A stretch of DNA of 64,000 nt from Nitrospira sp. KM1. Lineage in GTDB: Bacteria; Nitrospirota; Nitrospiria; Nitrospirales; Nitrospiraceae. Each line of letters opens with the position of its first letter. Position 1 is the first letter of the stretch. Location: contig NZ_AP022671.1 in the NCBI RefSeq assembly GCF_011405515.1, positions 1 to 64,000 on the forward strand, written 5' to 3'. Of this stretch, positions 1 through 64,000 are shown piece by piece. The notes below the pieces were generated by a model, which saw only the letters and a list, made by a program, of their open reading frames with translations, was not told where the DNA came from and ran no database searches. The position numbers and the translations under genes are program-made.

Positions 1-1822
1 CTACGTCAGGCAGTTGGGGCGAGTCCGCAGACGTGGTTATTGTTTCCCCACCAAACGCTTTATTGAGTCGAGGCAAAAAGCTCGCGTAGGCTTTCCAGCG
101 GCCGACGGATTTGTTGTAGATCGGCTGACGGACTTGCCAGCGACTGGGGGTCTGAACAGCCCGGTTGTTTTGATGGAAATTCAGGCATGCTTCGTTCCAA
201 GGTGCACCAAGAAAGTCGATCAGCCGCCGCGCCTGACCTTCCAAATCAGTCACAACATCCTCGTACTGCACATTGAGAATCGGTAGCGGCAGCACGGATT
301 GCCAGTGCGCCATGAGCCGGCGCTCCTGGGAAATAAAGAATGCCAGATCGTCGAAGTCGGTGGCATAACGCTGGTCGTGATTGAAGTTTTCCATCCAAAT
401 CGAGAGGGCGTTATCCCGGCCGTCGCGCCGGCAGTGAATCACGCGAGCATTGGGAAAGAGCAGGGCGGTAAAGGCCAGATGAAAGTAATTGAGCGGCTGC
501 TTGTCGCTGATGCGTGGGCAGTCCGGCGGGGCATGGCGGCGGAGGGCGCGCAGATACTCCTGGGCTAGCCCCCGGCTGGCCATCTCATCGTGTAAGACGG
601 CGGCGGCTTGCCAGGGTGCCTTCTTGCCTCCGTCTATCGATTGCACGGCCAGGCGTGCAAGGTCGGGCAATTCTCCGGCTCCGTGCATGAACGGATGGGC
701 GGAGAGAATCTGTTCAATGAGTGTCGTGCCTGATCTGGGAAGTCCGACAATAAACACCGGCTGGTCCGTGCCGATGCCGAACCGCCGTCGTTCGGAGAAA
801 AAATCAGCCGCGTATGTTTGAATGATTCCGTCGATGCGCGCCTGCAGCGTTGCACGGTTCAACGGCCCCGCCTTCCTTCGGCGGGCCGCATTGGCGGCCA
901 ATCCCGCCTGTGCCGCTTCCGCATACAGGCTGCGACGATCGTAATACTTGGCGAGACCGTACCCTACAAGCGCTTTGGCGTCATCCGGCGTGTCGTTTTG
1001 TGCCAGCGCGCGGTGGGCATGGGCGATCCAGGACGTAGCCTCCGACTCGTCTTTCACCACGCGTAGATACTGTCCCAGCGCCAATCCGTGGCCCGGCTGC
1101 TGCTTGAGGACGTTGAGATAACAGGCCGGAGCCAACTCGGCGCGGCCCAAGTCTTCCATCGCGTGGCCGAGCCCACACCAGGCCTCAAGGTCATCCTGCC
1201 GCTGTGCCAGCGAACGCCGGAACAGCGCTTCCGCCTGATCCACTTGGCCGCAGTCGGAGAGTTCCTGCGCTAGTCGATTTCGGGCTCGTGGAGACTCTGC
1301 CTCATACCCGGCGGCCCGCTCGAAGCACCAGAGGGCCTCCTCCTGTTGACCGTCTTCGACTAAAAGGCTGCCTATCGCCAGATAAGTCTCGGCGCGTGCG
1401 GGCTCGATGGCGAGCGCCTGTTGCAGACAGGTCAAGGCCCGTTCCCGCTCACCGATGAATTTGAGCGTCACCCCCAAATTGTGCCAGCCGTCGGCATAGT
1501 CGGCGTTGAGACTCACAGCCTGACGGAAGCAGCGCACTGCGGCCGGCCAGTCGCGTGACAGGACCCACACGCGCCCGCGGTCGGACCAGGCGCGCGGATC
1601 GTTGGGCGCCAGCTCGGTAGCGTGATGCGCGGCCGCACGAGCTGCTTCGAGATCACCCTGCCGCGCTAGGATCTGTCCAAGATACCGTTGCGCGTCCGGA
1701 TCATCCGGCGCTACGGCGAGCCAATCCTCACAAAGGCGCAGGGCAGAGGCCGCATCATCGGCATTCAATGCGGTATTGACAGATTCCAGTAGAGATGCTG
1801 GAGGAGGATGGCGGCGGGTCAT
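1..1822 (-). CDS. TPR protein with C-terminal sulfotransferase domain (3' end outside window)
   Basis: Reading starts at the ATG at 1822-1820 and stays open to the window edge, so at least 607 codons are present and the stop lies outside. The N-terminal half is a chain of about eight tetratricopeptide repeats (for example DPDAQRYLGQ and YADGWHNLG). From about residue 355 the motif GLPRSGTTLIEQIL follows; this is the 5'-phosphosulfate-binding loop of PAPS-dependent sulfotransferases, and a second conserved block (HCRRDGRDNALSIWMENFN) matches the 3'-phosphate-binding region. The family transfers sulfate from PAPS to a protein or small molecule, and the acceptor cannot be read from sequence. It is a paralogue of the gene at 7311-9056, and both lie downstream of a FecI/FecR/TonB-receptor set. 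Here the spacing to the receptor is stretched by a toxin-antitoxin pair on the other strand. The start is chosen as the first ATG preceding the TPR region; no strong ribosome site is visible. Confidence 0.85.
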   Translation of the reverse strand, partial: MTRRHPPPASLLESVNTALNADDAASALRLCEDWLAVAPDDPDAQRYLGQILARQGDLEAARAAAHHATELAPNDPRAWSDRGRVWVLSRDWPAAVRCFRQAVSLNADYADGWHNLGVTLKFIGERERALTCLQQALAIEPARAETYLAIGSLLVEDGQQEEALWCFERAAGYEAESPRARNRLAQELSDCGQVDQAEALFRRSLAQRQDDLEAWCGLGHAMEDLGRAELAPACYLNVLKQQPGHGLALGQYLRVVKDESEATSWIAHAHRALAQNDTPDDAKALVGYGLAKYYDRRSLYAEAAQAGLAANAARRRKAGPLNRATLQARIDGIIQTYAADFFSERRRFGIGTDQPVFIVGLPRSGTTLIEQILSAHPFMHGAGELPDLARLAVQSIDGGKKAPWQAAAVLHDEMASRGLAQEYLRALRRHAPPDCPRISDKQPLNYFHLAFTALLFPNARVIHCRRDGRDNALSIWMENFNHDQRYATDFDDLAFFISQERRLMAHWQSVLPLPILNVQYEDVVTDLEGQARRLIDFLGAPWNEACLNFHQNNRAVQTPSRWQVRQPIYNKSVGRWKAYASFLPRLNKAFGGETITTSADSPQLPDV

Positions 1823-1908
1823 CTTGTGGAATGGCATGCGTGCTATCGCATTCGACTATTTGACAGCGTCATACATACGGCAGTACATTGTCCGACAGGA
1901 GGAACACT

Positions 1909-2100
1909 ATGGCATTAGTCCAAGTGTCGGCCAGATTAAACCCTCAGAAGTTGCGACGAGCCCAGAAAGTTCTCGGCGCGAAGACCACCAGCGAGACGAT
2001 CCAAAGGGCTTTGGACTTGGTCACCGAAAAAGCCGAGCACGACGCGGTGATTCAACGCTATAGCGGTGTCGGAACGTCCCATGCGTTCGAAGACCGCTAG
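1909..2100 (+). CDS. VapB/RHH-like antitoxin
   Basis: A 63-residue protein whose ATG is preceded by AGGAGG at 1898-1903 with good spacing. The sequence begins with a short beta-strand-like segment (ALVQVSARLN) followed by helices containing TTSETIQRALD, the pattern of ribbon-helix-helix antitoxins of type II systems. Such proteins bind their own promoter through the N-terminal strand and neutralise the toxin with the C-terminal tail. The downstream PIN-domain gene overlaps its end by about 20 bp, the usual translational coupling of antitoxin and toxin. The pair would be autoregulated from the short region before 1909. The family assignment rests on pattern and context, not on a search. Confidence 0.75.
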   Translation: MALVQVSARLNPQKLRRAQKVLGAKTTSETIQRALDLVTEKAEHDAVIQRYSGVGTSHAFEDR

Positions 2101-2503
2101 ATTCGCCGTCCTCGACACGTCGGTGTACATCGACAACTTTCGGACCGGTCGCTTCACCTTTCGTCTTTTGCAATCTTCGTTCATTGCCCGGTGCTCCTCG
2201 GTAGTCCTGCACGAGCTACTGCGTGGCGCACGCACTCCACTGGAACGAAAGTTCGTGACGGAATTGAGCAGGCGCTGTCGAGTGCTTACGCCGACGGAAC
2301 AACACTGGAACCAGGCGGCTGAGGTACTACGCCGCATGCGGCGCGCCGAGCACTATGAGGCCAACAAGATACGCGACCTGGCGTTTGACGTCTTGATCGC
2401 ACTCTCCGCCAGAAGTATCGGCGCGGCCGTTGTGACCTCCAACCTGCACGATTTCCAGACCATACAGCGGTATGTCTCTTTTCACCTCATCTGTTGGGAA
2501 TAA
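2081..2503 (+). CDS. PIN-domain toxin (VapC-like ribonuclease)
   Basis: A 140-residue protein counted from the ATG at 2081, which lies inside the antitoxin gene; an in-frame ATG at 2066 is also possible. It carries the PIN-domain acidic residues in order: D12 in VLDTSVYID, E45 in VVLHELLRG, D103 in AFDVLIALSA and D124 in TSNLHDF. VapC toxins use these residues to hold Mg2+ or Mn2+ and cut RNA, commonly tRNA or rRNA. Length and layout are those of a complete, intact toxin. The gene converges on the TonB receptor, whose stop is 53 bp away. The RNA target cannot be inferred. Confidence 0.85.
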   Translation: MRSKTARFAVLDTSVYIDNFRTGRFTFRLLQSSFIARCSSVVLHELLRGARTPLERKFVTELSRRCRVLTPTEQHWNQAAEVLRRMRRAEHYEANKIRDLAFDVLIALSARSIGAAVVTSNLHDFQTIQRYVSFHLICWE

Positions 2504-2555
2504 CTTCCCCTCCTCCGCACTGAATACAAAGCTGGCGGATATTTTCATCATCCTG

Positions 2556-5285
2556 TCAAAACGTCATCCGCACCATGCCGATGACATGCCGCGGCGCGCC
2601 AAATTGGTTATAGGCACCGTAGCGGTTCGGTCCCTGAATATATCCCGCATCGAAGAGGTTGTTGAGGTTCAATTGCAAGGTCAACCATTTGAGCGGCGCG
2701 TAGATGGCAAAGAGGTCGGCCCGGGTATACCCCTCAAAGGTTTCGTCCCTTAACCCTGGGAAAGGAAGAGATGAGACTTGGCTCCGGTAATACACTACCG
2801 CACCGAACTTCAACCCTTTCGTCAAGAGCTCAGAGAGATCGTAGCTGCCGAAGGCGCTGACAGTATGGTGCGGGGTATTAAATGCATTTGCGCCAACCAC
2901 TCCAGGAACGTTGCTCTTGGTGACTTCGCTGTCCAGATAGGTATAGGCAAGGTTGACTTGGAGCTCTGGAAGGAGCGCACCACGGACTTCAACCTCGAGG
3001 CCTTGATTGCGCTGGCTCTGGCCGCCGATGGAGATGCCTGAATTGGGAGGAAACGCCGGATCTGGAGTGGCGACGTTGTCTAACAACGTGCGGAACAGGG
3101 CGGCAGTCAGCATGATCCGCTTCCCCAGCGGCTCCCACTTGCTTCCGATCTCATATGTCTGGCCGGTCATGGGATCCAAGAGAGATCGGTTCGCCGTGAT
3201 CGCGAAGTTCGGCTGGAGACTCTCTCCGTAGGCGGCATAAACATTCAGCCCCTCGATGAGCCGCTGGGACAGGCCGATCTGCGGCGTGAGCCGGCTTGTA
3301 TTCAGACCGATATCGTTTCCTCCGACGCCGAAGAATGAAGCGTTGACTTGCTGACCGATCCAATTCCCGCGCAGGGCCACCATCAGCGTCGTGCCCGCAA
3401 AAGGTCTGAGAAGACCCTGCACGAAGGCGCCGGTTTGCTGGAATCGATGATCACTTGCGAAATCGGGCGGGGGGCCGGTGAATCCAGATGGAAACGGGAC
3501 ATTCACAACGGGATTGGCAATGTTTCCTGTACCGAGGAATGCATACCTGTTTGTAAAACCTTTGGTTCCCATGGAATAGTCCATGCCTGCGGCTACGGAA
3601 CTCATATTCCCGAAGAGCGAGAAGTCTTTGACCAAGTTGACTTCTCCGGCCCAGGATTCTCGCTTGGAGACGCCGGCTATACCGAGGATGTTGAAGTCGC
3701 CGTTAGGTACAATACCGCCTGGCTGATTCCCATAAGCATACGTATACTTCGTGGTGTCGTGGCTGTATTGGCCTTTAGCCTTCAGCCGAAAGCCTTGGAC
3801 GAATTTCTTCTCGGCTTCGATGTGGGCGCTCTGATAATCGATCTTGAGCTCATTGTCAGGTCCCAGCAAGCTGTCCTGAATCCCAGCAGGGATCTGGCCC
3901 AAGGTATTCGTCGGAGTGCCATAGTAGCCCTTGCCTCTCAGATGCTGGATGTTGCCGGTCACGGTCACCGTGAAATCGTTCTCGGTGGCGAACCGGACGG
4001 AAGGCAGGAACGAAAAACGTTGATTGCCGGTATTGCGGAAAAACTCCGGGTCCTGGTTTTGGCTGAAGACGAAGCGGCCGGAGAGTTGTGGGATTGACGG
4101 CATGACACCATTCGCGTCCAGCGTGGTCCGGTAGTGTCCGTCTGAGCCAGCGAAGGCCTCAGTGACAACAAAGTTGTCCTTCACCGGCGCCTTCAGGAGC
4201 CGATTCACAAAGCCGCCAGCAGTAACCAGGCCGCTGGTGAAGGAGGATGCGCCCTTAATCACCTCAATGCGCTCGTAGAGCGTCGGATCGGCGACATAGT
4301 TGTTGTACGCCGATAAGCCATTGTCTCTCGAATAACCTGGAGTGTCTGCGTTGTTTGGTTGGAACCCTCGGATGATGACTTGGTCACTTCCGTTGCCAGG
4401 AAACTGAGGCGCTTTCGTGATACCAGCGACTCCCTCTAAGGCCTCCGTTTGAGTGACGGCGCGGCGCTCGCGGATGCTGTCTCTTGTGACCACGCTCACA
4501 GACTGTGGCAGTTCTTGAATCGGCGCGGGAAAGCGCAGGACGGCTTCCGACGACACATCGGCCTTGTAACCGTCGGGAGAATCAACCACCGGCCGCTCCG
4601 CGACTTCTTTCACGACCACCTCGGGGACCTTCACGGGCTTCGCTGGTGTGCCATTGACCGGGGCATCGGAGGTTCCCCCTTCGCTGTGCGCATTCGCAGC
4701 TCCAGCAGCAGCGACGCCCATCCCTATTCCGGTTCCTACCGCGGCAGCACCGGCGCCATTGCGTTTCTCCAGCGTGACGGTGTTGTTTCCGGTTACTCGA
4801 TAATCCAAACCGGTATCGATCAGGAGCAGTCGTAGGGCGTCCTCCGATGTGCGGCGGCCGGAGACGCCTCCGGTGCGCACGTTCTCGACATCCTCGGCTG
4901 TATAGGCGAATTGAATTCCTGTCTGCTCGCCGAATCGAATCAAGGCAGATGCGAGCGCTTGCGGGAGAATGTCAAAGTCGAACTCCCTTTGCTTGTCATC
5001 GCCGAGCTGCGCGACGAGGCGAGGCCTGGCAAGCGTGTGGGGCCAATCTATCGGAAGCGGCGCTGACTGCCAGCCGTCGGGGAGAGGGTTGTCATTCGGT
5101 TGATCCCGGTATCCGCTCGGAAGCCCCCATTTCTTTTTCTTTGTCCCTTCTTCGTTGCTCGGTTCTTTGCTCCTTGCCGGTTCAGGCGCGTAAACGCTGA
5201 AGTGAACCATGGCGGTTGTGGCCATGATCCAGGCAAGTCCGGGATGCATTGACTTGAGGGAGTGCCTCTTACGCCGAATCCGCAT
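2556..5285 (-). CDS. TonB-dependent siderophore receptor with STN signalling domain (module 1)
   Basis: A 909-residue outer-membrane receptor. A membrane-targeting N-terminus (about residues 1-38) is followed by a secretin/TonB short N-terminal (STN) domain at about residues 102-172, a TonB-box-like stretch (PEVVVKEV, about 223-230), a plug domain (about 245-355, including LPQSVSVVTRD and VIIRGFQP) and a 22-strand-type barrel ending in the terminal phenylalanine typical of BamA-assembled proteins. Receptors of this FpvA/FecA class import a ferric siderophore using TonB energy. The STN domain reports ligand binding to a FecR-type protein, here encoded directly upstream (5529-6524) with its ECF sigma factor (6673-7170). 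The siderophore is unknown. The alanine/glycine-rich linker between STN and TonB box (about 178-200) is unusually long. Confidence 0.93.
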   Translation of the reverse strand: MRIRRKRHSLKSMHPGLAWIMATTAMVHFSVYAPEPARSKEPSNEEGTKKKKWGLPSGYRDQPNDNPLPDGWQSAPLPIDWPHTLARPRLVAQLGDDKQREFDFDILPQALASALIRFGEQTGIQFAYTAEDVENVRTGGVSGRRTSEDALRLLLIDTGLDYRVTGNNTVTLEKRNGAGAAAVGTGIGMGVAAAGAANAHSEGGTSDAPVNGTPAKPVKVPEVVVKEVAERPVVDSPDGYKADVSSEAVLRFPAPIQELPQSVSVVTRDSIRERRAVTQTEALEGVAGITKAPQFPGNGSDQVIIRGFQPNNADTPGYSRDNGLSAYNNYVADPTLYERIEVIKGASSFTSGLVTAGGFVNRLLKAPVKDNFVVTEAFAGSDGHYRTTLDANGVMPSIPQLSGRFVFSQNQDPEFFRNTGNQRFSFLPSVRFATENDFTVTVTGNIQHLRGKGYYGTPTNTLGQIPAGIQDSLLGPDNELKIDYQSAHIEAEKKFVQGFRLKAKGQYSHDTTKYTYAYGNQPGGIVPNGDFNILGIAGVSKRESWAGEVNLVKDFSLFGNMSSVAAGMDYSMGTKGFTNRYAFLGTGNIANPVVNVPFPSGFTGPPPDFASDHRFQQTGAFVQGLLRPFAGTTLMVALRGNWIGQQVNASFFGVGGNDIGLNTSRLTPQIGLSQRLIEGLNVYAAYGESLQPNFAITANRSLLDPMTGQTYEIGSKWEPLGKRIMLTAALFRTLLDNVATPDPAFPPNSGISIGGQSQRNQGLEVEVRGALLPELQVNLAYTYLDSEVTKSNVPGVVGANAFNTPHHTVSAFGSYDLSELLTKGLKFGAVVYYRSQVSSLPFPGLRDETFEGYTRADLFAIYAPLKWLTLQLNLNNLFDAGYIQGPNRYGAYNQFGAPRHVIGMVRMTF

Positions 5286-5528
5286 ATCATTCTCCTCATG
5301 CCGTGGAGACGCAGTGATCGGCGCTTGAAGCGCTCATGAACAGTCACCTGCGCGATGTGAGCACAAGCTTCGTATCCTACTTGTCATCCTGTATGACGAG
5401 TCACATTGCGGTTCCCTTGGCCGTCGCAAATATTTTTCTGATTACGAGGGGAGCAGCTAAACAGACTTAGACCGCCCTATCATGAAGGTTCGTGACGAAA
5501 CCTGGAGAGGCCTTCTGGGTAGTGCGGG

Positions 5529-6524
5529 CTAGAGTATGAAGATCAAATAGTCCGTCACGCGCACGACTCTTAAGCCCTGGGTTTTGGCGAGCGCAGCAAT
5601 CGCGTCGTCGATCCCTTGCAGGGTGAACCGGCCGCTCACGGATTTCGTGCGTGAAAGATCGGCAAGCACGACGATGCGGCCGGGACGATACCGGTCAAGC
5701 TCGGCCATCGCCGCGGCAAGAGGTTGCTTATCGATTACGATACCGCCTCGGGTCCAGGCGATCGCTGAGTGGCTGTCGATTGCCGTTGCCGGCTGGGGCG
5801 CCTCTCCAGGACTATACAATGTTTGCTGATCTTTGCGGACGGCCGTCGAGGGCGGGCCTGACCGTGCGGTGTGCGTCGTGACGTTCACGACGCCTTCCGT
5901 TACCGTGACCACAGCCTGCTGCTTCTGCGCATGCACGGCGAAGGCTGTACCCACGGCCTCCGTCACTCCTCCCTGTGCCGCCACTCGGAACGGCGCCTGC
6001 GTATTCGGAACGACCTGAAAGAACGCTTCGCCTTTTAGGAGTTCGATGCGCCGCTCATTATCGGTGTACGACACGGCGATGGCGGTATCGGTGTTCAGAT
6101 GGGCGGTTCCTCCATCGGGCAATGTCACTATCTGCTGCTGACCGGCGGATGTTCGGTGATCGGATAACAGCAACAGCCGAATGTCCTGATAGAAAACGAT
6201 CCCGGCGAAGCCTGCCGCGACCATTCCGCCGATGACAATATTCCACCGATGACGCCGGCGCTTCCCGCTTGTCGTCTGATGTTCGTGGTGCGCGTTCCCG
6301 GGCACGGTAGCCTTCAGCGGTTCGAGTTGCTGCCAGAAGACGCGTTCTCGGTCGAAGGCATGTTGATGAGTGGAACTCTCAGCAAGCCATTGCTTGAACT
6401 GGGTCAACTCTGATTCGGTGATGTTGCCGGAGGCGAGCCGGACGATCCAATGACGTGCGGCGTCCGGCACCCGCTGATCGCTTGCCTCGGGACTGGTTGA
6501 TTGGGAATCCATCGACTCATCCAT
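5529..6524 (-). CDS. FecR-family anti-sigma/signal-transducing protein (module 1)
   Basis: 331 residues. The cytoplasmic N-terminal part (about 18-70, with ARHWIVRLASGNIT and LTQFKQWL) is the DUF4880-like sigma-binding region. One transmembrane segment lies near residues 96-112 (GGMVAAGFAGIVFY). The periplasmic FecR domain follows with the conserved LPDGGTAHLNTDTAI, and a C-terminal domain ends at SGRFTLQGIDDAIAAL, resembling the region that contacts the receptor STN domain. FecR proteins pass the siderophore signal from the outer-membrane receptor to the ECF sigma factor. It lies between the sigma factor and the receptor on one strand, 148 bp downstream of the sigma gene, so a single transcript is likely. 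Confidence 0.9.
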   Translation of the reverse strand: MDESMDSQSTSPEASDQRVPDAARHWIVRLASGNITESELTQFKQWLAESSTHQHAFDRERVFWQQLEPLKATVPGNAHHEHQTTSGKRRRHRWNIVIGGMVAAGFAGIVFYQDIRLLLLSDHRTSAGQQQIVTLPDGGTAHLNTDTAIAVSYTDNERRIELLKGEAFFQVVPNTQAPFRVAAQGGVTEAVGTAFAVHAQKQQAVVTVTEGVVNVTTHTARSGPPSTAVRKDQQTLYSPGEAPQPATAIDSHSAIAWTRGGIVIDKQPLAAAMAELDRYRPGRIVVLADLSRTKSVSGRFTLQGIDDAIAALAKTQGLRVVRVTDYLIFIL

Positions 6525-6672
6525 AAAACATCACCAACGGACGAACAGCCCTGCTTGATGAGAAGACGAGTGAGAACGGGGAACCCTTGGCGGAAAACTC
6601 AGGAAAAGCGGCAAGCGGGACTATGGGGCGGGGGCTGAGAAGGAGGTCAGGAAGGGTCCAGATGTTGCGCAA

Positions 6673-7170
6673 TCAGCGGTCGCGTCCGGCTGACAGATGA
6701 TCGAGCACTTTCCGGATGTGAGCCTCGACTGTGGAAATGGAAACGCCCAACTCTTTGGCAATCTCTTGTTGCGTCTTGTGGCCAAAACGATTGAGCTGAA
6801 AGATATTCCGGCTCATCGAAGGCAATTCGTTGAGCGCCTGCTCAAGCCGGGCCAGCTCCTGCCTGGCGATGATCACGCGTTCCGCGTGGCGGTGCTCTGC
6901 TCCGCCCCACAGGATGTCGTTGGCTTCTGCCAAGATTTCGGCACGGTTCCGTTCGATCCGTTGATAATCGGTCGCCAGATTGGCCGCCATGCGGAAGAGA
7001 TAGGCCTTTTGATTTTGGATATGGCACGTGTCCTGCTGAGCGGAGATTTTGAGAAATAGCTCTTGAGTCAGATCACGCGCGGTGAAGACGCACTTGATCC
7101 GTCGAACCAAAAACCGAAACAGGTCCTGTTCATGCTGGAAAAAGAGGTCCGAGAGTTGCGTATGCGACAT
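6673..7170 (-). CDS. FecI-like ECF sigma factor (module 1)
   Basis: 165 residues with only the two sigma-70 regions expected of an ECF factor: region 2 at about residues 10-78 (LFRFLVRRI, DLTQELFLKI, AYLFRMAANLATDY) and region 4 at about 108-160 (LPSMSRNIFQLNRFG, then the helix-turn-helix TQQEIAKELGVSISTVEAHI). The FecI group directs RNA polymerase to the promoter of its cognate TonB receptor once FecR is activated. It is the first gene of the minus-strand module, ahead of FecR and the receptor. Fur control would be expected from the family, but no convincing Fur box was recognised in the 140 bp before its ATG. Confidence 0.92.
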   Translation of the reverse strand: MSHTQLSDLFFQHEQDLFRFLVRRIKCVFTARDLTQELFLKISAQQDTCHIQNQKAYLFRMAANLATDYQRIERNRAEILAEANDILWGGAEHRHAERVIIARQELARLEQALNELPSMSRNIFQLNRFGHKTQQEIAKELGVSISTVEAHIRKVLDHLSAGRDR

Positions 7171-7310
7171 TACCTGTTCCTCTTGCGAGGAATAATCGTG
7201 AGTCTAATCGAGGAAATCGGATCTTGCATGACCAGGGTGGCCTTATAGCACTCATGCAAAATAGGCGTCAATGTCTGGCCGCCGGAAACGGAAGAAAGAA
7301 GGAGCTGGGG

Positions 7311-9056
7311 TTATCTAAACGCGGTGTCGAGGGCGGGCAGATACTCGCGATAGGTTTTCCAGCGTCCGACGGATTTTGTATAGATGGGCTGGCGCACCTG
7401 CCAGCGGCTGGGGGTCTGGACGGCACGTTCGGCCTGGTGAAAATCCAGACACCGTTCGTCCCAGGGCACTTTGAGGAAGGCCATCAAACGCTTCGCTTGC
7501 CCTTCGAGATCGGCCACAATGTCTTCGTATTGGACATCCAGAATCTGCAGCGGCAGCGCCGTGCGCCAATGGGTCATCAGACGCCGGTATTGGGCCATGA
7601 AATAGGCGAGGTCTTCGAAGTCGGTGGCATACTGCTGGTCGGGGTTGAAATTCTCCATCCAGATCGAGAGCGCATTGTCCCGTACATCCCGCCGGCAATG
7701 GATGACGCGGGCGTTGGGGAACAGCAGTCCGGCAAAGGCCAGGTGAAAAAAGTTCAGCGGCTGCTTGTCGCTAATCCGATGCTGGTCGTGATCGGCTCCA
7801 TGTCTGAGCGCCTGCAGATATTCGTTGGCGATCCGGCGGCCGGTCATTTCGTCGGTCAATTGCCAGGCTGCCTGCCAGGGCGCCATCTCATGTTCGGCCA
7901 CGACTTTACGGGCCAATCGGGCCAAGTCGGGGAGTTCTCCCGCGCCGTGCATCAATGGATGGGCGGAAAGTATCTGCTCGGTCAGCGTAGTGCCGGAACG
8001 CGGCAGGCCGACGATGAACACCGGCTGGTCCGTCCCCAAGCCCATATGCTGGCGTTCTGCGAAAAACTCGGCAGGGTAGGCTGTGGCCATGGCATCCACC
8101 CGGACACGTAAGGCATCCCGGTCGAGCGAGCCGGCCACCTTACGCCTCGCAGTATTCGCTTTGAGGCCTGCGCAGGCGGCTTCGCGCCACTGTCCGCGTC
8201 GATCGTAAAATTTGACAAGGCCGTAGCCGATCAAGGCTTTGCCTTCCTCGGCATTCTCCGGTCGATCGAGTGCCGCCTCCATCTGCGGAATCCAGTCCAG
8301 ACCTTCGTCATCTTTCACCATCGCTAAGTACTGACTGAGTGCAAACGTGTGGCCTGGTTGCCGGCGCAAGACATGACGGTAGCAACTCAGCGCGGTCTCC
8401 CTCTGTCCCAAATCTTCCAGCGTGCGGCCCAGATCGATCCAGCCTTGGACGTTGTCCGGGTCGATGGACAGGGAACGACGATGCAGCGCTGCGGCGCGTT
8501 CAACCTCACCTCGCAGGGAAAGTTCTTGTGCCAGCCGGCTGTGCGCTCGTGCGAGAGCAGGATCAGCGGCAATTGCCCGCTCGAAACAGCCAATAGCATC
8601 CTCGAGCTGCTCGGCATCGACGAGCAGATTGCCGAGCGTGAGGTACGTCTCGGCGCGCGCCGGGTCGATGAGAAGAGCCTGTTTGAGCGCGTCGAATGCC
8701 TGTTGCTGTTCGCCTGATTGTTTGAATGCGAGGCCGAGGTTGTGCCAGCCGTCGGCGTAACAGGGATCGAGCTCGACGGCTCTTTGAAAGCAGGCGATGC
8801 CTTCGGATAGGCGCCGGGATAGCACGTGCACGCGACCGAGATCCGACCAGGTGCGGGGATCTTGGGGTGCCAATTCCGTCGCGCGGGTTGCTAAGGCGAC
8901 AGCTTGCTCATGTTCTCCGAAGACAGAATGGAGCTGGCTGAGGTAGCGATGGGCGTCGGGATCATCCGGTGTCGAACGCAAGCGCTCTTCGCACAGTCGT
9001 TTCGCGGCGGTCGGATCACCGGCTTTCAGAGAAGCGTTGAGGAACTCCATCAGCAT
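7311..9056 (-). CDS. TPR protein with C-terminal sulfotransferase domain
   Basis: 581 residues, complete. The first half is about eight tetratricopeptide repeats (DPDAHRYLSQ, YADGWHNLG, ARAHSRLAQE). From about residue 345 a sulfotransferase domain follows with the PAPS-binding loop GLPRSGTTLTEQIL and the downstream block CRRDVRDNALSIW. This is the tyrosylprotein/TPR-sulfotransferase type of architecture; the acceptor is unknown. It is closely related along its whole length to the gene at 1-1822, which occupies the same place in the other iron module. It starts 117 bp beyond the stop of the TonB receptor at 9174-11915 and is probably the last gene of that transcript. Two in-frame ATGs (9056 and 9050) are possible starts. 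Confidence 0.88.
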   Translation of the reverse strand: MLMEFLNASLKAGDPTAAKRLCEERLRSTPDDPDAHRYLSQLHSVFGEHEQAVALATRATELAPQDPRTWSDLGRVHVLSRRLSEGIACFQRAVELDPCYADGWHNLGLAFKQSGEQQQAFDALKQALLIDPARAETYLTLGNLLVDAEQLEDAIGCFERAIAADPALARAHSRLAQELSLRGEVERAAALHRRSLSIDPDNVQGWIDLGRTLEDLGQRETALSCYRHVLRRQPGHTFALSQYLAMVKDDEGLDWIPQMEAALDRPENAEEGKALIGYGLVKFYDRRGQWREAACAGLKANTARRKVAGSLDRDALRVRVDAMATAYPAEFFAERQHMGLGTDQPVFIVGLPRSGTTLTEQILSAHPLMHGAGELPDLARLARKVVAEHEMAPWQAAWQLTDEMTGRRIANEYLQALRHGADHDQHRISDKQPLNFFHLAFAGLLFPNARVIHCRRDVRDNALSIWMENFNPDQQYATDFEDLAYFMAQYRRLMTHWRTALPLQILDVQYEDIVADLEGQAKRLMAFLKVPWDERCLDFHQAERAVQTPSRWQVRQPIYTKSVGRWKTYREYLPALDTAFR

Positions 9057-9173
9057 AGGTGAGACTCATTCCGCATTATGAAATCTGAAATCGTCGACTG
9101 CCGGTCTGTTCATGTGCATCGTGTTTCGATGGACTGCAGTCAATCTGATTTTCCATGCCGTTTGAGTAACGGA

Positions 9174-11915
9174 TTAAAAGTATACCCGCACCGATCCAAT
9201 CACGCTGATTGGGGCGCCAAAGCTGTTATAGGAGTTAGGATTGCCCGGAGACTCAATGTAGGTCGCATTGAGCAGATTGCGAATATTAAGGGAAACATCG
9301 TAACGCTTGTTACCGCGATAGAATAAGATGGCATCGACTCGATGGTAGCCGTCGGTTTTGATGCGGTTAGGCAGACTCACTTGATAGCCATCCTGATAAT
9401 AGACCCCGCCGCCAAATCCAAATCCTTGTAAGGGACCGGACTGGAGTTGGTATGTGGCAAACACTCGACCCAAATATGTCGGAACGTTGAACGGCCGTTG
9501 CCCCACGAGACTCGGATCATTGTCTTCGGTGATTTTCGCGTTTAGAAAAGTCGCGGTCGCATTCAAGTTCAAGCCAACAATGGGTTGCCCATTAATGTCA
9601 AATTCAACTCCCTCGTGACGTTGTTCACCAATGGCCACAACGAAACGGACGTCTGTCGGGTCTACCGATGAAACATTTTTGCGGTTGGTGCGAAACAGCG
9701 CGGTCGTCACACGAAGTCGTTCATCGAGCATATTGAGTTTGGCACCCACTTCATAGTTGATGCCGGTCTCGGGCTCGAGCATCTGTCCACCGCGCGTGTT
9801 CCCGAACACTTGCGGCTCAAATGACTGCTGGATGCCGCCATAGACATTCATCCAGTGAGTGACTTTAAAGGTCGCGCCAAAGCGGCCTGTCCAGGCAGAC
9901 GCACTCTGCTCAGTTTTGACAGAAGTCTGGTCGTCCGGAATAATGGAGGAATCCGCCGAGTCATGCCTTCCGGCAAAAACTAAGGTGAGCCGGTCGACCG
10001 GGCGGACAACCGCCTGCGCGAATGCACCGATCTGCTGCAACTTTACGCGGCGTCTGCCCGGTGCCAGCCCCTCCAGTACCGAGTCCGGGGGGGCGAATTG
10101 GTTGTTGGCCGGATTGAATACATTATCAATGACTGGTGTCCCGCCAACCGGCAAGTAGGTGTAGCCCATGAGAAACCGATTCGTCATGTTTCGATAATCG
10201 GTACCGACCAGCAGCTCATGTTTCTGCCCCCATACATCGAATTCCTTACTCAGAAACAGTTCGCCTGCGTAGGTATCGAATCGAACCTGTCGCAAGCCCG
10301 AGTTGAGATACGAATCTCCACTCGGAGGTATGCCGCCAATTGTGTAACTGTAAATATTCTTATCCGAGAGTTGCGAGTTGGAGTACTTGCCCTTGACGGA
10401 TAGTTTGATGTCCTGGATGAAGTTGTGATTGTAGTGCACTTCTCCGTTATATCCGGTGTACTGCGTCCGTGCTCCATTTGCTGCCCCGCCGCCGAAGTTG
10501 CGCGTGCGCGGAACATTCAGCATGGTCCCATCGCTCGAAAGCGGCCACCCCGGATAACTTGAGCCGTCGAAGTGTTGGTAGGTGCCGACGAGGAGTAGTT
10601 TGCCTGCGCCCTTGAACAGATCGAATTCTACGGAAGGTGCCACGTTGTATTGGCGGACCGGAGTGTTGTCGATGAAGTTACCTTGATCTTCCACCGTGAA
10701 TACCAACCGCCCGCGGATGTCTTCATGACCTGGCACCACGCCGTTGGCATCCACCATGCCTCGTAAGAAGCCATACGAGCCGGCCTGGAATTCTGTCGTA
10801 CTAAAGTTGTTCTTCTGGGGTGTCTTCGTGATACGGTTGACGATCCCGCCGGGATTGGCCGCGCCACCCACAATAGACGCCGGGCCTTTGACAATTTCAT
10901 ACCGTTCCACAATGCCCCAATCCGGCGCGAAGAGGCCGTCTGTGGGAAGTCCGTTGGCCTTCATCCCGTTGAAACTCCCCTCAGTGCTCGAATTTACCGC
11001 AAAGCCTCTGATGGAGAACTCTTCTCCGCGTCCCAACCTTACATTGCCGCGGGATACACCGCTCACGGCTTCAAAAGCGTCCATTTGGGTACGGGCCATT
11101 GTATCGCGAATGACCTCCCGGGTGACCACGCCGACCGAGTTCGGCGTCTCGTCGATGGACATTGTGCTACGTGTGACGGTTGATTCGTAGTCCGCCTTAT
11201 ATCCAGAAGGTGGATCATCAAATGGTTTGGGGTATTCCCGCCTCTCTTTGACCACAACTTCGGAGACTTTAATCGGCTTCTGCGAGGGATCGCTTGGCGT
11301 ATCGCCTTGGAGTGGCGCCGCTCGCTGAAGTGTGATGGTCTTTGGATTGGAAAACCGGTACGCGAGACCGGACGCGCCGAGCAGTACCCCCAGCGCTTCC
11401 TCCGGAGCATAGGACCCCTGCAAGCCTTGCGTTTCGATTCCGGCGACGAGTTCAGACGGATAGAGCAGCTGGATGCCGGATTGTCTGGAAAAATTGAGCA
11501 ACGCAGTTTCCAGATCTCCTGCCGGGATATCGAAGGTCTGTTTTGGTCCGCCTTCCGCTACTTCATTCGCTGCAAGGCGAATGGGCCGGCGCTTTTCAGA
11601 AGGATCCGTGACGATGTTCTCTGGATTACGCGCCGATTGGTTCTTGGGCGTGCCCCAACCGTGTTTAGGAGATAGATCAGTGTCCGGTTCTCGCGGAGTC
11701 GGTTTCCAGTCGTCCGTTCGGATTTCTCCTCCCATGGCCGGATGGTAGGTTCCTAACGCCAGTGCCGAGAGACTGACGAGAAATCCCCACGCAAAACGAT
11801 GGTGTGAAGATCCGGCAGCAGTTGTGGTCGCGACTCCAGCTGCGAGTGTGATGTTATCGTCAGTGATGTTTTCGGTGGCCGTAGTCTTCATGCGCTCTTG
11901 CGATCGAGAACCCAT
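9174..11915 (-). CDS. TonB-dependent siderophore receptor with STN signalling domain (module 2)
   Basis: 913 residues. The start at 11915 has AAGGAG seven bases upstream. After an export region (hydrophobic segment about residues 42-58) comes an STN domain at about 127-197 (FDIPAGDLETALLNFSRQSG), a TonB-box-like KVSEVVVKE near 216-224, a plug (SVGVVTREVIRD, FSIRGFAV) and a barrel ending in a terminal phenylalanine (VRVYF). It has the same layout as the receptor at 2556-5285 but is clearly diverged from it, so the two probably recognise different ferric siderophores. Upstream on the same strand lie its FecR (12135-13175) and ECF sigma factor (13360-13872); downstream lies the TPR-sulfotransferase. 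Confidence 0.93.
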   Translation of the reverse strand: MGSRSQERMKTTATENITDDNITLAAGVATTTAAGSSHHRFAWGFLVSLSALALGTYHPAMGGEIRTDDWKPTPREPDTDLSPKHGWGTPKNQSARNPENIVTDPSEKRRPIRLAANEVAEGGPKQTFDIPAGDLETALLNFSRQSGIQLLYPSELVAGIETQGLQGSYAPEEALGVLLGASGLAYRFSNPKTITLQRAAPLQGDTPSDPSQKPIKVSEVVVKERREYPKPFDDPPSGYKADYESTVTRSTMSIDETPNSVGVVTREVIRDTMARTQMDAFEAVSGVSRGNVRLGRGEEFSIRGFAVNSSTEGSFNGMKANGLPTDGLFAPDWGIVERYEIVKGPASIVGGAANPGGIVNRITKTPQKNNFSTTEFQAGSYGFLRGMVDANGVVPGHEDIRGRLVFTVEDQGNFIDNTPVRQYNVAPSVEFDLFKGAGKLLLVGTYQHFDGSSYPGWPLSSDGTMLNVPRTRNFGGGAANGARTQYTGYNGEVHYNHNFIQDIKLSVKGKYSNSQLSDKNIYSYTIGGIPPSGDSYLNSGLRQVRFDTYAGELFLSKEFDVWGQKHELLVGTDYRNMTNRFLMGYTYLPVGGTPVIDNVFNPANNQFAPPDSVLEGLAPGRRRVKLQQIGAFAQAVVRPVDRLTLVFAGRHDSADSSIIPDDQTSVKTEQSASAWTGRFGATFKVTHWMNVYGGIQQSFEPQVFGNTRGGQMLEPETGINYEVGAKLNMLDERLRVTTALFRTNRKNVSSVDPTDVRFVVAIGEQRHEGVEFDINGQPIVGLNLNATATFLNAKITEDNDPSLVGQRPFNVPTYLGRVFATYQLQSGPLQGFGFGGGVYYQDGYQVSLPNRIKTDGYHRVDAILFYRGNKRYDVSLNIRNLLNATYIESPGNPNSYNSFGAPISVIGSVRVYF

Positions 11916-12134
11916 CCGTCATCTCCTTGTCATGACTTGAACGCTCTGCGACCAGTGTTCAAGTGTTGAGGTCTATGACAGGTAGGACGACAGGCTTGCG
12001 AAGGACCCTCACGTCCTGGAGAAAATTTTTTGATGTGAATTGTCGTGACCGGGAAAGGAGCGAATCGTTATCAAATGTAAGGCCTGCCGGTTACCTATGG
12101 TGGATGACAGGGAGGCAAGGGCAATTCTCAACGA

Positions 12135-13175
12135 TCAGCGTGATGCCGTCGATGCCGCGACGCGTTCGACGATGACGAGGGAAGAATTGACCCAGGTCGT
12201 GCGGACAGGCAAAGCGTCCTGTAACGTTTGCATGAAATTCGAAAGATCCTGAATGTTGAAGACGCCGCTTACCGGAATATTTGCAAGACTTTGATCGAGC
12301 AACCGGATGTCTTCGGTCCGATAGCGGCTGACCTCGCGTAGGACTTCCTGCAAAGGCGTAGCCTGGAAAATGAGTTGTCCATCCTTCCAGGCGCCGGCGG
12401 TCAGCTGATTGAACCGGCCGATCGGTGACATGTGGCCGTCACGTCCGTAGGACACTCGTTCTCCGTGCCTCAGGACGGCAGGTTGACCGGTGGGTCTGCG
12501 ATTCGACGTGTCCGAGAGACCGACTTCCACGATGCCTTCCATGACCGACACATCGACGTATTCCGCCGTCCGGTTGATGATGAATTCGGTGCCGATGTCC
12601 TGGACCACCCCATTGGCGACTTCGACTGTAAATGGCCGCTGCTCGTCATGGAACACGCTGAACCAGGCTTCTCCCCGCTCCAATTGGATGCGCCGCTTCG
12701 TGTTCGACAATTCGACCCGCATCGTTGTATCGGTGTTCAACGTGACGGAGGAGCCATCGGCCAGCGTCACCTGCCGTTGCTCTCCTTTGGCCGTGCGATA
12801 CTCGGTGGATTGAGGAAGCATGAACGCCCACCAGAGGGTGGAAACGAGGAGCACCGCCATGGCGCAGGCGGCCGACAACCATGCCGGAGACCACCGTGGG
12901 CGCGGTACAACAGGCTCCTGTCTCGCGGAAAACCGGTTCCACACATGCTCCGCTTCATCGATCTCTTCATGCAACAGTGCTTTGGTTCCATCCAAGATAG
13001 CCCACATCTTCGATGCTTGTTCGAATTCCAGCCGATGAAGGGGATCCTTGGCCAGCCATGTTTCCAGCTCTTTGGAATCGGCCTCCGAGACAGAGCCGGC
13101 ATGAAGCCGGACGATCCATTTGACGGCCTGATCGCGCGAATCGGCATGAGGATGAATTCGAGTTTGTTCCGTCAT
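12135..13175 (-). CDS. FecR-family anti-sigma/signal-transducing protein (module 2)
   Basis: 346 residues from the ATG at 13175; the reading frame is open further upstream to 13319, but that extension does not look like a FecR N-terminus. The cytoplasmic region has RDQAVKWIVRLHAG and LETWLAKDPLHRLEF, the DUF4880-type start. A transmembrane segment follows (AWLSAACAMAVLLVSTLW), then the periplasmic FecR domain (VTLADGSSVTLNTDTTMRV) and a C-terminal receptor-contact region (IPVSGVFNIQDLSNFM). Role as for FecR: relays receptor occupancy to the sigma factor encoded just upstream. The order sigma, FecR, receptor, TPR-sulfotransferase repeats module 1. Confidence 0.88.
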   Translation of the reverse strand: MTEQTRIHPHADSRDQAVKWIVRLHAGSVSEADSKELETWLAKDPLHRLEFEQASKMWAILDGTKALLHEEIDEAEHVWNRFSARQEPVVPRPRWSPAWLSAACAMAVLLVSTLWWAFMLPQSTEYRTAKGEQRQVTLADGSSVTLNTDTTMRVELSNTKRRIQLERGEAWFSVFHDEQRPFTVEVANGVVQDIGTEFIINRTAEYVDVSVMEGIVEVGLSDTSNRRPTGQPAVLRHGERVSYGRDGHMSPIGRFNQLTAGAWKDGQLIFQATPLQEVLREVSRYRTEDIRLLDQSLANIPVSGVFNIQDLSNFMQTLQDALPVRTTWVNSSLVIVERVAASTASR

Positions 13176-13359
13176 GATCGAATCGAATATCCGGATGAAC
13201 TCTTCAGTTGCCGCATGCGGGCCGTCATCACTCCAGTGCTCGGCAGGTGACGTCGCCCTCCATAGATTAGGACGAATCAGACTGTCATGACCCTGACGTG
13301 GAAATCCCGGATAAGACAATCCTACGGGTTTGGCACTTCGTGAGGCAAGGCATGATGAA

Positions 13360-13872
13360 TCAGATCGAATCCTTGAATCGTTCCCGGCAGAATGAGGTTG
13401 CTTTGATGATGTGTTTCTCGACCATGCTTATAGAAATGCCGAAATGAGCGGCAATCTCAGCATGGCTGCGGTCTTTGAACTTATGAAGAAGAAATACCTG
13501 ACGGCACCGGGGAGGAAGTTCAAGGATGGCTTCATAGAGCTGTCGGACCTGTTCTCGCGTTTCGGCCCTTGTGTGCTGGTCCGCTTCTACGACGAGCGCG
13601 TCCTGGACGTCATCGGAATCCAGAGACTCTTCGGCCTGCCGCTTCGTCTTGCGAAACAAGTCGATTGCAAGATTCAAGGCGGTTTTATAGAGAAAGGCCC
13701 GCGGCTGCAAAATAGGAGCAGATGATTCTTGAGTCATGACACGGAGATATGTTTCCTGTGCGATGTCCATTGCGTGATCCCGCGAGCGCAACTTCAGGGT
13801 CAGATAACTTACGAGTTCGTCGTAATATTCTCGGAAAAGGGAATACCGATCCGCTGCGGCCTGATTATCCAT
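13360..13872 (-). CDS. FecI-like ECF sigma factor (module 2)
   Basis: 170 residues from the ATG at 13872, giving an N-terminus MDNQAAADRYSLFREYYDE that fits ECF region 2. The frame stays open upstream to 14049, but that extension is proline- and arginine-rich and unlike the family. Region 2 includes AMDIAQETYLRVM and AFLYKTALNLAIDLFR. Region 4 includes LPPRCRQVFLLHKF and the helix-turn-helix HAEIAAHFGISISMVEKHI. It heads the second iron module and would transcribe its own receptor gene after release by FecR. It is only distantly similar to the sigma factor of module 1, which argues that the modules are insulated from each other. Confidence 0.9.
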   Translation of the reverse strand: MDNQAAADRYSLFREYYDELVSYLTLKLRSRDHAMDIAQETYLRVMTQESSAPILQPRAFLYKTALNLAIDLFRKTKRQAEESLDSDDVQDALVVEADQHTRAETREQVRQLYEAILELPPRCRQVFLLHKFKDRSHAEIAAHFGISISMVEKHIIKATSFCRERFKDSI

Positions 13873-14196
13873 GCAGGACCGTGTCAGGTGCAGGGGCGTG
13901 GGCCCGGCGTTTGGACGTGATGAAACAGGCGAAGGAAACGGGGGCAGCCGGAGCCGTACCGTCGTCAGAGCCTGGAGGTAGGTGATCGGTGCGCATGGTT
14001 TCTGTCCCCTAATGGGATTGAGGCGCCGCCGCACTATACCAGCGGACAATACGGACAGACCATGTTTACTTTCCTGATTCTCGATTAGTTTTCGGGACGA
14101 TAAACAGGCAGGGAGACGGATCAGGTTGACGTGTTCGATGGCCTTCGATGGTGTATCGGCAGATTCGCAACAGCCCGTGTGAAATATACTGGCGAG
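13873..14196 (+). other. Non-coding stretch before the module 2 sigma factor
   Basis: About 320 bp between the start of the module 2 sigma factor and the stop of a small minus-strand gene. It must contain the promoter of the iron module. No convincing coding frame, Fur box, terminator or repeat was recognised by eye. Confidence 0.5.
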
Positions 14197-14430
14197 CTAT
14201 GCAGAAGGGGGAGGGGTTGTGTCTTCGATGGCTTTTTTGTGAGCGGCCACGGATTCTTCGAGCATCCGGAGGGATTCGTTCAGCAGGTCGGTGGCGCAGC
14301 TCATCGTGGTATGGAACTGTTGCATCGCTTCCTGGACGCGGCCTTCCCGCTGAAGCTCCTGAAACCTCCTGTGTTGCTCATCCAGGATCGCCTGTTTCGC
14401 ATCGAGCATCAGGCTGTCGACTGAGTTCAC
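14197..14430 (-). CDS. Small helical hypothetical protein
   Basis: 77 residues if started at the GTG at 14430, which lies five bases after GGAGG; an ATG immediately before it is too close to the ribosome site. The protein is almost entirely charged and helical (AKQAILDEQHRRFQEL, SLRMLEESVAAHKKAI), with no signal peptide, and ends in a proline tail. A coiled-coil or four-helix-bundle accessory protein is possible. The function is not recognised. The start choice and even the reality of the gene are moderately uncertain, although the composition is far more protein-like than that of the opposing frames. Confidence 0.55.
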   Translation of the reverse strand: MNSVDSLMLDAKQAILDEQHRRFQELQREGRVQEAMQQFHTTMSCATDLLNESLRMLEESVAAHKKAIEDTTPPPSA

Positions 14431-14658
14431 CATGACCTCCCATCCACAATTGTGAACGGTAAGGTAACAAAATTCATGGTAGGTGGGCAATTATACGAAC
14501 GGGTGGTCAAGTGATACGCCAAGTATGCGCTACAAGACATTGTAAAATCGTGGATGTCATCTCAGATGGCAGAATGGGTGACTGCTGATTCACTTCTTGA
14601 CGCGACCTCTCAGAAGATTTATCTTCCACCGGTGCCGATGTTGAAACAAGGAGAACTC

Positions 14659-14892
14659 ATGCAATTCCCGAAGCTGGTCATGTTTCTGGTCCTCGGTTCC
14701 GTCATGGCGGGTTGCTCTACGACGGAATGGGTTCACCCCAACAAGCCGTCGGACGAATATGTGAATGACTACAACAAATGCCAGAATGCCGCGCTTCGCG
14801 ATCCCAAACTTCAGCAGGGCAGTCAGCTTCTCATCTTGAATGCTACCGAACGTTGTTTGCAGAAAGAGGGGTGGCGCCTGGTCGAAAAATAG
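14659..14892 (+). CDS. Small lipoprotein
   Basis: 77 residues. The ATG at 14659 follows AAGGAG (14647-14653). A short lipoprotein signal peptide ends in the lipobox VMAGC, so the mature protein is acylated on Cys17 and begins CSTTEWVHPNKPSDEY. The remaining 60 residues contain two further cysteines (in KCQNAAL and ERCLQKEGW), which could form a disulfide in the periplasm. This resembles small hypothetical lipoproteins that are widespread in Gram-negatives. No partner is obvious; the next gene is 184 bp away behind a Pho-box-like site. Confidence 0.8.
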   Translation: MQFPKLVMFLVLGSVMAGCSTTEWVHPNKPSDEYVNDYNKCQNAALRDPKLQQGSQLLILNATERCLQKEGWRLVEK

Positions 14893-14961
14893 CCTGAAAA
14901 TCCCTCTCCTTTCCATCACTTCACCTCTCATCTCTCGCTCCCTGAGTTCACATCTTTGGAG

Positions 14962-14978
14962 TTAACACAGTATTTACC
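14962..14978 (+). promoter_or_regulatory. Pho-box-like site before the PsiE string
   Basis: Two 6-bp units, TTAACA at 14962 and TTTACC at 14973, are spaced exactly 11 bp apart; a third position at 14984 (GTGATA) is weak. The geometry and first unit match the sites before pstS, the second pstS and ppk in this window. It lies about 100 bp upstream of the first gene of the string that includes psiE, a gene known to be PhoB-controlled in E. coli. Confidence 0.5.
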
Positions 14979-15076
14979 GACCGGTGATACGGCCGGAACG
15001 GCGAAGCTCTAGAGTTCAGTACATGTGTATGCGCGGAAATTTTAAGAGGCGATTCGAAGTTTTAAGAGGTGATTCA

Positions 15077-15337
15077 ATGATGACCGGCGGAGAGTCATAT
15101 TCGTATATCTTCCTGATCAGCCTGCTTCTCGCCGTGCCGGTGCGCATGGCCTTAAGAACGCTCCTGACGATGAATGAGCGGATCATCGTTCCCGTCCTAC
15201 GCATCCGTGATCCGAGCGGTGAATGCCGTGCCATCACGTACATTCGGGGCGTCGTGACGGCCAAGCCGGAAACTCGGCCTCTGCCATATGGGCCTTTGGT
15301 GCCCCTCAAGTTTACCCAAACAGGGAGGAATGCATGA
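15077..15337 (+). CDS. Small membrane protein of unknown function
   Basis: 86 residues from tandem ATGs at 15077/15080 with AAGAGGTG just upstream. A single hydrophobic segment near the N-terminus (YIFLISLLLAVPVRMAL) is followed by a short soluble region rich in Arg, Pro and Thr. The stop overlaps the start of the CBS protein by four bases (ATGA at 15334-15337), which is strong evidence that it is translated and coupled to that gene. Function not recognised. Confidence 0.7.
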   Translation: MMTGGESYSYIFLISLLLAVPVRMALRTLLTMNERIIVPVLRIRDPSGECRAITYIRGVVTAKPETRPLPYGPLVPLKFTQTGRNA

Positions 15338-15717
15338 TCACAGTTGATCAGTTGATGACCCGGCACATCGTGGACATTGCGGCGGGAACTTCAGCCATCG
15401 AAGCCGCCAGGTTGATGAAGTCGCGCAAGGTCGGCAGTGTGCTCGTGAGGCGAAACAATGAAGTCATCGGCATCGTGACCGAACCGGATATCGTACGCAA
15501 GGTCGTGGGCGCCGAGCGCATTCCGTACTACATCGCGGTAGACGAGATCATGAGCAGCCCCGTCATCGGGATCGATGCCCGGCGGCCCGTCACCGAAGCT
15601 GCCGATCTGATGGAGCAGCATGGAACGAGGCATCTTGCCGTGATGAAAGGCGGATCGATCGTCGGCATCTTGTCGGTTCGCGATTTGCTGCATCCCGTGT
15701 CAATGGACGAGCTGTGA
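15334..15717 (+). CDS. Tandem CBS-domain protein
   Basis: 127 residues made of two CBS domains and little else: the first around MTRHIVDIAAGTSAIEAARL to VIGIVTEPDIVRKVV, the second around MSSPVIGIDARRPVTEAADL to VGILSVRDLLHPV. Paired CBS domains form a Bateman module that binds adenine nucleotides (AMP, ATP, SAM or c-di-AMP) and acts as an energy or nucleotide sensor. GGGAGG precedes the ATG. It is coupled by a four-base overlap to the small membrane protein upstream and lies 45 bp before the PsiE-like gene. The ligand and target are unknown. Confidence 0.88.
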   Translation: MITVDQLMTRHIVDIAAGTSAIEAARLMKSRKVGSVLVRRNNEVIGIVTEPDIVRKVVGAERIPYYIAVDEIMSSPVIGIDARRPVTEAADLMEQHGTRHLAVMKGGSIVGILSVRDLLHPVSMDEL

Positions 15718-15762
15718 GGAGGGCGGCGTGGCGTCACGACTGTTGATCAAGAGGACGACCTC

Positions 15763-16287
15763 ATGATGACGGGACCACTCTACACGCAGCCGTCCGTATC
15801 TGTCCGACGGTGGCTTCAGTACGGAATGCCGAGTTCCGCCTCGTTCGACATGATGCAGGTATGGGATTACGGCATCCGGTTCACGTTGAGCCTGCTGATC
15901 GCGACGATCCTGATCGCCCTGACCGGAGGAGTCGTCAAGACGTTTCTGGATCTTCGATTACTGCTTTCGGACAACCTCGAGGTCGCTCTTCGCCACATTA
16001 TTGTCGACGCGCTGACCCTGCTGGCCGTCGTCGAGGTGTTGAAGACCACATTGACCTATTGTTCGGACGGGCGTGTGCGGGTCACCTACATTGTGGATAC
16101 CGTGCTCGTCGTGATGCTGACGGAAATTATCTCGCGCTGGTTCTCAGGAGGGGAATGGCATCAGTTTGCCATGCTGGGCGGCATTATCCTCACGTTGGGA
16201 GCGATCCGGATCGCCGCGGTGCGGTACAGCCCTGCCCCCAACGGAGCACCGAACCGGGCGCCACAGGGGGCGGCAACCTTCTTATAA
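15763..16287 (+). CDS. psiE: PsiE-family phosphate-starvation-inducible membrane protein
   Basis: 174 residues with four predicted membrane spans (FTLSLLIATILIALTGGVV, IIVDALTLLAVVEVLK, VDTVLVVMLTEIIS and FAMLGGIILTLGAIRIA), the layout of the PsiE/YkvA-type family. The charged turns DLRLLLSDN and RVRVTYIVDT are typical. PsiE is induced by phosphate starvation in E. coli, but its molecular function is unknown. It follows the CBS protein and precedes a small winged-helix-like protein, all on one strand, downstream of a Pho-box-like site. Confidence 0.82.
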   Translation: MMTGPLYTQPSVSVRRWLQYGMPSSASFDMMQVWDYGIRFTLSLLIATILIALTGGVVKTFLDLRLLLSDNLEVALRHIIVDALTLLAVVEVLKTTLTYCSDGRVRVTYIVDTVLVVMLTEIISRWFSGGEWHQFAMLGGIILTLGAIRIAAVRYSPAPNGAPNRAPQGAATFL

Positions 16288-16308
16288 ACATGAACAAAAG
16301 GATTAAAC

Positions 16309-16557
16309 ATGTTGGCGGAATACACTACACAACAAGGTCATAGTTCCAGGCAGAAGGCGACTCACTTGGAGAGAGCAATTTGCTGGCATGTTGAAGAACA
16401 TTCGGTGGTGAGCCTGGATACCTTGGTCGCATGTTTACCGGAATACAGCTGGAACTGTATTTTTCAGGCGGTGGACTCGCTCGCCCGGCGTGGAGATATC
16501 GTGCTGCGACGACACCGGTTTGACTACTCGCTCTTCTCGAGCCATTACGCCGCGTAA
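16309..16557 (+). CDS. Small winged-helix-like hypothetical protein
   Basis: 82 residues. AAAGGA lies just before the ATG, 21 bp after the PsiE stop. The middle (ICWHVEEHSVVSLDTL, IFQAVDSLARRGDIVLRRH) has the helix, helix, helix, beta-hairpin rhythm of a minimal winged helix, including the familiar SLARRGDIVL wing. A DNA- or protein-binding role is possible, but no family was recognised. It is the last gene of the plus-strand string and converges on phoU. Confidence 0.65.
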   Translation: MLAEYTTQQGHSSRQKATHLERAICWHVEEHSVVSLDTLVACLPEYSWNCIFQAVDSLARRGDIVLRRHRFDYSLFSSHYAA

Positions 16558-16627
16558 GCGGCGCCCCTGCAGTCATTCCTCCCGACAGAGATTTCTCTGC
16601 TGACGCACCTGTGCCTTCATGCACCGT

Positions 16628-17308
16628 TCAGGTCCTGTTGTTCGAGAGCGCAGGCGGGATCGTGTGGCGGATGATCTTTCCTTCTACCATATAGATGACG
16701 AGTTCCGACACGTTGGTCGCATGATCGGCGATGCGCTCGATGTATTTACCGATGAACGTCAGCCGGATGGCCCTGGTGATGGTCGTGGGATTTTCGATCA
16801 TGTACGAGAGCAGTTCACGAAAGAGTTGATGCGTCAGGTTATCGACAAAATCGTCATCGGCCAGCACTTTCCGCGCGAGAACGGCATCCGACCGGATGAA
16901 GGCGTCGAGACAGTCGCCCACCATGCGCATCGTCCAGTTGGCCATGCGAGGAATATCGATATACGGTTTGAGCTGCGGCTCTTCGTTCAGTTCGATGACG
17001 CGTTCGCAGATATTCTCGGCAAGGTCGCTCATGCGCTCGAGTTCGGTGGAGATTTTCATGGCGGTCGTGACGAAGCGGAGGTCTCCGGCCGCCGGCGCCT
17101 GCAGCGCCAGCATCTTCATACACGTGCCGTCGATCTCGACGTCGAGGCTGTTGACCAGCGCGTCCCGCTCAATGACTTGCGAGGCCAGTTGCACGTCCCG
17201 TTCGACCAGCGCCTTGATGGACCGTTCGATCTGCTCCTCGACCAGCCCGCCCATCCGCAAAATCAGCTTTTTGAGATCCGCAAGTTCTTCGTCGAAATGT
17301 CTGTGCAT
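16628..17308 (-). CDS. phoU: Phosphate signalling protein PhoU
   Basis: 226 residues forming two repeats of a three-helix PhoU domain. The E/DxxxD metal-binding pattern is seen in ELERMSDLAENICERV (first half) and KYIERIADHATNVSELV (second half). PhoU links the Pst transporter to the PhoR/PhoB two-component system and is needed to shut off the Pho response when phosphate is plentiful. It is the last gene of the pst operon, starting 22 bp after the pstB stop. A PhoB-type regulator lies at 38118-38840, but no PhoR histidine kinase is visible in the window. Confidence 0.95.
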   Translation of the reverse strand: MHRHFDEELADLKKLILRMGGLVEEQIERSIKALVERDVQLASQVIERDALVNSLDVEIDGTCMKMLALQAPAAGDLRFVTTAMKISTELERMSDLAENICERVIELNEEPQLKPYIDIPRMANWTMRMVGDCLDAFIRSDAVLARKVLADDDFVDNLTHQLFRELLSYMIENPTTITRAIRLTFIGKYIERIADHATNVSELVIYMVEGKIIRHTIPPALSNNRT

Positions 17309-17330
17309 GCCTACCTCGCCAGATGTCCAG

Positions 17331-18116
17331 TCAGCCGAAACGCCCCGTGACGTACTCTTCGGTCAGCTTGTTCGAAGGATTGGTGAAGATTTGGCCCGTT
17401 CGGTCGCACTCGATCAGGCGGCCTTCGTACATAAAAGCCGTATAGTCCGATACGCGGGCCGCCTGCTGCATGTTATGCGTTACGATAACGATCGTGACTT
17501 TCTCTTTGAGCGTGGTGATCAGCTCTTCGATCCGTGCGGTCGCGGACGGGTCCAGAGCCGAGGTGGGCTCATCGAACAGAAGCATCTCCGGTCCAGTGGC
17601 CAGTGCGCGGGCAATGCAAAGGCGCTGTTGCTGCCCGCCTGACAGATTGAAGGCCTGATTGTTGAGCCGATCTTTGACTTCCGGCCAGAGGGAGGCGTCT
17701 CGCAAGGCCCGCTCCACGGCGTGATCGAGGTCTCTGCGTTTTGTGGCGCCGCGGATGCGAAGCCCGTAGGCCACATTCTCATAAATCGACTTGGGGAAGG
17801 GATTGGGTTTCTGGAAGACCATCCCGACGCGCATGCGGATTTCGATCGGATCGATATCGGGTCCCACCAGGTTGATCCGCTCCGGATACAGGATGACTTC
17901 CCCTTCATAGCGGTTTCCCGGATACAGATCATGCATGCGATTCAGACAGCGGAGATACGTGGTCTTGCCGCAACCCGATGGTCCGATGAGCGCGGTTGCG
18001 CTGCGGTCAGGCAGACTGAGCGACAAATTTTTCACGGCCTTGACATGGCCGTAGTAGAAGCTCAGGTCTTTGACTTCGGCCTTCAGCGCGACCGTCTGGA
18101 TGGAGGTCATCGACAT
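17331..18116 (-). CDS. pstB: Phosphate ABC transporter ATP-binding protein PstB
   Basis: 261 residues. Walker A is GPSGCGKTT, the Q-loop FQKPNPFP, the ABC signature LSGGQQQR, Walker [13 protein letters not shown] and the switch histidine is in [18 protein letters not shown], all typical of PstB. It powers high-affinity phosphate import with PstA and PstC. Only 4 bp separate it from the pstA stop, so the genes are co-transcribed and probably translationally coupled. Confidence 0.97.
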
Positions 18117-18120
18117 GGCA

Positions 18121-19065
18121 TCACCAATGAACGCGCTTCCGAAATCGATTGCGGATGACGATGGCCGCTGCGTTCATGAGCAGTGTCATGCCGAGAAGGA
18201 CCAGACCGGCAGCCGCTGCGTTGACGTGGAACGCTTCCTGCGGCCGGGACACCCAGTTGAACATTTGGATGGGCATCACGGTGAATGGATCGAACAGCCA
18301 TTGAAAAGAGATGAACGGGGGGTCCGATTGAATGGGAGGATGCGGTAAAAAGGCGATGAACGAGAGCGCCCCCACCGTAATCAGCGGGGCTGTTTCGCCG
18401 ACCGCGCGCGACAGGGCCAGAATCAACCCGGTGAGAATGCCGCCCATAGAGTAGGGCAGCACATGGTCCTTCACCGTTTGCCATTTCGTCGCTCCAAGCG
18501 CGTAGGCGGCTTCTCGAATCTGAGGCGGGACCGCTCTGATGGCTTCGCGTGAAGCGATGATCACCATCGGCAGAATCAGCATGGCCAGTGTCAGTCCGGC
18601 CGTCAGAAAGCTCTGCCCCAACCGGAATTCATACACCAGTAATCCAAGCGCCATCAGGCCATAGACAATCGACGGCACGCCGGCCAAGTTGGCGATATTG
18701 ATTTCGATCACATCGGTGAGGCGGTTGCTTGGAGCATACTCCTCCAGATAGATTGCCGCGCCCAGCCCCAGCGGTACGGCGGTCAAGGCTGTCAGGAACA
18801 TCACGAGCAACGTTCCCATCCAGGCGCTGATGATGCCGGCCTGTTCCGGGAAACGGGAAGGAAACGAGGTCACGAATTGCCAGGTCAGCCGCCCGGCTCC
18901 ATCAAAGAGGAGTTGGCCAAGCAGGGCCAGCAGGACGATGAGCGCGGCAAGCATGGCCGCGAGCGCGGCCGCTGCAAACAGCAGGTCTGCTCCCTTCCGT
19001 CGCCACAGCCGCGAACGCTTGGTATCGAGCTCAATAGATCTGCCGATAGCGTTTTCGGAGGACAT
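18121..19065 (-). CDS. pstA: Phosphate ABC transporter permease PstA
   Basis: 314 residues with about six membrane spans and the binding-protein-dependent permease (EAA) loop at [21 protein letters not shown]. The hydrophobic N-terminal span ([20 protein letters not shown]) is preceded by a basic cytoplasmic tail. It forms the transmembrane channel with PstC. Its proposed start overlaps the end of pstC by about 35 bp; a slightly later start would reduce the overlap, but the basic N-terminal tail is consistent with the family. Confidence 0.95.
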
Positions 19066-19975
19066 GGCCGCCTATATTGAAGATGAGGGTCATTAAGAGC
19101 AGTGTGAGACCGGTTGCAAAGATCGTTTGATATCCGATACTGCCGTGCGGCAGATCCCCGAGACTGACTTGCACGATATACGCGGTCATCGTGGCCGCCG
19201 GCTCGAGAGGATTCCAGGTCAATGTCGGCTGCATGCCGGCGGCGATTGCGACGACCATGGTCTCCCCGATTGCACGTGAGACACCCAAGACATACGCTGC
19301 AGCGATTCCAGAAAGTGCGGACGGAAACACGACGCGGAGCGCCGTCTGCATCCTGGTAGACCCGAGCGCATAGGCTCCTTCTCGAAGGTGAATCGGAACT
19401 GCGCGCATGGCATCCTCGCTGACGGAGCTGACGTACGGCACGATCATGATGCCGATGACGAGCCCCGCGCTGAGCATATTGAAACCCGGAAGGTCCGGCC
19501 AGATGTGTTGAAGCGCCGGGGTGACGAACAGCAAGGCAAAATAGCCGTAGACCACCGTGGGAACAGCGCTCAACAGTTCCAAGGCGGGCTTCACCATCTC
19601 ACGGACTGAATGGGGCGCGTATTCGCTGAGGTAGACTGCGATCAAGCTGCCAGCCGGCACGGCGACGAGCAAGGCCACCCACGTGGTCACCAGGGTTCCG
19701 GAGATCAGCGGAAGAATCCCATAGTGCGGTTCTGCAAAGAGCGGCGTCCACTGCCGGTCTGTGAGGAAATCAAACAAGGATACCTGCGTGAAAAAGAGAG
19801 ACGATTCGTATGCCAGCACGCCCACGATGCCCGCCGTAATGGCAATGGACGTCACGGCGGCTCCTAAGAGAAGGAGTTCGATCGCCCTCTCCTTGTGTTT
19901 CCGTCTGGACACGAGCACATCCAGACTTTCGCGGGCCTGCTCGAACACGTGAGATTTGGCCACTTCTGCATCCAT
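19031..19975 (-). CDS. pstC: Phosphate ABC transporter permease PstC
   Basis: 314 residues with about six spans. The EAA loop reads REGAYALGSTRMQTALRVVFP, and LISGTLVTTWVALLVAVPAG and EYAPHSVREMVKPALELL are characteristic PstC stretches. It is the partner of PstA in the inner-membrane phosphate channel. It starts 14 bp after the pstS stop and overlaps the start of pstA. Confidence 0.95.
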   Translation of the reverse strand: MDAEVAKSHVFEQARESLDVLVSRRKHKERAIELLLLGAAVTSIAITAGIVGVLAYESSLFFTQVSLFDFLTDRQWTPLFAEPHYGILPLISGTLVTTWVALLVAVPAGSLIAVYLSEYAPHSVREMVKPALELLSAVPTVVYGYFALLFVTPALQHIWPDLPGFNMLSAGLVIGIMIVPYVSSVSEDAMRAVPIHLREGAYALGSTRMQTALRVVFPSALSGIAAAYVLGVSRAIGETMVVAIAAGMQPTLTWNPLEPAATMTAYIVQVSLGDLPHGSIGYQTIFATGLTLLLMTLIFNIGGHVLRKRYRQIY

Positions 19976-19988
19976 CGTCTGCTCCTTG

Positions 19989-21017
19989 CTACAGCGCCGA
20001 CTCCCGCCGCAGCAGATCTTCGATCTTCAGGCCTATGGTGGACGTTCCCTGAAACGCCGTGCCCACCTTTCCGTGTTGGAAGTGGTCGAGGGCGATGCTG
20101 TAGGCCTGTTTCGGCAGCGGGACATATTTCACCTGGGGCACAAGCGTCTGTGCCTGCGTGAGGTAGAACTCCACGAACCGTTTGATCTCGGGTTTCGCAG
20201 CGGCCTTGGTGCTGACATAGATGAACATCGGTCGTGACAGGGGTTGGTAGGTCCCGTTCTCGACGGTGTCGCGCGAGGGGAGCACCGGCCCCGTTCCGCC
20301 GTCGATGCCGAGCGCCTTCAGGCGTTTCTTATTCGGTTCGAAATAGGCGTAGGGAATGTACCCCAAGGCATGTTTGTCGTTTGAGATGCCCTGCACAAGG
20401 GTGTTGTCGTCCTCGCTGGCGGTATAGTCGCCGCGGCTGGATTTCGCCTTGCCCACCACGGCTTCTGTGAAATAGTCGAACGTGCCAGAATCAGAGCCGG
20501 CGCCGAACAGCTTAATCGGACTATCCGGCCAAGAGGACCGGATCTGATTCCATTTCAGCAGGCGGCCCTGCGCCGAGGGTTCCCAGATCTGCTTGAGTTC
20601 GGCGACGGTCAAGTTGTCGATCCACGTCGCTTGCGGGCTGACGGCAACCGTCAGCGCATCAAAGGCGACCGGCAACTCAAAATACTGCACGCCGGCCGTC
20701 CGACAGACCTCCATCTCGGCACTCTGAATCGGGCGTGAGGCATCCTGCACATCGGTTTCACCACGGCAGAACTTCTTGAATCCTCCCCCGGTCCCGGAGA
20801 TGCCGACCGTCACACGCACCGCACCCCGAGTTTCTTTTTGGAACTCTTCGGCCACTGCCTCCGTGATCGGAAACACGGTGCTCGACCCGTCGACTTTGAT
20901 CAGCACAGGGGATTCAGAATGGATGGACTGAACAAACCCGCCGCTGATCAATCCAAGCAGGCCAAACCCGGTTGCAATGATGAGTCTCGTTCGAGAGCGA
21001 GCCATTGACAATCGCAT
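19989..21017 (-). CDS. pstS: Periplasmic phosphate-binding protein PstS
   Basis: 342 residues from the ATG at 21017, which has GGAGG seven bases upstream; the open frame extends to 21098 without a plausible start. A signal peptide ([20 protein letters not shown]) leads into the phosphate-binding fold: [17 protein letters not shown] near the N-terminus and [18 protein letters not shown], whose Ser/Thr/Gly residues ligand phosphate, and later [12 protein letters not shown]. It delivers phosphate to PstCA. It is the first gene of pstSCAB-phoU, with a three-unit Pho box about 70 bp upstream of the start. Confidence 0.96.
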
Positions 21018-21086
21018 GCGGTGTCCTCCGTATTTCGCGCGTATCTTATGATTGCGTATCAGTATACGGGAGGAATGGGCCCGTTC

Positions 21087-21114
21087 GATTACGTCCACGT
21101 TACGTCCGCGTTAA
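21087..21114 (-). promoter_or_regulatory. Pho box upstream of pstS
   Basis: Read on the minus strand, three 6-bp units follow one another with exact 11-bp phasing: TTAACG, GTAACG and GTAATC (plus-strand positions 21109, 21098 and 21087). PhoB-family regulators bind direct repeats with this 11-bp period. The proximal edge is 70 bp from the pstS ATG, the same distance as in the second pstS promoter (43819). Confidence 0.7.
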
Positions 21115-21189
21115 CTTTCCAACGGTCATTCCCGCAGCGGCGTACGTGCAAAGCATGCCAGGCATGGCCGGTCCGAAACCACCAGGGCC

Positions 21190-21384
21190 GTGCAAGAACC
21201 CGAAGCGCCGAAACCTACAATCAGCAACGCCACGTCTCTCGAAGAACTCATGCTCAAAAGAGGACTGATCTCACAGGACGGTTACATTCGGCTCAAGGCT
21301 GAATACGGACGCAGAATTTCTGAAACAGCGATGATGGCCGAGGCCATGTCCAGCCCGCGTTGGTATGAGCGTCTGCGGCATTAG
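21190..21384 (+). CDS. Small protein sharing the N-terminal motif of the OprP-like porin
   Basis: 64 residues from a GTG at 21190; no strong ribosome site precedes it. Its core SLEELMLKRGLISQDGYIRL closely parallels SVEDVLLQKGAITMDEWIQI in the mature N-terminus of the porin at 39159-40718. This short helical motif is common at the start of such porins. There is no signal peptide and no barrel, so it may be a remnant of a porin gene or a stand-alone small protein. It is divergent from pstS, with the Pho box between them. Confidence 0.5.
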   Translation: MQEPEAPKPTISNATSLEELMLKRGLISQDGYIRLKAEYGRRISETAMMAEAMSSPRWYERLRH

Positions 21385-21689
21385 GATACGTACAGTTGAT
21401 AACCAGCTTGGAAACCCCAATGGTCAGGTCCGGACGTGTCGCGGCGCGTCGGCGGGTCCGCATAGAGCACCGTCGTGTTCTTCAAAAGCAAAGGCAACTC
21501 ATCTATTTGTCGGCAACTTTGGCAAATATTCCCGCCTTGCCCGCGCGTCGTGGCATTTCGTGCAACCGTAACAACGTACGTTGAAACTTCACAAGATGTT
21601 TGCGTACCCGTGATCGATCAGAAACATAGCCGGGATAATCTGGGTGTCATGAACGTTAGGAGTCGCTACCGTAAGAGGGGGGTACACGG
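21385..21689 (+). other. Intergenic region before the PlcP-like gene
   Basis: About 305 bp with no credible gene. It should contain the promoter of the following lipid-enzyme pair. A weak pair of Pho-like units was seen (ATAATC at 21635 and GTCATG at 21646), but the phase breaks after two units and they lie very close to the start codon, so no site is annotated. Confidence 0.5.
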
Positions 21690-22526
21690 GTGAATAAACC
21701 CTTCGCTTCGCGTCCATTGTCGTTTAGGACAGTCTGGATCTCCGATGTGCATTTGGGTTTCCGTGGTTGCAGCGCCGATCATCTCCTCAAATTTCTCCAA
21801 TCCGTCGATTGCGAATTTCTCTATCTCGTAGGGGACATCATCGATGTCTGGGAAATGAAAAAGCGATTGTTTTGGCCGCAATCTCATAACAACGTCCTCA
21901 GGACGATTCTCGGTAAGGCCAAGCACGGGACAAAGGTGATGTATATTCCAGGAAACCATGACGAAGTGTTTCGAGATTATCACGACATGACATTCGGCAA
22001 TGTGCACATTGTTGAGGAAGCCATTCATATCAATGCCGACGGGAGGCGATTGTTGGTGACCCACGGAGACAAGTTCGATAGCGTCGTACGGTGTTCAAGA
22101 GCCATCGCGATGCTCGGTACACGGCTCTATGACTGGCTGCTGAAGGCCAACTATGTCGTTCATGGAGTCCGGCGACGCTTTGATCTCCCATATTGGTCGT
22201 TAGCGGGTTTCTTGAAGCATAAAGTCAAGAATGCCGTGCAGTTCATCAGCAATTTCGAGCAGGCGGTGGCATATGAAACTGCCCGTTTAGGGGTCGATGG
22301 AGTGGTGTGCGGCCATATCCATCGCCCTGAAATCGTGAAATTGAATGACGTCATCTATTGTAATTGCGGTGACTGGGTGGAGAGCTGCAGCGCTCTCGTG
22401 GAGCATTTCGATGGAAGTCTGGAATTGCTGCGGTCGGCTGATACCGTGGCGAGCCTTAAACGGACCCGTGTCATGCAAGCCGATCGATTGACGCTCTATT
22501 CGGACGATGACCTCATTGTAGCCTGA
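21690..22526 (+). CDS. PlcP/LpxH-like metallophosphoesterase
   Basis: 278 residues, GTG start. It carries the full calcineurin-like metallophosphoesterase set: SDVHLG (18-23), GDIID (48-52), GNHDE (88-92), THGDKFD (124-130) and GHIHRPE (208-214), which hold two metal ions. Databases usually call the family UDP-2,3-diacylglucosamine pyrophosphatase (LpxH). However, the segments RGCSADHLLKFL and YLVGDIIDVWEMKK resemble the PlcP branch, a phospholipase C that removes phosphate head groups from phospholipids under phosphate limitation. An Agt-like glycosyltransferase (24902-25915) lies close by and the pst operon is adjacent, which favours the PlcP role. It is probably co-transcribed with the following aminotransferase fusion (46 bp gap). 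Confidence 0.82.
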   Translation: MNKPFASRPLSFRTVWISDVHLGFRGCSADHLLKFLQSVDCEFLYLVGDIIDVWEMKKRLFWPQSHNNVLRTILGKAKHGTKVMYIPGNHDEVFRDYHDMTFGNVHIVEEAIHINADGRRLLVTHGDKFDSVVRCSRAIAMLGTRLYDWLLKANYVVHGVRRRFDLPYWSLAGFLKHKVKNAVQFISNFEQAVAYETARLGVDGVVCGHIHRPEIVKLNDVIYCNCGDWVESCSALVEHFDGSLELLRSADTVASLKRTRVMQADRLTLYSDDDLIVA

Positions 22527-22572
22527 ATCTGCGAGAAGAACTGTGAACGCGCGCGTCATTGGAGGAGGAACC

Positions 22573-24873
22573 ATGATCGGCGAATTGATTGAAAATCGGA
22601 TCGCCTGTTGGTTGAACACCGCAGAGGCATGCAAGCTCGGATCGATAGACGTGGTCGTTGGTCTGGTGTTCTGCGCCCTGGCCGGCGCGGCAATCCTGTA
22701 CTCTCGTCGCCTCTTGTCTACGTTCTTAACAATGAGTGCAAGATCGTTTACGCCTACACTTTCCCGTTTCCTGTCGAGATGGGTCAAGACCACTGACTAT
22801 GAGGGGAAAGACTTTTTCCGAGCCGACGGGGCCGATGAACAGGTTGTCGCGCGGAGACAGTTGGCGCTCGACCGCCTGGCCGCGCATTTTGAAACGCAAC
22901 ATCCGAAATCGATTTCCTGGAGCAATCGAATTCGAGACGGTCTTTCCGACCTGCGATTTACCGATGCCGGGCGCGTACCGTTTCCCTTTGCTCGCGTCAT
23001 GGGAAATAAGTTCAACCTCTGTTCAGTGGTGACGGCGTCACATGACCCGAAGCTGCTCGATATCGACGGCCATTGGTCTCTCGATGTCACGGGGTCGTAT
23101 GGGGTGAATGTCGCCGGGTACGATCAATACAAAGAATGGATGGGCAAAGGGTGGGAACAGGTCAAAGCATTGGGGCCCGTTCTCGGGCCACTGCACCCGA
23201 TCGTCGCTGAAAATATCGCCATGCTGAAATCCATCTCCCGACTGGACGAGGTCTCGTTTCACATGAGCGGGACCGAGGCCGTCATGGCGGCTGTTCGCCT
23301 TGCACGCTTCAATACCAAAAGGAAAACGATCGTATGCTTTTCAGGCGCCTACCATGGATGGTGGGATGGGGTGCAACCCGGATTAGGCAGTGAACGGGAA
23401 ATCAGTGACTGTCTCACGTTGAAGGATATGAACCCCGTTTCTCTTCGGGCGATTAAAAGAATGAGGAGGGAAATCGCCGGGGTTGTCGTCAATCCCATTC
23501 AATCATTTCACCCCAATTCTCCTCCACCGAGCGATGCCATCCTCCTGACAAGCAGTGTGCGGAAAACAGAAGACGCGCATGCCGCCTATGCCGTATGGCT
23601 GCGGCAATTACGGGACATCTGCAACGCTTGCGATGTCCCGCTGATCTTTGATGAGGTGTACTCAGGATTTCGGCTCGCCCCAGGCGGCGCACAGGAGTAT
23701 TTTGGTGTCCGCGCAGATCTGGTCGTCTACGGGAAGACGGTTGGGGGAGGCATGCCCATTGGCGTGGTGTGCGGCAAGAAGGAACTGATGCGTCGGTTCG
23801 ACCCCGATCACCCTATGCGCCTCGCCTATGTAATCGGCACCTTTTCGGCGCATCCGCTGGTGATGGGGGCAATGAATGAATTTCTTCGCTGGGTCGTTCG
23901 GCCGCAGACCCAGCAGCTCTATGAAGAGGCGCATCGGCACTGTACTGACTGGGCAGCGGCGACGAACAAGGAGTTTTCGGAACACAAGTTGCCGCTGCGG
24001 GTTGTCAATCTCGCAACGGTTTGGACGATCCTCTTCCAGCAACCAGGCCGATACAATTGGTTATTGCAGTACTATATGCGAGCCGCAGGCATCACGTTAA
24101 GTTGGGTCGGAACCGGACGCTGTTTAGCCAACATGGCCTTTACACAGGAGCATTACGACGAGTTGCGGGTCAAACTGCTGACCGCAGCCTCCCGCATGGA
24201 AGAAGACGGTTGGTGGCTCAGGGGGGCCGAGGCCAAGGGGAGCAGGTCGATGAAGGCACGGCTGGCTTGGGAAATCATCGGAAGCGTGATTCAGGTTCCC
24301 AAACCAGCGCAAGCGTTCTACGCCGAGGTCATGAGGCGGAAACACGACGACCATCTGGCGTCTCACAGTCATCCGTTGAATCAACTCTTTCATCTGCTGA
24401 GTTCCAGCGTGTTTATTTATTGCTATGTGCTGATCTTTACCGATCTGACGACTGCGGTCACCGCCAGCCTCGCCGCGCTATTTCTCCGCCAATTCGGCCA
24501 TGCACTGGTGGAACCTCCCTGTCACGACAAGGAGGAACTGCTCCTCGGATTTAACACTCCCAGCAAAACCATGATTGTATCGGCCTATTGCCTCATTCCC
24601 GTTGCCAATATGCTAGCGGCAGGCAGTTGGGCGATGACGAGTCTTGTAGACCGATTACCGATCATCGCTCAAGAATGGTTCGGGTTGACGGTGGCTGTCG
24701 TACTCGGACGCGTGGTCTATCTTGCCTGGTTGCACAATATTCAGGTTGCGATGATCTGGTTCATAAAACTGATCACTGATCCGTTCACGGACATTTTGGC
24801 CTATTTACCTCGGTCTGTGAGCGCGTGGCGGGCATTCCTGCCGCCCTATGCCATGAATTACAAACACCGTTAA
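22573..24873 (+). CDS. Class III aminotransferase fused to an Mpo1/DUF962-like membrane domain
   Basis: 766 residues from the ATG at 22573, preceded by GGAGGAGG. A single N-terminal membrane segment (about 24-44, VFCALAGAAILY) is followed by a fold-type I PLP enzyme resembling glutamate-1-semialdehyde aminotransferase: HMSGTEAVMAAVR near 228, FDEVYSGFR near 358 and the probable PLP lysine K388 in VYGKTVGGGMPIG. The last 170 residues are membranous with conserved histidines (SHPLNQLFH near 598, QFGHALVEPP near 641), matching the Mpo1/DUF962 family, in which yeast Mpo1 is an Fe2+-dependent 2-hydroxy fatty acid dioxygenase. An amino-lipid or long-chain substrate is a reasonable inference. It lies between PlcP-like and Agt-like lipid enzymes. 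Confidence 0.8.
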   Translation: MIGELIENRIACWLNTAEACKLGSIDVVVGLVFCALAGAAILYSRRLLSTFLTMSARSFTPTLSRFLSRWVKTTDYEGKDFFRADGADEQVVARRQLALDRLAAHFETQHPKSISWSNRIRDGLSDLRFTDAGRVPFPFARVMGNKFNLCSVVTASHDPKLLDIDGHWSLDVTGSYGVNVAGYDQYKEWMGKGWEQVKALGPVLGPLHPIVAENIAMLKSISRLDEVSFHMSGTEAVMAAVRLARFNTKRKTIVCFSGAYHGWWDGVQPGLGSEREISDCLTLKDMNPVSLRAIKRMRREIAGVVVNPIQSFHPNSPPPSDAILLTSSVRKTEDAHAAYAVWLRQLRDICNACDVPLIFDEVYSGFRLAPGGAQEYFGVRADLVVYGKTVGGGMPIGVVCGKKELMRRFDPDHPMRLAYVIGTFSAHPLVMGAMNEFLRWVVRPQTQQLYEEAHRHCTDWAAATNKEFSEHKLPLRVVNLATVWTILFQQPGRYNWLLQYYMRAAGITLSWVGTGRCLANMAFTQEHYDELRVKLLTAASRMEEDGWWLRGAEAKGSRSMKARLAWEIIGSVIQVPKPAQAFYAEVMRRKHDDHLASHSHPLNQLFHLLSSSVFIYCYVLIFTDLTTAVTASLAALFLRQFGHALVEPPCHDKEELLLGFNTPSKTMIVSAYCLIPVANMLAAGSWAMTSLVDRLPIIAQEWFGLTVAVVLGRVVYLAWLHNIQVAMIWFIKLITDPFTDILAYLPRSVSAWRAFLPPYAMNYKHR

Positions 24874-24901
24874 GTGGGCGACGTCGCGTCGACGAACCGA
24901 C

Positions 24902-25915
24902 TCATTCCCAGCTTTTTTCCTTAAAGGGCTCCAACAGCGAGACAAACCTCTCCGTCCACTTCCTCCAGGAATGTTGCCGCGCATACGCGATACAGGCATC
25001 AGGATCAAGCGTGAGCGCGTCAATGACTGCCTTGCGAAGATCGGGATCAGTCACTCCGGTCGTGCCATTCTGAATGATGTCGATCGGCCCTGTGACCGGA
25101 TATGCCGCCACCGGCACGCCGCAGGCCATAGCTTCCAGAAGGACGAGACCGAAGGTATCAGTAAGACTTGGAAACACAAAGACATCTGCCGCTGCCACAT
25201 AGGCCGTCAATTCTAGCCCATGTTTGGCCCCTACAAACCGTGCGTCTGGATAGCGGGTTCGCAGTCGCTCTAGGTCTGGGCCGTCCCCCACGACATACTT
25301 CGTTCCTGGCACATCGAGACGTAAAAACGCCTCTATGTTTTTCTCCACCGCCACTCTTCCCATATACATCGCTATGGGTCTCAGATCATTGAGGTACGAT
25401 TTTGGACCAGGTTTAAACAGGTTCGTATCGACCCCTCTCGCCCAAATGTCCAAATTTCTGAACCCTCGCTCTTCCAAGATACGCTTCATGGACGGCGTCG
25501 CTATCATGGTGCGAGACGCCCGGCCGTGATACTGGCGCAGGTAGGCATATGACCATGAAGTTGGAATGGGGAACCGCGCGCGAACGTATTCCGGAAATTG
25601 CGTGTGATAGGAAGTCGTAAACGGCATCGACCTGGCAAGACATAACGCGCGCGCCGCATGACCGAGAGGACCCTCTGTAGCGATGTGGATCGCTTGCGGT
25701 CGAAACCGTTCAAGTGCTCGTCGTACTCCTGATTTGGGAAATAGTGCCAAGCGGATCGATGGGTACGTGGGGCATGGATAGGTTCGAAAATCCTGTGGAG
25801 TGATGAACTGCACATCATGCCCCAAATCCGCCAGATTTTCGGCGGTGTGGCCCAGTGTCCGCACGACACCGTTCACTTGAGGACGCCAGGCGTCAGTGAC
25901 AATGGCAATTCTCAT
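24902..25915 (-). CDS. Agt/SqdX-like GT4 glycosyltransferase
   Basis: 337 residues, a complete GT-B enzyme. The N-terminal acceptor domain starts RIAIVTDAWRPQVNGVVRT and contains HIATEGPLG and TSYHTQFPEYV; the donor domain has YMGRVAVEKNIEAF, VGDGPDLERL and the nucleotide-sugar site around FPSLTDTFGLVLLEAMACG. These signatures match the group containing SqdX, MgtA and the Agt enzymes that glycosylate diacylglycerol. In several proteobacteria Agt works with PlcP, which makes diacylglycerol from phospholipids when phosphate is limiting. A PlcP-like gene lies 2.4 kb away on the opposite strand. It follows the TPR gene at 25937-26689 by 21 bp in a probable operon. The sugar donor cannot be told from the sequence. 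Confidence 0.85.
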   Translation of the reverse strand: MRIAIVTDAWRPQVNGVVRTLGHTAENLADLGHDVQFITPQDFRTYPCPTYPSIRLALFPKSGVRRALERFRPQAIHIATEGPLGHAARALCLARSMPFTTSYHTQFPEYVRARFPIPTSWSYAYLRQYHGRASRTMIATPSMKRILEERGFRNLDIWARGVDTNLFKPGPKSYLNDLRPIAMYMGRVAVEKNIEAFLRLDVPGTKYVVGDGPDLERLRTRYPDARFVGAKHGLELTAYVAAADVFVFPSLTDTFGLVLLEAMACGVPVAAYPVTGPIDIIQNGTTGVTDPDLRKAVIDALTLDPDACIAYARQHSWRKWTERFVSLLEPFKEKSWE

Positions 25916-25936
25916 CGGTGCACCCGTGGTTCCTTT

Positions 25937-26689
25937 CTACGGGGCTGGAGAGCGTTCGAGTTCTTGGAGAAGCCGCTCCGCCTCCGGTTTGTACTTTCTT
26001 TCCCATGTATAGGCATAGTGCGGCCGATCAGCCTGAATTACCGCCAAAAGCTGTTGTACAGCATCTCGCTGACGGCCCTGCTTCCGATACAGTTTCGCCG
26101 CGAGGATCCGGGCGTGCATGAAATTGCCATCGGCGCGGATGGCCTGCTCGAGGTAGGCCTGAGCCTTTTTTTCATCTCCGCCAAGAAACCAAGGCAACTC
26201 CAGCAAAAGTCCTCCCATCATTTGTAGAGCCTGTGCGTGAGCGGGATTGAGCGCTATCGCTCGTTCCAGACAATGCCGTATGTCGCTGAGGACCAGCGCT
26301 GCGCTTGTCATCCCCTTGAGTCGTTCAGCACTGCCGAGGTTGATGGCGTAAAAGAAATGGGCGTCAGCATTGGCGTCGTTTAACTGGAACGCTTGTTTGG
26401 CCATATTCGCACCCATTTCGTAAGTCGTTCGTCGCGCGACGTCATCCGTCAGTAGATCATCGGCGAGATCAAAATATGTCTCTGCCAGTTTCGTTAGAAG
26501 AGCGGACGAAGGGCCTTCTTTCTTCACGTGCTCGAGGAGTTCCTGCAGGGTGGATTCCAATGAATACGGGTAGCCGGCAGGCATTTCGTCGCGTTGGGCG
26601 TAACCCGGCATCTTCAGGATTAATAGATTGACCACGAAGAAACTAACGAGGAGACATCCGGCACGCATGCTCTGAGATGCATATGACAT
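25937..26689 (-). CDS. Exported TPR-repeat protein
   Basis: 250 residues. An N-terminal signal peptide or anchor (AGCLLVSFFVVNLLILKM) is followed by about five TPR-like helical pairs (LLTKLAETYFDLADDL, ANADAHFFYAINLGSAERL, PAHAQALQMMGGLLL, FMHARILAAKLYRKQGR). It is expected in the periplasm or at the inner-membrane surface as a scaffold. It is the first gene of a two-gene minus-strand unit with the Agt-like glycosyltransferase, so it may hold a membrane-lipid enzyme complex together; that role is inferred from position only. Confidence 0.75.
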   Translation of the reverse strand: MSYASQSMRAGCLLVSFFVVNLLILKMPGYAQRDEMPAGYPYSLESTLQELLEHVKKEGPSSALLTKLAETYFDLADDLLTDDVARRTTYEMGANMAKQAFQLNDANADAHFFYAINLGSAERLKGMTSAALVLSDIRHCLERAIALNPAHAQALQMMGGLLLELPWFLGGDEKKAQAYLEQAIRADGNFMHARILAAKLYRKQGRQRDAVQQLLAVIQADRPHYAYTWERKYKPEAERLLQELERSPAP

Positions 26690-27123
26690 GAGAAGGATGC
26701 CTCACCTCGCTCCCGGCAACGTATAGATGGGTTGCAGGCCTTTTCGCAAAGGTTCCACTGCGTCGACAGCAAGGATGTATTGAGGTGGAAACAGGCAATT
26801 CCTCAATAGCTTGGCCCACGGACGTTACAAACAGATAACTGCAGAGCCAACGCGGGGTAAATATTCGCCTCTATGCGAGACCGTTGATGCATTCTGGTGA
26901 AGCCAAGACTGTGGACTAGGTTGGAACATCAGCAAGACACAGGGTCATGTAGAGTCAGGGATTTTAGATATTGCGTCATGCCTCCACGAGTCGTCGGTGA
27001 AGGGCTGTTTCATTGCCCCCTCACATACACGGAACATATAAAGGGATGGGCAGGATTACCGATCAGCTATTCGACAGTTGCCATGAATTGATAATCTCGT
27101 AGGCGCCGCCGTCCGTTCGCTCC
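26690..27123 (+). other. Intergenic region without recognised gene
   Basis: 434 bp between two minus-strand genes. It should contain the promoter of the TPR-glycosyltransferase pair and the end of the next transcript. GTTACA and GATAAC around 26828-26843 resemble Pho units but are not in 11-bp phase. No coding frame with a ribosome site was found. Confidence 0.5.
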
Positions 27124-27660
27124 TCAGTAAAGAGAATGGTCCCCAGGGGTTCGACGGATCCCATCGCAACCGTCTGTTCCGCGCACGAGGGTCTCAACAG
27201 CCCCATCCCTTAGCCGAACACGCTGCATTCCTGGATTGAATTTTTGCACAAGTCCTTCCGGGAGCAGAGTTCCCAGATTTTGCCTGCTGGCCTCGATGCA
27301 AAACATCAGATGTGTCGGACTGTCACCGGCCGGCAAAAAGGCGAGCATGTCAGCTGAATCGCCGACGCTTCGGGTCACGGATTCCGCCTGGAGTCCATCT
27401 GCGAGAAGAACCTGTGTTGATGCAGCCTGAGTCAGTGTGCGATATGGGCCGGATGTGGGAGGTGCGGACGCCCCCAGCGGGTCCTGGATTCCAAACCAGC
27501 GCATAGAGAGGTTGCGCAGGTGCTTCTCAACGACCTCTGTACCAAAATCATCGGTAGCAGAAACTGCCGCTACAGGCCAAGCAAGTAGTGCGGTGGCCAG
27601 GACGATCTCTGCCGCTTTATTGGTCCGGTTCAAACCATGCAGACTCGGTTTTGCCATCAT
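27124..27660 (-). CDS. Exported hypothetical protein
   Basis: 178 residues from tandem ATGs at 27660/27657, with AAAGGAGT just upstream; the frame stays open further but without a plausible start. A signal peptide ends near residue 35 (LATALLAWPVAAVSA). The mature part has two cysteines (MFCIEASRQN and GTDGCDGIRR) that could pair in the periplasm, and stretches such as TQVLLADGLQAESVTRSV and DMLAFLPAGDSPTHLMF. No family was recognised. It follows a small gene at 27692-27901 by 31 bp, suggesting co-transcription. Confidence 0.65.
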   Translation of the reverse strand: MMAKPSLHGLNRTNKAAEIVLATALLAWPVAAVSATDDFGTEVVEKHLRNLSMRWFGIQDPLGASAPPTSGPYRTLTQAASTQVLLADGLQAESVTRSVGDSADMLAFLPAGDSPTHLMFCIEASRQNLGTLLPEGLVQKFNPGMQRVRLRDGAVETLVRGTDGCDGIRRTPGDHSLY

Positions 27661-27691
27661 GACTCCTTTGGTTGTTGCGGCACAGACCTGC

Positions 27692-27901
27692 TCACATGAA
27701 TTCGTCAGGATCACAGTCATTGTGGCTGGGGAGGTCGTCAGACAGAGAACGTTCGTACATGTCTTCCAGCTCTGTAGACGAATAGACCCGGACGTGATAT
27801 TCGCGTTCCAGTTCCTGTTGAGCGAGCCCATCTCCCGTGGCCGCTGCTTGTAACAATGTCCGACGACGCTCAAGCTCTTTCTCCCGTGTCTGTGCCGTCA
27901 C
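27692..27901 (-). CDS. Small acidic hypothetical protein
   Basis: 69 residues: a charged helical N-terminus (REKELERRRTLLQAAATG), a segment REYHVRVYSSTELEDMYER and an Asp/Ser-rich C-terminal tail (SLSDDLPSHNDCDPDEFM). No signal peptide or membrane segment. It looks protein-like in codon use and composition and sits directly upstream of the exported protein at 27124-27660. Function unknown. Confidence 0.6.
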   Translation of the reverse strand: MTAQTREKELERRRTLLQAAATGDGLAQQELEREYHVRVYSSTELEDMYERSLSDDLPSHNDCDPDEFM

Positions 27902-28197
27902 AAAGTACCTTCTTACTTCATACGGAGAAGCTCAGAGTAGTTGGTTGTTGTCACCGCCACGTTGCGATCTTGTTACGGTTGTGTTGTTTCGAACGGCCTG
28001 ACGGTATCAACTGCTGTGGGTGAATGTACCTGGCGCGCTAATCGCTGTGGCGTCTCACAGTGAGCAAGTCACAGCCTTTTCTTGAGATATCAAAAGAAAG
28101 AGACGGGTTGGCCGGATGGGATCACAAGTGGTATTTCACGTTGCTTTGCGATTTGCTTATGAAATCCAAAGAACGTTTGGTTGGCCGGAAGCTGATC

Positions 28198-28500
28198 TCA
28201 AGGTGGAGAATAGGATTGATGTAGTTGCCCGAGGACTAAAGGAGGATTTCTTAATGGCGGTCGTGAAAAGGCCCCACCTCGGTACGCCTGCCCAAGGGGT
28301 TTGGCCCCGTATTGTTCAATGAATTCTCGGAGAAACAGCTCTAATTCTTCCATCAGCAGCTGGATCTGAGCTTCCAGTGTTTCGAGCATCGAGGCTCTGG
28401 CTCGCAAATCCGTGGCAGTATAAATTCCTCCCGGACCGAAGAATATCGGAATTCGTTGCAGCTGGACATCCGATTCCGGCTCTCCGAGGCGGCCCTGCTG
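28198..28500 (-). pseudogene. In-frame continuation of the lipoprotein after a TAG codon
   Basis: Immediately after the TAG at 28503-28501 the same reading frame stays open for a further 100 codons to a TGA at 28200-28198 and reads like real protein: RLGEPESDVQLQRIPIFFG, GGIYTATDLRARASMLETL, then the amphipathic helix EAQIQLLMEELELFLREF. No ATG lies in this frame before residue MLETLEAQ (28389), and a TTG at 28407 is the only earlier candidate start in this part. The simplest reading is that one nonsense codon has cut the last quarter off the upstream lipoprotein. A separate small gene, a sequencing error or TAG read-through cannot be excluded. Confidence 0.6.
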
Positions 28501-29301
28501 CTACCAGGCGTTCACCACTTCGTCGCGTGCTGTGGATAAAGGGTGTTTATGGCTGGCTTGCAGGTATCGCCAGACTGTCGGTGAGATGACCGAGGATTGC
28601 CGGGGATTGTCCCACACCTCTTTGAGCAGGTTCCGCTCGTGACGGAACTCCTGTTTCGACGTAGCAAAAAGAGCCGTCCCTCCAAAGAGCGATGCGAGTG
28701 CGCCTCCGGCGACGCCCAAAGCATCGCTGGCCGTACTGGATCCGCCAGCCAAGCCGAGACCACCAGACACCGCTGCGGCCACCCCGCTGATAAGGATTGA
28801 AATCAAGGTCAACTGTCTGACGATGGCGGAATCGATTTCTTCCATACGATCGGCAACCTGATCTGCCCGATCGCGCTCGCACACGATTTCTGCCACAGCC
28901 GACGACACCTCAAACATCGTGAGCAACAGGCGATCGGTCAATGCCTGCCGCAATTCTAAATATTCGATACTTCGGATTTGGCCATGAAATTGAAGGGCTG
29001 CCATCTCGGACAGAATCGGCAGTACGTCCATCACCCTGGCTACCTCGAGTGCCTGTGGCGAAAGCGGAATATTGGGATCGTCGACCGCACCCGTAATGGA
29101 ATCGTATCCACGCCCTTGTGAGAAGGAAAGGGGAGTTGCGGGAGTGCAATGCCGTTCAGATGCCGTTGCATGGTTGGTCGAGGGGATAAGAAAAGAACAT
29201 CCCGTTACGGTACTAAGCAAGAGGCCTGAGGCGAAAAGGATCGACTGGACCGGCCGGGTTTCGTCTTTGGAAAAGAACGGAGCAGTTCTCATGATGGACA
29301 A
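28501..29301 (-). CDS. Lipoprotein with glycine-rich membrane hairpin, probably truncated
   Basis: 266 residues to the TAG. A lipoprotein signal peptide ends near residue 35 (LLSTVTGC). The mature protein has a helical region (ARVMDVLPILSEMAALQF, RQALTDRLLLTMFEVSSAVA) and then a glycine/alanine-rich hydrophobic stretch (ILISGVAAAVSGGLGLAGG, GVAGGALASLFGGTALF) that could form a membrane hairpin. The C-terminal part (EVWDNPRQSSVISPTVWRYL) runs straight into the stop, and the same frame continues as convincing protein for 100 codons. It lies 109 bp downstream of the CorA-like gene on the same strand. Function unknown. Confidence 0.7.
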   Translation of the reverse strand: MSIMRTAPFFSKDETRPVQSILFASGLLLSTVTGCSFLIPSTNHATASERHCTPATPLSFSQGRGYDSITGAVDDPNIPLSPQALEVARVMDVLPILSEMAALQFHGQIRSIEYLELRQALTDRLLLTMFEVSSAVAEIVCERDRADQVADRMEEIDSAIVRQLTLISILISGVAAAVSGGLGLAGGSSTASDALGVAGGALASLFGGTALFATSKQEFRHERNLLKEVWDNPRQSSVISPTVWRYLQASHKHPLSTARDEVVNAW

Positions 29302-29410
29302 TCTTACTCTCGGGATTGGTGTATTCCCGGACGTGCTGTCCGTGGGTTATGGATCAGAGATTCTGGGCATTGAAAGGGATGACGATACAAATCAGCCAAG
29401 CGTTGAGCTG

Positions 29411-31078
29411 TTACGGTGTCTTCTTTGTGCTCAGGGTGTTGTTCCATACCCTGGTGAACGCAGCGAGCTTTGCTTTCGAGGACCTGCGCTCATCAGCAAG
29501 CGCTTCCAGGAAGTCGGCCAAGCGGCTGGATTTCAGGACCGTATAGAATGTCACGATGAAGGCTACAATGAGGACAAGCATGAACACCAGGAAGCGTGCG
29601 ATGGCTGATTCGTCAGCCATCGCGAACAGATTCATTCCCAGGAAACCGGTTGTCGCCACCCCAATCAAGCCGACGGTAGCAACGACAGTCAACCGGACCA
29701 TTGTCTCACCCTGCCTGCGCAGCGCATCGCTATCGAGATACTGGTTCATGTCTTCGATGGCGGTTCGCACTTCGTCATACAGCCGCTGCGTGCTCAAATG
29801 TTCGCTGACCATGCGAAAGAGTTCTTTTGCTTGAGTGTGATCCGAGACTTCGCGAAACCAATACCGCTGGGTAAATCGAAGAAAGATGCCCAACATTTGA
29901 CGGATGGTGCGCCGGAACGTTCGTACCGACTGGAGACTCTCGACTTCCAGGCGGTTGGTCACATCGACCAAGCGGTCCTGTAACATCAGCAGCGCCGCTC
30001 TATGAAAATGAGAAATGAGAAAGAGGAGAAAATACTCGTGCCGGAACTGCTCCAGGTCTGTCTTGCGTCCGATGAATGTCCTGCGATTGCGGTCTCCCAC
30101 CATGGTAAACACCCGTCCGGTACACATGAACCGAGTCCCTGCCTGTTCCCGTCCCTGTCCATTCCAATACCGGTCGTAACAGAACCGCTCTTCGAAATCC
30201 CGCAGGTGGCTTCCGGAATGGAGGGGTGAGTCTGGTGCGGAAGGTGCGGATGCCAAGCCTAGCTGAACGAATTCCTCACGGCTCAAGGACTCGGGATCGT
30301 CCATGACGAGATACGCCATTAATGGCATCAGATGGTATTCGATCTGTCGATAACGGATGAGACCTTTTTGTCCCGAATGGTGCAGCACCAATGGTTTGAG
30401 TAAGTACTCCCAATGAGAGGCCATGCACGGTGACCGATACCGGCAGACGAAAGAAAGATATCTCTCACGGTTTTCATAGTCGGACATTGCCAGAATGTTG
30501 CCCTCTGCGGACAGCCACTGTACGTTCTTGGCGCAATGACCTCCTTGTCCGTCCGGTTCCCAGTAGGTGGGATAACAGCGGCCAAAGCGGAACAAAACAT
30601 TCTGTACAAGGGGAAGCGGGACCTCGTCGCCGTAGACCTCAACGACAAGAATCGCCAGGTCGATGTCATAGAAGAAATAGAGATCCACATGCGCCACCGT
30701 CAGAATCAGCGGTTCGGTGTGCGGGTCGGAGAACGTCATCTTCACTTGTGCAATGTCGTTGCGTCGAAATACGCGTATGGAGGATCCCTGAAGGATGGCC
30801 GCCCCGTTACCTTTGCTTTCACCGTACAAAAAACGTTGAACAAACGGGAGAAATGTGACGAACTCGCTGTAGTGCCGTTCCTGAAACAGAACGGGATCAC
30901 CCGTGAACTCGTCCTGCAACTCGTCCCAGGGATTGTCTTCGCCGGGTGTTTGCAGCCGCTCCCAATGCTTCTGAATCGGTGCGCGTTCACTGATAGGCAT
31001 CAATTGCAAAGGCCAGAGCAGGATTTGTCTGAAGTGCCGGACTATCTTGTCCTTTTGAAGGATACTGGGATCGGCCAT
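29411..31078 (-). CDS. Divergent CorA-like metal-ion transporter
   Basis: 555 residues, longer than the usual 316-370 of CorA. The large N-terminal part is soluble. The C-terminus has a long charged helix (RLYDEVRTAIEDMNQYLD), then a first span (VRLTVVATVGLIGVATTGF) followed at once by GMNLF, the signature of the CorA Mg2+/Co2+ channel selectivity loop, and a second span (FLVFMLVLIVAFIVTFY). The two-span tail with GMN between the spans is diagnostic for the superfamily. The N-terminal domain was not recognised. Transport of Mg2+ or another divalent ion is inferred. Confidence 0.75.
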   Translation of the reverse strand: MADPSILQKDKIVRHFRQILLWPLQLMPISERAPIQKHWERLQTPGEDNPWDELQDEFTGDPVLFQERHYSEFVTFLPFVQRFLYGESKGNGAAILQGSSIRVFRRNDIAQVKMTFSDPHTEPLILTVAHVDLYFFYDIDLAILVVEVYGDEVPLPLVQNVLFRFGRCYPTYWEPDGQGGHCAKNVQWLSAEGNILAMSDYENRERYLSFVCRYRSPCMASHWEYLLKPLVLHHSGQKGLIRYRQIEYHLMPLMAYLVMDDPESLSREEFVQLGLASAPSAPDSPLHSGSHLRDFEERFCYDRYWNGQGREQAGTRFMCTGRVFTMVGDRNRRTFIGRKTDLEQFRHEYFLLFLISHFHRAALLMLQDRLVDVTNRLEVESLQSVRTFRRTIRQMLGIFLRFTQRYWFREVSDHTQAKELFRMVSEHLSTQRLYDEVRTAIEDMNQYLDSDALRRQGETMVRLTVVATVGLIGVATTGFLGMNLFAMADESAIARFLVFMLVLIVAFIVTFYTVLKSSRLADFLEALADERRSSKAKLAAFTRVWNNTLSTKKTP

Positions 31079-31815
31079 GAGGTTCTTCCTATACGAGGAG
31101 CACGGATCGTATTCTCGAATCGAGATGAGCGGCTATCAAATTGGGAGCCCTCATTAAGTCAGACCTCTCTGTTGATGTCGCGTCTGCCGCGGTGTCCATA
31201 TGACCTGGTAAGCTGAATATGCGGAGGTTTGAGAAACCTCTCGATGGTGCGGCTCGCAGATGCGATGCAGAAATGGTCAATCGACATTGACGACTTCCGG
31301 TTTACACATCCGGTCGGTAGGTAGCATAGCGCGATTGCCTTACGCTTCTCTCGCAACTGGTTTGCTGCCTGTCTTCCACGCTGTATGGATTTGTGCCATG
31401 ACCCCTTGGGTGGCCGTTGGGTTGGCGTTAAGGACTGGAACGTGCGATCGGTCAAAGAATACTTCTGTGGCCATGCATCTTAATGAACAGATAGCTCTGT
31501 TAGACGATCGGGATCCATACCGCAGGGCACTTAAGTGGTCGTTTTAGTAGCTCTCTTCCAACTGTCAGGGTGAACCTCCTATTTGTGACGAGGATAAGAA
31601 GTAGAGATTTCCGATCGATTATCTTCGGATTACGGATGTGTAAATTAATTGTCGACCCGTTGCCATAGCGGCTCTCGGGGTCGCATAGTCACCGGTTAGC
31701 TGTCTGAATAAGGCGGTGGAGAGCTTGAAGGACGAACCGGTTAGGAGAATGTTTCACCAACTTCGTGATGCCTCTTAACCGTGAGCATTATGTGCGAAAA
31801 AAGGAGGCGATCTTC
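31079..31815 (+). other. Longest gene-free stretch in the window
   Basis: About 735 bp between divergent genes. Several short open frames exist on both strands, but none combines a ribosome site with protein-like composition. A perfect 7-bp inverted repeat with a 3-base loop lies at 31224-31240 without a T-run. It must hold the promoters of the CorA-like gene and the DUF155-like gene; a small RNA is possible but not supported. Confidence 0.5.
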
Positions 31816-32952
31816 GTGCAAGTGTTAATGCCAGAACATACGTGTATTGCTCGGGAGACGTCATCACTTACGATAGATAAAGGAACGTGTTATGCCATTT
31901 TCGCCTACGATGTGGGCTCTTCTATCAGCCTGGAGCAGGCCGGTAGCCGCCTGTCACAGGACACGGAACGCGGGCGTTTGAAGCACACTGCCCGGGCTCC
32001 ACAATATTTCGACTACCGTCCTGCTCCTCTTCGCTTAATCCAAGAGGGAGCATCATTATTATTAGGCCGGTATACGTCAGCTCCCACCACTGAAATTATG
32101 GTGTATGACTTCGGTGCCGTCACGATTACCTATCGATTTGCCTTAAAAGGCCCATTCAATGACCTGCTGGAACTGAGTGAAATGCTCTATGAAAATGATC
32201 AGTTGCTGAAGGAGTCACGCCTTCGGGTCGGTCAGCTCGTTCAGGCCTTGGGGGATGCTATCGATCGTCCCAACATTGGCCACGAAGAGGAAGATTATCT
32301 CGTTTTTGCGATAGAGAGCTGCTCATCCTTGCAGCAGACCCCGGTTTGGATCAACCGGGAAGCAGAACTCGCTCGGATCCTTCGCGGCGAGCGGACACCG
32401 CTTTCGGACCAGGAAATTGCCGATGCGACTGCATGTCGGATTTCATTCGGGACGGACGATGCCGTCTTTATCGATTGGCACGCAGCGGTACTGTTCGGGA
32501 AGGATATGGATGACGTGAGGGCGGTTCTCGAGTTCGCCAATGTCGAATTACTTGAAATGAGAACTTTGGACGAACAACTTGATCGAGCCCTGGACCAAGC
32601 CTATGAGGCCTTGTCCCGCAAGCCGAAGCTTCTACAACTGCCAGGCTCTTACCACAAGGACACCACGCACATTGCGCAGTTGCAAGTTGATGGGGCACTT
32701 CTTTTTGAGCGGGTAACCAATACGCTCAAGTTGCTGGGCGATCAATACTTGGCTCGTGTGTATCGTCTTGTATCCCAGCGATTCCACTTGGAGGCCTGGG
32801 ACGCCAGCATTCTGCGAAAATTAGATACCCTCAATAGCATCTACGGCAAGATGTCCGATCGCGCCAGCGTGCAGCGTATGGAACTCTTGGAATGGATCAT
32901 TATCGTGCTGATCACGGTTTCCATTGCGATATCGGTTCTTGAATTGAGGTAG
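31816..32952 (+). CDS. Rmd1/DUF155-like membrane-anchored protein
   Basis: 378 residues from the GTG at 31816, which has AAAGGAGG eight bases upstream; an upstream in-frame GTG at 31765 lacks such a site. The body is soluble and mixed alpha/beta (TTEIMVYDFGAVTITYRF, AVLFGKDMDDVRAVLEFAN). It ends with a helical region (RASVQRMELLEWII) and one C-terminal span (IIIVLITVSIAISVLEL). The LEWIIIVLI ending and overall plan resemble the DUF155/Rmd1 family, whose yeast and bacterial members are membrane proteins of unknown activity. No partner is adjacent on the same strand. Confidence 0.65.
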   Translation: MQVLMPEHTCIARETSSLTIDKGTCYAIFAYDVGSSISLEQAGSRLSQDTERGRLKHTARAPQYFDYRPAPLRLIQEGASLLLGRYTSAPTTEIMVYDFGAVTITYRFALKGPFNDLLELSEMLYENDQLLKESRLRVGQLVQALGDAIDRPNIGHEEEDYLVFAIESCSSLQQTPVWINREAELARILRGERTPLSDQEIADATACRISFGTDDAVFIDWHAAVLFGKDMDDVRAVLEFANVELLEMRTLDEQLDRALDQAYEALSRKPKLLQLPGSYHKDTTHIAQLQVDGALLFERVTNTLKLLGDQYLARVYRLVSQRFHLEAWDASILRKLDTLNSIYGKMSDRASVQRMELLEWIIIVLITVSIAISVLELR

Positions 32953-33095
32953 CCGGAACTGCCTCCAGCCTTACAGCGAAAAGTCACCGGTCCTTGCATA
33001 GCCGCCGTGACATAAGCATGAGAATCAGGCGGGTGAGCTTTCAGAAAGGCGCTTAGGCTAGGTTGATCGCGCGCGTGGCGTAAGGTGAGGAACTG

Positions 33096-35243
33096 TTAGT
33101 ACCGAGACTTCCAGCGGGACATGAACCATTCTTGAGAATGGATCGGTGACTCACCTTCGGATGGATGAAGACGTCGGTAGGTTCCGTCTGGTTGCAACTC
33201 CCGAGCTTGAACATTGTCTTGTATACCGATGCCAAGAATTTCGGTAATAAGCACGTCTCGCCAATGTGGAGGTGTCACGGGAAACAGAATTTCAACTCGC
33301 TGATCGAGATTGCGAGGCATGAGGTCCGCACTTCCCGCGAACACTTCGTCCTGTCCGCCGTTCTTGAAATAGTAGATCCGCGCATGTTCTAGGAACCGCC
33401 CGACCACGGACACGACTCGAATCGTTTCGCTCAGTCCAGGCACGCCAGGCCGCAAACAGCAAATGCCTCGCACCTGCAAGTCGATTTTCACTCCCGCTTG
33501 TGACGCACGATACAACGCCTGGATGCAGGCCTTATCGACCAATGCATTCATTTTAAATGCGATGTAGCCGTCACGGCCCGCTTGGTGATGTGTGATTTCA
33601 CGCTCGATTCGATCAATCAGCTCTTTTCGCAGAAGCTTGGGTGCGATGAGCAACTTGTCGTAGGCCGGTTTGCGTGAATATCCCGTCAGTGCATTGAACA
33701 GATCCGACACGTCGTTGCAGATAACGGGATCTGAGGTGAAATAACTGAGGTCGGTATAAATGCGGCTCGTGGCGACATTGTAATTGCCTGTCGCGAGGTG
33801 GGCGTACCGCCGTATCCCTTCGGACTCTCGGCGTACCACGAGGCACGTTTTCGCATGAGTCTTCAGGCCATGCACTCCATACACGACATGCACACCCTCG
33901 TCCTCAAGTTTGCGAGCCCATTCAATGTTGCTTTCCTCGTCGAACCTCGCTTTGAGTTCAACTAAGACGGCGACCTGCTTGCCATTCATCCGGGCTTCCA
34001 GTAGTGCGTCCACAATGGGGGACTTCGCGCCAACGCGATACAGCGTCTGCTTGATGGCAAGAACCGCCGAATCATTTGCCGCTTCACGTATGAAATCGAC
34101 CACTGGCACGAAGCTGTCGTAGGGGTGAAACAGCAAGATATCCTGCTGGCGGACGGCCGCCAACATTCCGCCTGGCTGGGTGCAAATCGGAGGAACAACG
34201 GGAACGTGAAATGGATCTTTCAAGTCCGGTCGGTCGAGCGCCGTGAGCTCTGCGATTCCTGCCATTCCGATGGGATCGTTTTCAGAATACACTAAATAAG
34301 GCGACAACTGGAGATTGCCGATGAGGATATCTGCGATACTACTCGGTGTTTTGGCCTCGAGTTCCAGCCGAACGGCGGATCCGAACTCCCGGAGATCGAG
34401 CTGTTGTTCCACCGTCGTCAGGAGATCCGCCGCTTCATTCTCGGTGATAGTCAAATCGGCATCCCGCGTCACGCGGAATGCATACGAAGCCACAATTTCT
34501 ACGCCCGGGAAGAGCAGATCCAAATTATCCGCCACAATATCTTCCAGCCATACAAACCGCGAAATCCTTGATTCGCTTCCCAACAGGGTCTCTTGAAGCG
34601 ACGCTGGTGATTCCTCAGGGATAGGGATCAGGCGTTTGAACCCACCAGGCAATTTGACACGGGCGAAACATTCCCCCCGGTCGGGATCTTTGACGATGAC
34701 GGCCAAGTTAAAACTTAGATTTGAGACATGGGGGAACGGATGGGTGGGATCGATTGCTAACGGCGTCAGAACGGGAAAGATCTCCGCACAGAAGTAATCG
34801 CGAAGACGGAGTCGTTCCTTCTCCGTCAGAGACTTGCTGTGCAAGACGTGTATGCCGGTTTCAGATAATTTAGGACAGATATCTTCATGCCAACAGGATT
34901 GATGCCGCTGAAGCAACGGTGTGACTTCGCGACAAATCGCCAACATCTGTTCCGAAGGAGTCATGCCGTCAGGCGGGGGTTCGCCCACTCCTGCGGCTAC
35001 TTGACGTCGGAGGGCGGAGACCCTCGTCATGAAGAATTCGTCTAAATTCGTTGCGAAGATAGTTAAAAACTTTGCTCGCTCCAACAGGGGATAGCCTGTA
35101 TTCTCCGCTTCTTCGAGCACACGGAGGTTGAACTGCAGCCAGCTCAGTTCTCGATTGAGAAACAGATTCGGACTGTCGAGGTTCTGAACGGTTTCGTTCG
35201 AAGGGAGCCCGGAATCTAGATTCGGGTTTGGACTGATGGACAT
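33096..35243 (-). CDS. ppk1: Polyphosphate kinase 1
   Basis: 715 residues, the normal length for PPK1. N domain: FLNRELSWLQFNLRVLEEA and FLTIFATNLDEFFMTRV. The catalytic C domains contain VAVLVELKARFDEESNIEWA, the HAKT motif with the candidate phospho-histidine, RRYAHLATGNYNVATSRIYT and the loop VRGICCLRPGVPGLSE. The enzyme makes polyphosphate from ATP at the inner membrane, storing phosphate. It is transcribed away from the PiT phosphate transporter, and a three-unit Pho box lies about 104 bp upstream. Together with pstSCAB this points to control by phosphate supply. Confidence 0.97.
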   Translation of the reverse strand: MSISPNPNLDSGLPSNETVQNLDSPNLFLNRELSWLQFNLRVLEEAENTGYPLLERAKFLTIFATNLDEFFMTRVSALRRQVAAGVGEPPPDGMTPSEQMLAICREVTPLLQRHQSCWHEDICPKLSETGIHVLHSKSLTEKERLRLRDYFCAEIFPVLTPLAIDPTHPFPHVSNLSFNLAVIVKDPDRGECFARVKLPGGFKRLIPIPEESPASLQETLLGSESRISRFVWLEDIVADNLDLLFPGVEIVASYAFRVTRDADLTITENEAADLLTTVEQQLDLREFGSAVRLELEAKTPSSIADILIGNLQLSPYLVYSENDPIGMAGIAELTALDRPDLKDPFHVPVVPPICTQPGGMLAAVRQQDILLFHPYDSFVPVVDFIREAANDSAVLAIKQTLYRVGAKSPIVDALLEARMNGKQVAVLVELKARFDEESNIEWARKLEDEGVHVVYGVHGLKTHAKTCLVVRRESEGIRRYAHLATGNYNVATSRIYTDLSYFTSDPVICNDVSDLFNALTGYSRKPAYDKLLIAPKLLRKELIDRIEREITHHQAGRDGYIAFKMNALVDKACIQALYRASQAGVKIDLQVRGICCLRPGVPGLSETIRVVSVVGRFLEHARIYYFKNGGQDEVFAGSADLMPRNLDQRVEILFPVTPPHWRDVLITEILGIGIQDNVQARELQPDGTYRRLHPSEGESPIHSQEWFMSRWKSRY

Positions 35244-35346
35244 GGTCTGTTTTAAGTCAATTCCAACGCTTACTCAATAAGAACTCACCATGGAACCAAA
35301 CGGTTTCACCACAATGCTCTTAGGTAGAGCAACGATAATGCGAAGA

Positions 35347-35374
35347 CGTTACACCATGATGACTTCCTGGTTAA
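35347..35374 (-). promoter_or_regulatory. Pho box upstream of ppk
   Basis: On the minus strand three units with exact 11-bp phasing: TTAACC, GTCATC and GTAACG (plus-strand positions 35369, 35358 and 35347). The middle unit contains GTCAT, the core of the E. coli Pho box half-site. The proximal edge is 104 bp from the ppk start. Confidence 0.65.
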
Positions 35375-35465
35375 CTCTTGAGAATGCTAGAGAGTAAGTT
35401 GGTCCTGGACGACCGCCCATGGCACAATTATTTCCCGCACAGTGGCCATTAAAAAACTTCTTTTG

Positions 35466-35482
35466 GTAACACGATTGTAATC
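35466..35482 (+). promoter_or_regulatory. Pho-box-like site upstream of the PiT transporter
   Basis: Two units on the plus strand, GTAACA at 35466 and GTAATC at 35477, exactly 11 bp apart; the pair resembles the last two units of the pstS site (GTAACG, GTAATC). No clear third unit. It ends 51 bp before the ATG at 35533. Confidence 0.58.
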
Positions 35483-35532
35483 CGGATCGTGCAAGATGCG
35501 GCCGTCTCGCTGTTCACAATTTGGGAGGCCTC

Positions 35533-37125
35533 ATGCACGCCGCAACCACCACATTTCCAGGTGAATCGCATTCCTCAAGTCGCCCCATTATGGTGTTTAT
35601 TGCGGGCGCACTTGCCGCGGGGCTCACCTATGCCGGCTATGAGCTATTTCTCGATTTGTCCTCAATACGAATTGGAGTGGAACTCCCCTACGTGTTGCTG
35701 GGCATTGCCCTGCTCATCGCGCTGGGCTTTGAGTTTGTGAACGGATTTCACGATACAGCCAATGCAGTCGCCACAGTCATCTATACAAACTCACTCCCAC
35801 CACAAGCGGCGGTTCTCTGGTCGGGCTTTTGGAATTTTCTCGGAGTTCTTTTCTCAAGCGGTGCCGTCGCATTTGGAATCATTGCCCTGCTGCCGGTGGA
35901 GTTGATCCTCCAAGTCGGAAGCGGCGCCGGATTTGCCATGGTGTTTTCCTTACTCATCGCCGCCATCCTATGGAACCTGGGGACCTGGTATTTGGGATTG
36001 CCAGCCTCGAGTTCACACACCTTGATCGGCTCGATTATCGGTGTTGGCTTGGCCAATCAGCTTATGCAACCTGGTAATGCCACGAGCGGAGTAGAGTGGA
36101 GCCAGGCCACCAAAATCGGCTACTCCTTGCTACTATCTCCTCTCATCGGCTTCGTATGCGCCGCACTGCTGCTGCTTGTGATGAAGGTTCTCACCAAGAA
36201 TCCGGCTTTATTTCGTGCTCCAGAGGGACAACAGCCTCCTCCGCTCTGGGTGCGCAGCTTGCTCGTATTAACTTGTACCGGGGTGAGTTTTGCCCACGGA
36301 TCCAACGACGGGCAAAAGGGCATGGGATTGATCATGCTCATCCTGATCGGAACCGTGCCGATGGCCTATGCACTAGACCGTGCCGTGCCGGCTTCCCACG
36401 TGCAGAGTTTCGTGAGTACGTCGCAGCAAGCTTCTCAGATTATGGCCGTCCGCACTTCGTCTTCTCAGCTGAAGGCCGAGCAGGATATGCATGCCAATGT
36501 GACGCGGTATGTGCAGACGGGAGAAATGGATGAAGCGTCGCTTGCCTCAATGCAAGCCTTGATGAACTCGATCGCAAATCAGGTCGCGCAATATGGTTCG
36601 TACGGGAATGTTCCGGATGACATGAGGGGCAACATTCGTAACGACATGTACCTCATGAACGAAGCGTTGCGCAAAATGGACAAGCTGAAGAATCCTGGTT
36701 TTTCCGTAGAGGAGGCACAAGTTCTCAAGCGGTATCGTCAGGCTCTGGACCAAGCGACGAAATTCATTCCCACGTGGGTAAAAATCGTCGTCGCCATTGC
36801 ACTGGGTCTGGGAACGATGGTCGCATGGAAGCGGATCGTCGTCACGGTAGGCGAGCGGATCGGGAAAGCTCATCTGACCTATGCTCAGGGTGGAGCTGCC
36901 GAGTTGGTCGCCATGACCACGATCGGGGCGGCGGATGTCTTTGGATTGCCAGTAAGTACTACGCAAGTGCTCTCTTCCGGCGTAGCAGGAACAATGGCCG
37001 CCAATAAATCAGGCCTGCGTTGGACGACTGTACGGAACATTGCTACGGCTTGGGTATTGACCCTCCCCATGTCCGTTTTGCTGGCAGGAACATTGTACTG
37101 GCTGCTCCGGCAGTTCACCGCGTAA
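35533..37125 (+). CDS. pit: PiT-family inorganic phosphate transporter
   Basis: 530 residues from the ATG at 35533, which has GGGAGG just upstream. Both PiT signature repeats are present: FVNGFHDTANAVATVIYTN in the N-terminal half and GAADVFGLPVSTTQVLSSG in the C-terminal half, with SFAHGSNDGQKGMGLIML between them. It has about ten membrane spans and would carry metal-phosphate with protons. A soluble insert of about 110 residues (from about residue 295 to 405, rich in Gln, Met and Asn, with QDMHANVTRYVQTGEM) sits between the middle spans. It is divergent from ppk. Confidence 0.95.
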   Translation: MHAATTTFPGESHSSSRPIMVFIAGALAAGLTYAGYELFLDLSSIRIGVELPYVLLGIALLIALGFEFVNGFHDTANAVATVIYTNSLPPQAAVLWSGFWNFLGVLFSSGAVAFGIIALLPVELILQVGSGAGFAMVFSLLIAAILWNLGTWYLGLPASSSHTLIGSIIGVGLANQLMQPGNATSGVEWSQATKIGYSLLLSPLIGFVCAALLLLVMKVLTKNPALFRAPEGQQPPPLWVRSLLVLTCTGVSFAHGSNDGQKGMGLIMLILIGTVPMAYALDRAVPASHVQSFVSTSQQASQIMAVRTSSSQLKAEQDMHANVTRYVQTGEMDEASLASMQALMNSIANQVAQYGSYGNVPDDMRGNIRNDMYLMNEALRKMDKLKNPGFSVEEAQVLKRYRQALDQATKFIPTWVKIVVAIALGLGTMVAWKRIVVTVGERIGKAHLTYAQGGAAELVAMTTIGAADVFGLPVSTTQVLSSGVAGTMAANKSGLRWTTVRNIATAWVLTLPMSVLLAGTLYWLLRQFTA

Positions 37126-37311
37126 TGGCTTATGATGTCCGGTTACTATAAAGACAGGAAGTTACGGAGGCGATGTGACTTGAATGTCGAAAACCAGGAG
37201 CGAGATTAAGCCTCAATAGGAGAGAGAGACGGACCGTCCTTTTGTCCAAGAGGCAACGAATTGGTCAGGTTGGCGCACGCTGGATCTAAGGAGATTGTGA
37301 CAAACCAGACA

Positions 37312-37560
37312 CTAGGATTCATCCTCTGCCCATGCTTCGAGGATTTCACCCGAATGGGCATCAACATACACTTTTACGAATCCCTCCGGAGTCAATACCT
37401 TGACTCTCCAATGCACGTCCTTTGAATTGCCCTTCAGGCTGGCATCTGTCACGACTCCTCGAATCTTCCGCTGAACCTTCTCAATGGCTTGATCAATGGG
37501 GAGGGAAGACGCCTGAGCCCGCGCGATTTTCTTTTTTCTATCCTTCACGAAGACCACCAT
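37312..37560 (-). CDS. PepSY-domain protein
   Basis: 82 residues from the ATG at 37560 (an in-frame ATG at 37590 is an alternative). The sequence SLPIDQAIEKVQRKIRG, then WRVKVLTPEGFVKVYVDAHS and GEILEAWAED, is a single PepSY domain, a small beta-alpha-beta fold found as a peptidase-inhibitory or binding module in the periplasm. PepSY proteins of this size normally begin with a signal peptide; here the start is strongly basic (VKDRKKKIARAQ) and no hydrophobic stretch is seen in frame. Either the protein is cytoplasmic or the leader has been lost. It lies in reverse orientation downstream of pit. Confidence 0.7.
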   Translation of the reverse strand: MVVFVKDRKKKIARAQASSLPIDQAIEKVQRKIRGVVTDASLKGNSKDVHWRVKVLTPEGFVKVYVDAHSGEILEAWAEDES

Positions 37561-37705
37561 TCGTTCAGTTTTCAGATTAGGCCACCGCAAGCCGTCAATG
37601 CCGCCTGTAGGCCGAAGCGCGACAAGGGTAATAGCTAAGGAGCAGTGCTGTCAAATCGGCATGTTGAGTACGCATCACGCAGACGGCCAGTTTCCACAGT
37701 GCAAA

Positions 37706-37744
37706 TTAACCCTATCGTAATTGGCCGGTAATTTAGTTGTATGG
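37706..37744 (+). promoter_or_regulatory. Four-unit Pho-box-like array
   Basis: Units TTAACC (37706), GTAATT (37717), GTAATT (37728) and the weaker GTATGG (37739) follow one another with exact 11-bp phasing on the plus strand. This is the longest array of its kind in the window. The nearest gene downstream on that strand is the 44-residue membrane protein at 37910, about 165 bp away. The surrounding 37561-37909 holds no recognised gene; a hairpin (GGGTGA and TCACCC, 37871-37886) lies just before the ribosome site of that small gene. Confidence 0.55.
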
Positions 37745-37909
37745 TTCCTCATCTATACATTTTCTATCGGCCCTGTTTCATGAAGGTATATTTTTACCGC
37801 TGAATGTCATGAGATGCAGGTCGAAGGATTGCTTTCCGACGCGTGTATGGTGAATTAACGATTGACCGCTGGGTGAGGTTTCACCCCATCGTTTGGAGGC
37901 TCGAATCCT

Positions 37910-38044
37910 ATGATAACCGAATTGCGAGGAGCGTTCTTGCTTACGGTTTCGCTCACACTCTTCGTGTGCATCCTTGCGATCCTTGCATTAAGCGCCGTGA
38001 TGCGGCCGAGCCGATGGAGTGAACGTCCCAGGCATGCAGGGTAG
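37910..38044 (+). CDS. 44-residue single-span membrane protein
   Basis: An ATG at 37910 is preceded by TTTGGAGG at a workable distance and followed by 44 codons to a TAG. The peptide is a single hydrophobic helix (FLLTVSLTLFVCILAILALS) with a basic C-terminal tail (AVMRPSRWSERPRHAG). The hydrophobic segment ending in an ALS-A-RP-type turn faintly recalls KdpF, but no kdp genes are nearby. The four-unit Pho-like array upstream and phoB next door suggest a phosphate-responsive small membrane protein. Confidence 0.55.
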   Translation: MITELRGAFLLTVSLTLFVCILAILALSAVMRPSRWSERPRHAG

Positions 38045-38117
38045 GAGCGAAAAGGAACACTTTACCTGCTGGAACGCGCTGCTCGGGATGAGTTTTGGAT
38101 GTAATCACGATTCATGG

Positions 38118-38840
38118 CTAGGTTGCATATGCAGACTCAGTGTCTCTGAACTTATAACCAAGTGACTTCACGGCTACGATCGCTTCGCACAACATGGGAA
38201 GTTTCTGTTTGAGCCGAGCGACGTGCACATCCACCGTTCGGCTAGTGCCATGGTAGTCGTAGCCCCACACGTTGTTCATCAGTATATCCCGTGTCATTAA
38301 CCGCCCCGGGTTCTTCAAGAGGTGTTCGAGGAGGCCGAACTCCTTGCTCGTCAAAGTGACTTCTCTCCCATCCACGGTGACTTCATGCCTGGAGGTATAG
38401 AGACTGAGAGAACCATACTGCAAGGGTTTAGCCTCTTGAGCGGTTGCTCTCTCGAGTCTGTGCAACACTGATTTAATGCGGGCCACGAGCGCCCTCGGAC
38501 TAAACGGCTTGGTTACATAATCATCGGCTCCCAGTTCCAGCCCCAGCACGACGTCCAACTCTTCACTTTTCGCCGTCAACATGATGATGGGAATTCTTGA
38601 GGTTTGAGGAATTAGCTGAAGTCGTTTGCACACTTCAATCCCATCGATTCCAGGAAGCATCAGGTCGAGAATGACCATGTCAGGATGACCGGATCTGGCC
38701 TGCTCAATAGCCTCTGCGCCTTCTCCCGCCGTCAACGTGCGAAAGCCTTCTTTCTCAAGATACATTTGGATGAGATCACGAATGTTCGTATCGTCTTCGA
38801 CAATCAGTATTTTCTTACTACTGGTGATGAGCATTGGCAT
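38118..38840 (-). CDS. phoB: PhoB/OmpR-family response regulator
   Basis: 240 residues. The receiver domain has the acidic pair in LIVEDD, the phospho-acceptor D59 in VILDLMLPG, the switch threonine in IIMLTAK and K111 in DDYVTKPFSP. The C-terminal winged helix includes VTLTSKEFGLLEHLLKNPG, the recognition region around GTSRTVDVHVARLKQKL, and GYKF near the end. Closest in pattern to PhoB, the activator that binds 11-bp direct repeats; the recurrent 11-bp arrays in this window are its likely targets. No histidine kinase is adjacent, so PhoR must be encoded elsewhere. Confidence 0.85.
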   Translation of the reverse strand: MPMLITSSKKILIVEDDTNIRDLIQMYLEKEGFRTLTAGEGAEAIEQARSGHPDMVILDLMLPGIDGIEVCKRLQLIPQTSRIPIIMLTAKSEELDVVLGLELGADDYVTKPFSPRALVARIKSVLHRLERATAQEAKPLQYGSLSLYTSRHEVTVDGREVTLTSKEFGLLEHLLKNPGRLMTRDILMNNVWGYDYHGTSRTVDVHVARLKQKLPMLCEAIVAVKSLGYKFRDTESAYAT

Positions 38841-38993
38841 CTCCCAGATGAAGTGAAAATAGTTCCATCACCTTATACTGTGAACACTCCAGGTTACAAA
38901 CATATGAATTCCAAGCAAATACGGAGTAACAAATGCCCCCGGAGCTATGTGCCAATACACTCCGTAGGAGCAGGTGTTTGTCAGATCGTGTTG

Positions 38994-39010
38994 TTAACAA
39001 ATTGTTAACT
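38994..39010. promoter_or_regulatory. Pho-box-like site between phoB and the porin
   Basis: TTAACA at 38994 and TTAACT at 39005 are exactly 11 bp apart, each within a palindromic GTTAAC, so the orientation is ambiguous. The site lies about 150 bp from both the porin start (39159) and the phoB start (38840). The rest of the 318-bp gap holds nothing else recognised. Confidence 0.5.
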
Positions 39011-39158
39011 CAATCGGGCGCGACGCGAGCAATGTGGTGCGACTAACAGGACTGTGATAAAGGCAGGGCGGCAAGCAGAGCGCGCCATCACGCAAGATTT
39101 GAAGCGGAATGCGCAGGGCTCCATCACAGGCGGCTCACTCCGAAAGAGGAGAATTTCT

Positions 39159-40718
39159 ATGAGCTGGTTTCAATGCACGTGTTCGACCCTGACGATGTCA
39201 TGTGTCGTGCTAAGTGTTGGCGTCTCATCATCGTTGGCCGGTTCAACCGATGTAGACAAGAAGACGTCCGATCATCCGGTCATCGCCCAAAGGGTGGCGG
39301 ATCAACCTACTCCTTCTCAGGGACCACCCCCAGCCACAGAGCTGCCACCAGGCGGAGCCAGCGTCGAAGATGTGTTGCTGCAAAAAGGCGCCATCACGAT
39401 GGACGAATGGATTCAGATCCGCGCGGAGCAAGAATACCGAGGCGCCGATCAATCCCGGCGGATCGATACGTTGGAGGAATGGAAAGGCAAGACGGAGGTT
39501 TTGCCGATTCTGCGGGACAAGGTGAATTTCGGACTCAATGCCCTGCAATTTCTGTACGGGCATATCGACGCCAAGGTGCCGGAAGGACGCAGTCAGGACA
39601 GCTTTTCCATCCGCCGCTCGGAATTGTTGTTCTGGGGCAAGATCAGTGAAACGATACCGAGATGGCACATTTTGATGGAGTTTCAAAGTATCAACTTTAC
39701 CAATAACACCCCGACCGTGGGCGCCTCGGCCCCGACGTCGGCGACCTTCTTCCGAGAAACCTATATCGACATCCGGCCGATTCAATCGTGGGCGCCCAAT
39801 CTCAACGTCTTTCGGCTCGGGATCTTCCGGATGCCCTTCGGGATCTTTACCGAGCAATCGGGCGGGTTGCGGGACGTCATCAGTTCGCCGTACCTGACCT
39901 CGGTGGGGGGCGGCGGAGGCCCGGGCCAGAATGCCCGAGGGACAGGGGGAGCGATCGAATTTATCCAGGAACGCGATTATTTCGTGGACGTTCGAGGAAA
40001 GATCGCCAATCGCCTGGAGTATGTCGCCGGGATCATGAATAACAACAATTATCAGGCGAACAGTCTGGTCAGCACCACCTCCGGCTTGGGCGGAGCCAAC
40101 CAACCCAAGGCCTTTTACACGCGGGTCCGCCTGTTCGGCAGCGATGTCTCGTTCGTGAGTTTTACGACGATTCAGGGGACCTCCAACAACGCCGGCACGC
40201 TCATCAACGGTCGTGGCAAAGGGGCCTTCGACCGGTACGGGGTGGACTTCCGCTACACGTCAAAGATCCTTCCAGGGTTCATGGTGCAGGGCGAATGGTG
40301 GCAGGGGCACGATGGGGCGAACGCGACCACGGTGGGGACTGCGGCCAACGGCGCGTGTCAAGTGACCACGGTCTGTGGCGGGTCCGGGGCGCCGGGCATG
40401 CAGCGGCGCACCTACTATGTGCTCGGGAAGTACCTGATCAGCCAAGGCCCGCTGCAGAACTTCGAGCCCACGGTCATGTGGGAGCAATTTGATCCCAATA
40501 CGAGCATGTCGAACGATCTGTATACGCGGACCATTGTGGGGCTGACCTATTACTTCGAGAACTTTCCCCCCAAGGTTCAGTCGAAGCTCCAATTCAATTA
40601 TGAATTCCGGCATCACCAGGGGCTCGGCACCGGCCCCGGTACGCCCGCCTATGATGCGAGCACCGATCCCTTCGCCAACAACGCCTTCTTCGTCCAGTTT
40701 CAAGTCCGGTTCATGTAA
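39159..40718 (+). CDS. OprP/OprO-like phosphate-selective porin
   Basis: 519 residues from the ATG at 39159, which follows AGAGGAG; the frame is open upstream to 39054 without a signal. A signal peptide (LTMSCVVLSVGVSSSLAG) is followed by a proline-rich linker and the motif SVEDVLLQKGAITMDEWIQI, then a barrel with strand patterns such as SFSIRRSELLFWGKI, FRLGIFRMPFGIFTEQSG and a final FFVQFQVRFM ending on a hydrophobic residue. The family forms trimeric anion channels, of which OprP selects phosphate. A Pho-like repeat lies upstream and phosphate genes surround it. The substrate is inferred. Confidence 0.85.
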   Translation: MSWFQCTCSTLTMSCVVLSVGVSSSLAGSTDVDKKTSDHPVIAQRVADQPTPSQGPPPATELPPGGASVEDVLLQKGAITMDEWIQIRAEQEYRGADQSRRIDTLEEWKGKTEVLPILRDKVNFGLNALQFLYGHIDAKVPEGRSQDSFSIRRSELLFWGKISETIPRWHILMEFQSINFTNNTPTVGASAPTSATFFRETYIDIRPIQSWAPNLNVFRLGIFRMPFGIFTEQSGGLRDVISSPYLTSVGGGGGPGQNARGTGGAIEFIQERDYFVDVRGKIANRLEYVAGIMNNNNYQANSLVSTTSGLGGANQPKAFYTRVRLFGSDVSFVSFTTIQGTSNNAGTLINGRGKGAFDRYGVDFRYTSKILPGFMVQGEWWQGHDGANATTVGTAANGACQVTTVCGGSGAPGMQRRTYYVLGKYLISQGPLQNFEPTVMWEQFDPNTSMSNDLYTRTIVGLTYYFENFPPKVQSKLQFNYEFRHHQGLGTGPGTPAYDASTDPFANNAFFVQFQVRFM

Positions 40719-40803
40719 GCAGGGAGGACGCCTGCATCTATAACGAACCGTTCGGAAATTTCTCATTGCATTGGAAACCGATTCGGGAGTAAGGAGGACA
40801 CTT

Positions 40804-41340
40804 ATGAAGCGCATCGTGGCGGTGGTGGCGCTGATTGGCTGCCTGGGAGTGACCGCGTGTTCGCCGACGACCGTGTTTGCTCCGGACGTGCTGGCCGGCG
40901 TCGATCCGAATTTTGATTTTTCCCGCTGGCGCGCCTTGCCTAATCAAACCGTGGACAAGAAAGTGCAGTTGGGGGGGCGGATCCTCCAGGCCGATCGGAG
41001 GGACGGCACCGTCACGCTGGTGCTGATGCAATTGCCCATCGTCGAGCACCCCGCCTTCGGGCCCAAGGATACCGGCAAACGCAGCGGCGAATTTGCCGTC
41101 ACGTTCAACGGGACGATCGAGCGGCCCTTTCTTCAGCCCGGCAACCGCGTGCTGCTCGTGGGGACGACGCAACGCGCCCAAATCGTGTCGGTGGATGACA
41201 CCCCGCGCAGCTTTCCGACCGTGGCGGCGAAGTGCCTGCATATCTGGAATACGGGGGGGCGGGAAATTTCGGATTTTCCCTCGTATGGAGCGGGCTACGA
41301 GACGTTGGAGGAAGACACGTTCTGCGCCGCTCACCAGTAA
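40804..41340 (+). CDS. Slp-family outer-membrane lipoprotein
   Basis: 178 residues; AGGAGG lies just before the ATG at 40804. The lipoprotein signal peptide ends LGVTAC, so Cys19 is acylated. The mature part has VDPNFDFSRWRALPNQTVDKK, then VQLGGRILQADRRDGTVTL, which matches the start of the Slp (starvation lipoprotein) family, and a later NRVLLVGTTQRAQIVS. Slp proteins are outer-membrane lipoproteins induced in stationary phase or starvation; their activity is unknown. It follows the porin by 86 bp and is probably co-transcribed with it. Confidence 0.85.
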   Translation: MKRIVAVVALIGCLGVTACSPTTVFAPDVLAGVDPNFDFSRWRALPNQTVDKKVQLGGRILQADRRDGTVTLVLMQLPIVEHPAFGPKDTGKRSGEFAVTFNGTIERPFLQPGNRVLLVGTTQRAQIVSVDDTPRSFPTVAAKCLHIWNTGGREISDFPSYGAGYETLEEDTFCAAHQ

Positions 41341-41411
41341 CGGGCTCAAGCCCTGGATTGCTCTCGTGCGCCAAGCTCCGCTGGGAGGGGTTGCGGTCGG
41401 CTTGGCGCAGC

Positions 41412-41717
41412 GTGGGGCGCCCCGTCTGCATCGGGCTCCTCGTGATACTGCTGAACGCCTGTGGGCACGAGGCGTCCATGACCCGTGAGACAGATACCGG
41501 CGGAGTTGTCACCTTCCCCATCCTGTCGGAAGGGGATATCCTGTCATCGGCCGGCCGCCGCGATGCGCTTCGCTTGATAGAAGCCAAATGCCCGGGCGGC
41601 TCGCGCATTCTCAAAGAAGGTGAAATTCCGAAAGTCAGCGAGGCCGCAGATCGTAACTGGCGAGGACAGATGGGAAGCGATCGCGTGTGGGGTATTCAGT
41701 TTACGTGCGGACGATGA
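41412..41717 (+). CDS. Small lipoprotein of unknown function
   Basis: 101 residues if started at the GTG at 41412, giving a compact lipoprotein signal (GRPVCIGLLVILLNAC) with the lipobox LLNAC. A TTG at 41391 directly abuts a GGGAGGGG and is an alternative. The mature region contains CPGGSRILKEGEIPKVSEAA and a C-terminal VWGIQFTCGR, with two cysteines that may form a disulfide. Function unknown. It lies between two other lipoprotein genes, and the next start is 11 bp away. Confidence 0.65.
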   Translation: MGRPVCIGLLVILLNACGHEASMTRETDTGGVVTFPILSEGDILSSAGRRDALRLIEAKCPGGSRILKEGEIPKVSEAADRNWRGQMGSDRVWGIQFTCGR

Positions 41718-41727
41718 AGGAGCTGTC

Positions 41728-42642
41728 GTGAGAGTGAATATGCAATGGTCTGTCTGCCACGGTGCGTTGTGCGGTGTCCTCTGCATGCTATCGGCTTGCG
41801 CCGGCTTTACCAATCAACGGCTCGTCTACGATCACGACAGCATCCAGATCGGAGTCGAAGCGGATCCGTCCGTCTCTCATGCCAAATCGGAAACACACAA
41901 CGCACACCCGGCGACATTGACTGAATCGGATGTCCGTTCGATCTTGCAAGTCGTTGAGGTGAGCGGATGGAGCGGAACTCTTGCCGGAATCTTCGGATCT
42001 CCACCTCCAGTGCGCCTGTTCACCCAGGAGCAACTCACGAAGTATGCTCAGTACATTTCGGACTCGTTTAAGCAGGCTGGGCCGACCGACCGTGTCTTCT
42101 TTTCATTCCCGAAACCCGGGGTGACTTACAGTGAAGATCGCACAGTCGGAGCGCTGTTTCTCCGCGGACGATATCTGCACGTGGTCGTCACTGATCATTC
42201 GTCTGTCGTCCAAGCTGATCCGGGTGGTGGCGAGCCAAAGGACATCCGGGATACGAAAGGTATGAAACTGTGGGTTGCAAAACCAGCCAAAGAAGCGGTT
42301 GTGCCTGATGCCGAAGAGCCCCAATGGGCTCCCTTTGAGACCGTGCATATCTCGTTAAATGTGAATGAGACGCTTGCTCTTCGTTCCCCCAAGCCTCCAA
42401 TTCCGGTTCCAGCGGTCGCGGGTTCTCAGGCTATTCCTCCCGCGACGACGGCGGGTCCTACCAAACAGGATTTGCAGAACCAGGTTCGTGAGTTGACCAA
42501 TAGCAACCTTGAATTGCGCGAGCGCTTGGATGAACAATCCAAACAGATGAAAGATTTGACGGAGGAAATGAATCGACTCCGCCTTGAAGTTGAGCAGAAA
42601 AAACCGGCTAAGCAGAGTCCGCGGAAAACTCCATCTCCTTAG
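41728..42642 (+). CDS. Lipoprotein with C-terminal coiled coil
   Basis: 304 residues from the GTG at 41728, five bases after AAGGAG; an ATG four codons later is the alternative. A lipoprotein signal ends LCMLSAC. The middle part (DVRSILQVVEVSGWSGTLAG, RVFFSFPKPGVTYSEDRTVG, GRYLHVVVTDHSSVVQ) is mixed and unrecognised. A proline/alanine-rich linker leads into a C-terminal heptad-like helix (LQNQVRELTNSNLELRERLD and KDLTEEMNRLRLEVEQK) that probably trimerises or reaches toward the cell wall. It is the last gene of the porin-lipoprotein string, and its stop codon lies within a terminator-like hairpin. Confidence 0.75.
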   Translation: MRVNMQWSVCHGALCGVLCMLSACAGFTNQRLVYDHDSIQIGVEADPSVSHAKSETHNAHPATLTESDVRSILQVVEVSGWSGTLAGIFGSPPPVRLFTQEQLTKYAQYISDSFKQAGPTDRVFFSFPKPGVTYSEDRTVGALFLRGRYLHVVVTDHSSVVQADPGGGEPKDIRDTKGMKLWVAKPAKEAVVPDAEEPQWAPFETVHISLNVNETLALRSPKPPIPVPAVAGSQAIPPATTAGPTKQDLQNQVRELTNSNLELRERLDEQSKQMKDLTEEMNRLRLEVEQKKPAKQSPRKTPSP

Positions 42643-42650
42643 CCGGTTCT
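42597..42650 (-). terminator. Terminator-like hairpin at a convergent gene end
   Basis: An 11-bp perfect inverted repeat: AACCGGCTAAG at 42602-42612 and CTTAGCCGGTT at 42638-42648, with a 25-base loop. Read on the minus strand the second arm is followed by a run of seven T, as expected of an intrinsic terminator for the PstS-like gene that ends at 42658. The stop codon of the convergent lipoprotein gene (42640-42642) lies inside one arm. The long loop lowers confidence. Confidence 0.5.
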
Positions 42651-42657
42651 TGTCCTG

Positions 42658-43749
42658 CTATCGCATCAGAGGAGCTGCTTCGGGTGACCCGCCCAAGGCA
42701 ACGGCATTTTTCTGCACTTGATTGAGCGGCAACGGGAAAAACCCTGCCTTGATCACTGCTTCCTGGCCTTCATGGCTCATGATATACGCCAAGAATTCTT
42801 GTGCGGCGGGGGGCAAAGGGGCCTTGGGAGATTTGTTGACGTACAGGTAGAGGACTCGACGAAGAGGATAGGTCTGATCCGCAACAGTGGCAGATGAGGG
42901 CGGCACGAAAGGCATTCCTGCCGTTTCCGCCAGAGGCACAGCGCGAACCATCGAACCCTGCAGACCCAACCCACTGTATCCCACTCCCAGTTGGTCTCGA
43001 CTGAGGCTCAGAATGACGGAAGCCGCTCCAGGATTTTCGTGCAAGGATGGAACAAATTCGCCTCCCCCCAGCCCGTGGTCTTTAAAGAATGATCTGGTAC
43101 CGGATTTCCGATCTCGCCCATAGAGCTGGATAGGAGCGTTGTTCCATGTGTCTGGAAGTTCGAGTTGACCCCACTGAGTGATCGCTGTCTTATGTCCTCG
43201 CAGGCGGGTCGTTGAAAACATGGCATCCACTTGTTCCAACGTGAGGCCAGCAATCGGATTATCTTTGTGTACATAGACGGCGACAGCATCGACGGCCACC
43301 GGTACGGCTATTGGTTCATAGCCATGCTGAGATACGAATTCTTTGATCTCCGTATCAAACAGCTCTCTCGACGTCGCCGTCAAGGTAAACTGTTTTGGTA
43401 CTTCCTCGGAGAGCATGACCTTTCCGGTCTTATGCAAAGGTGGTTGTAAAAATTCCTCGATTGCAGGATTGGACCCGAATGGCTTTACCTCGATGGTGAC
43501 ATTGGGCTGGCGACGCTGAAACTCCGTCACGAGACGGGACAGGACGGGATACATCGTGTCCGATCCCCGGATCTTAAAGGTTCCTGTTGCATGAACCTTG
43601 GGATTATATCTGGCGAGATTGGCCTCAGGGCTGACGGCGGCAAATGGGCCCCCCTGTTCAGCCTGAGCAGTCGCAGTCAAGCAGATGGCCATGCTTGCGA
43701 CGATCAGAAACAGGCCGAGACGGAACTGGTTGATGGACGATGCCAGCAT
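42658..43749 (-). CDS. Second PstS-like phosphate-binding protein
   Basis: 363 residues. A signal peptide (LFLIVASMAICLTATAQA) is followed by a periplasmic binding fold with GTFKIRGSDTMYPVLSRL near the N-terminus (the phosphate-loop position in PstS), FGSNPAIEEFL and later YGRDRKSGTRSFFKDHGLG. It belongs to the PBP-like-2/PstS superfamily but is only distantly similar to the operon PstS at 19989-21017. It has no permease genes beside it, so it may feed PstCA or act as a separate phosphate scavenger. A three-unit Pho box lies 70 bp upstream. It sits downstream of the type II secretion operon. Confidence 0.85.
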   Translation of the reverse strand: MLASSINQFRLGLFLIVASMAICLTATAQAEQGGPFAAVSPEANLARYNPKVHATGTFKIRGSDTMYPVLSRLVTEFQRRQPNVTIEVKPFGSNPAIEEFLQPPLHKTGKVMLSEEVPKQFTLTATSRELFDTEIKEFVSQHGYEPIAVPVAVDAVAVYVHKDNPIAGLTLEQVDAMFSTTRLRGHKTAITQWGQLELPDTWNNAPIQLYGRDRKSGTRSFFKDHGLGGGEFVPSLHENPGAASVILSLSRDQLGVGYSGLGLQGSMVRAVPLAETAGMPFVPPSSATVADQTYPLRRVLYLYVNKSPKAPLPPAAQEFLAYIMSHEGQEAVIKAGFFPLPLNQVQKNAVALGGSPEAAPLMR

Positions 43750-43818
43750 GGCTAGAACTCCTCCCGTTAACGGATCGACATGACATTCGATATACGTTAT
43801 CGGAAACAGATTGCAGAC

Positions 43819-43847
43819 AGGTAACTTGAATGTTACAGGGATGTTAA
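43819..43847 (-). promoter_or_regulatory. Pho box upstream of the second pstS
   Basis: On the minus strand three 7-bp units with exact 11-bp phasing: TTAACAT, GTAACAT and GTTACCT (plus-strand positions 43841, 43830 and 43819). This is the cleanest array in the window. Its proximal edge is 70 bp from the start codon, the same spacing as at pstS. It lies between the gspK stop and the pstS-like gene. Confidence 0.75.
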
Positions 43848-43865
43848 TTTGTTGCAGAGGCGATG

Positions 43866-44813
43866 TTACAGGATTCGATAATAGAGGATGGTGCTATTGC
43901 CGGTATTGGTATCCCGCCGAAGTGTGACGACGGCACGTTTGGTGACGTCGTTGACCGTCAGGGTCATGCGCGCCGAAAAAATATCGCTTTTCACATCGTA
44001 AAGATTCTGCAACCGAAGTTCCTTGCCCACCGCCTCGAAGCTGCTGACCTGGTCGAGCATTTGGAGTGTCTTAAATGGCCGTCCCACGATAATTTCACCG
44101 GCGACTGACTGACTGATGCGGGGGTCGAGTGATTGTATGACGACGGGTGAGGCCGTGTTGAGGTTGATCTTGCTGTCGCCTTCCTCGGGGAACACGGTCA
44201 CGTATGGGGCGAGCCTGTCGAAACTGGCGGAGGTCATGCCCTTGATCAACCGAAGATCGTGCACGCTCTGGAGGGGGGCATTGGCCGCGCGGTACGGTGG
44301 ATGAAGCGTTTGGTAATACAAGGACTCCGCACCTGTCGGTTCGGGGATTTCGTCCAAGTCCACCCAATCGACGATCGCATCGACGAGGTCCGGGCTGACC
44401 AGCAGCAGTTCAAACAGACGCTTCGCTCTGAGGATTTTGGCTTTCTTGGTGGCAGGATCGGTCGTGGCCAGATCGTTCAGATTGAACTTGGATCGTTCGT
44501 CTTCGATTTGCGCAGTCAAGAACCCGTCGCCGATCGCATACTTCGTGATTGGAAACGCCCACAGATCGGTGGTGGAATCGAAGTATTGTCCGGCTTGCCG
44601 GTCTTTGATCAGATCCTGCATCAGCACGGCGCGGGCTGCCTGGACCGCGGCTCGTGTCAACGTGTCCACCTTGAAATTATCGCGGAACGCCGCGGCATCG
44701 CGGTATTCCCGCCGGGCCTCTGTGTCAAATTCGAGGACGAGGGCGACGAGCAGTGCGAGGACGACCAAGGCCAGAAGCAGAGCGACACCGCGCTCGTCAG
44801 ACCTTGGCATAGG
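43866..44813 (-). CDS. gspK: Type II secretion minor pseudopilin GspK
   Basis: 315 residues from the ATG at 44813 (in-frame ATG and TTG at 44834 and 44837 are alternatives). The prepilin-like N-terminus is ERGVALLLALVVLALLVALV, followed by EFDTEARREYRDAAAFRDN. The large globular domain has the GspK features FNLNDLA and VDAIVDWVDLDEIPEPTGAE, the region that binds calcium in E. coli GspK. It caps the pseudopilus tip with GspI and GspJ. It is the last gene of the secretion operon and overlaps the end of gspM. Confidence 0.92.
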   Translation of the reverse strand, partial: PMPRSDERGVALLLALVVLALLVALVLEFDTEARREYRDAAAFRDNFKVDTLTRAAVQAARAVLMQDLIKDRQAGQYFDSTTDLWAFPITKYAIGDGFLTAQIEDERSKFNLNDLATTDPATKKAKILRAKRLFELLLVSPDLVDAIVDWVDLDEIPEPTGAESLYYQTLHPPYRAANAPLQSVHDLRLIKGMTSASFDRLAPYVTVFPEEGDSKINLNTASPVVIQSLDPRISQSVAGEIIVGRPFKTLQMLDQVSSFEAVGKELRLQNLYDVKSDIFSARMTLTVNDVTKRAVVTLRRDTNTGNSTILYYRIL

Positions 44814-45345
44814 TGACGATCCTGAGGGACGCATCAAGATTCACCGGACTGTCGTATTTCGGTTTGATTTGGAGGTGACGGACCTGGATCTCGTATGGAG
44901 ACTGTTCCAACAGGACGAGCAGCGACAAGAGTTGCGGGAGTTGCACGCCATCAAGGCGAAGATCGACGGATGTCTCCTGATAGCCTTGGATCGTAGTGGG
45001 TGGTTGCGGCTGCATGCCGACGATCTTCTCGCGAATCTGAGCGGACGTCGCAGCTTCTTCCATGAAGGCCAGGAGCGAGAATGAGGCGTTCGCATGCGGC
45101 AATCGCTCTTCGCGTTGCGCGAGACGCGCGCGTTTGGTGTTGAATTCTTCCGCGAGCACCGCCAATTCCCCCCGTTCCTTGTTTTTACGGACCACTTGAC
45201 GCTCCAGTTTGTCGATGTTCTCGAGCAGGGGATCGACCACGACGAAAAACGCCAGGGTCAGGAGGACCACGACACCGCCCACCGAGACGATGATCCGTTC
45301 CCGTGGCGCCATATGACGCCAGCGTTCTTTGAATGCCGCCATCAT
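44797..45345 (-). CDS. gspM: Type II secretion inner-membrane protein GspM
   Basis: 182 residues: a short cytoplasmic tail (FKERWRHMAPRERII), one span (VGGVVVLLTLAFFVVVDPLL), a coiled coil (ENIDKLERQVVRKNKERGEL) and a small ferredoxin-like C-terminal domain. The W-x-x-R-x-x-RER start is typical for GspM. It pairs with GspL in the assembly platform. The start overlaps the gspL stop by four bases (ATGA). Confidence 0.9.
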   Translation of the reverse strand: MMAAFKERWRHMAPRERIIVSVGGVVVLLTLAFFVVVDPLLENIDKLERQVVRKNKERGELAVLAEEFNTKRARLAQREERLPHANASFSLLAFMEEAATSAQIREKIVGMQPQPPTTIQGYQETSVDLRLDGVQLPQLLSLLVLLEQSPYEIQVRHLQIKPKYDSPVNLDASLRIVTYAKV

Positions 45346-46916
45346 GGGTGCGACGCCGTATAGGTGAGCCTGAACACGACCTGGTTCGCCTGAGCGCCGA
45401 CACGCGTGTCAGAAATGGAAATGTCTTGGAACTGATCGACCGTCATGAAGGCTTGTTTGATTTTCTCTATCGCATCGAACGACGTCGTTTCTGCCTCGAG
45501 GTGCACTGTGGTGCCGTCGATCGTCAGGTCTCGCACCGTCAGAGGCACTCCGCGGGGCAGTTGTTTGGCCAGGCTCGATAGATGCGACAGCACATTTGAG
45601 CGGCTTCCGTCGATGACGGCGAGGCTCTTTTCAATTTGATTCACCTTGTAACGGGCGACGTCCACCTCTTCGCCGGGGCTGCCTCCCTCGCCGAAGGTTT
45701 GCGCAAATTGGGTGTATAACGCCTGTTTGACATCTTTGAGCGTCGTGTTCTTCACCATCACGCGCACGGACAGATCGACGACCATCAGCAGCGCCAGCAC
45801 CGCAGCGCCCCAGATCGCGAACCGCCGATCCTGCTTTGTGGCATCGGACTGCGCCGCCGCAGCATCTCCTCCGGCATTCAAATCGACGGCGAGGTCCGAG
45901 CCGATGACCTTGGTCTTCCAGCGGGGACGAACGATCTTCGGATGAATCGCCAGGCCGAACGCGATCGAAAAAGCTCGCGGACAAGTCGATCCGAATCCCT
46001 GTCGCGGACCGACCGGAACCAATCCCAGTTCGTGGGCCACATGGCCGCCCAGTTCCTTCAACTTGGACCCCCCGCCCGATACCCAGCAATGCGAGAGCCG
46101 CTGACGCCCGTTGGTTTCCTGTGCGTGCATCGTGACGCGCAATTCTTTCAGCAGTGGTTCAAGCCAGGCATCGACCTCGTGCACGGCCATTGTCCGTTTA
46201 CGCCGCTCGGCTTCGGCGAAATTGCAGGCGTAGCGGACTGCCAATGCGTGCGTCAGGTGATTGCTGCCCCACAGCACCGTCCGCAGCAACATGGGACGGC
46301 CCTCTCTGACCAGACACAAGGTCGTCTTGGTTGCGCCGATGTCGATGATGGCGAGATCGCCGGGGACGCGGGCGCCTTCCTGCTGAAGAAACTGTGTGAC
46401 GGAGTACAGCGCCATCCCATCCACGCCGACGACCGCCGGTTTCAGGTCGGCCGACGCAAGAAATTTGAGATGCTCGTCCATTTTATCTCTGGGCGCGGCT
46501 GTGACCAGCACTTCGGCGCCCCGGACCTTCTGTGCGCCTTCAGACATCTCCCTGGCAGGCAACACCATGCTGCCCATGGCCACGTCTTCCAGAGGCATGG
46601 GAATGAGATTTTCTACCTCGAACGGAACGACCTGGGCCAGTTTTGCATTGTCGCGGAAAGGGAATGAGAGCGTCCGGATGAACAGATCCTGGCAGGGAAG
46701 AGCAGTGACGATGTCGCCACTTCCATACAGTTGATGTTGCCAGAGGAAATTCCTCAGCAGGCCAGCACGCCTGGCCGGTTCCATGGCTTCGGGGCGGCCG
46801 TATGGAAGGGGAAGATGGAAATACTCGACAGATTCGCGTCCAGTCAGGCGGCGGCGGAACCGGACGGCCTTGAATGCCGTCTGTCCGATATCGAGACCCA
46901 CACAATCAGCGATCAT
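45342..46916 (-). CDS. gspL: Type II secretion assembly-platform protein GspL
   Basis: 524 residues. The N-terminal part is an actin-like PilM/GspL domain (CVGLDIGQTAFKAVRFRR, VVPFEVENLIPMPLED, DLAIIDIGATKTTLCL). One span near residue 365 (FAIWGAAVLALLMVVDLSV) leads to a periplasmic PilN-like ferredoxin fold. GspL couples the GspE ATPase to the inner-membrane platform. It is longer than many GspL proteins because both the PilM- and PilN-like parts are complete. Confidence 0.9.
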   Translation of the reverse strand: MIADCVGLDIGQTAFKAVRFRRRLTGRESVEYFHLPLPYGRPEAMEPARRAGLLRNFLWQHQLYGSGDIVTALPCQDLFIRTLSFPFRDNAKLAQVVPFEVENLIPMPLEDVAMGSMVLPAREMSEGAQKVRGAEVLVTAAPRDKMDEHLKFLASADLKPAVVGVDGMALYSVTQFLQQEGARVPGDLAIIDIGATKTTLCLVREGRPMLLRTVLWGSNHLTHALAVRYACNFAEAERRKRTMAVHEVDAWLEPLLKELRVTMHAQETNGRQRLSHCWVSGGGSKLKELGGHVAHELGLVPVGPRQGFGSTCPRAFSIAFGLAIHPKIVRPRWKTKVIGSDLAVDLNAGGDAAAAQSDATKQDRRFAIWGAAVLALLMVVDLSVRVMVKNTTLKDVKQALYTQFAQTFGEGGSPGEEVDVARYKVNQIEKSLAVIDGSRSNVLSHLSSLAKQLPRGVPLTVRDLTIDGTTVHLEAETTSFDAIEKIKQAFMTVDQFQDISISDTRVGAQANQVVFRLTYTASHP

Positions 46917-46982
46917 GAAAAAATAACCTTGGCCCCGGGAAAAGCAAGATCCAAGCCATTCCTAGCGCAGACGGCGCTTATA

Positions 46983-47882
46983 TTACACAGATAGTCGAGG
47001 ATTTGCGACTGTTCCGATGAGTTTGAATATGAGGGGTGTCCCGGCCGGTGGGGTGGGGATAGGAAGTCCCGCTGATTTCTGTGCCCATCCGGCACCGGCT
47101 AGGATCGTCACTGTCAGATCAAGTGTGGTGTGATCCAGCGGTTGCTGGAGCGTCAATTGCCCCTTCGCCGTGATCGAGCCGTCGGGGCCGTCCGCTTTCA
47201 TATCCGTCACCTCGCACGAGGCATCCCGGCAGGACAACGTCAGGGTCGCGTGGTTGAATGCCAGGGGCGGAAGGGCCGTTTGCCCGATCGGGATATGTTC
47301 CAGCAACAGGTCCTTCACTTCGGCGTTCACGGTGCCTTTACCCGCAAAGTTGACGGTACCCGGGCGTGCGGTCGATTCGTGCGCGATGTCGGCCTGCAAA
47401 AGTCCTTTGGTGACGAATGGTTTCACCAGCGTGGACAGATCGACCTGATGGACATGCGCCTGAACGCTGGCAGGGCCTTGGAATGACCAGGATGAGGCCG
47501 TCACCGTGGCGGAAATCTTCCCGGCGCCGGATTTGGATCCTCCTGGAAACTGGACGATACCCTCAAGTTTGCGTTGTCCCGTGAACTGAACAAGCAGCGG
47601 GATCATCAGACGCAGGGTGTCGATTTGCAACGCAGGAACCGGAGGTTTGGCCAGAGTCACATCGTGCCATTCAATGCCAAAGGGAAATCCGACAGACCAA
47701 TCAGCGGCGCGAATGGTCCAGCCCGTGTTCCTCGAGATCTCCGACAGAATGCGCGATTGCAGGGCTCCGAACGGAAAGGTGATATAGAGGAACAGCAGAA
47801 AACAGAACAGCGCAGCCGCTACCCAGAGGAAAGGTTCTTTCTTTATGCTGACAGCGCTCGGCCAGACGATTCTCCCGGTCAT
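46983..47882 (-). CDS. gspN: Type II secretion protein GspN
   Basis: 299 residues from the ATG at 47882, which overlaps the gspJ stop by four bases. One N-terminal span (FLWVAAALFCFLLFLYITFP) is followed by a periplasmic beta-rich domain with repeated short strands (GKISATVTASSWSFQGPASV, GTVNFAGKGTVNAEVKDLLL), the AsmA-like fold of GspN. The exact role of GspN in secretion is unclear and it is absent from many systems. It lies between the pseudopilin genes and gspL. Confidence 0.8.
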   Translation of the reverse strand: MTGRIVWPSAVSIKKEPFLWVAAALFCFLLFLYITFPFGALQSRILSEISRNTGWTIRAADWSVGFPFGIEWHDVTLAKPPVPALQIDTLRLMIPLLVQFTGQRKLEGIVQFPGGSKSGAGKISATVTASSWSFQGPASVQAHVHQVDLSTLVKPFVTKGLLQADIAHESTARPGTVNFAGKGTVNAEVKDLLLEHIPIGQTALPPLAFNHATLTLSCRDASCEVTDMKADGPDGSITAKGQLTLQQPLDHTTLDLTVTILAGAGWAQKSAGLPIPTPPAGTPLIFKLIGTVANPRLSV

Positions 47883-48505
47883 GATGGAATACCCGGAGTG
47901 ACCCATTCGCGGATCACGCGAGGCTCCGCACCGAGGGATTCTTCCATAAGTGTCAACTCAATCAAAATCGCTGTGGGCCCGGCTACGCGAGCTCGGGCAT
48001 CCCATTCGTCGGCCCACACACCGGCCTTGACGTCGTAGTAGCGGACATTGAACGCCTTGACCTTATTCAGCAGTTCCATCCGCTCGATCGATTCATCGGT
48101 CAATCCATACAGGTTTTTGCGCACGAACCGCAACAGTTGATCGCGCTCTCTTGTATAAATCACCCGCTTCAGTTCGCTTTCCTGTCCGGTATTCATTCCT
48201 TTGAACTGCCCGACGGCAAGAAAGGCGATGGTATCGGCAGCTTGGCCGTCGATTTGCGCATTGATGCCCATCCAGGGGCTGGTCATTTGGCTGACGCTGG
48301 TGCGCAATTCCTCGGCCATGATCTGCAAGGCACTCCGCAACAGTTGCTCCTCCGTCGTGGCGGTTCTCACCCGGTCGATGGTGGTCGCGGTCAGATAGAG
48401 CCCGCTGAAGACCATCGCGGCGATGACGCCGACCAGCGACACCGCGAGAATGATTTCGACAAGGGTGAAGCCCTGTTCAGAGTTTCTGGGGGGGGGTAAA
48501 CACAT
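47879..48505 (-). CDS. gspJ: Type II secretion minor pseudopilin GspJ
   Basis: 208 residues with the prepilin signal EQGFTLVEIILAVSLVGVIA: the peptidase cleaves before Phe and the Glu at +5 is conserved. The remainder is a GspJ-like beta domain (LQIMAEELRTSVSQM, VKAFNVRYYDVKAGVWADEW). It forms the pseudopilus tip complex with GspI and GspK. It overlaps gspI by 29 bp and gspN by 4 bp. Confidence 0.9.
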   Translation of the reverse strand: MCLPPPRNSEQGFTLVEIILAVSLVGVIAAMVFSGLYLTATTIDRVRTATTEEQLLRSALQIMAEELRTSVSQMTSPWMGINAQIDGQAADTIAFLAVGQFKGMNTGQESELKRVIYTRERDQLLRFVRKNLYGLTDESIERMELLNKVKAFNVRYYDVKAGVWADEWDARARVAGPTAILIELTLMEESLGAEPRVIREWVTPGIPS

Positions 48506-48896
48506 AGGTGCTGACCTCTACCATCTCTTCCGCGATGCCGCGCAGCCAGGTGACTTGAATCTTCACCTCCTTGACCGAGGGGATCGGGGTGACGAGCACG
48601 AGCTTCTTCCAACGGTATTTTTCAGTGCGTTCCCGGTTGTTCTCGTTGAGGGTCGTCGGCTGTGAGCCCAAGGGGAGACGCAGAAACTCTCCTGTCGTTT
48701 CACCCAGCTGGTAGACGGGAGTCAATTCTGTTTCCACCAACTTCTCCTGGGCGAGCATTGTCGCGGCCACGATGTCAGCCGCCCGGGTGTGCAGTTCCAG
48801 GTCGAAATTCCGCAGGCCCAGGAGAATCGGAAGGCTCAACGCCAAAATAGCCAATGCGATCAGCACTTCCAGCAGCGTAAAGCCCCGTGAGTCCAT
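48477..48896 (-). CDS. gspI: Type II secretion minor pseudopilin GspI
   Basis: 139 residues with the prepilin start DSRGFTLLEVLIALAILALS. The middle has TRAADIVAATMLAQEKLVET, a recognisable GspI stretch, and the C-terminal half is a small beta domain (KKLVLVTPIPSVKEVKIQVT). It is the nucleating minor pseudopilin. It lies 2 bp after the gspH stop. Confidence 0.9.
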   Translation of the reverse strand: MDSRGFTLLEVLIALAILALSLPILLGLRNFDLELHTRAADIVAATMLAQEKLVETELTPVYQLGETTGEFLRLPLGSQPTTLNENNRERTEKYRWKKLVLVTPIPSVKEVKIQVTWLRGIAEEMVEVSTYVFTPPQKL

Positions 48897-48898
48897 GC

Positions 48899-49516
48899 TT
48901 AACGTTGTCCCAACGGATTGTTTTGTCTCATGCCCGGCAGACTCTGCTGGATCTGAAGCAGCGGCTTGACGCGTTCGGGGATGATCCAGGGTTTTGGCGG
49001 CTCGATCCGCTGGTCGGTCAGGCTGATATCGGAAGACACAGGATCCACCCGAAAACCGAGCACGTGGTTGTCGTCATTGACCAAATGGAGAATAGCGGGG
49101 TCGATCCGGCCGTTGGGATAGAAATAAACGTCCACCCTCCCTGCACTGCTCTTGGTTTGGCCGACTTGCAGGTCGGCGATACGGATCGCATCCGGAAAAT
49201 CGAACGGCTTCTGCCACATCGGCTCCGGATCGAGTGGAATCTTTTCCTGATTCCCGTCTATCAGCATCGGCCAGTACTGCCCGCGATCGAGATCCAAATA
49301 CAAGCGGACGGTCTTTTGCTGGGACATCGAAAGGTCCTGGAGCGTGCGGAACAAGGCGATGAACTTGCGGCCAGCCGCTCCTAAATTTCCGCTGGCTCCG
49401 ATTCGGGGGATGATGATGCTGAGCATTCCGCCGAGCAAGAACAGCACGATGATGATCTCGAGCAAGGTGAAGCCACGAGAGTCGCGGAAGAGTGTATTTT
49501 TTGTAGGCGATTCCAT
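48899..49516 (-). CDS. gspH: Type II secretion minor pseudopilin GspH
   Basis: 205 residues with the prepilin signal DSRGFTLLEIIIVLFLLGGM. It then follows the GspH pattern: LIIPRIGASGNL-type helix end, LFRTLQDLSMSQQKTVRLYL and GQYWPMLIDGNQEKIPLDP. It links the GspG shaft to the tip complex. It is encoded directly after gspG. Confidence 0.88.
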   Translation of the reverse strand: MESPTKNTLFRDSRGFTLLEIIIVLFLLGGMLSIIIPRIGASGNLGAAGRKFIALFRTLQDLSMSQQKTVRLYLDLDRGQYWPMLIDGNQEKIPLDPEPMWQKPFDFPDAIRIADLQVGQTKSSAGRVDVYFYPNGRIDPAILHLVNDDNHVLGFRVDPVSSDISLTDQRIEPPKPWIIPERVKPLLQIQQSLPGMRQNNPLGQR

Positions 49517-49534
49517 ACATTGGCACGAACTGCA

Positions 49535-50014
49535 CTATTCCTTATCCAGATTCCAGTTCGTGATGTCCGCATTCACCCCTTCGCCGCCCGCCTCGCCGTC
49601 CGTCCCCAGGGAGGTGATTTCATAGTCACCCTTCAAGGTCGGGCTTGGGCTCAAATACTTGTACGGATTGCCCCAGGGGTCCTCCGGAAGTTTTTGGATG
49701 TATCCCCCCAGTTTCCATTTTTTCGGGACGACCCCGACCGACGGTTTCTCGACTAATGCCTTCAAGCCCTGCTCGGTGGTGGGATATACCCCGTTGTCGA
49801 GCTTGTAGAGCTGCAAAGCGCCCTCGATATTGCGGATCTGTACTTTCGCCGCGGTTCGTTTGGCGTCATCCGTCCGTCCCATGATGCGCGGGACGACCAG
49901 GGCGGCGAGAATCGCGAGGATCGCGACCACCACCATGATCTCGATGAATGTAAACCCGCGTTCTGAACGGAGCCGCCCGGCTGATTGTCGTTCCATGTAC
50001 GTTGTGTCGTGCAC
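49535..50014 (-). CDS. gspG: Type II secretion major pseudopilin GspG
   Basis: 159 residues from the GTG at 50014, five bases after AGGAGG; an ATG at 49996 is the alternative. The prepilin signal is ERGFTFIEIMVVVAILAILA, with a variant Phe at position 3 of the mature protein. The GspG domain has AKVQIRNIEGALQLYKLDNG, YPTTEQGLKALVEKP and the calcium-loop region LGTDGEAGGEGVNADITNWN. It forms the pseudopilus shaft that pushes substrates out. A prepilin peptidase (GspO) is not in the window. Confidence 0.95.
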   Translation of the reverse strand: MHDTTYMERQSAGRLRSERGFTFIEIMVVVAILAILAALVVPRIMGRTDDAKRTAAKVQIRNIEGALQLYKLDNGVYPTTEQGLKALVEKPSVGVVPKKWKLGGYIQKLPEDPWGNPYKYLSPSPTLKGDYEITSLGTDGEAGGEGVNADITNWNLDKE

Positions 50015-50039
50015 GCGCTCCTCCTTCGATAGTGTCGGC

Positions 50040-51281
50040 TTACCGTACCATCTGGCCCATTTCGAAGATGGGCAACAGGATGGCGACAACGATGAAAAAC
50101 ACCAGCACGCCCATGATCAGGATCATGATCGGCTCGAGCAACGACGTAAAGCGGGTGATGACCCGATCGACTTCCCCGTCATAGATTTGCCCGATCCGCC
50201 GCAGCATTTCCTCCATCTCGCCGCTGCGCTCGCCGACCGCGATCATGTGAGTGACGATCGAGGGAAACTCTCCGCTGCGCTTCAACGGCTCGGCGATGGT
50301 CTCTCCTTCACGGATATTTTCCCGCGCTTCTTCGACGGCACGCTCCAGCACGCGGTTGTTCATCACGCGTTTGGAGACGTCCAACGCTTCGAGGAGTTGA
50401 ACGCCGCTGGCCAGCATGGTAGCCAGCGTACTCGAGAGGCGCGAGATCGAGACCATGCGCGCCACGTCGCCGATCAGCGGCAACTTGAGAATCAGGCGGT
50501 CGGCCATGAGGCGTCCGCTCTCGGTTCTGACGGCCCGTCGAGTGATCCATGCTGCGCCGATGACCACGCCCAGCATGACCGGCCAATAATCGGAACACCA
50601 CTGGCTGAGTGTCATCAGGACGACGGTCGGCCAGGGCAGCGCCTGTTTGAGATTGGCGAAGACGGCGGTAATCTTCGGGACGACGAAGGTCATCAGAAAA
50701 AACAGCACCACGACCCCCACCAGCAGCATGAGCGCGGGATAGAGAATGGCGTTGGTGACCTTGTGCTTCAACGCCAGCTGTTTCTCGAGGAATTCCGCAA
50801 GACGAAACAAAATCTGATCCAACGCTCCGCTCGCCTCACCGGCCCTGACCATATGGACGTAGATGGTTGAAAATTCTTTGGGATATTGCTCGAGCACGGC
50901 GCTGTAAGCCTTGCCGCCGCGGATCTCTTCACGCACGTTGGCGAGAATTCCTTTTGCCACTTTTTTATCGGTCTGATCCATCAAGACGCCGATGGCGTCG
51001 ACCAGCGGAAGCCCGGCCACGAGGAGGGTGGCCAACTGACGGGTCATCATCGCGACGTCGCTGGTGGACAGCGCCGATGAGCGTCCACTTGCGGAGGGAA
51101 CGGCGACAGAGCGTTCGGACACCGCACCCGCGACGGCGGCTCCTCCCTGTTCCGCCATTTCGGTCGGGAAGACGCCGTCTTTGCGGAGTTTGAGGCGCGC
51201 GACCTTGGGACTCTCGGCGTCGATGATGCCGGTCGCCGTGCCCCCGTCGTTTTTATAGCCCCGATAGTGGTAGACCGGCAT
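50040..51281 (-). CDS. gspF: Type II secretion inner-membrane platform protein GspF
   Basis: 413 residues with the two T2SSF domains: MMTRQLATLLVAGLPLVDAI (first) and RLSSTLATMLASGVQLLEAL (second), each followed by membrane spans (LMLLVGVVVLFFLMTFVVP, IMILIMGVLVFFIVVAILLP). It starts with the family motif YHYRGYKNDGGTATGIIDAE. It is the polytopic core of the assembly platform. It begins 40 bp after the gspE stop. Confidence 0.95.
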   Translation of the reverse strand: MPVYHYRGYKNDGGTATGIIDAESPKVARLKLRKDGVFPTEMAEQGGAAVAGAVSERSVAVPSASGRSSALSTSDVAMMTRQLATLLVAGLPLVDAIGVLMDQTDKKVAKGILANVREEIRGGKAYSAVLEQYPKEFSTIYVHMVRAGEASGALDQILFRLAEFLEKQLALKHKVTNAILYPALMLLVGVVVLFFLMTFVVPKITAVFANLKQALPWPTVVLMTLSQWCSDYWPVMLGVVIGAAWITRRAVRTESGRLMADRLILKLPLIGDVARMVSISRLSSTLATMLASGVQLLEALDVSKRVMNNRVLERAVEEARENIREGETIAEPLKRSGEFPSIVTHMIAVGERSGEMEEMLRRIGQIYDGEVDRVITRFTSLLEPIMILIMGVLVFFIVVAILLPIFEMGQMVR

Positions 51282-51321
51282 GATTCGCGCGCGTCGTCAA
51301 AGCGCCGCCGCTCAAGCGGAG

Positions 51322-53052
51322 TTAGACTTCAACTTCTTGCTGCGTCATTCGCAGCACTTCTTCGGTCGTGGTCACGCCGTGAAAAATCTTATCCGCCGCT
51401 TCTTCCTTCAACATGACCATGCCCTTTGCCATGGCGGATTGCTTGATGGCGGTCGCGTCGGCCTTCGCGCCGATGAGACGCCGGATCTCGTCGTCCATGA
51501 CCAGGAGTTCGTGGATGCCCGTGCGACCGCGATAGCCGGTCTGCGAGCAGGAGAGGCAGCCGGCCCCGCGATAGAAGGTCGGCCGTTTTTTGCCGGGGAC
51601 GATACCCAGCCGGATCAGTTCTTCGTCGTCGGGCTCATAGCTCTTCTTGCAGTCCGGGCAGATCTTTCTGATCAATCGCTGGGCGAGCACGGCCACGACT
51701 GACGACGCGACGAGAAAGGGCTCAATGCCCATGTCGATCAAACGGGTGGCTGCGCTGGCGGCGTCATTCGTATGGAGGGTCGAAAACACGAGGTGGCCGG
51801 TTAGTGACGCGTGTATCGCGATCTCCGCGGTTTCGCGATCCCGGATCTCACCGATCATGATGACATCCGGATCCTGCCGGAGGATCGAGCGTAGTCCCGC
51901 AGCGAACGTCAGGTTGATCTTGGGATTGACCTGCATCTGTCCAATGCCCATCAATTGATATTCGACCGGATCCTCGACGGTGATGATGTTCTTGTCCGGA
52001 GCATTGATCTCGCTCAATGCCGCGTACAACGTCGTGGTCTTTCCGCTGCCGGTCGGGCCTGTCACGAGAAGGATGCCGTGCGTCAGCTGGATCAGTTGTT
52101 GGATCGTGCGCAACCGGTCCGGGGAAAATCCCATTTCGGACAAGTTCAGCAGCCGATTTTCCTTTTCGAGCAAGCGGAGAACGACGCGTTCGCCGTGAGA
52201 AGTCGGGAGGACTGAAACGCGGAGGTCCACGTCCTTTCCCGCGGTTCTGATTCCGAACCGGCCGTCCTGGGGAAGCCGTTTTTCGGCAATGTTGAGCCCG
52301 GACATGATCTTGAGGCGGGCGATGATGCTCGATTGCAGGTGCTTCGGTGGAGTCAGCACGGGATACAGCACGCCGTCGATGCGGTATCGAACGACCAGTC
52401 CGCGCTCGAAGGATTCGAAATGGATGTCGCTGGCCCGCTGGCGGACGGCCTGAAAGAGCACGGAGTTGACGAGCCGGATGATCGGCGCTTCGTCAGTTTC
52501 GTCGAGAAGGTCTTTGGGTTCATCCAGTTCATGGGCGAGCTGGTCGAGATTTTCGCTCGCCGCCATGTCTTCCATGACCTGCTCGGCGCCCGTCGGACTG
52601 GCCACCTCGTCGTAGGCGCGGTTGAGACAACTCATGAGCGAGATGCCGCTGGTCAGCACGGCCCTGACCGGCATGCCCAGCAGGAGACGCAAATCGTCCA
52701 GTGCGGTGGTCTCCAGCGGATCGGTCGTCGCCACCAGAATTGCGCCGTCTTCAACTTTCAGAGGCAGGACACGATACCGACGTGCAAAATGGATGGGTAC
52801 TTTCTTGATCCAATCATGCTGCACCTGGCTGACTTCCAGGTGGGGGAGCCACGGCATCTCAAATTGAATCGCGAGGGCCTGTAGCAGAAGGTCTTCCTCG
52901 ATTGCGCGAATTCGGAGCAGCGCTTCACCCAGCCGCCCCCCTTTGGTTTGCTGAAGGTTCAAGGCTTCAAGCAGCTTCTCCTCGGACAGTCCGAACTTCT
53001 GCTCGAGAATCGCTCCCAGCAATGGTCTGGTCGTTTGCGTCAATTTTTCCAC
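51322..53052 (-). CDS. gspE: Type II secretion ATPase GspE
   Basis: 576 residues. The N-terminal domain (KLLEALNLQQTKGGRLGEAL) is of the MshEN type. The motor has Walker A GPTGSGKTTTLYAAL, the Asp box, Walker B region IRDRETAEIAIHASLTGHLV and the zinc-binding cysteines CPDCKKSY plus GAGCLSC. It powers pseudopilus assembly. There is normally a gspD secretin gene between gspC and gspE; here gspC is followed directly by gspE with a 108-bp gap that holds no secretin. Confidence 0.95.
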   Translation of the reverse strand: MEKLTQTTRPLLGAILEQKFGLSEEKLLEALNLQQTKGGRLGEALLRIRAIEEDLLLQALAIQFEMPWLPHLEVSQVQHDWIKKVPIHFARRYRVLPLKVEDGAILVATTDPLETTALDDLRLLLGMPVRAVLTSGISLMSCLNRAYDEVASPTGAEQVMEDMAASENLDQLAHELDEPKDLLDETDEAPIIRLVNSVLFQAVRQRASDIHFESFERGLVVRYRIDGVLYPVLTPPKHLQSSIIARLKIMSGLNIAEKRLPQDGRFGIRTAGKDVDLRVSVLPTSHGERVVLRLLEKENRLLNLSEMGFSPDRLRTIQQLIQLTHGILLVTGPTGSGKTTTLYAALSEINAPDKNIITVEDPVEYQLMGIGQMQVNPKINLTFAAGLRSILRQDPDVIMIGEIRDRETAEIAIHASLTGHLVFSTLHTNDAASAATRLIDMGIEPFLVASSVVAVLAQRLIRKICPDCKKSYEPDDEELIRLGIVPGKKRPTFYRGAGCLSCSQTGYRGRTGIHELLVMDDEIRRLIGAKADATAIKQSAMAKGMVMLKEEAADKIFHGVTTTEEVLRMTQQEVEV

Positions 53053-53160
53053 GAAGCGATCCGTATTCCGGCCGTTCTCGATGAAGCTGAGCGGGCCCGT
53101 TGATCAGGCATCTAAACAGGCTTGCACGCAGGCGTGCGACAACGAAACGAGGCCGTCCTG

Positions 53161-54039
53161 CTATCGAATCTCGTAGGCCATGGTGGTACGTTGATTATTG
53201 CGGATAATGTCCAGCTTCACCGAGGCTTCGTTGCGCAACTGCTGGAAGAGCGTCAACATCGTGCCGGGATCCTTGATTTCCACTCCATTCACCTGTTTGA
53301 GCACATCGCCGAGTTGGAGGCCGATCTTTTCGTAGAAGCTTCCCGGCGCGATGTAGTCGAGCCGAAACCCTCGCATGACGCCGTCCAGCATCAGCGGGGC
53401 AGCCCGTGCCTGCGACAAGAGCTTGGGAAGATCGTTCAGCGCCTGATCCACTTCGCGCCGGTCGACTGCTTTGCGGACGGGAGCACCCGGTGCCGTTTGA
53501 ACAACCGGTTTCACGCTGGCAGCCGGCATCGGCGGTTTGTCACCCAGGACGCCGTTCAACTCAAGCAGTTCCTGTTGACCGTCCTGTCTGACGACGATTC
53601 CGTCCCGCCGGATTTCGATCACCTGGCCGACATCCGGGATCTGTTCATGCAAGCGCGTAAATAATTGCTGCTTGCTGGAGACCATTTCGACGATAGCGGA
53701 CACGCCTCCGTGATCGCCCATGACCACGCCCAGCAGTTTGACCTTGGCTGCCAGGTTCAGCGGCTGGCGCGGGATGCCTGGTGCCACGGCTGTACCGCTG
53801 TTTTCCTGAACCCGCGCGGTCGGATCGGACGGGAGAGGAAAGAGTCCGCTCGTGCGAACCTGTTCGGCGAGGGTGGTCGCAGATCCTCCGACTGGCGGAC
53901 CGGCGTCGAAATGGGCGGAAGAGACCGGAGATCCGGTAGGAACAAGCAAGGCCTCGGCAATCACGGCGTTGATGGTGTGGGCGATAAGAAAGCTCGCTCC
54001 GGCCAAATACAGTATCATCAGCACTCTGCGGGTGGACAT
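53161..54039 (-). CDS. gspC: Type II secretion protein GspC with PDZ domain
   Basis: 292 residues: one N-terminal span (LMILYLAGASFLIAHTINAV), a periplasmic HR domain (LNLAAKVKLLGVVMGDHGGV, which would contact the secretin) and a C-terminal PDZ domain (GFRLDYIAPGSFYEKIGLQL, VLKQVNGVEIKDP). It bridges the inner-membrane platform and the outer-membrane secretin and helps choose substrates. It is the first gene of the operon; only 90 bp separate it from the divergent dehydrogenase gene, so the operon promoter must lie there. Confidence 0.92.
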   Translation of the reverse strand: MSTRRVLMILYLAGASFLIAHTINAVIAEALLVPTGSPVSSAHFDAGPPVGGSATTLAEQVRTSGLFPLPSDPTARVQENSGTAVAPGIPRQPLNLAAKVKLLGVVMGDHGGVSAIVEMVSSKQQLFTRLHEQIPDVGQVIEIRRDGIVVRQDGQQELLELNGVLGDKPPMPAASVKPVVQTAPGAPVRKAVDRREVDQALNDLPKLLSQARAAPLMLDGVMRGFRLDYIAPGSFYEKIGLQLGDVLKQVNGVEIKDPGTMLTLFQQLRNEASVKLDIIRNNQRTTMAYEIR

Positions 54040-54129
54040 AGGCGTTACAAGAGTCCTCTCATCCGACCGTCGTGACCATCTTGAACAAGTCTGGCGGAGA
54101 TTTTCAAGATCCTGTTAGAATGCGCGCCG

Positions 54130-56958
54130 ATGACGCTGGTTATGCCGGAACACTCTCGTGCGATCGCATCGGACTTACGCCGCGCGCTGGGATCCGATAT
54201 CGTCAAGGATGACGAGGCCACCAAGATCGCCTATGCCGTGGACGCCAGCATTTATCGGATGGTACCACAAGCCATCGTCCTGGTGGAAACTGAATCCCAT
54301 ATAGAGACCGTCGTCCGGTATGCCGTCTCCCGTGGAATTCCGCTGACTTCTCGGGCCGCGGGAACGAATCTTACCGGATCCGCCGTCGGGTCGGGCATCA
54401 TCCTCGATGTCTCCCGAATGCATCGCCTTCTCGACATCAATGAAGAAACACGCCAAGCCCGCGTCCAACCTGGCCTGGTTCTGGCGGAATTGAACAAGCG
54501 ACTCGCCCGCCGGGGGCTCCTGTTCGGACCTGACCCTTCAAGCGGGGAGATGTGCAAGCTCGGCGGGATGCTCGCCAACAATTCGGCCGGGCCCCATACG
54601 TTACGCTATGGCGCGGTGAAAGACAACGTCGACGCCCTCAGGGTCTGCCTGCCCTCCGGAGAATGGCTCGAAGCAAGATCGTATAAGCTTGGTGACCCAT
54701 CGCTGGCACGATTGATGACGCGCCATCCGGCGCTCTCCGACGTGAAGGCCATTGTCGAAAATCACACCGGTCTCCTGACACAGAAACGCCCGACCGTCAG
54801 TAAGAACAGCGCGGGGTACAACCTGTTCGGGTTGGCCGACGGGCTGGCTGACGGCCGGCTGGATCTGCCCAAACTATTTGTCGGCAGTGAAGGGACGCTG
54901 GGAGTGTTCAGTGAGGCGACGATCCGATTGGTGGACAAGCCGCGTGCGACCCTGACAGCCCTGATTCATTTCACGCGGCTCGAAGATGTGGGCGACGCCA
55001 TACCCAAGCTCCTCGAATTGAACCCGAGTGCGCTCGAAGTCATGGATGCAAACACGCTCGATCTAATCGGGCGATCGAAGCATGGGATTCCGGCCGATGC
55101 CGCGGCGACGCTGTTGGCGGAACTCGATGACAATGGCGGAGGTGGCGATCTTCGTGAAAGGGCTGAACGCATGGCCGATGTTTGCCGGTCGTACCGTCTG
55201 GCGTCCGGCCTCGTCACTGCCTTCGATCAGGAGCAGCGCGATCAGCTTTGGAAGGCGCGCAAAGCACTGTACCCGACGCTCTACCGGTTCGATCCGCGCA
55301 AGAAACCCATCAACTATGTCGACGATGTCGTGGTCGGGGCAGAGCGGATCAGCGATCTCATCCGGTACCTCGAAGAGTTGTTCAAAGGACAGCGCGTGCC
55401 GGTGGCGATTTTCGGACACATTGGCAACGGCAATGCCCATATCGTGCCGTTGCTCGACGTCAACGACGAGCGCGATTTCAAGAAGATGGTTCAGAGCTAT
55501 CACGAAATCCATGATGCGGTACTGACCCGATTCGGAGGATCGATCTGCGGCGAACACGGGGATGGGCGGGTACGAGCCGAATACGTCAGGAAAATGTTCG
55601 GCGAGGAATTATACGGTCTCTTTAAAAGGGTGAAAGAATCCTTCGATCCCTCTTACGTGTTCAATCCCGGCGTGAAGATCAGCGATACACCGTTCACGGA
55701 GCATATCGATTACACCAGATTGTCCAAGTCATGTGCGACTTGTGCTAAGTGCAATGCCGTCTGTCCCGTCTACGATGTTTTCCGTTCGGAGGACATGAGC
55801 TCTCGCGGATGGTTCGAAATCGTCACGGATACGAACTACAGTTACCTGAATTCCAAACGGGTGGTCGAGGCCTGTCTCAACTGCAAATCCTGCAGGACGG
55901 CATGTCCGGCTGGAGTGGATGTATCGCAGCTCATCCTAGACCGCCGGGCGGAACAGCCCAATAAGTTGGCAGGCTGGATATTTAGACTTCATGCACAGTC
56001 AGATAAATTTGCAGCCTACTTAAAGTTATTAGCGAGATGTCAATGGATCTGGAATAGACCTCTTTCCAGAAGGATTCTCGAAGTCGTCACGAGACCCCTG
56101 CTGCGCCGCTTGGCCGCAACTGCGACCCTCTCATCCAACGTGGCGATTCCCAAGTTCGCGGTACGCCAACTCCGCGACCGCTACCCCGAGTTGATTCCGC
56201 CAACGCCCGGTACGGCGGGCTCTCCAGTGGCATACTTTCACGGATGTGCGGCGAACTATTTTGACGACGGTGTCGGAGATGCCGTGATTGCCGTTCTCAG
56301 AAAGCATCATGTGGAACCGGATCTTCCTCCGCAACGTTGTTCCGGTACGCCGATTGAAACCTATGGCCACCGGGAAATTGCGAAAGAAGGCGCGAGGGTC
56401 AACCTGACATCTCTAGCTGGCTACGACACCGTCGTCACAGGATGTGCCTCTTGCACGCTCATGCTGAAGGATTACCCGACGTTGTTTGCAGGCGAGCCTG
56501 AGCATCAAGCGGCGGAGGCGTTGGCGAAACGGGTGAAACACATTTCCGAATTCGTGGCGCAATCTTTGGTCAGACCTGCCATGGCCGAAGTCGGTTCAAG
56601 GCCGCAGACGGTAGGCTACCATTCGTCTTGTCATCTACGGGCAGCCGGCGTGACTAAGGAACCACGGTCCATCCTGGCAAGCATGCCGGGAGTGCGGTAT
56701 GTCGAAATGCCGGATGCCGACCGATGCGCCGGAGGAGCGGGCACCTATCTCGTCAAGGATTTTGACACGTCGCAACGCATCGTCGAACGAAAACGCCGAG
56801 CCGTAGAAGACAGCGGCGTCGACGTCGTGGCAACCAGTTGTCCGGCTTGTATGGTCCAGCTGCGAACCGGGCTGCCTCATACCGTGGAAGTGAAGCACGT
56901 CGCGCAATTGCTTCAGGAACGGTATGATGCCGCGGACCATCAAGCCGGAGGAGACTGA
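54130..56958 (+). CDS. FAD-linked 2-hydroxyacid dehydrogenase fused to a GlpC-like FeS/CCG module
   Basis: 942 residues in one chain. The N-terminal vanillyl-alcohol-oxidase-type FAD domain has PLTSRAAGTNLTGSAVGSGI and FVGSEGTLGVFSEATIRLV; the cap domain has GHIGNGNAHIVPLLDVND and CGEHGDGRVRAEY, whose histidines bind metal in the D-lactate/glycolate group. Two 4Fe-4S motifs follow (CATCAKCNAVCP and CLNCKSCRTACP), then two CCG-type halves (FHGCAANYFDDG, HSSCHLRAAG). In those halves the usual CC pair is CSG and CAG. This fusion is like YdiJ-type D-2-hydroxyacid dehydrogenases. The substrate could be D-lactate, glycolate or 2-hydroxyglutarate. The next gene, a cytochrome, overlaps it by one base and is the likely electron acceptor. 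Confidence 0.88.
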   Translation: MTLVMPEHSRAIASDLRRALGSDIVKDDEATKIAYAVDASIYRMVPQAIVLVETESHIETVVRYAVSRGIPLTSRAAGTNLTGSAVGSGIILDVSRMHRLLDINEETRQARVQPGLVLAELNKRLARRGLLFGPDPSSGEMCKLGGMLANNSAGPHTLRYGAVKDNVDALRVCLPSGEWLEARSYKLGDPSLARLMTRHPALSDVKAIVENHTGLLTQKRPTVSKNSAGYNLFGLADGLADGRLDLPKLFVGSEGTLGVFSEATIRLVDKPRATLTALIHFTRLEDVGDAIPKLLELNPSALEVMDANTLDLIGRSKHGIPADAAATLLAELDDNGGGGDLRERAERMADVCRSYRLASGLVTAFDQEQRDQLWKARKALYPTLYRFDPRKKPINYVDDVVVGAERISDLIRYLEELFKGQRVPVAIFGHIGNGNAHIVPLLDVNDERDFKKMVQSYHEIHDAVLTRFGGSICGEHGDGRVRAEYVRKMFGEELYGLFKRVKESFDPSYVFNPGVKISDTPFTEHIDYTRLSKSCATCAKCNAVCPVYDVFRSEDMSSRGWFEIVTDTNYSYLNSKRVVEACLNCKSCRTACPAGVDVSQLILDRRAEQPNKLAGWIFRLHAQSDKFAAYLKLLARCQWIWNRPLSRRILEVVTRPLLRRLAATATLSSNVAIPKFAVRQLRDRYPELIPPTPGTAGSPVAYFHGCAANYFDDGVGDAVIAVLRKHHVEPDLPPQRCSGTPIETYGHREIAKEGARVNLTSLAGYDTVVTGCASCTLMLKDYPTLFAGEPEHQAAEALAKRVKHISEFVAQSLVRPAMAEVGSRPQTVGYHSSCHLRAAGVTKEPRSILASMPGVRYVEMPDADRCAGGAGTYLVKDFDTSQRIVERKRRAVEDSGVDVVATSCPACMVQLRTGLPHTVEVKHVAQLLQERYDAADHQAGGD

Positions 56959-57257
56959 TGCGGCTTCGCAAGATTGATTGGATCTTCGTCGTGTTCGCCC
57001 TGGCCGTCGTCATAGGCGTGTCCATGCTGCCGACACCCAAACAGCAGAACCCGAAGATCCCGGATAATTCCGATCATCGTTTGATCGTGGTTGAAAAGGA
57101 TTGCTTGGTCTGCCACCAGGCGCAAGGGACCCGTCCCGTTCCATCCAGACATCCGAAGCGACAGGACTGCTTCAGGTGTCATGCGCGCGGAGCGGAATCT
57201 CACGTGTCAATCCTCCATGAGGATGCGCATGGCGTTCGAAAGGAGGATCGATGGTAA
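56958..57257 (+). CDS. Membrane-anchored diheme c-type cytochrome
   Basis: 99 residues. An N-terminal uncleaved span (WIFVVFALAVVIGVSML) is followed by a periplasmic domain with two heme c attachment motifs, CLVCH and CFRCH, and several further histidines that could serve as axial ligands (RHPKRQ, SHVSILHEDAH). The start shares one base with the stop of the dehydrogenase (TGATG), so the two are translationally coupled. It would take electrons from the dehydrogenase or its partner quinone to periplasmic carriers. The sequence resembles small NapC/cytochrome c7-like proteins only in general layout. Confidence 0.8.
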   Translation: MRLRKIDWIFVVFALAVVIGVSMLPTPKQQNPKIPDNSDHRLIVVEKDCLVCHQAQGTRPVPSRHPKRQDCFRCHARGAESHVSILHEDAHGVRKEDRW

Positions 57258-57532
57258 AGGTGCTGGTATTCGGATTGACGCTGCGGGATGCGGTGGGAGA
57301 GCATGAGATCGATGTCGAGTCGCCGACCGCCACCACGGTCAAGAAACTCGTCGAGTCTAACCAGGCGCAGCTTGGCGCGCTGTTGCCGTTTATGCAGAAG
57401 CGGGAAGTGTTGGTGACGGTGAACAAGCGTGTCAGCACCGAGGATTCACCAGTGAAGGACGGCGACGTGGTCAAACTGTCGTATCAATCGACGAACGCCT
57501 CCGTCGATGGAGTGCGGGATATCCCGACGTAA
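57251..57532 (+). CDS. MoaD/ThiS-like beta-grasp protein without C-terminal GG
   Basis: 93 residues, overlapping the cytochrome gene by seven bases. The pattern VKVLVFGLTLRDAVGEHEID, ATTVKKLVESNQAQLGALL, REVLVTVNKRVSTEDSPVKD, GDVVKLSY is that of a ubiquitin-like sulfur carrier (MoaD/ThiS). MoaD and ThiS act through a C-terminal Gly-Gly; here the chain continues past the final strand to VDGVRDIPT with no diglycine. It may thus serve a structural or regulatory role, or be processed. It completes the probable dehydrogenase-cytochrome operon. Confidence 0.7.
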   Translation: MVKVLVFGLTLRDAVGEHEIDVESPTATTVKKLVESNQAQLGALLPFMQKREVLVTVNKRVSTEDSPVKDGDVVKLSYQSTNASVDGVRDIPT

Positions 57533-57577
57533 CGGGGAGCCTTCGAGCCTGAAAATTATATGCAGGGGATAGCTGAT

Positions 57578-58585
57578 ATGCCTGACGCTATTCAGAACGT
57601 CGCCGCGCTGGAGGCCTGCATTGGGAGGGCCCCGGGTCCGATCAACCTTAAGGTGATCGATCACCTTGACGATGGGGCGCGACATTGGATTGCTTCGTCG
57701 CCGATGTTGTTTGCTGCATTCGGCAACGGCAGAGATATCGCGATGACGATCGGCGGCGGAGAGGCCGGATTCGCCCGGGCAGTCGATGCCTCTCGCTTGA
57801 CAGTCTCCGCATCTGCGCTCGACGATCCGAATCTTGCGGTAGAAGGCTGCGGAGCGGGGATGCTGTTCGTCTCGCCGAGCATCGGCGAGACGTTGCGAGT
57901 CGGCGGTCGTGTCGTCTCGGCCGGTGAAGGTCGAATCGACATCGTCGTCGACGAGTGCTATCTGCATTGCGCCAAGGCGATGATACGCTCGAATTTCTGG
58001 CAAGCGGTTTCCGATGTGGACGCGCCGGGCGAAGCCCTGTCCTTTCTGGCCGCAAGCCGTTTCCTTGCGCTGGCCACGGCCGATAGAGAGGGGCACGCCG
58101 ACCTCAGTCCAAAAGGCGACCCCTCGGGATCATTGATACGCGTGCACCAAGGCAAAGCTTGGTATGCCGACCGCCCGGGAAATCGCCGGGCCGACAGCTT
58201 CCGCAATATTCTGGTCCAGCCCCGTGTCGCGGCAGCCGCACTTATTCCAGGCTCGACAGGCGTCGTGCTGCTATCCGGTACGGCTCGGATCAGCGCCGAT
58301 CAGGCCATGCGTGATGGATTTGCAGTCGCAGGCAAAACGCCGCCGCTCGTCACCTGTATCGAACAGGTAACGCTGACCGTACGCAAGAGCGCGGCCATGG
58401 CCCGGGCGCGTCTGTGGCCCGCCGCGCCCCGTGCCCAGGGAATCGATCCGGCGGCGATGTTTGTCGCCCACATCAAGCTCAGCAAAACACGCGGTCTCCA
58501 GGCGGGATTGGTTCGCGCGGCGCTGGCGGTGCCCGGCATGATGGAAAAAGGTTTGCAGCACGACTATCGGAACAATCTCTATTGA
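57578..58585 (+). CDS. Pyridoxamine 5'-phosphate oxidase-family flavoprotein
   Basis: 335 residues from the ATG at 57578 (an in-frame ATG at 57560 is an alternative). The C-terminal two thirds form the split-barrel FMN fold of the PNPOx/MSMEG_1061 group: FLAASRFLALATADREGHAD, LSPKGDPSGSLIRV, DRPGNRRADSFRNILVQP and GVVLLSGTARISADQAM. The N-terminal third (about 1-140, with FAAFGNGRDIAMTIGGGEAG) is a second domain of the kind found in two-domain members of this group. The substrate is unknown. It lies 45 bp after the beta-grasp gene and may belong to the same operon. Confidence 0.78.
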   Translation: MPDAIQNVAALEACIGRAPGPINLKVIDHLDDGARHWIASSPMLFAAFGNGRDIAMTIGGGEAGFARAVDASRLTVSASALDDPNLAVEGCGAGMLFVSPSIGETLRVGGRVVSAGEGRIDIVVDECYLHCAKAMIRSNFWQAVSDVDAPGEALSFLAASRFLALATADREGHADLSPKGDPSGSLIRVHQGKAWYADRPGNRRADSFRNILVQPRVAAAALIPGSTGVVLLSGTARISADQAMRDGFAVAGKTPPLVTCIEQVTLTVRKSAAMARARLWPAAPRAQGIDPAAMFVAHIKLSKTRGLQAGLVRAALAVPGMMEKGLQHDYRNNLY

Positions 58586-58700
58586 TGAATGGCCAGCGGC
58601 CACTCGAAGAGACGATCCACGCCCGCGGGCAAGAGGTCAACCTTCACACGAATCTGATGCCGGATTCTGTCTTGGATGGCGATTCTAAGATGATCACGCG

Positions 58701-59348
58701 CTACGTCAGCGAACGTTCGGCGCGGCTCTGATATTCTAAAAATAACCGGCTGTGACGGTCTCCCCTCAACTCCAGTCTCAACGCACCTTCCGGAGTATCC
58801 CACTGCGCATGATAATGCAGGTGGCCGATCATGACCGCCACACCCCAATAGTCCGGAAGAGGCTGATACAGATCGTTATCCCAGACAACACGGTCGTCGA
58901 GAGGTGAGCCGAATGCGGCAGACAACGCCGTCTTCAGTGCCTGATAGTATCCGATGAATTCGTTCAAGCCGTTCAGTGGACGTTGCAGGACGACGTATTC
59001 GCCTCTGATCAACGAATCGTGGCGGAATTCGTAGCCCTCGATGACGCCATGATCGGCAAGGTTGCGCACGTAGATCAATTTGTCTCGTATGTCCTCCCGG
59101 CCCGCTCCCTTCACATCCGTCTGGAGCGCGGATCGATCGTTTCCCCAATTGCGCTGCAGTCGGTTGACGAACGTCATGGCTTGGGTCGCCACCTCGGCCT
59201 GCAGGGTTGCTTCGTCAATTTCATCGAAAGGAATCGTGTAGACCTGAGGAGGAATGGGATAGGGATCGTCGGCGCCGACGGCGCCGGCCGCCAAAGGAAA
59301 ACATACAACGAGCAGTATCAACAGAAGACGACGACAGCGACGAGCCAT
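58701..59348 (-). CDS. Exported hypothetical protein
   Basis: 215 residues from the ATG at 59348, immediately before a signal peptide (RRLLLILLVVCFPLAAGAVG). The frame is open far upstream into hrpB, but that part is a shadow. The mature region has YTIPFDEIDEATLQAEVATQ, NGLNEFIGYYQALKTALSAA and GVAVMIGHLHYHAQWDTPEG. No family was recognised. It follows hrpB by 52 bp on the same strand and may be read from its transcript. Confidence 0.7.
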   Translation of the reverse strand: MARRCRRLLLILLVVCFPLAAGAVGADDPYPIPPQVYTIPFDEIDEATLQAEVATQAMTFVNRLQRNWGNDRSALQTDVKGAGREDIRDKLIYVRNLADHGVIEGYEFRHDSLIRGEYVVLQRPLNGLNEFIGYYQALKTALSAAFGSPLDDRVVWDNDLYQPLPDYWGVAVMIGHLHYHAQWDTPEGALRLELRGDRHSRLFLEYQSRAERSLT

Positions 59349-59400
59349 GTCTACACGGTAAGGGAAATGCCGGAGGAGGTCTATCCCGCAAAGGTGGGAG

Positions 59401-61914
59401 TTAGGAGCGCCGCTTGGTTTTGGCCGTCGGTTGAGCGACCAGCGGATCTTCAGGCCAGTGATGTTTTGGATACCGGCCTCGCAATTCCTTTCTGACCTCT
59501 TGATAGGTGTGGCGCCAGAAACTCGCAAGATCCTTCGTGACTTGGACCGGCCTCTTGGCCGGTGATAACAGGTGCAGAACGACTGGGATTTCTCCGCCCG
59601 CAATGCGGGGTGTTTCCCTGCATCCGAACATCTCCTGTAATCGAACCGGCAGGACCGGGAGGTCCGTGGTTTCGTAGTCGAGACGAATGCTCGATCCGCT
59701 TGGAACCGTGATATGGGTGGGAGCCAACTGGTCCAGGCGCCGCCGCTGTTCCCAATCCATCAGTCCGTGCAGGGCCGGAGAGAGATCGAGTCGTTTGACG
59801 CGGTCGAGCGTCGTGATTCCGTCCAGATAAGGGGCCAGCCATTCGTACAGAGTTTGCAACAGAGCTTCATCGGATAAATCAGGCCAGTCCGCCCCCGCTC
59901 CCTTGACTCGCCGCAAAAATTGGACGCGAGCCCGCCACTGCTTGAGTTCTGTTGTCCAATCGAGTGCAGCGATCCCCTCACGGCGGACAGCGTCCAAGAG
60001 AGCCGTCGTGATCAGCGATGAATCAGGCTGGGACAATGCCTGCTCGGACAGCACCAGCATACCCAGCCTGCGTTGTTTCGATGCCCGCACGGCTCCGGCC
60101 CGTTCATCGTACATGACCTCTTCGCGTTCGACGATCTCGCTGCCGTAGAGCGATTCTATGTCAGGGAGGGAAATCGGAGCGGCCAAATCGATTCGGGCCC
60201 AGTCGGTTCCGGCGTCGAGAGCGGCGATGACCAGGTATGGTTCCGTCGAGAGCGGATCGGGATGGGCGAACATCGCGCCGCGTCCGTTGGCTAGGACGTA
60301 GCGCCGATCGTCTCCTGCTTGTTTTCGGGCAATGCGGTCTGGATAAGCAAGCGCGAGAAGCAGGCCGAGCTGATCAGTATCATCGACCGGGTCCATACCT
60401 TGGCCGCGAAGGTTTCGGGCCATGTACCGCTGCCAGAGCTCGGCGGTGCGGATGATCCGCTGGAGAGTTCCACGATCAGCCCGGGATTCTACTTCATGCC
60501 GTCCATGCAGCAGGTCCAATCTCGCACGAAGGTCCGCTGTGCGGTGCTGGGGAAACGATCGAAGCATGTCTCGTTCGCCGAGCAGTGCCGCCACTTCACA
60601 AGCCAATCGGGGAAGCTGCATTGGAATCGATCGGAGCATCATGTGAGACAAGCGTGGATGGACGGGCAACTCGGCCATGTGCGCACCGTGTGTGGTGATG
60701 TGCCCTGCGGGATCGAGCGCTCCCAATTTGGTCAGAAGGTCCCGCGCGTGCGCGACCGACGCCGCGGGAGGAGGGGTGAGCCAGGCAAGCTGATACACGT
60801 CTTCGGCTCCCCAGAGCGCGAGGTCAAGCAGCAGAGGCGTGAGATCTGCGTCAAGTATTTCAGGAGGGCGCCGGCGAGACAGGGTCGCCTGTTCCTTTTC
60901 GGTCCACAGCCGATAACAAATGCCGGGCTCGAGACGCCCGGCTCTTCCGGCACGCTGGTCTGCAGAATCCTGCGTCACAGGGATCGTCGCGAGTCTACTC
61001 AGCCCCGACCGCGGGTCGTAGCGTGGGACGCGCAACCGCCCGGCGTCGATGACCACACGGATGCCATCGATGGTCAAGCTGGTCTCGGCGATCGATGTTG
61101 CGAGGACGACTTTTCGTGTTCCCGGTTTTGACGGCGCGATGGCAAGATCCTGAGCTTCGACGGGCAAGTCACCATGAAGCGGCGCGATGTGCACGGTCGG
61201 TGATATGGCGGATTCGCGCAGTCTCCGTTCCACCTGTCGTATTTCCGCCATGCCGGGCAGAAACACCAGCAGACTCCCCTGATCCTCTGCAAGCGAACGC
61301 CTGATGGTTTGCGTGACCAGCAGATCGGTGGGAACCGATGAGGGACCATCGAGGTATCGGATATCGACGTGAAACAAACGGCCTTCGCAGTGAATGGCGG
61401 AGGCATGACCGAGGAGTTGGCCGATCGGTCCGCAATCCAAAGTGGCCGACATCACCAGCAGGCGGAGGTCGGGCCGAAACAGGCGTTGCGTTTCCATGCA
61501 GAGCGCCAGGCCCGTGTCCGCCTGCAGGCTTCGTTCGTGGAATTCATCGAACAAGACCGCCCCGTATCCCTCCAGAGAGGGATCGTGCTGAAGCATTCGT
61601 GTGAGAATGCCCTCGGTGACCACCTCGATACGGGTTTGCGATCCGACGTTCGTGTCGAACCGCATCCGATAGCCGACTGAAGCGCCCACGGGCTCCTTCA
61701 GCATGGCCGCCATGCGCTGTGCAGCGGCGCGTGCGGCGAGACGACGGGGTTCCAGGACCAGAACTTTTCCATTCCTCCATGGCGAGTCGAGTAGCGCGAG
61801 GGGGACGCGGGTGGTTTTACCCGCTCCAGGCGGTGCGGTCAGAACGGCATTGGCGCCGGCTTGCAATGCGGCTTCAAGCGACGGCAGGACATCTTCTATT
61901 GGCAGTCCGGACAT
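59401..61914 (-). CDS. hrpB: ATP-dependent helicase HrpB
   Basis: 837 residues from the ATG at 61914. Motif I is PPGAGKTTRVPLALL, motif II is DEFHERSL (the DEFH variant typical of HrpB), motif III SATLD, motif V VVLATSIAETSLTIDG and motif VI QRAGRAGR. The C-terminal HrpB-specific region is complete. It is a DExH-box RNA helicase of unknown in vivo role in most bacteria. The gene is divergent from a small protein gene, with 61 bp between the start codons. Confidence 0.95.
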   Translation of the reverse strand: MSGLPIEDVLPSLEAALQAGANAVLTAPPGAGKTTRVPLALLDSPWRNGKVLVLEPRRLAARAAAQRMAAMLKEPVGASVGYRMRFDTNVGSQTRIEVVTEGILTRMLQHDPSLEGYGAVLFDEFHERSLQADTGLALCMETQRLFRPDLRLLVMSATLDCGPIGQLLGHASAIHCEGRLFHVDIRYLDGPSSVPTDLLVTQTIRRSLAEDQGSLLVFLPGMAEIRQVERRLRESAISPTVHIAPLHGDLPVEAQDLAIAPSKPGTRKVVLATSIAETSLTIDGIRVVIDAGRLRVPRYDPRSGLSRLATIPVTQDSADQRAGRAGRLEPGICYRLWTEKEQATLSRRRPPEILDADLTPLLLDLALWGAEDVYQLAWLTPPPAASVAHARDLLTKLGALDPAGHITTHGAHMAELPVHPRLSHMMLRSIPMQLPRLACEVAALLGERDMLRSFPQHRTADLRARLDLLHGRHEVESRADRGTLQRIIRTAELWQRYMARNLRGQGMDPVDDTDQLGLLLALAYPDRIARKQAGDDRRYVLANGRGAMFAHPDPLSTEPYLVIAALDAGTDWARIDLAAPISLPDIESLYGSEIVEREEVMYDERAGAVRASKQRRLGMLVLSEQALSQPDSSLITTALLDAVRREGIAALDWTTELKQWRARVQFLRRVKGAGADWPDLSDEALLQTLYEWLAPYLDGITTLDRVKRLDLSPALHGLMDWEQRRRLDQLAPTHITVPSGSSIRLDYETTDLPVLPVRLQEMFGCRETPRIAGGEIPVVLHLLSPAKRPVQVTKDLASFWRHTYQEVRKELRGRYPKHHWPEDPLVAQPTAKTKRRS

Positions 61915-61975
61915 GATAGGTTCTCGACCGGTTCCCGGAGGACTGTAGCAGACATCATAGCGATAAAGGAAAGGC

Positions 61976-62173
61976 ATGACCGAATTTCAATGGACCAAAT
62001 CAAAGCCGACGGTGTCAGGCTGGTATTGGTTCCGTGGCGAAGCGCATGAAGCCGACCCGTTCATCGTGCAGGTGGACGACGCAGGTCAGTTCCAATGGCC
62101 GGACGGCGGTTACCAGGAAGTGACACTGGCGAAGGGAGAGTGGGCGGGACCGATTGCCGAACCAAGGGAATGA
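61976..62173 (+). CDS. Small hypothetical protein
   Basis: 65 residues; AAAGGAAA lies just before the ATG. The sequence TEFQWTKSKPTVSGWYWFRG, then HEADPFIVQVDDAGQFQW, is tryptophan- and aromatic-rich and has the feel of a small beta domain. No signal peptide. A function was not recognised. It lies between hrpB and the pyrophosphatase gene. Confidence 0.65.
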   Translation: MTEFQWTKSKPTVSGWYWFRGEAHEADPFIVQVDDAGQFQWPDGGYQEVTLAKGEWAGPIAEPRE

Positions 62174-62281
62174 CAGGGCTTGGGCTGCGCATTTGTCCGG
62201 ATGAGAGATACAGAGGTTCATAGATGGCAGCCGGCGCAGGCGAAATAGAGTGGAGAGATGATCGCGAAGGAGGCATAGCGA

Positions 62282-62962
62282 ATGGGACGAACGGGTGGAG
62301 ATCCGATCCAGCGGTTGATGAGTTTGATGTTCAAGGCGCACCCCTGGCATGGGGTGTCGATTGGTGAGAACGCACCGGACGTGGTGACCGCGTACATCGA
62401 GATCGTTCCGACCGATACGGTGAAGTACGAAGTGGATAAAGACAGCGGCTTCCTCAAGGTGGATCGGCCGCAACGCTTTTCCAATTTCTGTCCGGTGTAT
62501 TACGGTTTGGTGCCGCAGACCTATTGCGGCACCGGCGTCGCGGCGCTGTTTTCGAAGCGGGCCAAACGCAAGGGGATGGTCGGGGATGGAGATCCGCTCG
62601 ACATCTGCGTGTTGACGGAAAAGACGATTCCACACAGCGATATTCTCCTCACGGCGATTCCCATCGGAGGATTCAGCATGGCGGACGGCGGCGAGGCCGA
62701 TGACAAGATCATCGCGGTCATGAAGGACGATGCCGCGTACGGGGATTTCCAGGATATCAGCGACTGCCCAATTTCCGTGATCGATCGTCTCCAGCATTAC
62801 TTCCTGACCTACAAGCAAGCGCCCGGGGCGGTTCAGCATAAGGTGGAAATCACCAGTGTCTACGGACGGGATGAAGCGCTCAAAGTGATCCGCACCAGCC
62901 ATCACGATTACCGGGAAAAATTTCCGGAACTCGAGTCGCTTTGGCCCAAAATGAAGTCTTAA
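62282..62962 (+). CDS. ppa: Inorganic pyrophosphatase (family I)
   Basis: 226 residues. The active-site signature GDGDPLDICVL carries the clustered aspartates that hold Mg2+ and pyrophosphate; other family I features are VKYEVDKDSGFLKVDR and the CPVYYGLVPQTYCG stretch that corresponds to the NYGFIPxT region. The enzyme hydrolyses pyrophosphate made by biosynthesis. It is longer than E. coli Ppa (about 175 residues) owing to extensions at both ends. No Pho-like repeat was found before it. Confidence 0.93.
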   Translation: MGRTGGDPIQRLMSLMFKAHPWHGVSIGENAPDVVTAYIEIVPTDTVKYEVDKDSGFLKVDRPQRFSNFCPVYYGLVPQTYCGTGVAALFSKRAKRKGMVGDGDPLDICVLTEKTIPHSDILLTAIPIGGFSMADGGEADDKIIAVMKDDAAYGDFQDISDCPISVIDRLQHYFLTYKQAPGAVQHKVEITSVYGRDEALKVIRTSHHDYREKFPELESLWPKMKS

Positions 62963-62986
62963 ACGAAAAGGGATGATGAGACGCCC

Positions 62987-64000
62987 ATGAAATCCGACGC
63001 GACCCATCCGCCTGCTTCCCACACCGCCACGGGGTTTTCCCCCGGCTTCGCCGCCCTGGGCCTGGAGGCCTCGTTGCTGACGACGCTGGAGTCGCTGGGG
63101 TACGAAGAACCCACGCCGATTCAGCGTGAGGCGATTCCGCCGCTCCTGGCCGGCCGCAACCTTCTCGGTCAAGCGGCAACCGGAACCGGTAAGACCGCCG
63201 CCTTTGCCCTTCCACTGCTGCAGCGGATCGCGCATGCGGGAGCAAAGCATCGCCCTTCGGCGCTTGTGCTCGTCCCGACGCGTGAATTGGCGATCCAGGT
63301 GTCGGAGGCCGTTCGACGATACGGGAAAGAACTGCGCACCTCAGTGCTGGCGGTCTACGGCGGTCAGGCCATTGGACCGCAATTTCATGCCCTCAAGCGC
63401 GGTGTGGACGTGATTGTGGCGACCCCGGGTCGCGCGCTCGATCACATTCGCCGTGACACGTTGAAACTGGGTCACGTGCAGGTTGTGGTGCTGGATGAAG
63501 CCGACGAGATGCTCGATATGGGGTTCGCCGACGATTTGGATGCCATTCTCGAACAGACCCCGCCCGCCAAGCAGACGGCGCTTTTTTCCGCCACCATGCC
63601 GCCACGGATCAAATCGATCGCTCAACGGCATCTCAAGAATTCCGTCGAAATTACGATAGCCAAAGAACCGGTCAAGGCCGGGGCGGCTCCGCGCGTTCTG
63701 CAGACCGCCTATGTCGTGACCAGAGCGTATCGAGGGGCGACGCTTGCCCGCGTGATCGATATGGCCGCGCCAAAATCGGCGCTGGTGTTCTGCCGGACCA
63801 GGCTGGAAGTCGATGAAGTGACGGCCATGCTCACCGGCCGTGGGCACCGAGCTGAGGCTATCCATGGTGGAATGAGCCAGGCGCAGCGCGATCGGGTCAT
63901 GCAGGCTTTCCGCACCGGACAGACCGAGTTGCTGGTGGCCACCGATGTCGCCGCGCGCGGCTTGGACATCCCGCATGTGTCGCATGTCGTCAATTACGAT
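62987..64000 (+). CDS. DEAD-box RNA helicase (3' end outside window)
   Basis: 338 codons are visible from the ATG at 62987, and the gene runs off the window. The Q motif region is GYEEPTPIQREAIPPLLAG, motif I ATGTGKTAAF, Ia VPTRELAIQV, Ib ATPGR, motif II VLDEADEML, motif III FSATMPP and the second RecA domain has FCRTRLEVDEV, IHGGMSQAQRDRVM and ATDVAARGLDIP. These are general DEAD-box signatures as in RhlE, DbpA or DeaD; the C-terminus that would distinguish them is missing. It follows ppa by 24 bp. Confidence 0.92.
   Translation, partial: MKSDATHPPASHTATGFSPGFAALGLEASLLTTLESLGYEEPTPIQREAIPPLLAGRNLLGQAATGTGKTAAFALPLLQRIAHAGAKHRPSALVLVPTRELAIQVSEAVRRYGKELRTSVLAVYGGQAIGPQFHALKRGVDVIVATPGRALDHIRRDTLKLGHVQVVVLDEADEMLDMGFADDLDAILEQTPPAKQTALFSATMPPRIKSIAQRHLKNSVEITIAKEPVKAGAAPRVLQTAYVVTRAYRGATLARVIDMAAPKSALVFCRTRLEVDEVTAMLTGRGHRAEAIHGGMSQAQRDRVMQAFRTGQTELLVATDVAARGLDIPHVSHVVNYD

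Follow-up and report, generated by a model that had tools for sequence, protein, structure and literature searches.

A membrane-anchored aminotransferase fused to an Mpo1-like domain in a PlcP-Agt-type locus of Nitrospira, and its inferred part in a phosphorus-free aminolipid

In Nitrospira sp. KM1 the genes for a phospholipase C-type metallophosphoesterase (PlcP) and a diacylglycerol glycosyltransferase (Agt) lie beside the operon for high-affinity phosphate uptake, and between them sits a gene in which a class III aminotransferase is fused to an Mpo1-like membrane domain (AT-Mpo). We propose that this is a PlcP-Agt-type operon for remodelling lipids under phosphate starvation, combined with a headgroup-amination module, and that under PhoB control it would make a phosphorus-free, nitrogen-containing lipid resembling PE or PC; we put the chances of this reading at about even. 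The analysis bears out the original observation and its interpretation, and shows the finding to be wider than was apparent from the window alone. Two of the three enzymes are already known and the AT-Mpo extension appears to be undescribed; the product is not established. The identities of PlcP and Agt and the conservation of the gene set can be read from the sequence; the product and the order of the reactions are inferred.

Organisation of the locus

By the window we mean the whole stretch of DNA analysed, 64,000 nucleotides of a genome that forms a single contig of 4.51 Mb and whose same-genus relatives are Nitrospira; loci used for comparison are denoted by L and a number. The gene plcP (21690..22526, +, 278 aa), assigned from its open reading frame, identity and tree position, is followed after 16 bp by that for AT-Mpo (22543..24873, +, 776 aa), and a gap of 28 bp (24874..24901) separates the latter from agt on the other strand (24902..25915, -, 337 aa). 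Genes, order and spacing are those originally predicted, with the PlcP/Agt pair inside 4.3 kb, and so is the position directly beside pstSCAB-phoU, the open reading frames of phoU-pstB-pstA-pstC-pstS filling 16628..21098 on the minus strand (PstS TIGR02136, 292.8 bits). The pst operon also adjoins the locus in Nitrospira L036. All AT-bearing Nitrospira genomes examined (8 loci) retain PlcP, AT-Mpo and Agt, and a glycosyltransferase is present in 15 of 15 loci of the fused type, so that the gene set is more than a chance arrangement. On the far side of agt lies the gene of a TPR protein of unknown role (25937..26689, -), likewise conserved beside Nitrospira loci, with 60-65% identical homologues in L036, L037, L045 and L047.

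Other neighbours can be noted in passing. An alpha/beta hydrolase gene divergent from plcP is found in most related Nitrospira loci (L036:4821-5627, L037:11842-12594, L047:8608-9465) and is missing beside the window plcP. Between the locus and polyphosphate kinase (33096-35243) the window encodes a CorA-like membrane protein (29411-31078) and a second, conserved protein whose C-terminal part has a hydrophobic segment (31765-32952), homologues of the latter lying close to the locus in L037, L045 and L059 as well. By the locus of Nitrospira sp. CR1.3 there is a PstS-like protein of 780 aa with a long ankyrin-repeat-like N-terminal region (L037:542-2884).

PlcP and Agt

The product of 21690-22526 is a PlcP orthologue, and the release of DAG from phospholipids under phosphate limitation can be inferred for it from this orthology. 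It is 52.4% identical to PlcP of P. aeruginosa (PA3219 copy, L151) and 45.5% to that of S. meliloti, as against 21.7% to E. coli LpxH; it has a calcineurin-type Pfam Metallophos match of 39.8 bits, and the tree places it inside a PlcP clade of 38 rows (support 100/98), apart from LpxH. This agrees with the PlcP-like character suggested for it from the sequence alone. No close second PlcP copy was found in the window genome. PA3219 and PA3218 are PlcP and Agt1 in P. aeruginosa (PMC8528852); our reference is a plasmid-borne copy that keeps the plcP-agt order, and it is by similarity, gene order and annotation that we equate it with PA3219/PA3218, and the S. meliloti record with the PlcP that has been characterised.

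The reference records have some features of their own. The plcP-agt pair occurs on three P. aeruginosa plasmids, and on one of them, pHPA0698-2 (L151:3977-7758), the plcP-agt1 copy is accompanied by a cyclase gene and a gene for a 105-aa Mpo1-like protein. The S. meliloti record (L148, CP090106.1; 3.7 Mb) is labelled plasmid pSymB, and the AHL synthase and LuxR genes near its plcP suggest a chromosome.

The glycosyltransferase encoded at 24902-25915 is an Agt orthologue, from which the transfer of a sugar to DAG, giving MGDG or GADG, is again only predicted. It is 49.7% identical to the enzyme beside P. aeruginosa plcP (PA3218/Agt1 copy), has Pfam Glyco_transf_4 and Glycos_transf_1 matches above cut-off (GT4) and falls in an Agt clade of 43 rows (SH-aLRT 99) together with P. 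aeruginosa Agt1 and a plcP-adjacent glycosyltransferase of Methylocapsa, where agt has been reported beside plcP (PMC9239053). What had been described as Agt/SqdX-like can now be placed in a supported Agt clade.

The aminotransferase and the Mpo1-like domain

AT-Mpo is a membrane-anchored class III aminotransferase. PF00202 (Aminotran_3) matches residues 160-541 with 107.2 bits against a cut-off of 30.5, and the lysine expected to bind PLP, K398 of a YGKTxGGG motif (codon 23734..23736, +), is invariant across 43 homologues, its role being inferred from class III aminotransferases. The hydropathy profile has a single N-terminal hydrophobic segment (residues 27-57) and several more in the C-terminal domain. 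Among related Nitrospira the protein is 70-76% identical, and AlphaFold2 models it fairly confidently (pLDDT 83.6 for the whole, 87.5 for the C-terminal domain alone). The nearest solved structure is the beta-aminating AMT domain of MycA from mycosubtilin synthase (6kfm; E 1.5e-72, Foldseek E 1.9e-26); glutamate-1-semialdehyde (GSA) aminomutases are also among the nearest, and the sugar C-6' aminotransferases 7lld and 7lm0 are weaker relatives. A phage or viral origin of the aminotransferase was considered and rejected, no relative having been found among viral contigs.

The C-terminal domain of the window protein (24301..24870, +) scores 16.6-19.6 bits against PF06127, below the Pfam gathering threshold of 24; we regard the homology to Mpo1 as real because 56 of 57 family members match PF06127 independently (E up to 0.1; best 2.3e-6). 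Its conserved residues are H604, H608, H617, H653, E657 and D662, and H608, H617, H653 and E657, forming the pattern H...H...GH...E, are invariant in the family alignment and aligned with a P. aeruginosa Mpo1-like protein. The search for solved structures gave no clear relative of this domain; its matches, all weak and helical with Z no higher than 5.4, are not interpretable. An oxidising chemistry of the iron-dependent dioxygenase type is borrowed by analogy from yeast Mpo1 and stays an inference. The fusion of a class III aminotransferase to a lipid-oxidising-type membrane domain, as originally predicted, is real, with a strong match for the first part and a diverged Mpo1-like match for the second.

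Distribution and partner genes

The AT family is widespread and apparently undescribed: a scan of genome contigs gave at least 581 related stretches, and the best 80 of these, which were kept for study, come from Proteobacteria, Nitrospirota, Acidobacteriota, Planctomycetota, Binatota and others, while no description of the AT/Mpo/PSD set was found in the open-licence literature. Full-length AT-Mpo occurs in 6 of 295 Nitrospirota genomes, belonging to two genera, and in three of seven genomes within the genus. The aminotransferase was found in only one of 240 genomes of a class-wide alphaproteobacterial sample, centre genome included, which implies that the locus is patchy.

AT and Mpo are separate adjacent genes in Proteobacteria, a split form that differs from the fused one in its partners. 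Among the best 80 of the at least 581 stretches, the 15 fused-form loci all have a glycosyltransferase, 13 a PlcP-like metallophosphoesterase (in L052 and L054 not one of the PlcP clade), six a PEMT and none a PSD; the 38 split-form loci with full flanks all have Mpo and PSD, 31 a glycosyltransferase and 13 PmtA. As these loci had been chosen by AT similarity, the coupling to PSD was retested in a Bradyrhizobium sample not so chosen. Here 59 of 60 genomes carry AT, every one of them (59/59) with a PSD on the AT contig at a distance of about 0.3 kb, and the sole genome that lacks AT has only one PSD. Two Marinobacter genomes carry the module but gave no PlcP match, so PlcP is not a constant requirement for it.

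The PSD of the locus is a second, distinct and dedicated copy. Nitrospira genomes have one PSD, while each genome tested from outside Nitrospira has two, or in one case three; the locus copies carry the motif HGST (few QGST), against LGST in five housekeeping copies checked, and they retain the catalytic D90/H147/S254. Alphaproteobacteria add a second Agt and PmtA, and some Nitrospira add PEMT. In the sister strains L036, L037, L045 and L056 a PEMT-type methyltransferase gene (PF04191) follows AT-Mpo, at the place of the 28-bp gap in the window; a whole-genome search gave no match to it in the window strain, and as several relatives lack it too, methylation would be optional.

The two Agt genes of Alphaproteobacteria lie one by plcP and one at the AT locus, and the latter cluster separately, which suggests a glycosyl-DAG step reserved for the module. 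Some other AT loci have a different GT4 clade or a GT4 protein of about 900 aa in place of Agt, implying that the loci retain a glycosyltransferase through changes of family. The 900-aa type, with a long N-terminal extension, is encoded between AT and PSD in gamma- and zetaproteobacterial loci (L064:9204-11939, with similar ORFs in L061, L066, L086, L095, L099, L107 and L120), and the extension of the L064 protein has no Pfam match.

The plasmid of Sphingomonas parapaucimobilis (NZ_CP155753.1; L044:5314-25578) has AT and Mpo-like as two genes beside PSD and a PmtA-type methyltransferase. A few kb from this split locus lies a sphingolipid-like region with genes for a class I/II aminotransferase, an acyl carrier protein, a fatty acid desaturase and lptF/lptG.

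Phosphate control

The Pho-box consensus of PMC8528852 was scanned in 76 loci alongside eight permuted motifs. Of 138 sites, 64 fell within the 6.8% of sequence just upstream of module genes, where the permuted motifs gave 1-19, and Proteobacterial loci do have Pho boxes upstream of module genes. Nitrospira loci lack this consensus; what they share is TTAAC-N6-TTAAC, a direct repeat of 11 bp that stands before pstS-like genes, before agt and in the divergent region between plcP and the alpha/beta hydrolase gene. In related Nitrospira 12 of 21 such sites lie within 5% of the sequence (permuted motifs, mean 0.6), though this is the weaker evidence, as the repeat was noticed post hoc in the same data. 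The window has one candidate of this kind, TTAAC-N6-GTAAC immediately upstream of pstS (21099..21114, -). The pstS promoter alone has a good Pho-type site, and no strong Pho-type motif, an enterobacterial-type Pho box before plcP included, was found before plcP or agt in the window. The Pho-type motifs of relatives support the expected phosphate control, in the absence of PhoB binding data, and in the window itself such support reaches pstS only.

A possible pathway and its alternatives

By orthology to characterised enzymes, PlcP would hydrolyse phospholipids to DAG and Agt would add a sugar to it. The further steps are inferred. The Mpo1-like domain, whose family has a known dioxygenase, may oxidise the lipid headgroup to a carbonyl, which the PLP domain would aminate; in Proteobacteria, judging from gene content, the product would be an alpha-amino acid, decarboxylated by the dedicated PSD and then perhaps methylated on the amine by PmtA. 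In the sister Nitrospira a PEMT-type enzyme may methylate the amine, and in the window strain, which lacks PEMT, the amine would stay unmethylated in the product; in fused loci without PSD either the housekeeping PSD serves or the amine forms directly. This is the set of enzymes that a cell short of phosphate would need in order to give a phosphorus-free lipid an ethanolamine- or choline-like end. An amino-modified glycolipid remains an inferred product, and the dedicated PSD paralogue together with the N-methyltransferases points to a PE/PC-like aminolipid rather than to a simple amino-sugar lipid. No lipid analysis or biochemistry stands behind this pathway, which rests on gene content and orthology.

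Besides the weak Mpo1 match, the Marinobacter genomes without a PlcP match and the lack of a strong motif before plcP or agt in the window, two further points speak against the proposed pathway: fused-type loci, the window's included, have no PSD of their own (0/15), and every PSD and PmtA characterised so far works on phospholipids, so that those of the loci may simply act on real PE and PC. In one alternative PSD and PmtA/PEMT make PE and PC, PlcP degrades them, and AT-Mpo deaminates or oxidises the PE headgroup to salvage phosphate, without any new lipid. Class III PLP enzymes acting on phosphoethanolamine exist, the PmtA of the locus scores best to the NCBIfam phospholipid N-methyltransferase PmtA, and PmtX3/X4 of B. 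diazoefficiens methylate PE in E. coli (PMC8590670). However, making PE and PC under phosphate starvation runs counter to PlcP, a second, diverged HGST PSD would be superfluous beside the housekeeping one, and the dedicated second Agt is left unexplained; we think this account unlikely, though still worth keeping in mind.

One specific form of the aminolipid that we propose would be a DGCC-like betaine lipid, DAG-O-CH(COO-)-O-CH2CH2-N+Me3, made from a glycosyl-DAG such as glucuronosyl-DAG through AT, Mpo, PSD and Pmt. DGCC has a carboxy-acetal in place of the phosphate of PC. Mpo would cleave the sugar of glucuronosyl- or pentosyl-DAG oxidatively between C2 and C3 to a keto acid, AT would turn this into a serine-like ether, and the HGST PSD would decarboxylate the ether before PmtA/PEMT trimethylates it. 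The biosynthesis genes of DGCC are unknown (PMC10685587), and the lipid has been called unprecedented in bacteria (PMC7242380). We offer this on chemical reasoning only and consider it unlikely.

Alternatively, Mpo might act on one carbon of the sugar in glucosyl-DAG, and AT would aminate the aldehyde or ketone so formed, giving for example 6-amino-6-deoxyglucosyl-DAG, with optional N-methylation by PEMT. This would suit the fused type of the window (Agt, AT-Mpo, optional PEMT, no PSD), and the weaker structural relatives 7lld and 7lm0 are in keeping with it; it is nonetheless improbable, as it does not explain the strict PSD coupling of split loci (38/38, and 59/59 in Bradyrhizobium), and the nearest solved relatives of AT are the MycA AMT domain and GSA aminomutases and not sugar aminotransferases.

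The closest of these relatives, the MycA AMT domain, is in keeping with the idea that the substrates of Mpo and AT are acyl chains, either fatty acyl or 2-hydroxy-acyl, changed by alpha-oxidation to an aldehyde and beta-amination as in MycA, so that only shared Pho control would link them to PlcP and Agt. The substrates of Mpo1 are, by the family name of PF06127, 2-hydroxy fatty acids, and the Sphingomonas copy lies near a sphingolipid-type region (spt/acp/lptFG), but that neighbourhood was seen in one plasmid only, and PSD, Pmt and a dedicated Agt would have no explanation; we hold it to be very improbable.

That the phosphoesterase is the lipid A enzyme LpxH, in a locus unrelated to phosphate starvation, can practically be dismissed: LpxH models are its best NCBIfam matches, at 48 and 44 bits, but these lie far beneath the cut-offs of 134 and 190, as does the characterised P. 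aeruginosa PlcP (55 bits), which makes the database name misleading, and besides its low identity to LpxH the gene adjoins Agt and pst. LpxI is present in the window genome and its relatives, so the phosphoesterase is not needed for lipid A. One outcome that would have refuted the original prediction, a true LpxH with no other enzyme for its step, is thus not what was found.

Comparison with known systems

The replacement of lipids under phosphate limitation shapes the phosphorus demand of waters and soils, and the module occurs in Nitrospira and in Bradyrhizobium (59 of 60 genomes sampled) as well as in methanotrophs, methylotrophs, iron oxidisers and marine gammaproteobacteria. If our reading is true, a class of membrane lipid has been overlooked in well-studied organisms, and if the product mimics PE or PC, the locus names genes for phosphorus-free betaine-type lipids of unknown biosynthesis.

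The closest known system is the PlcP-Agt pathway of P. aeruginosa (PA3219-PA3218), M. trichosporium, S. meliloti (PlcP) and A. tumefaciens and Pelagibacter (Agt), with MGDG and GADG as expected products (PMC8528852, PMC9239053, PMC4796936). The window shares with it the orthologous pair beside pst and, in its relatives, Pho-type motifs; it differs in the AT-Mpo fusion between the two genes and the optional PEMT, an arrangement absent from the published plcP contexts that we found (PMC4796936), as had been predicted. The proposed product resembles that of the BtaA/BtaB (DGTS) pathway, likewise a zwitterionic lipid without phosphorus that is N-methylated and formed when phosphate is limiting, and plcP-btaAB clusters exist (PMC4796936), but the nitrogen would come from transamination rather than from the aminocarboxypropyl group of SAM. 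BtaA (PF11899) was absent from 19 of 20 genomes examined, most of them AT-bearing, and as the window genome is among these, DGTS synthesis was rejected for it.

The individual enzymes can be compared in the same way. With the PS -> PE -> PC route (Psd, PmtA) the Proteobacterial loci share a PSD-family decarboxylase and a PmtA-type methyltransferase, whereas their PSD, a second copy, has diverged in sequence (HGST for LGST), is mostly oriented divergently to AT and is furnished with Pho boxes. The Mpo-like domain has the H...H...GH...E pattern in common with yeast Mpo1, a 2-hydroxy fatty acid dioxygenase, and with DUF962, but is about 200 aa long, has a C-terminal region peculiar to its family, conserves a TDPFxD stretch and is fused to or paired with an aminotransferase. 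AT-Mpo, finally, shares the class III aminotransferase fold and PLP site with the MycA AMT domain and GSA aminomutases, and is set apart from them by its 26% identity, its membrane anchor, its Mpo partner and its setting among lipid genes.
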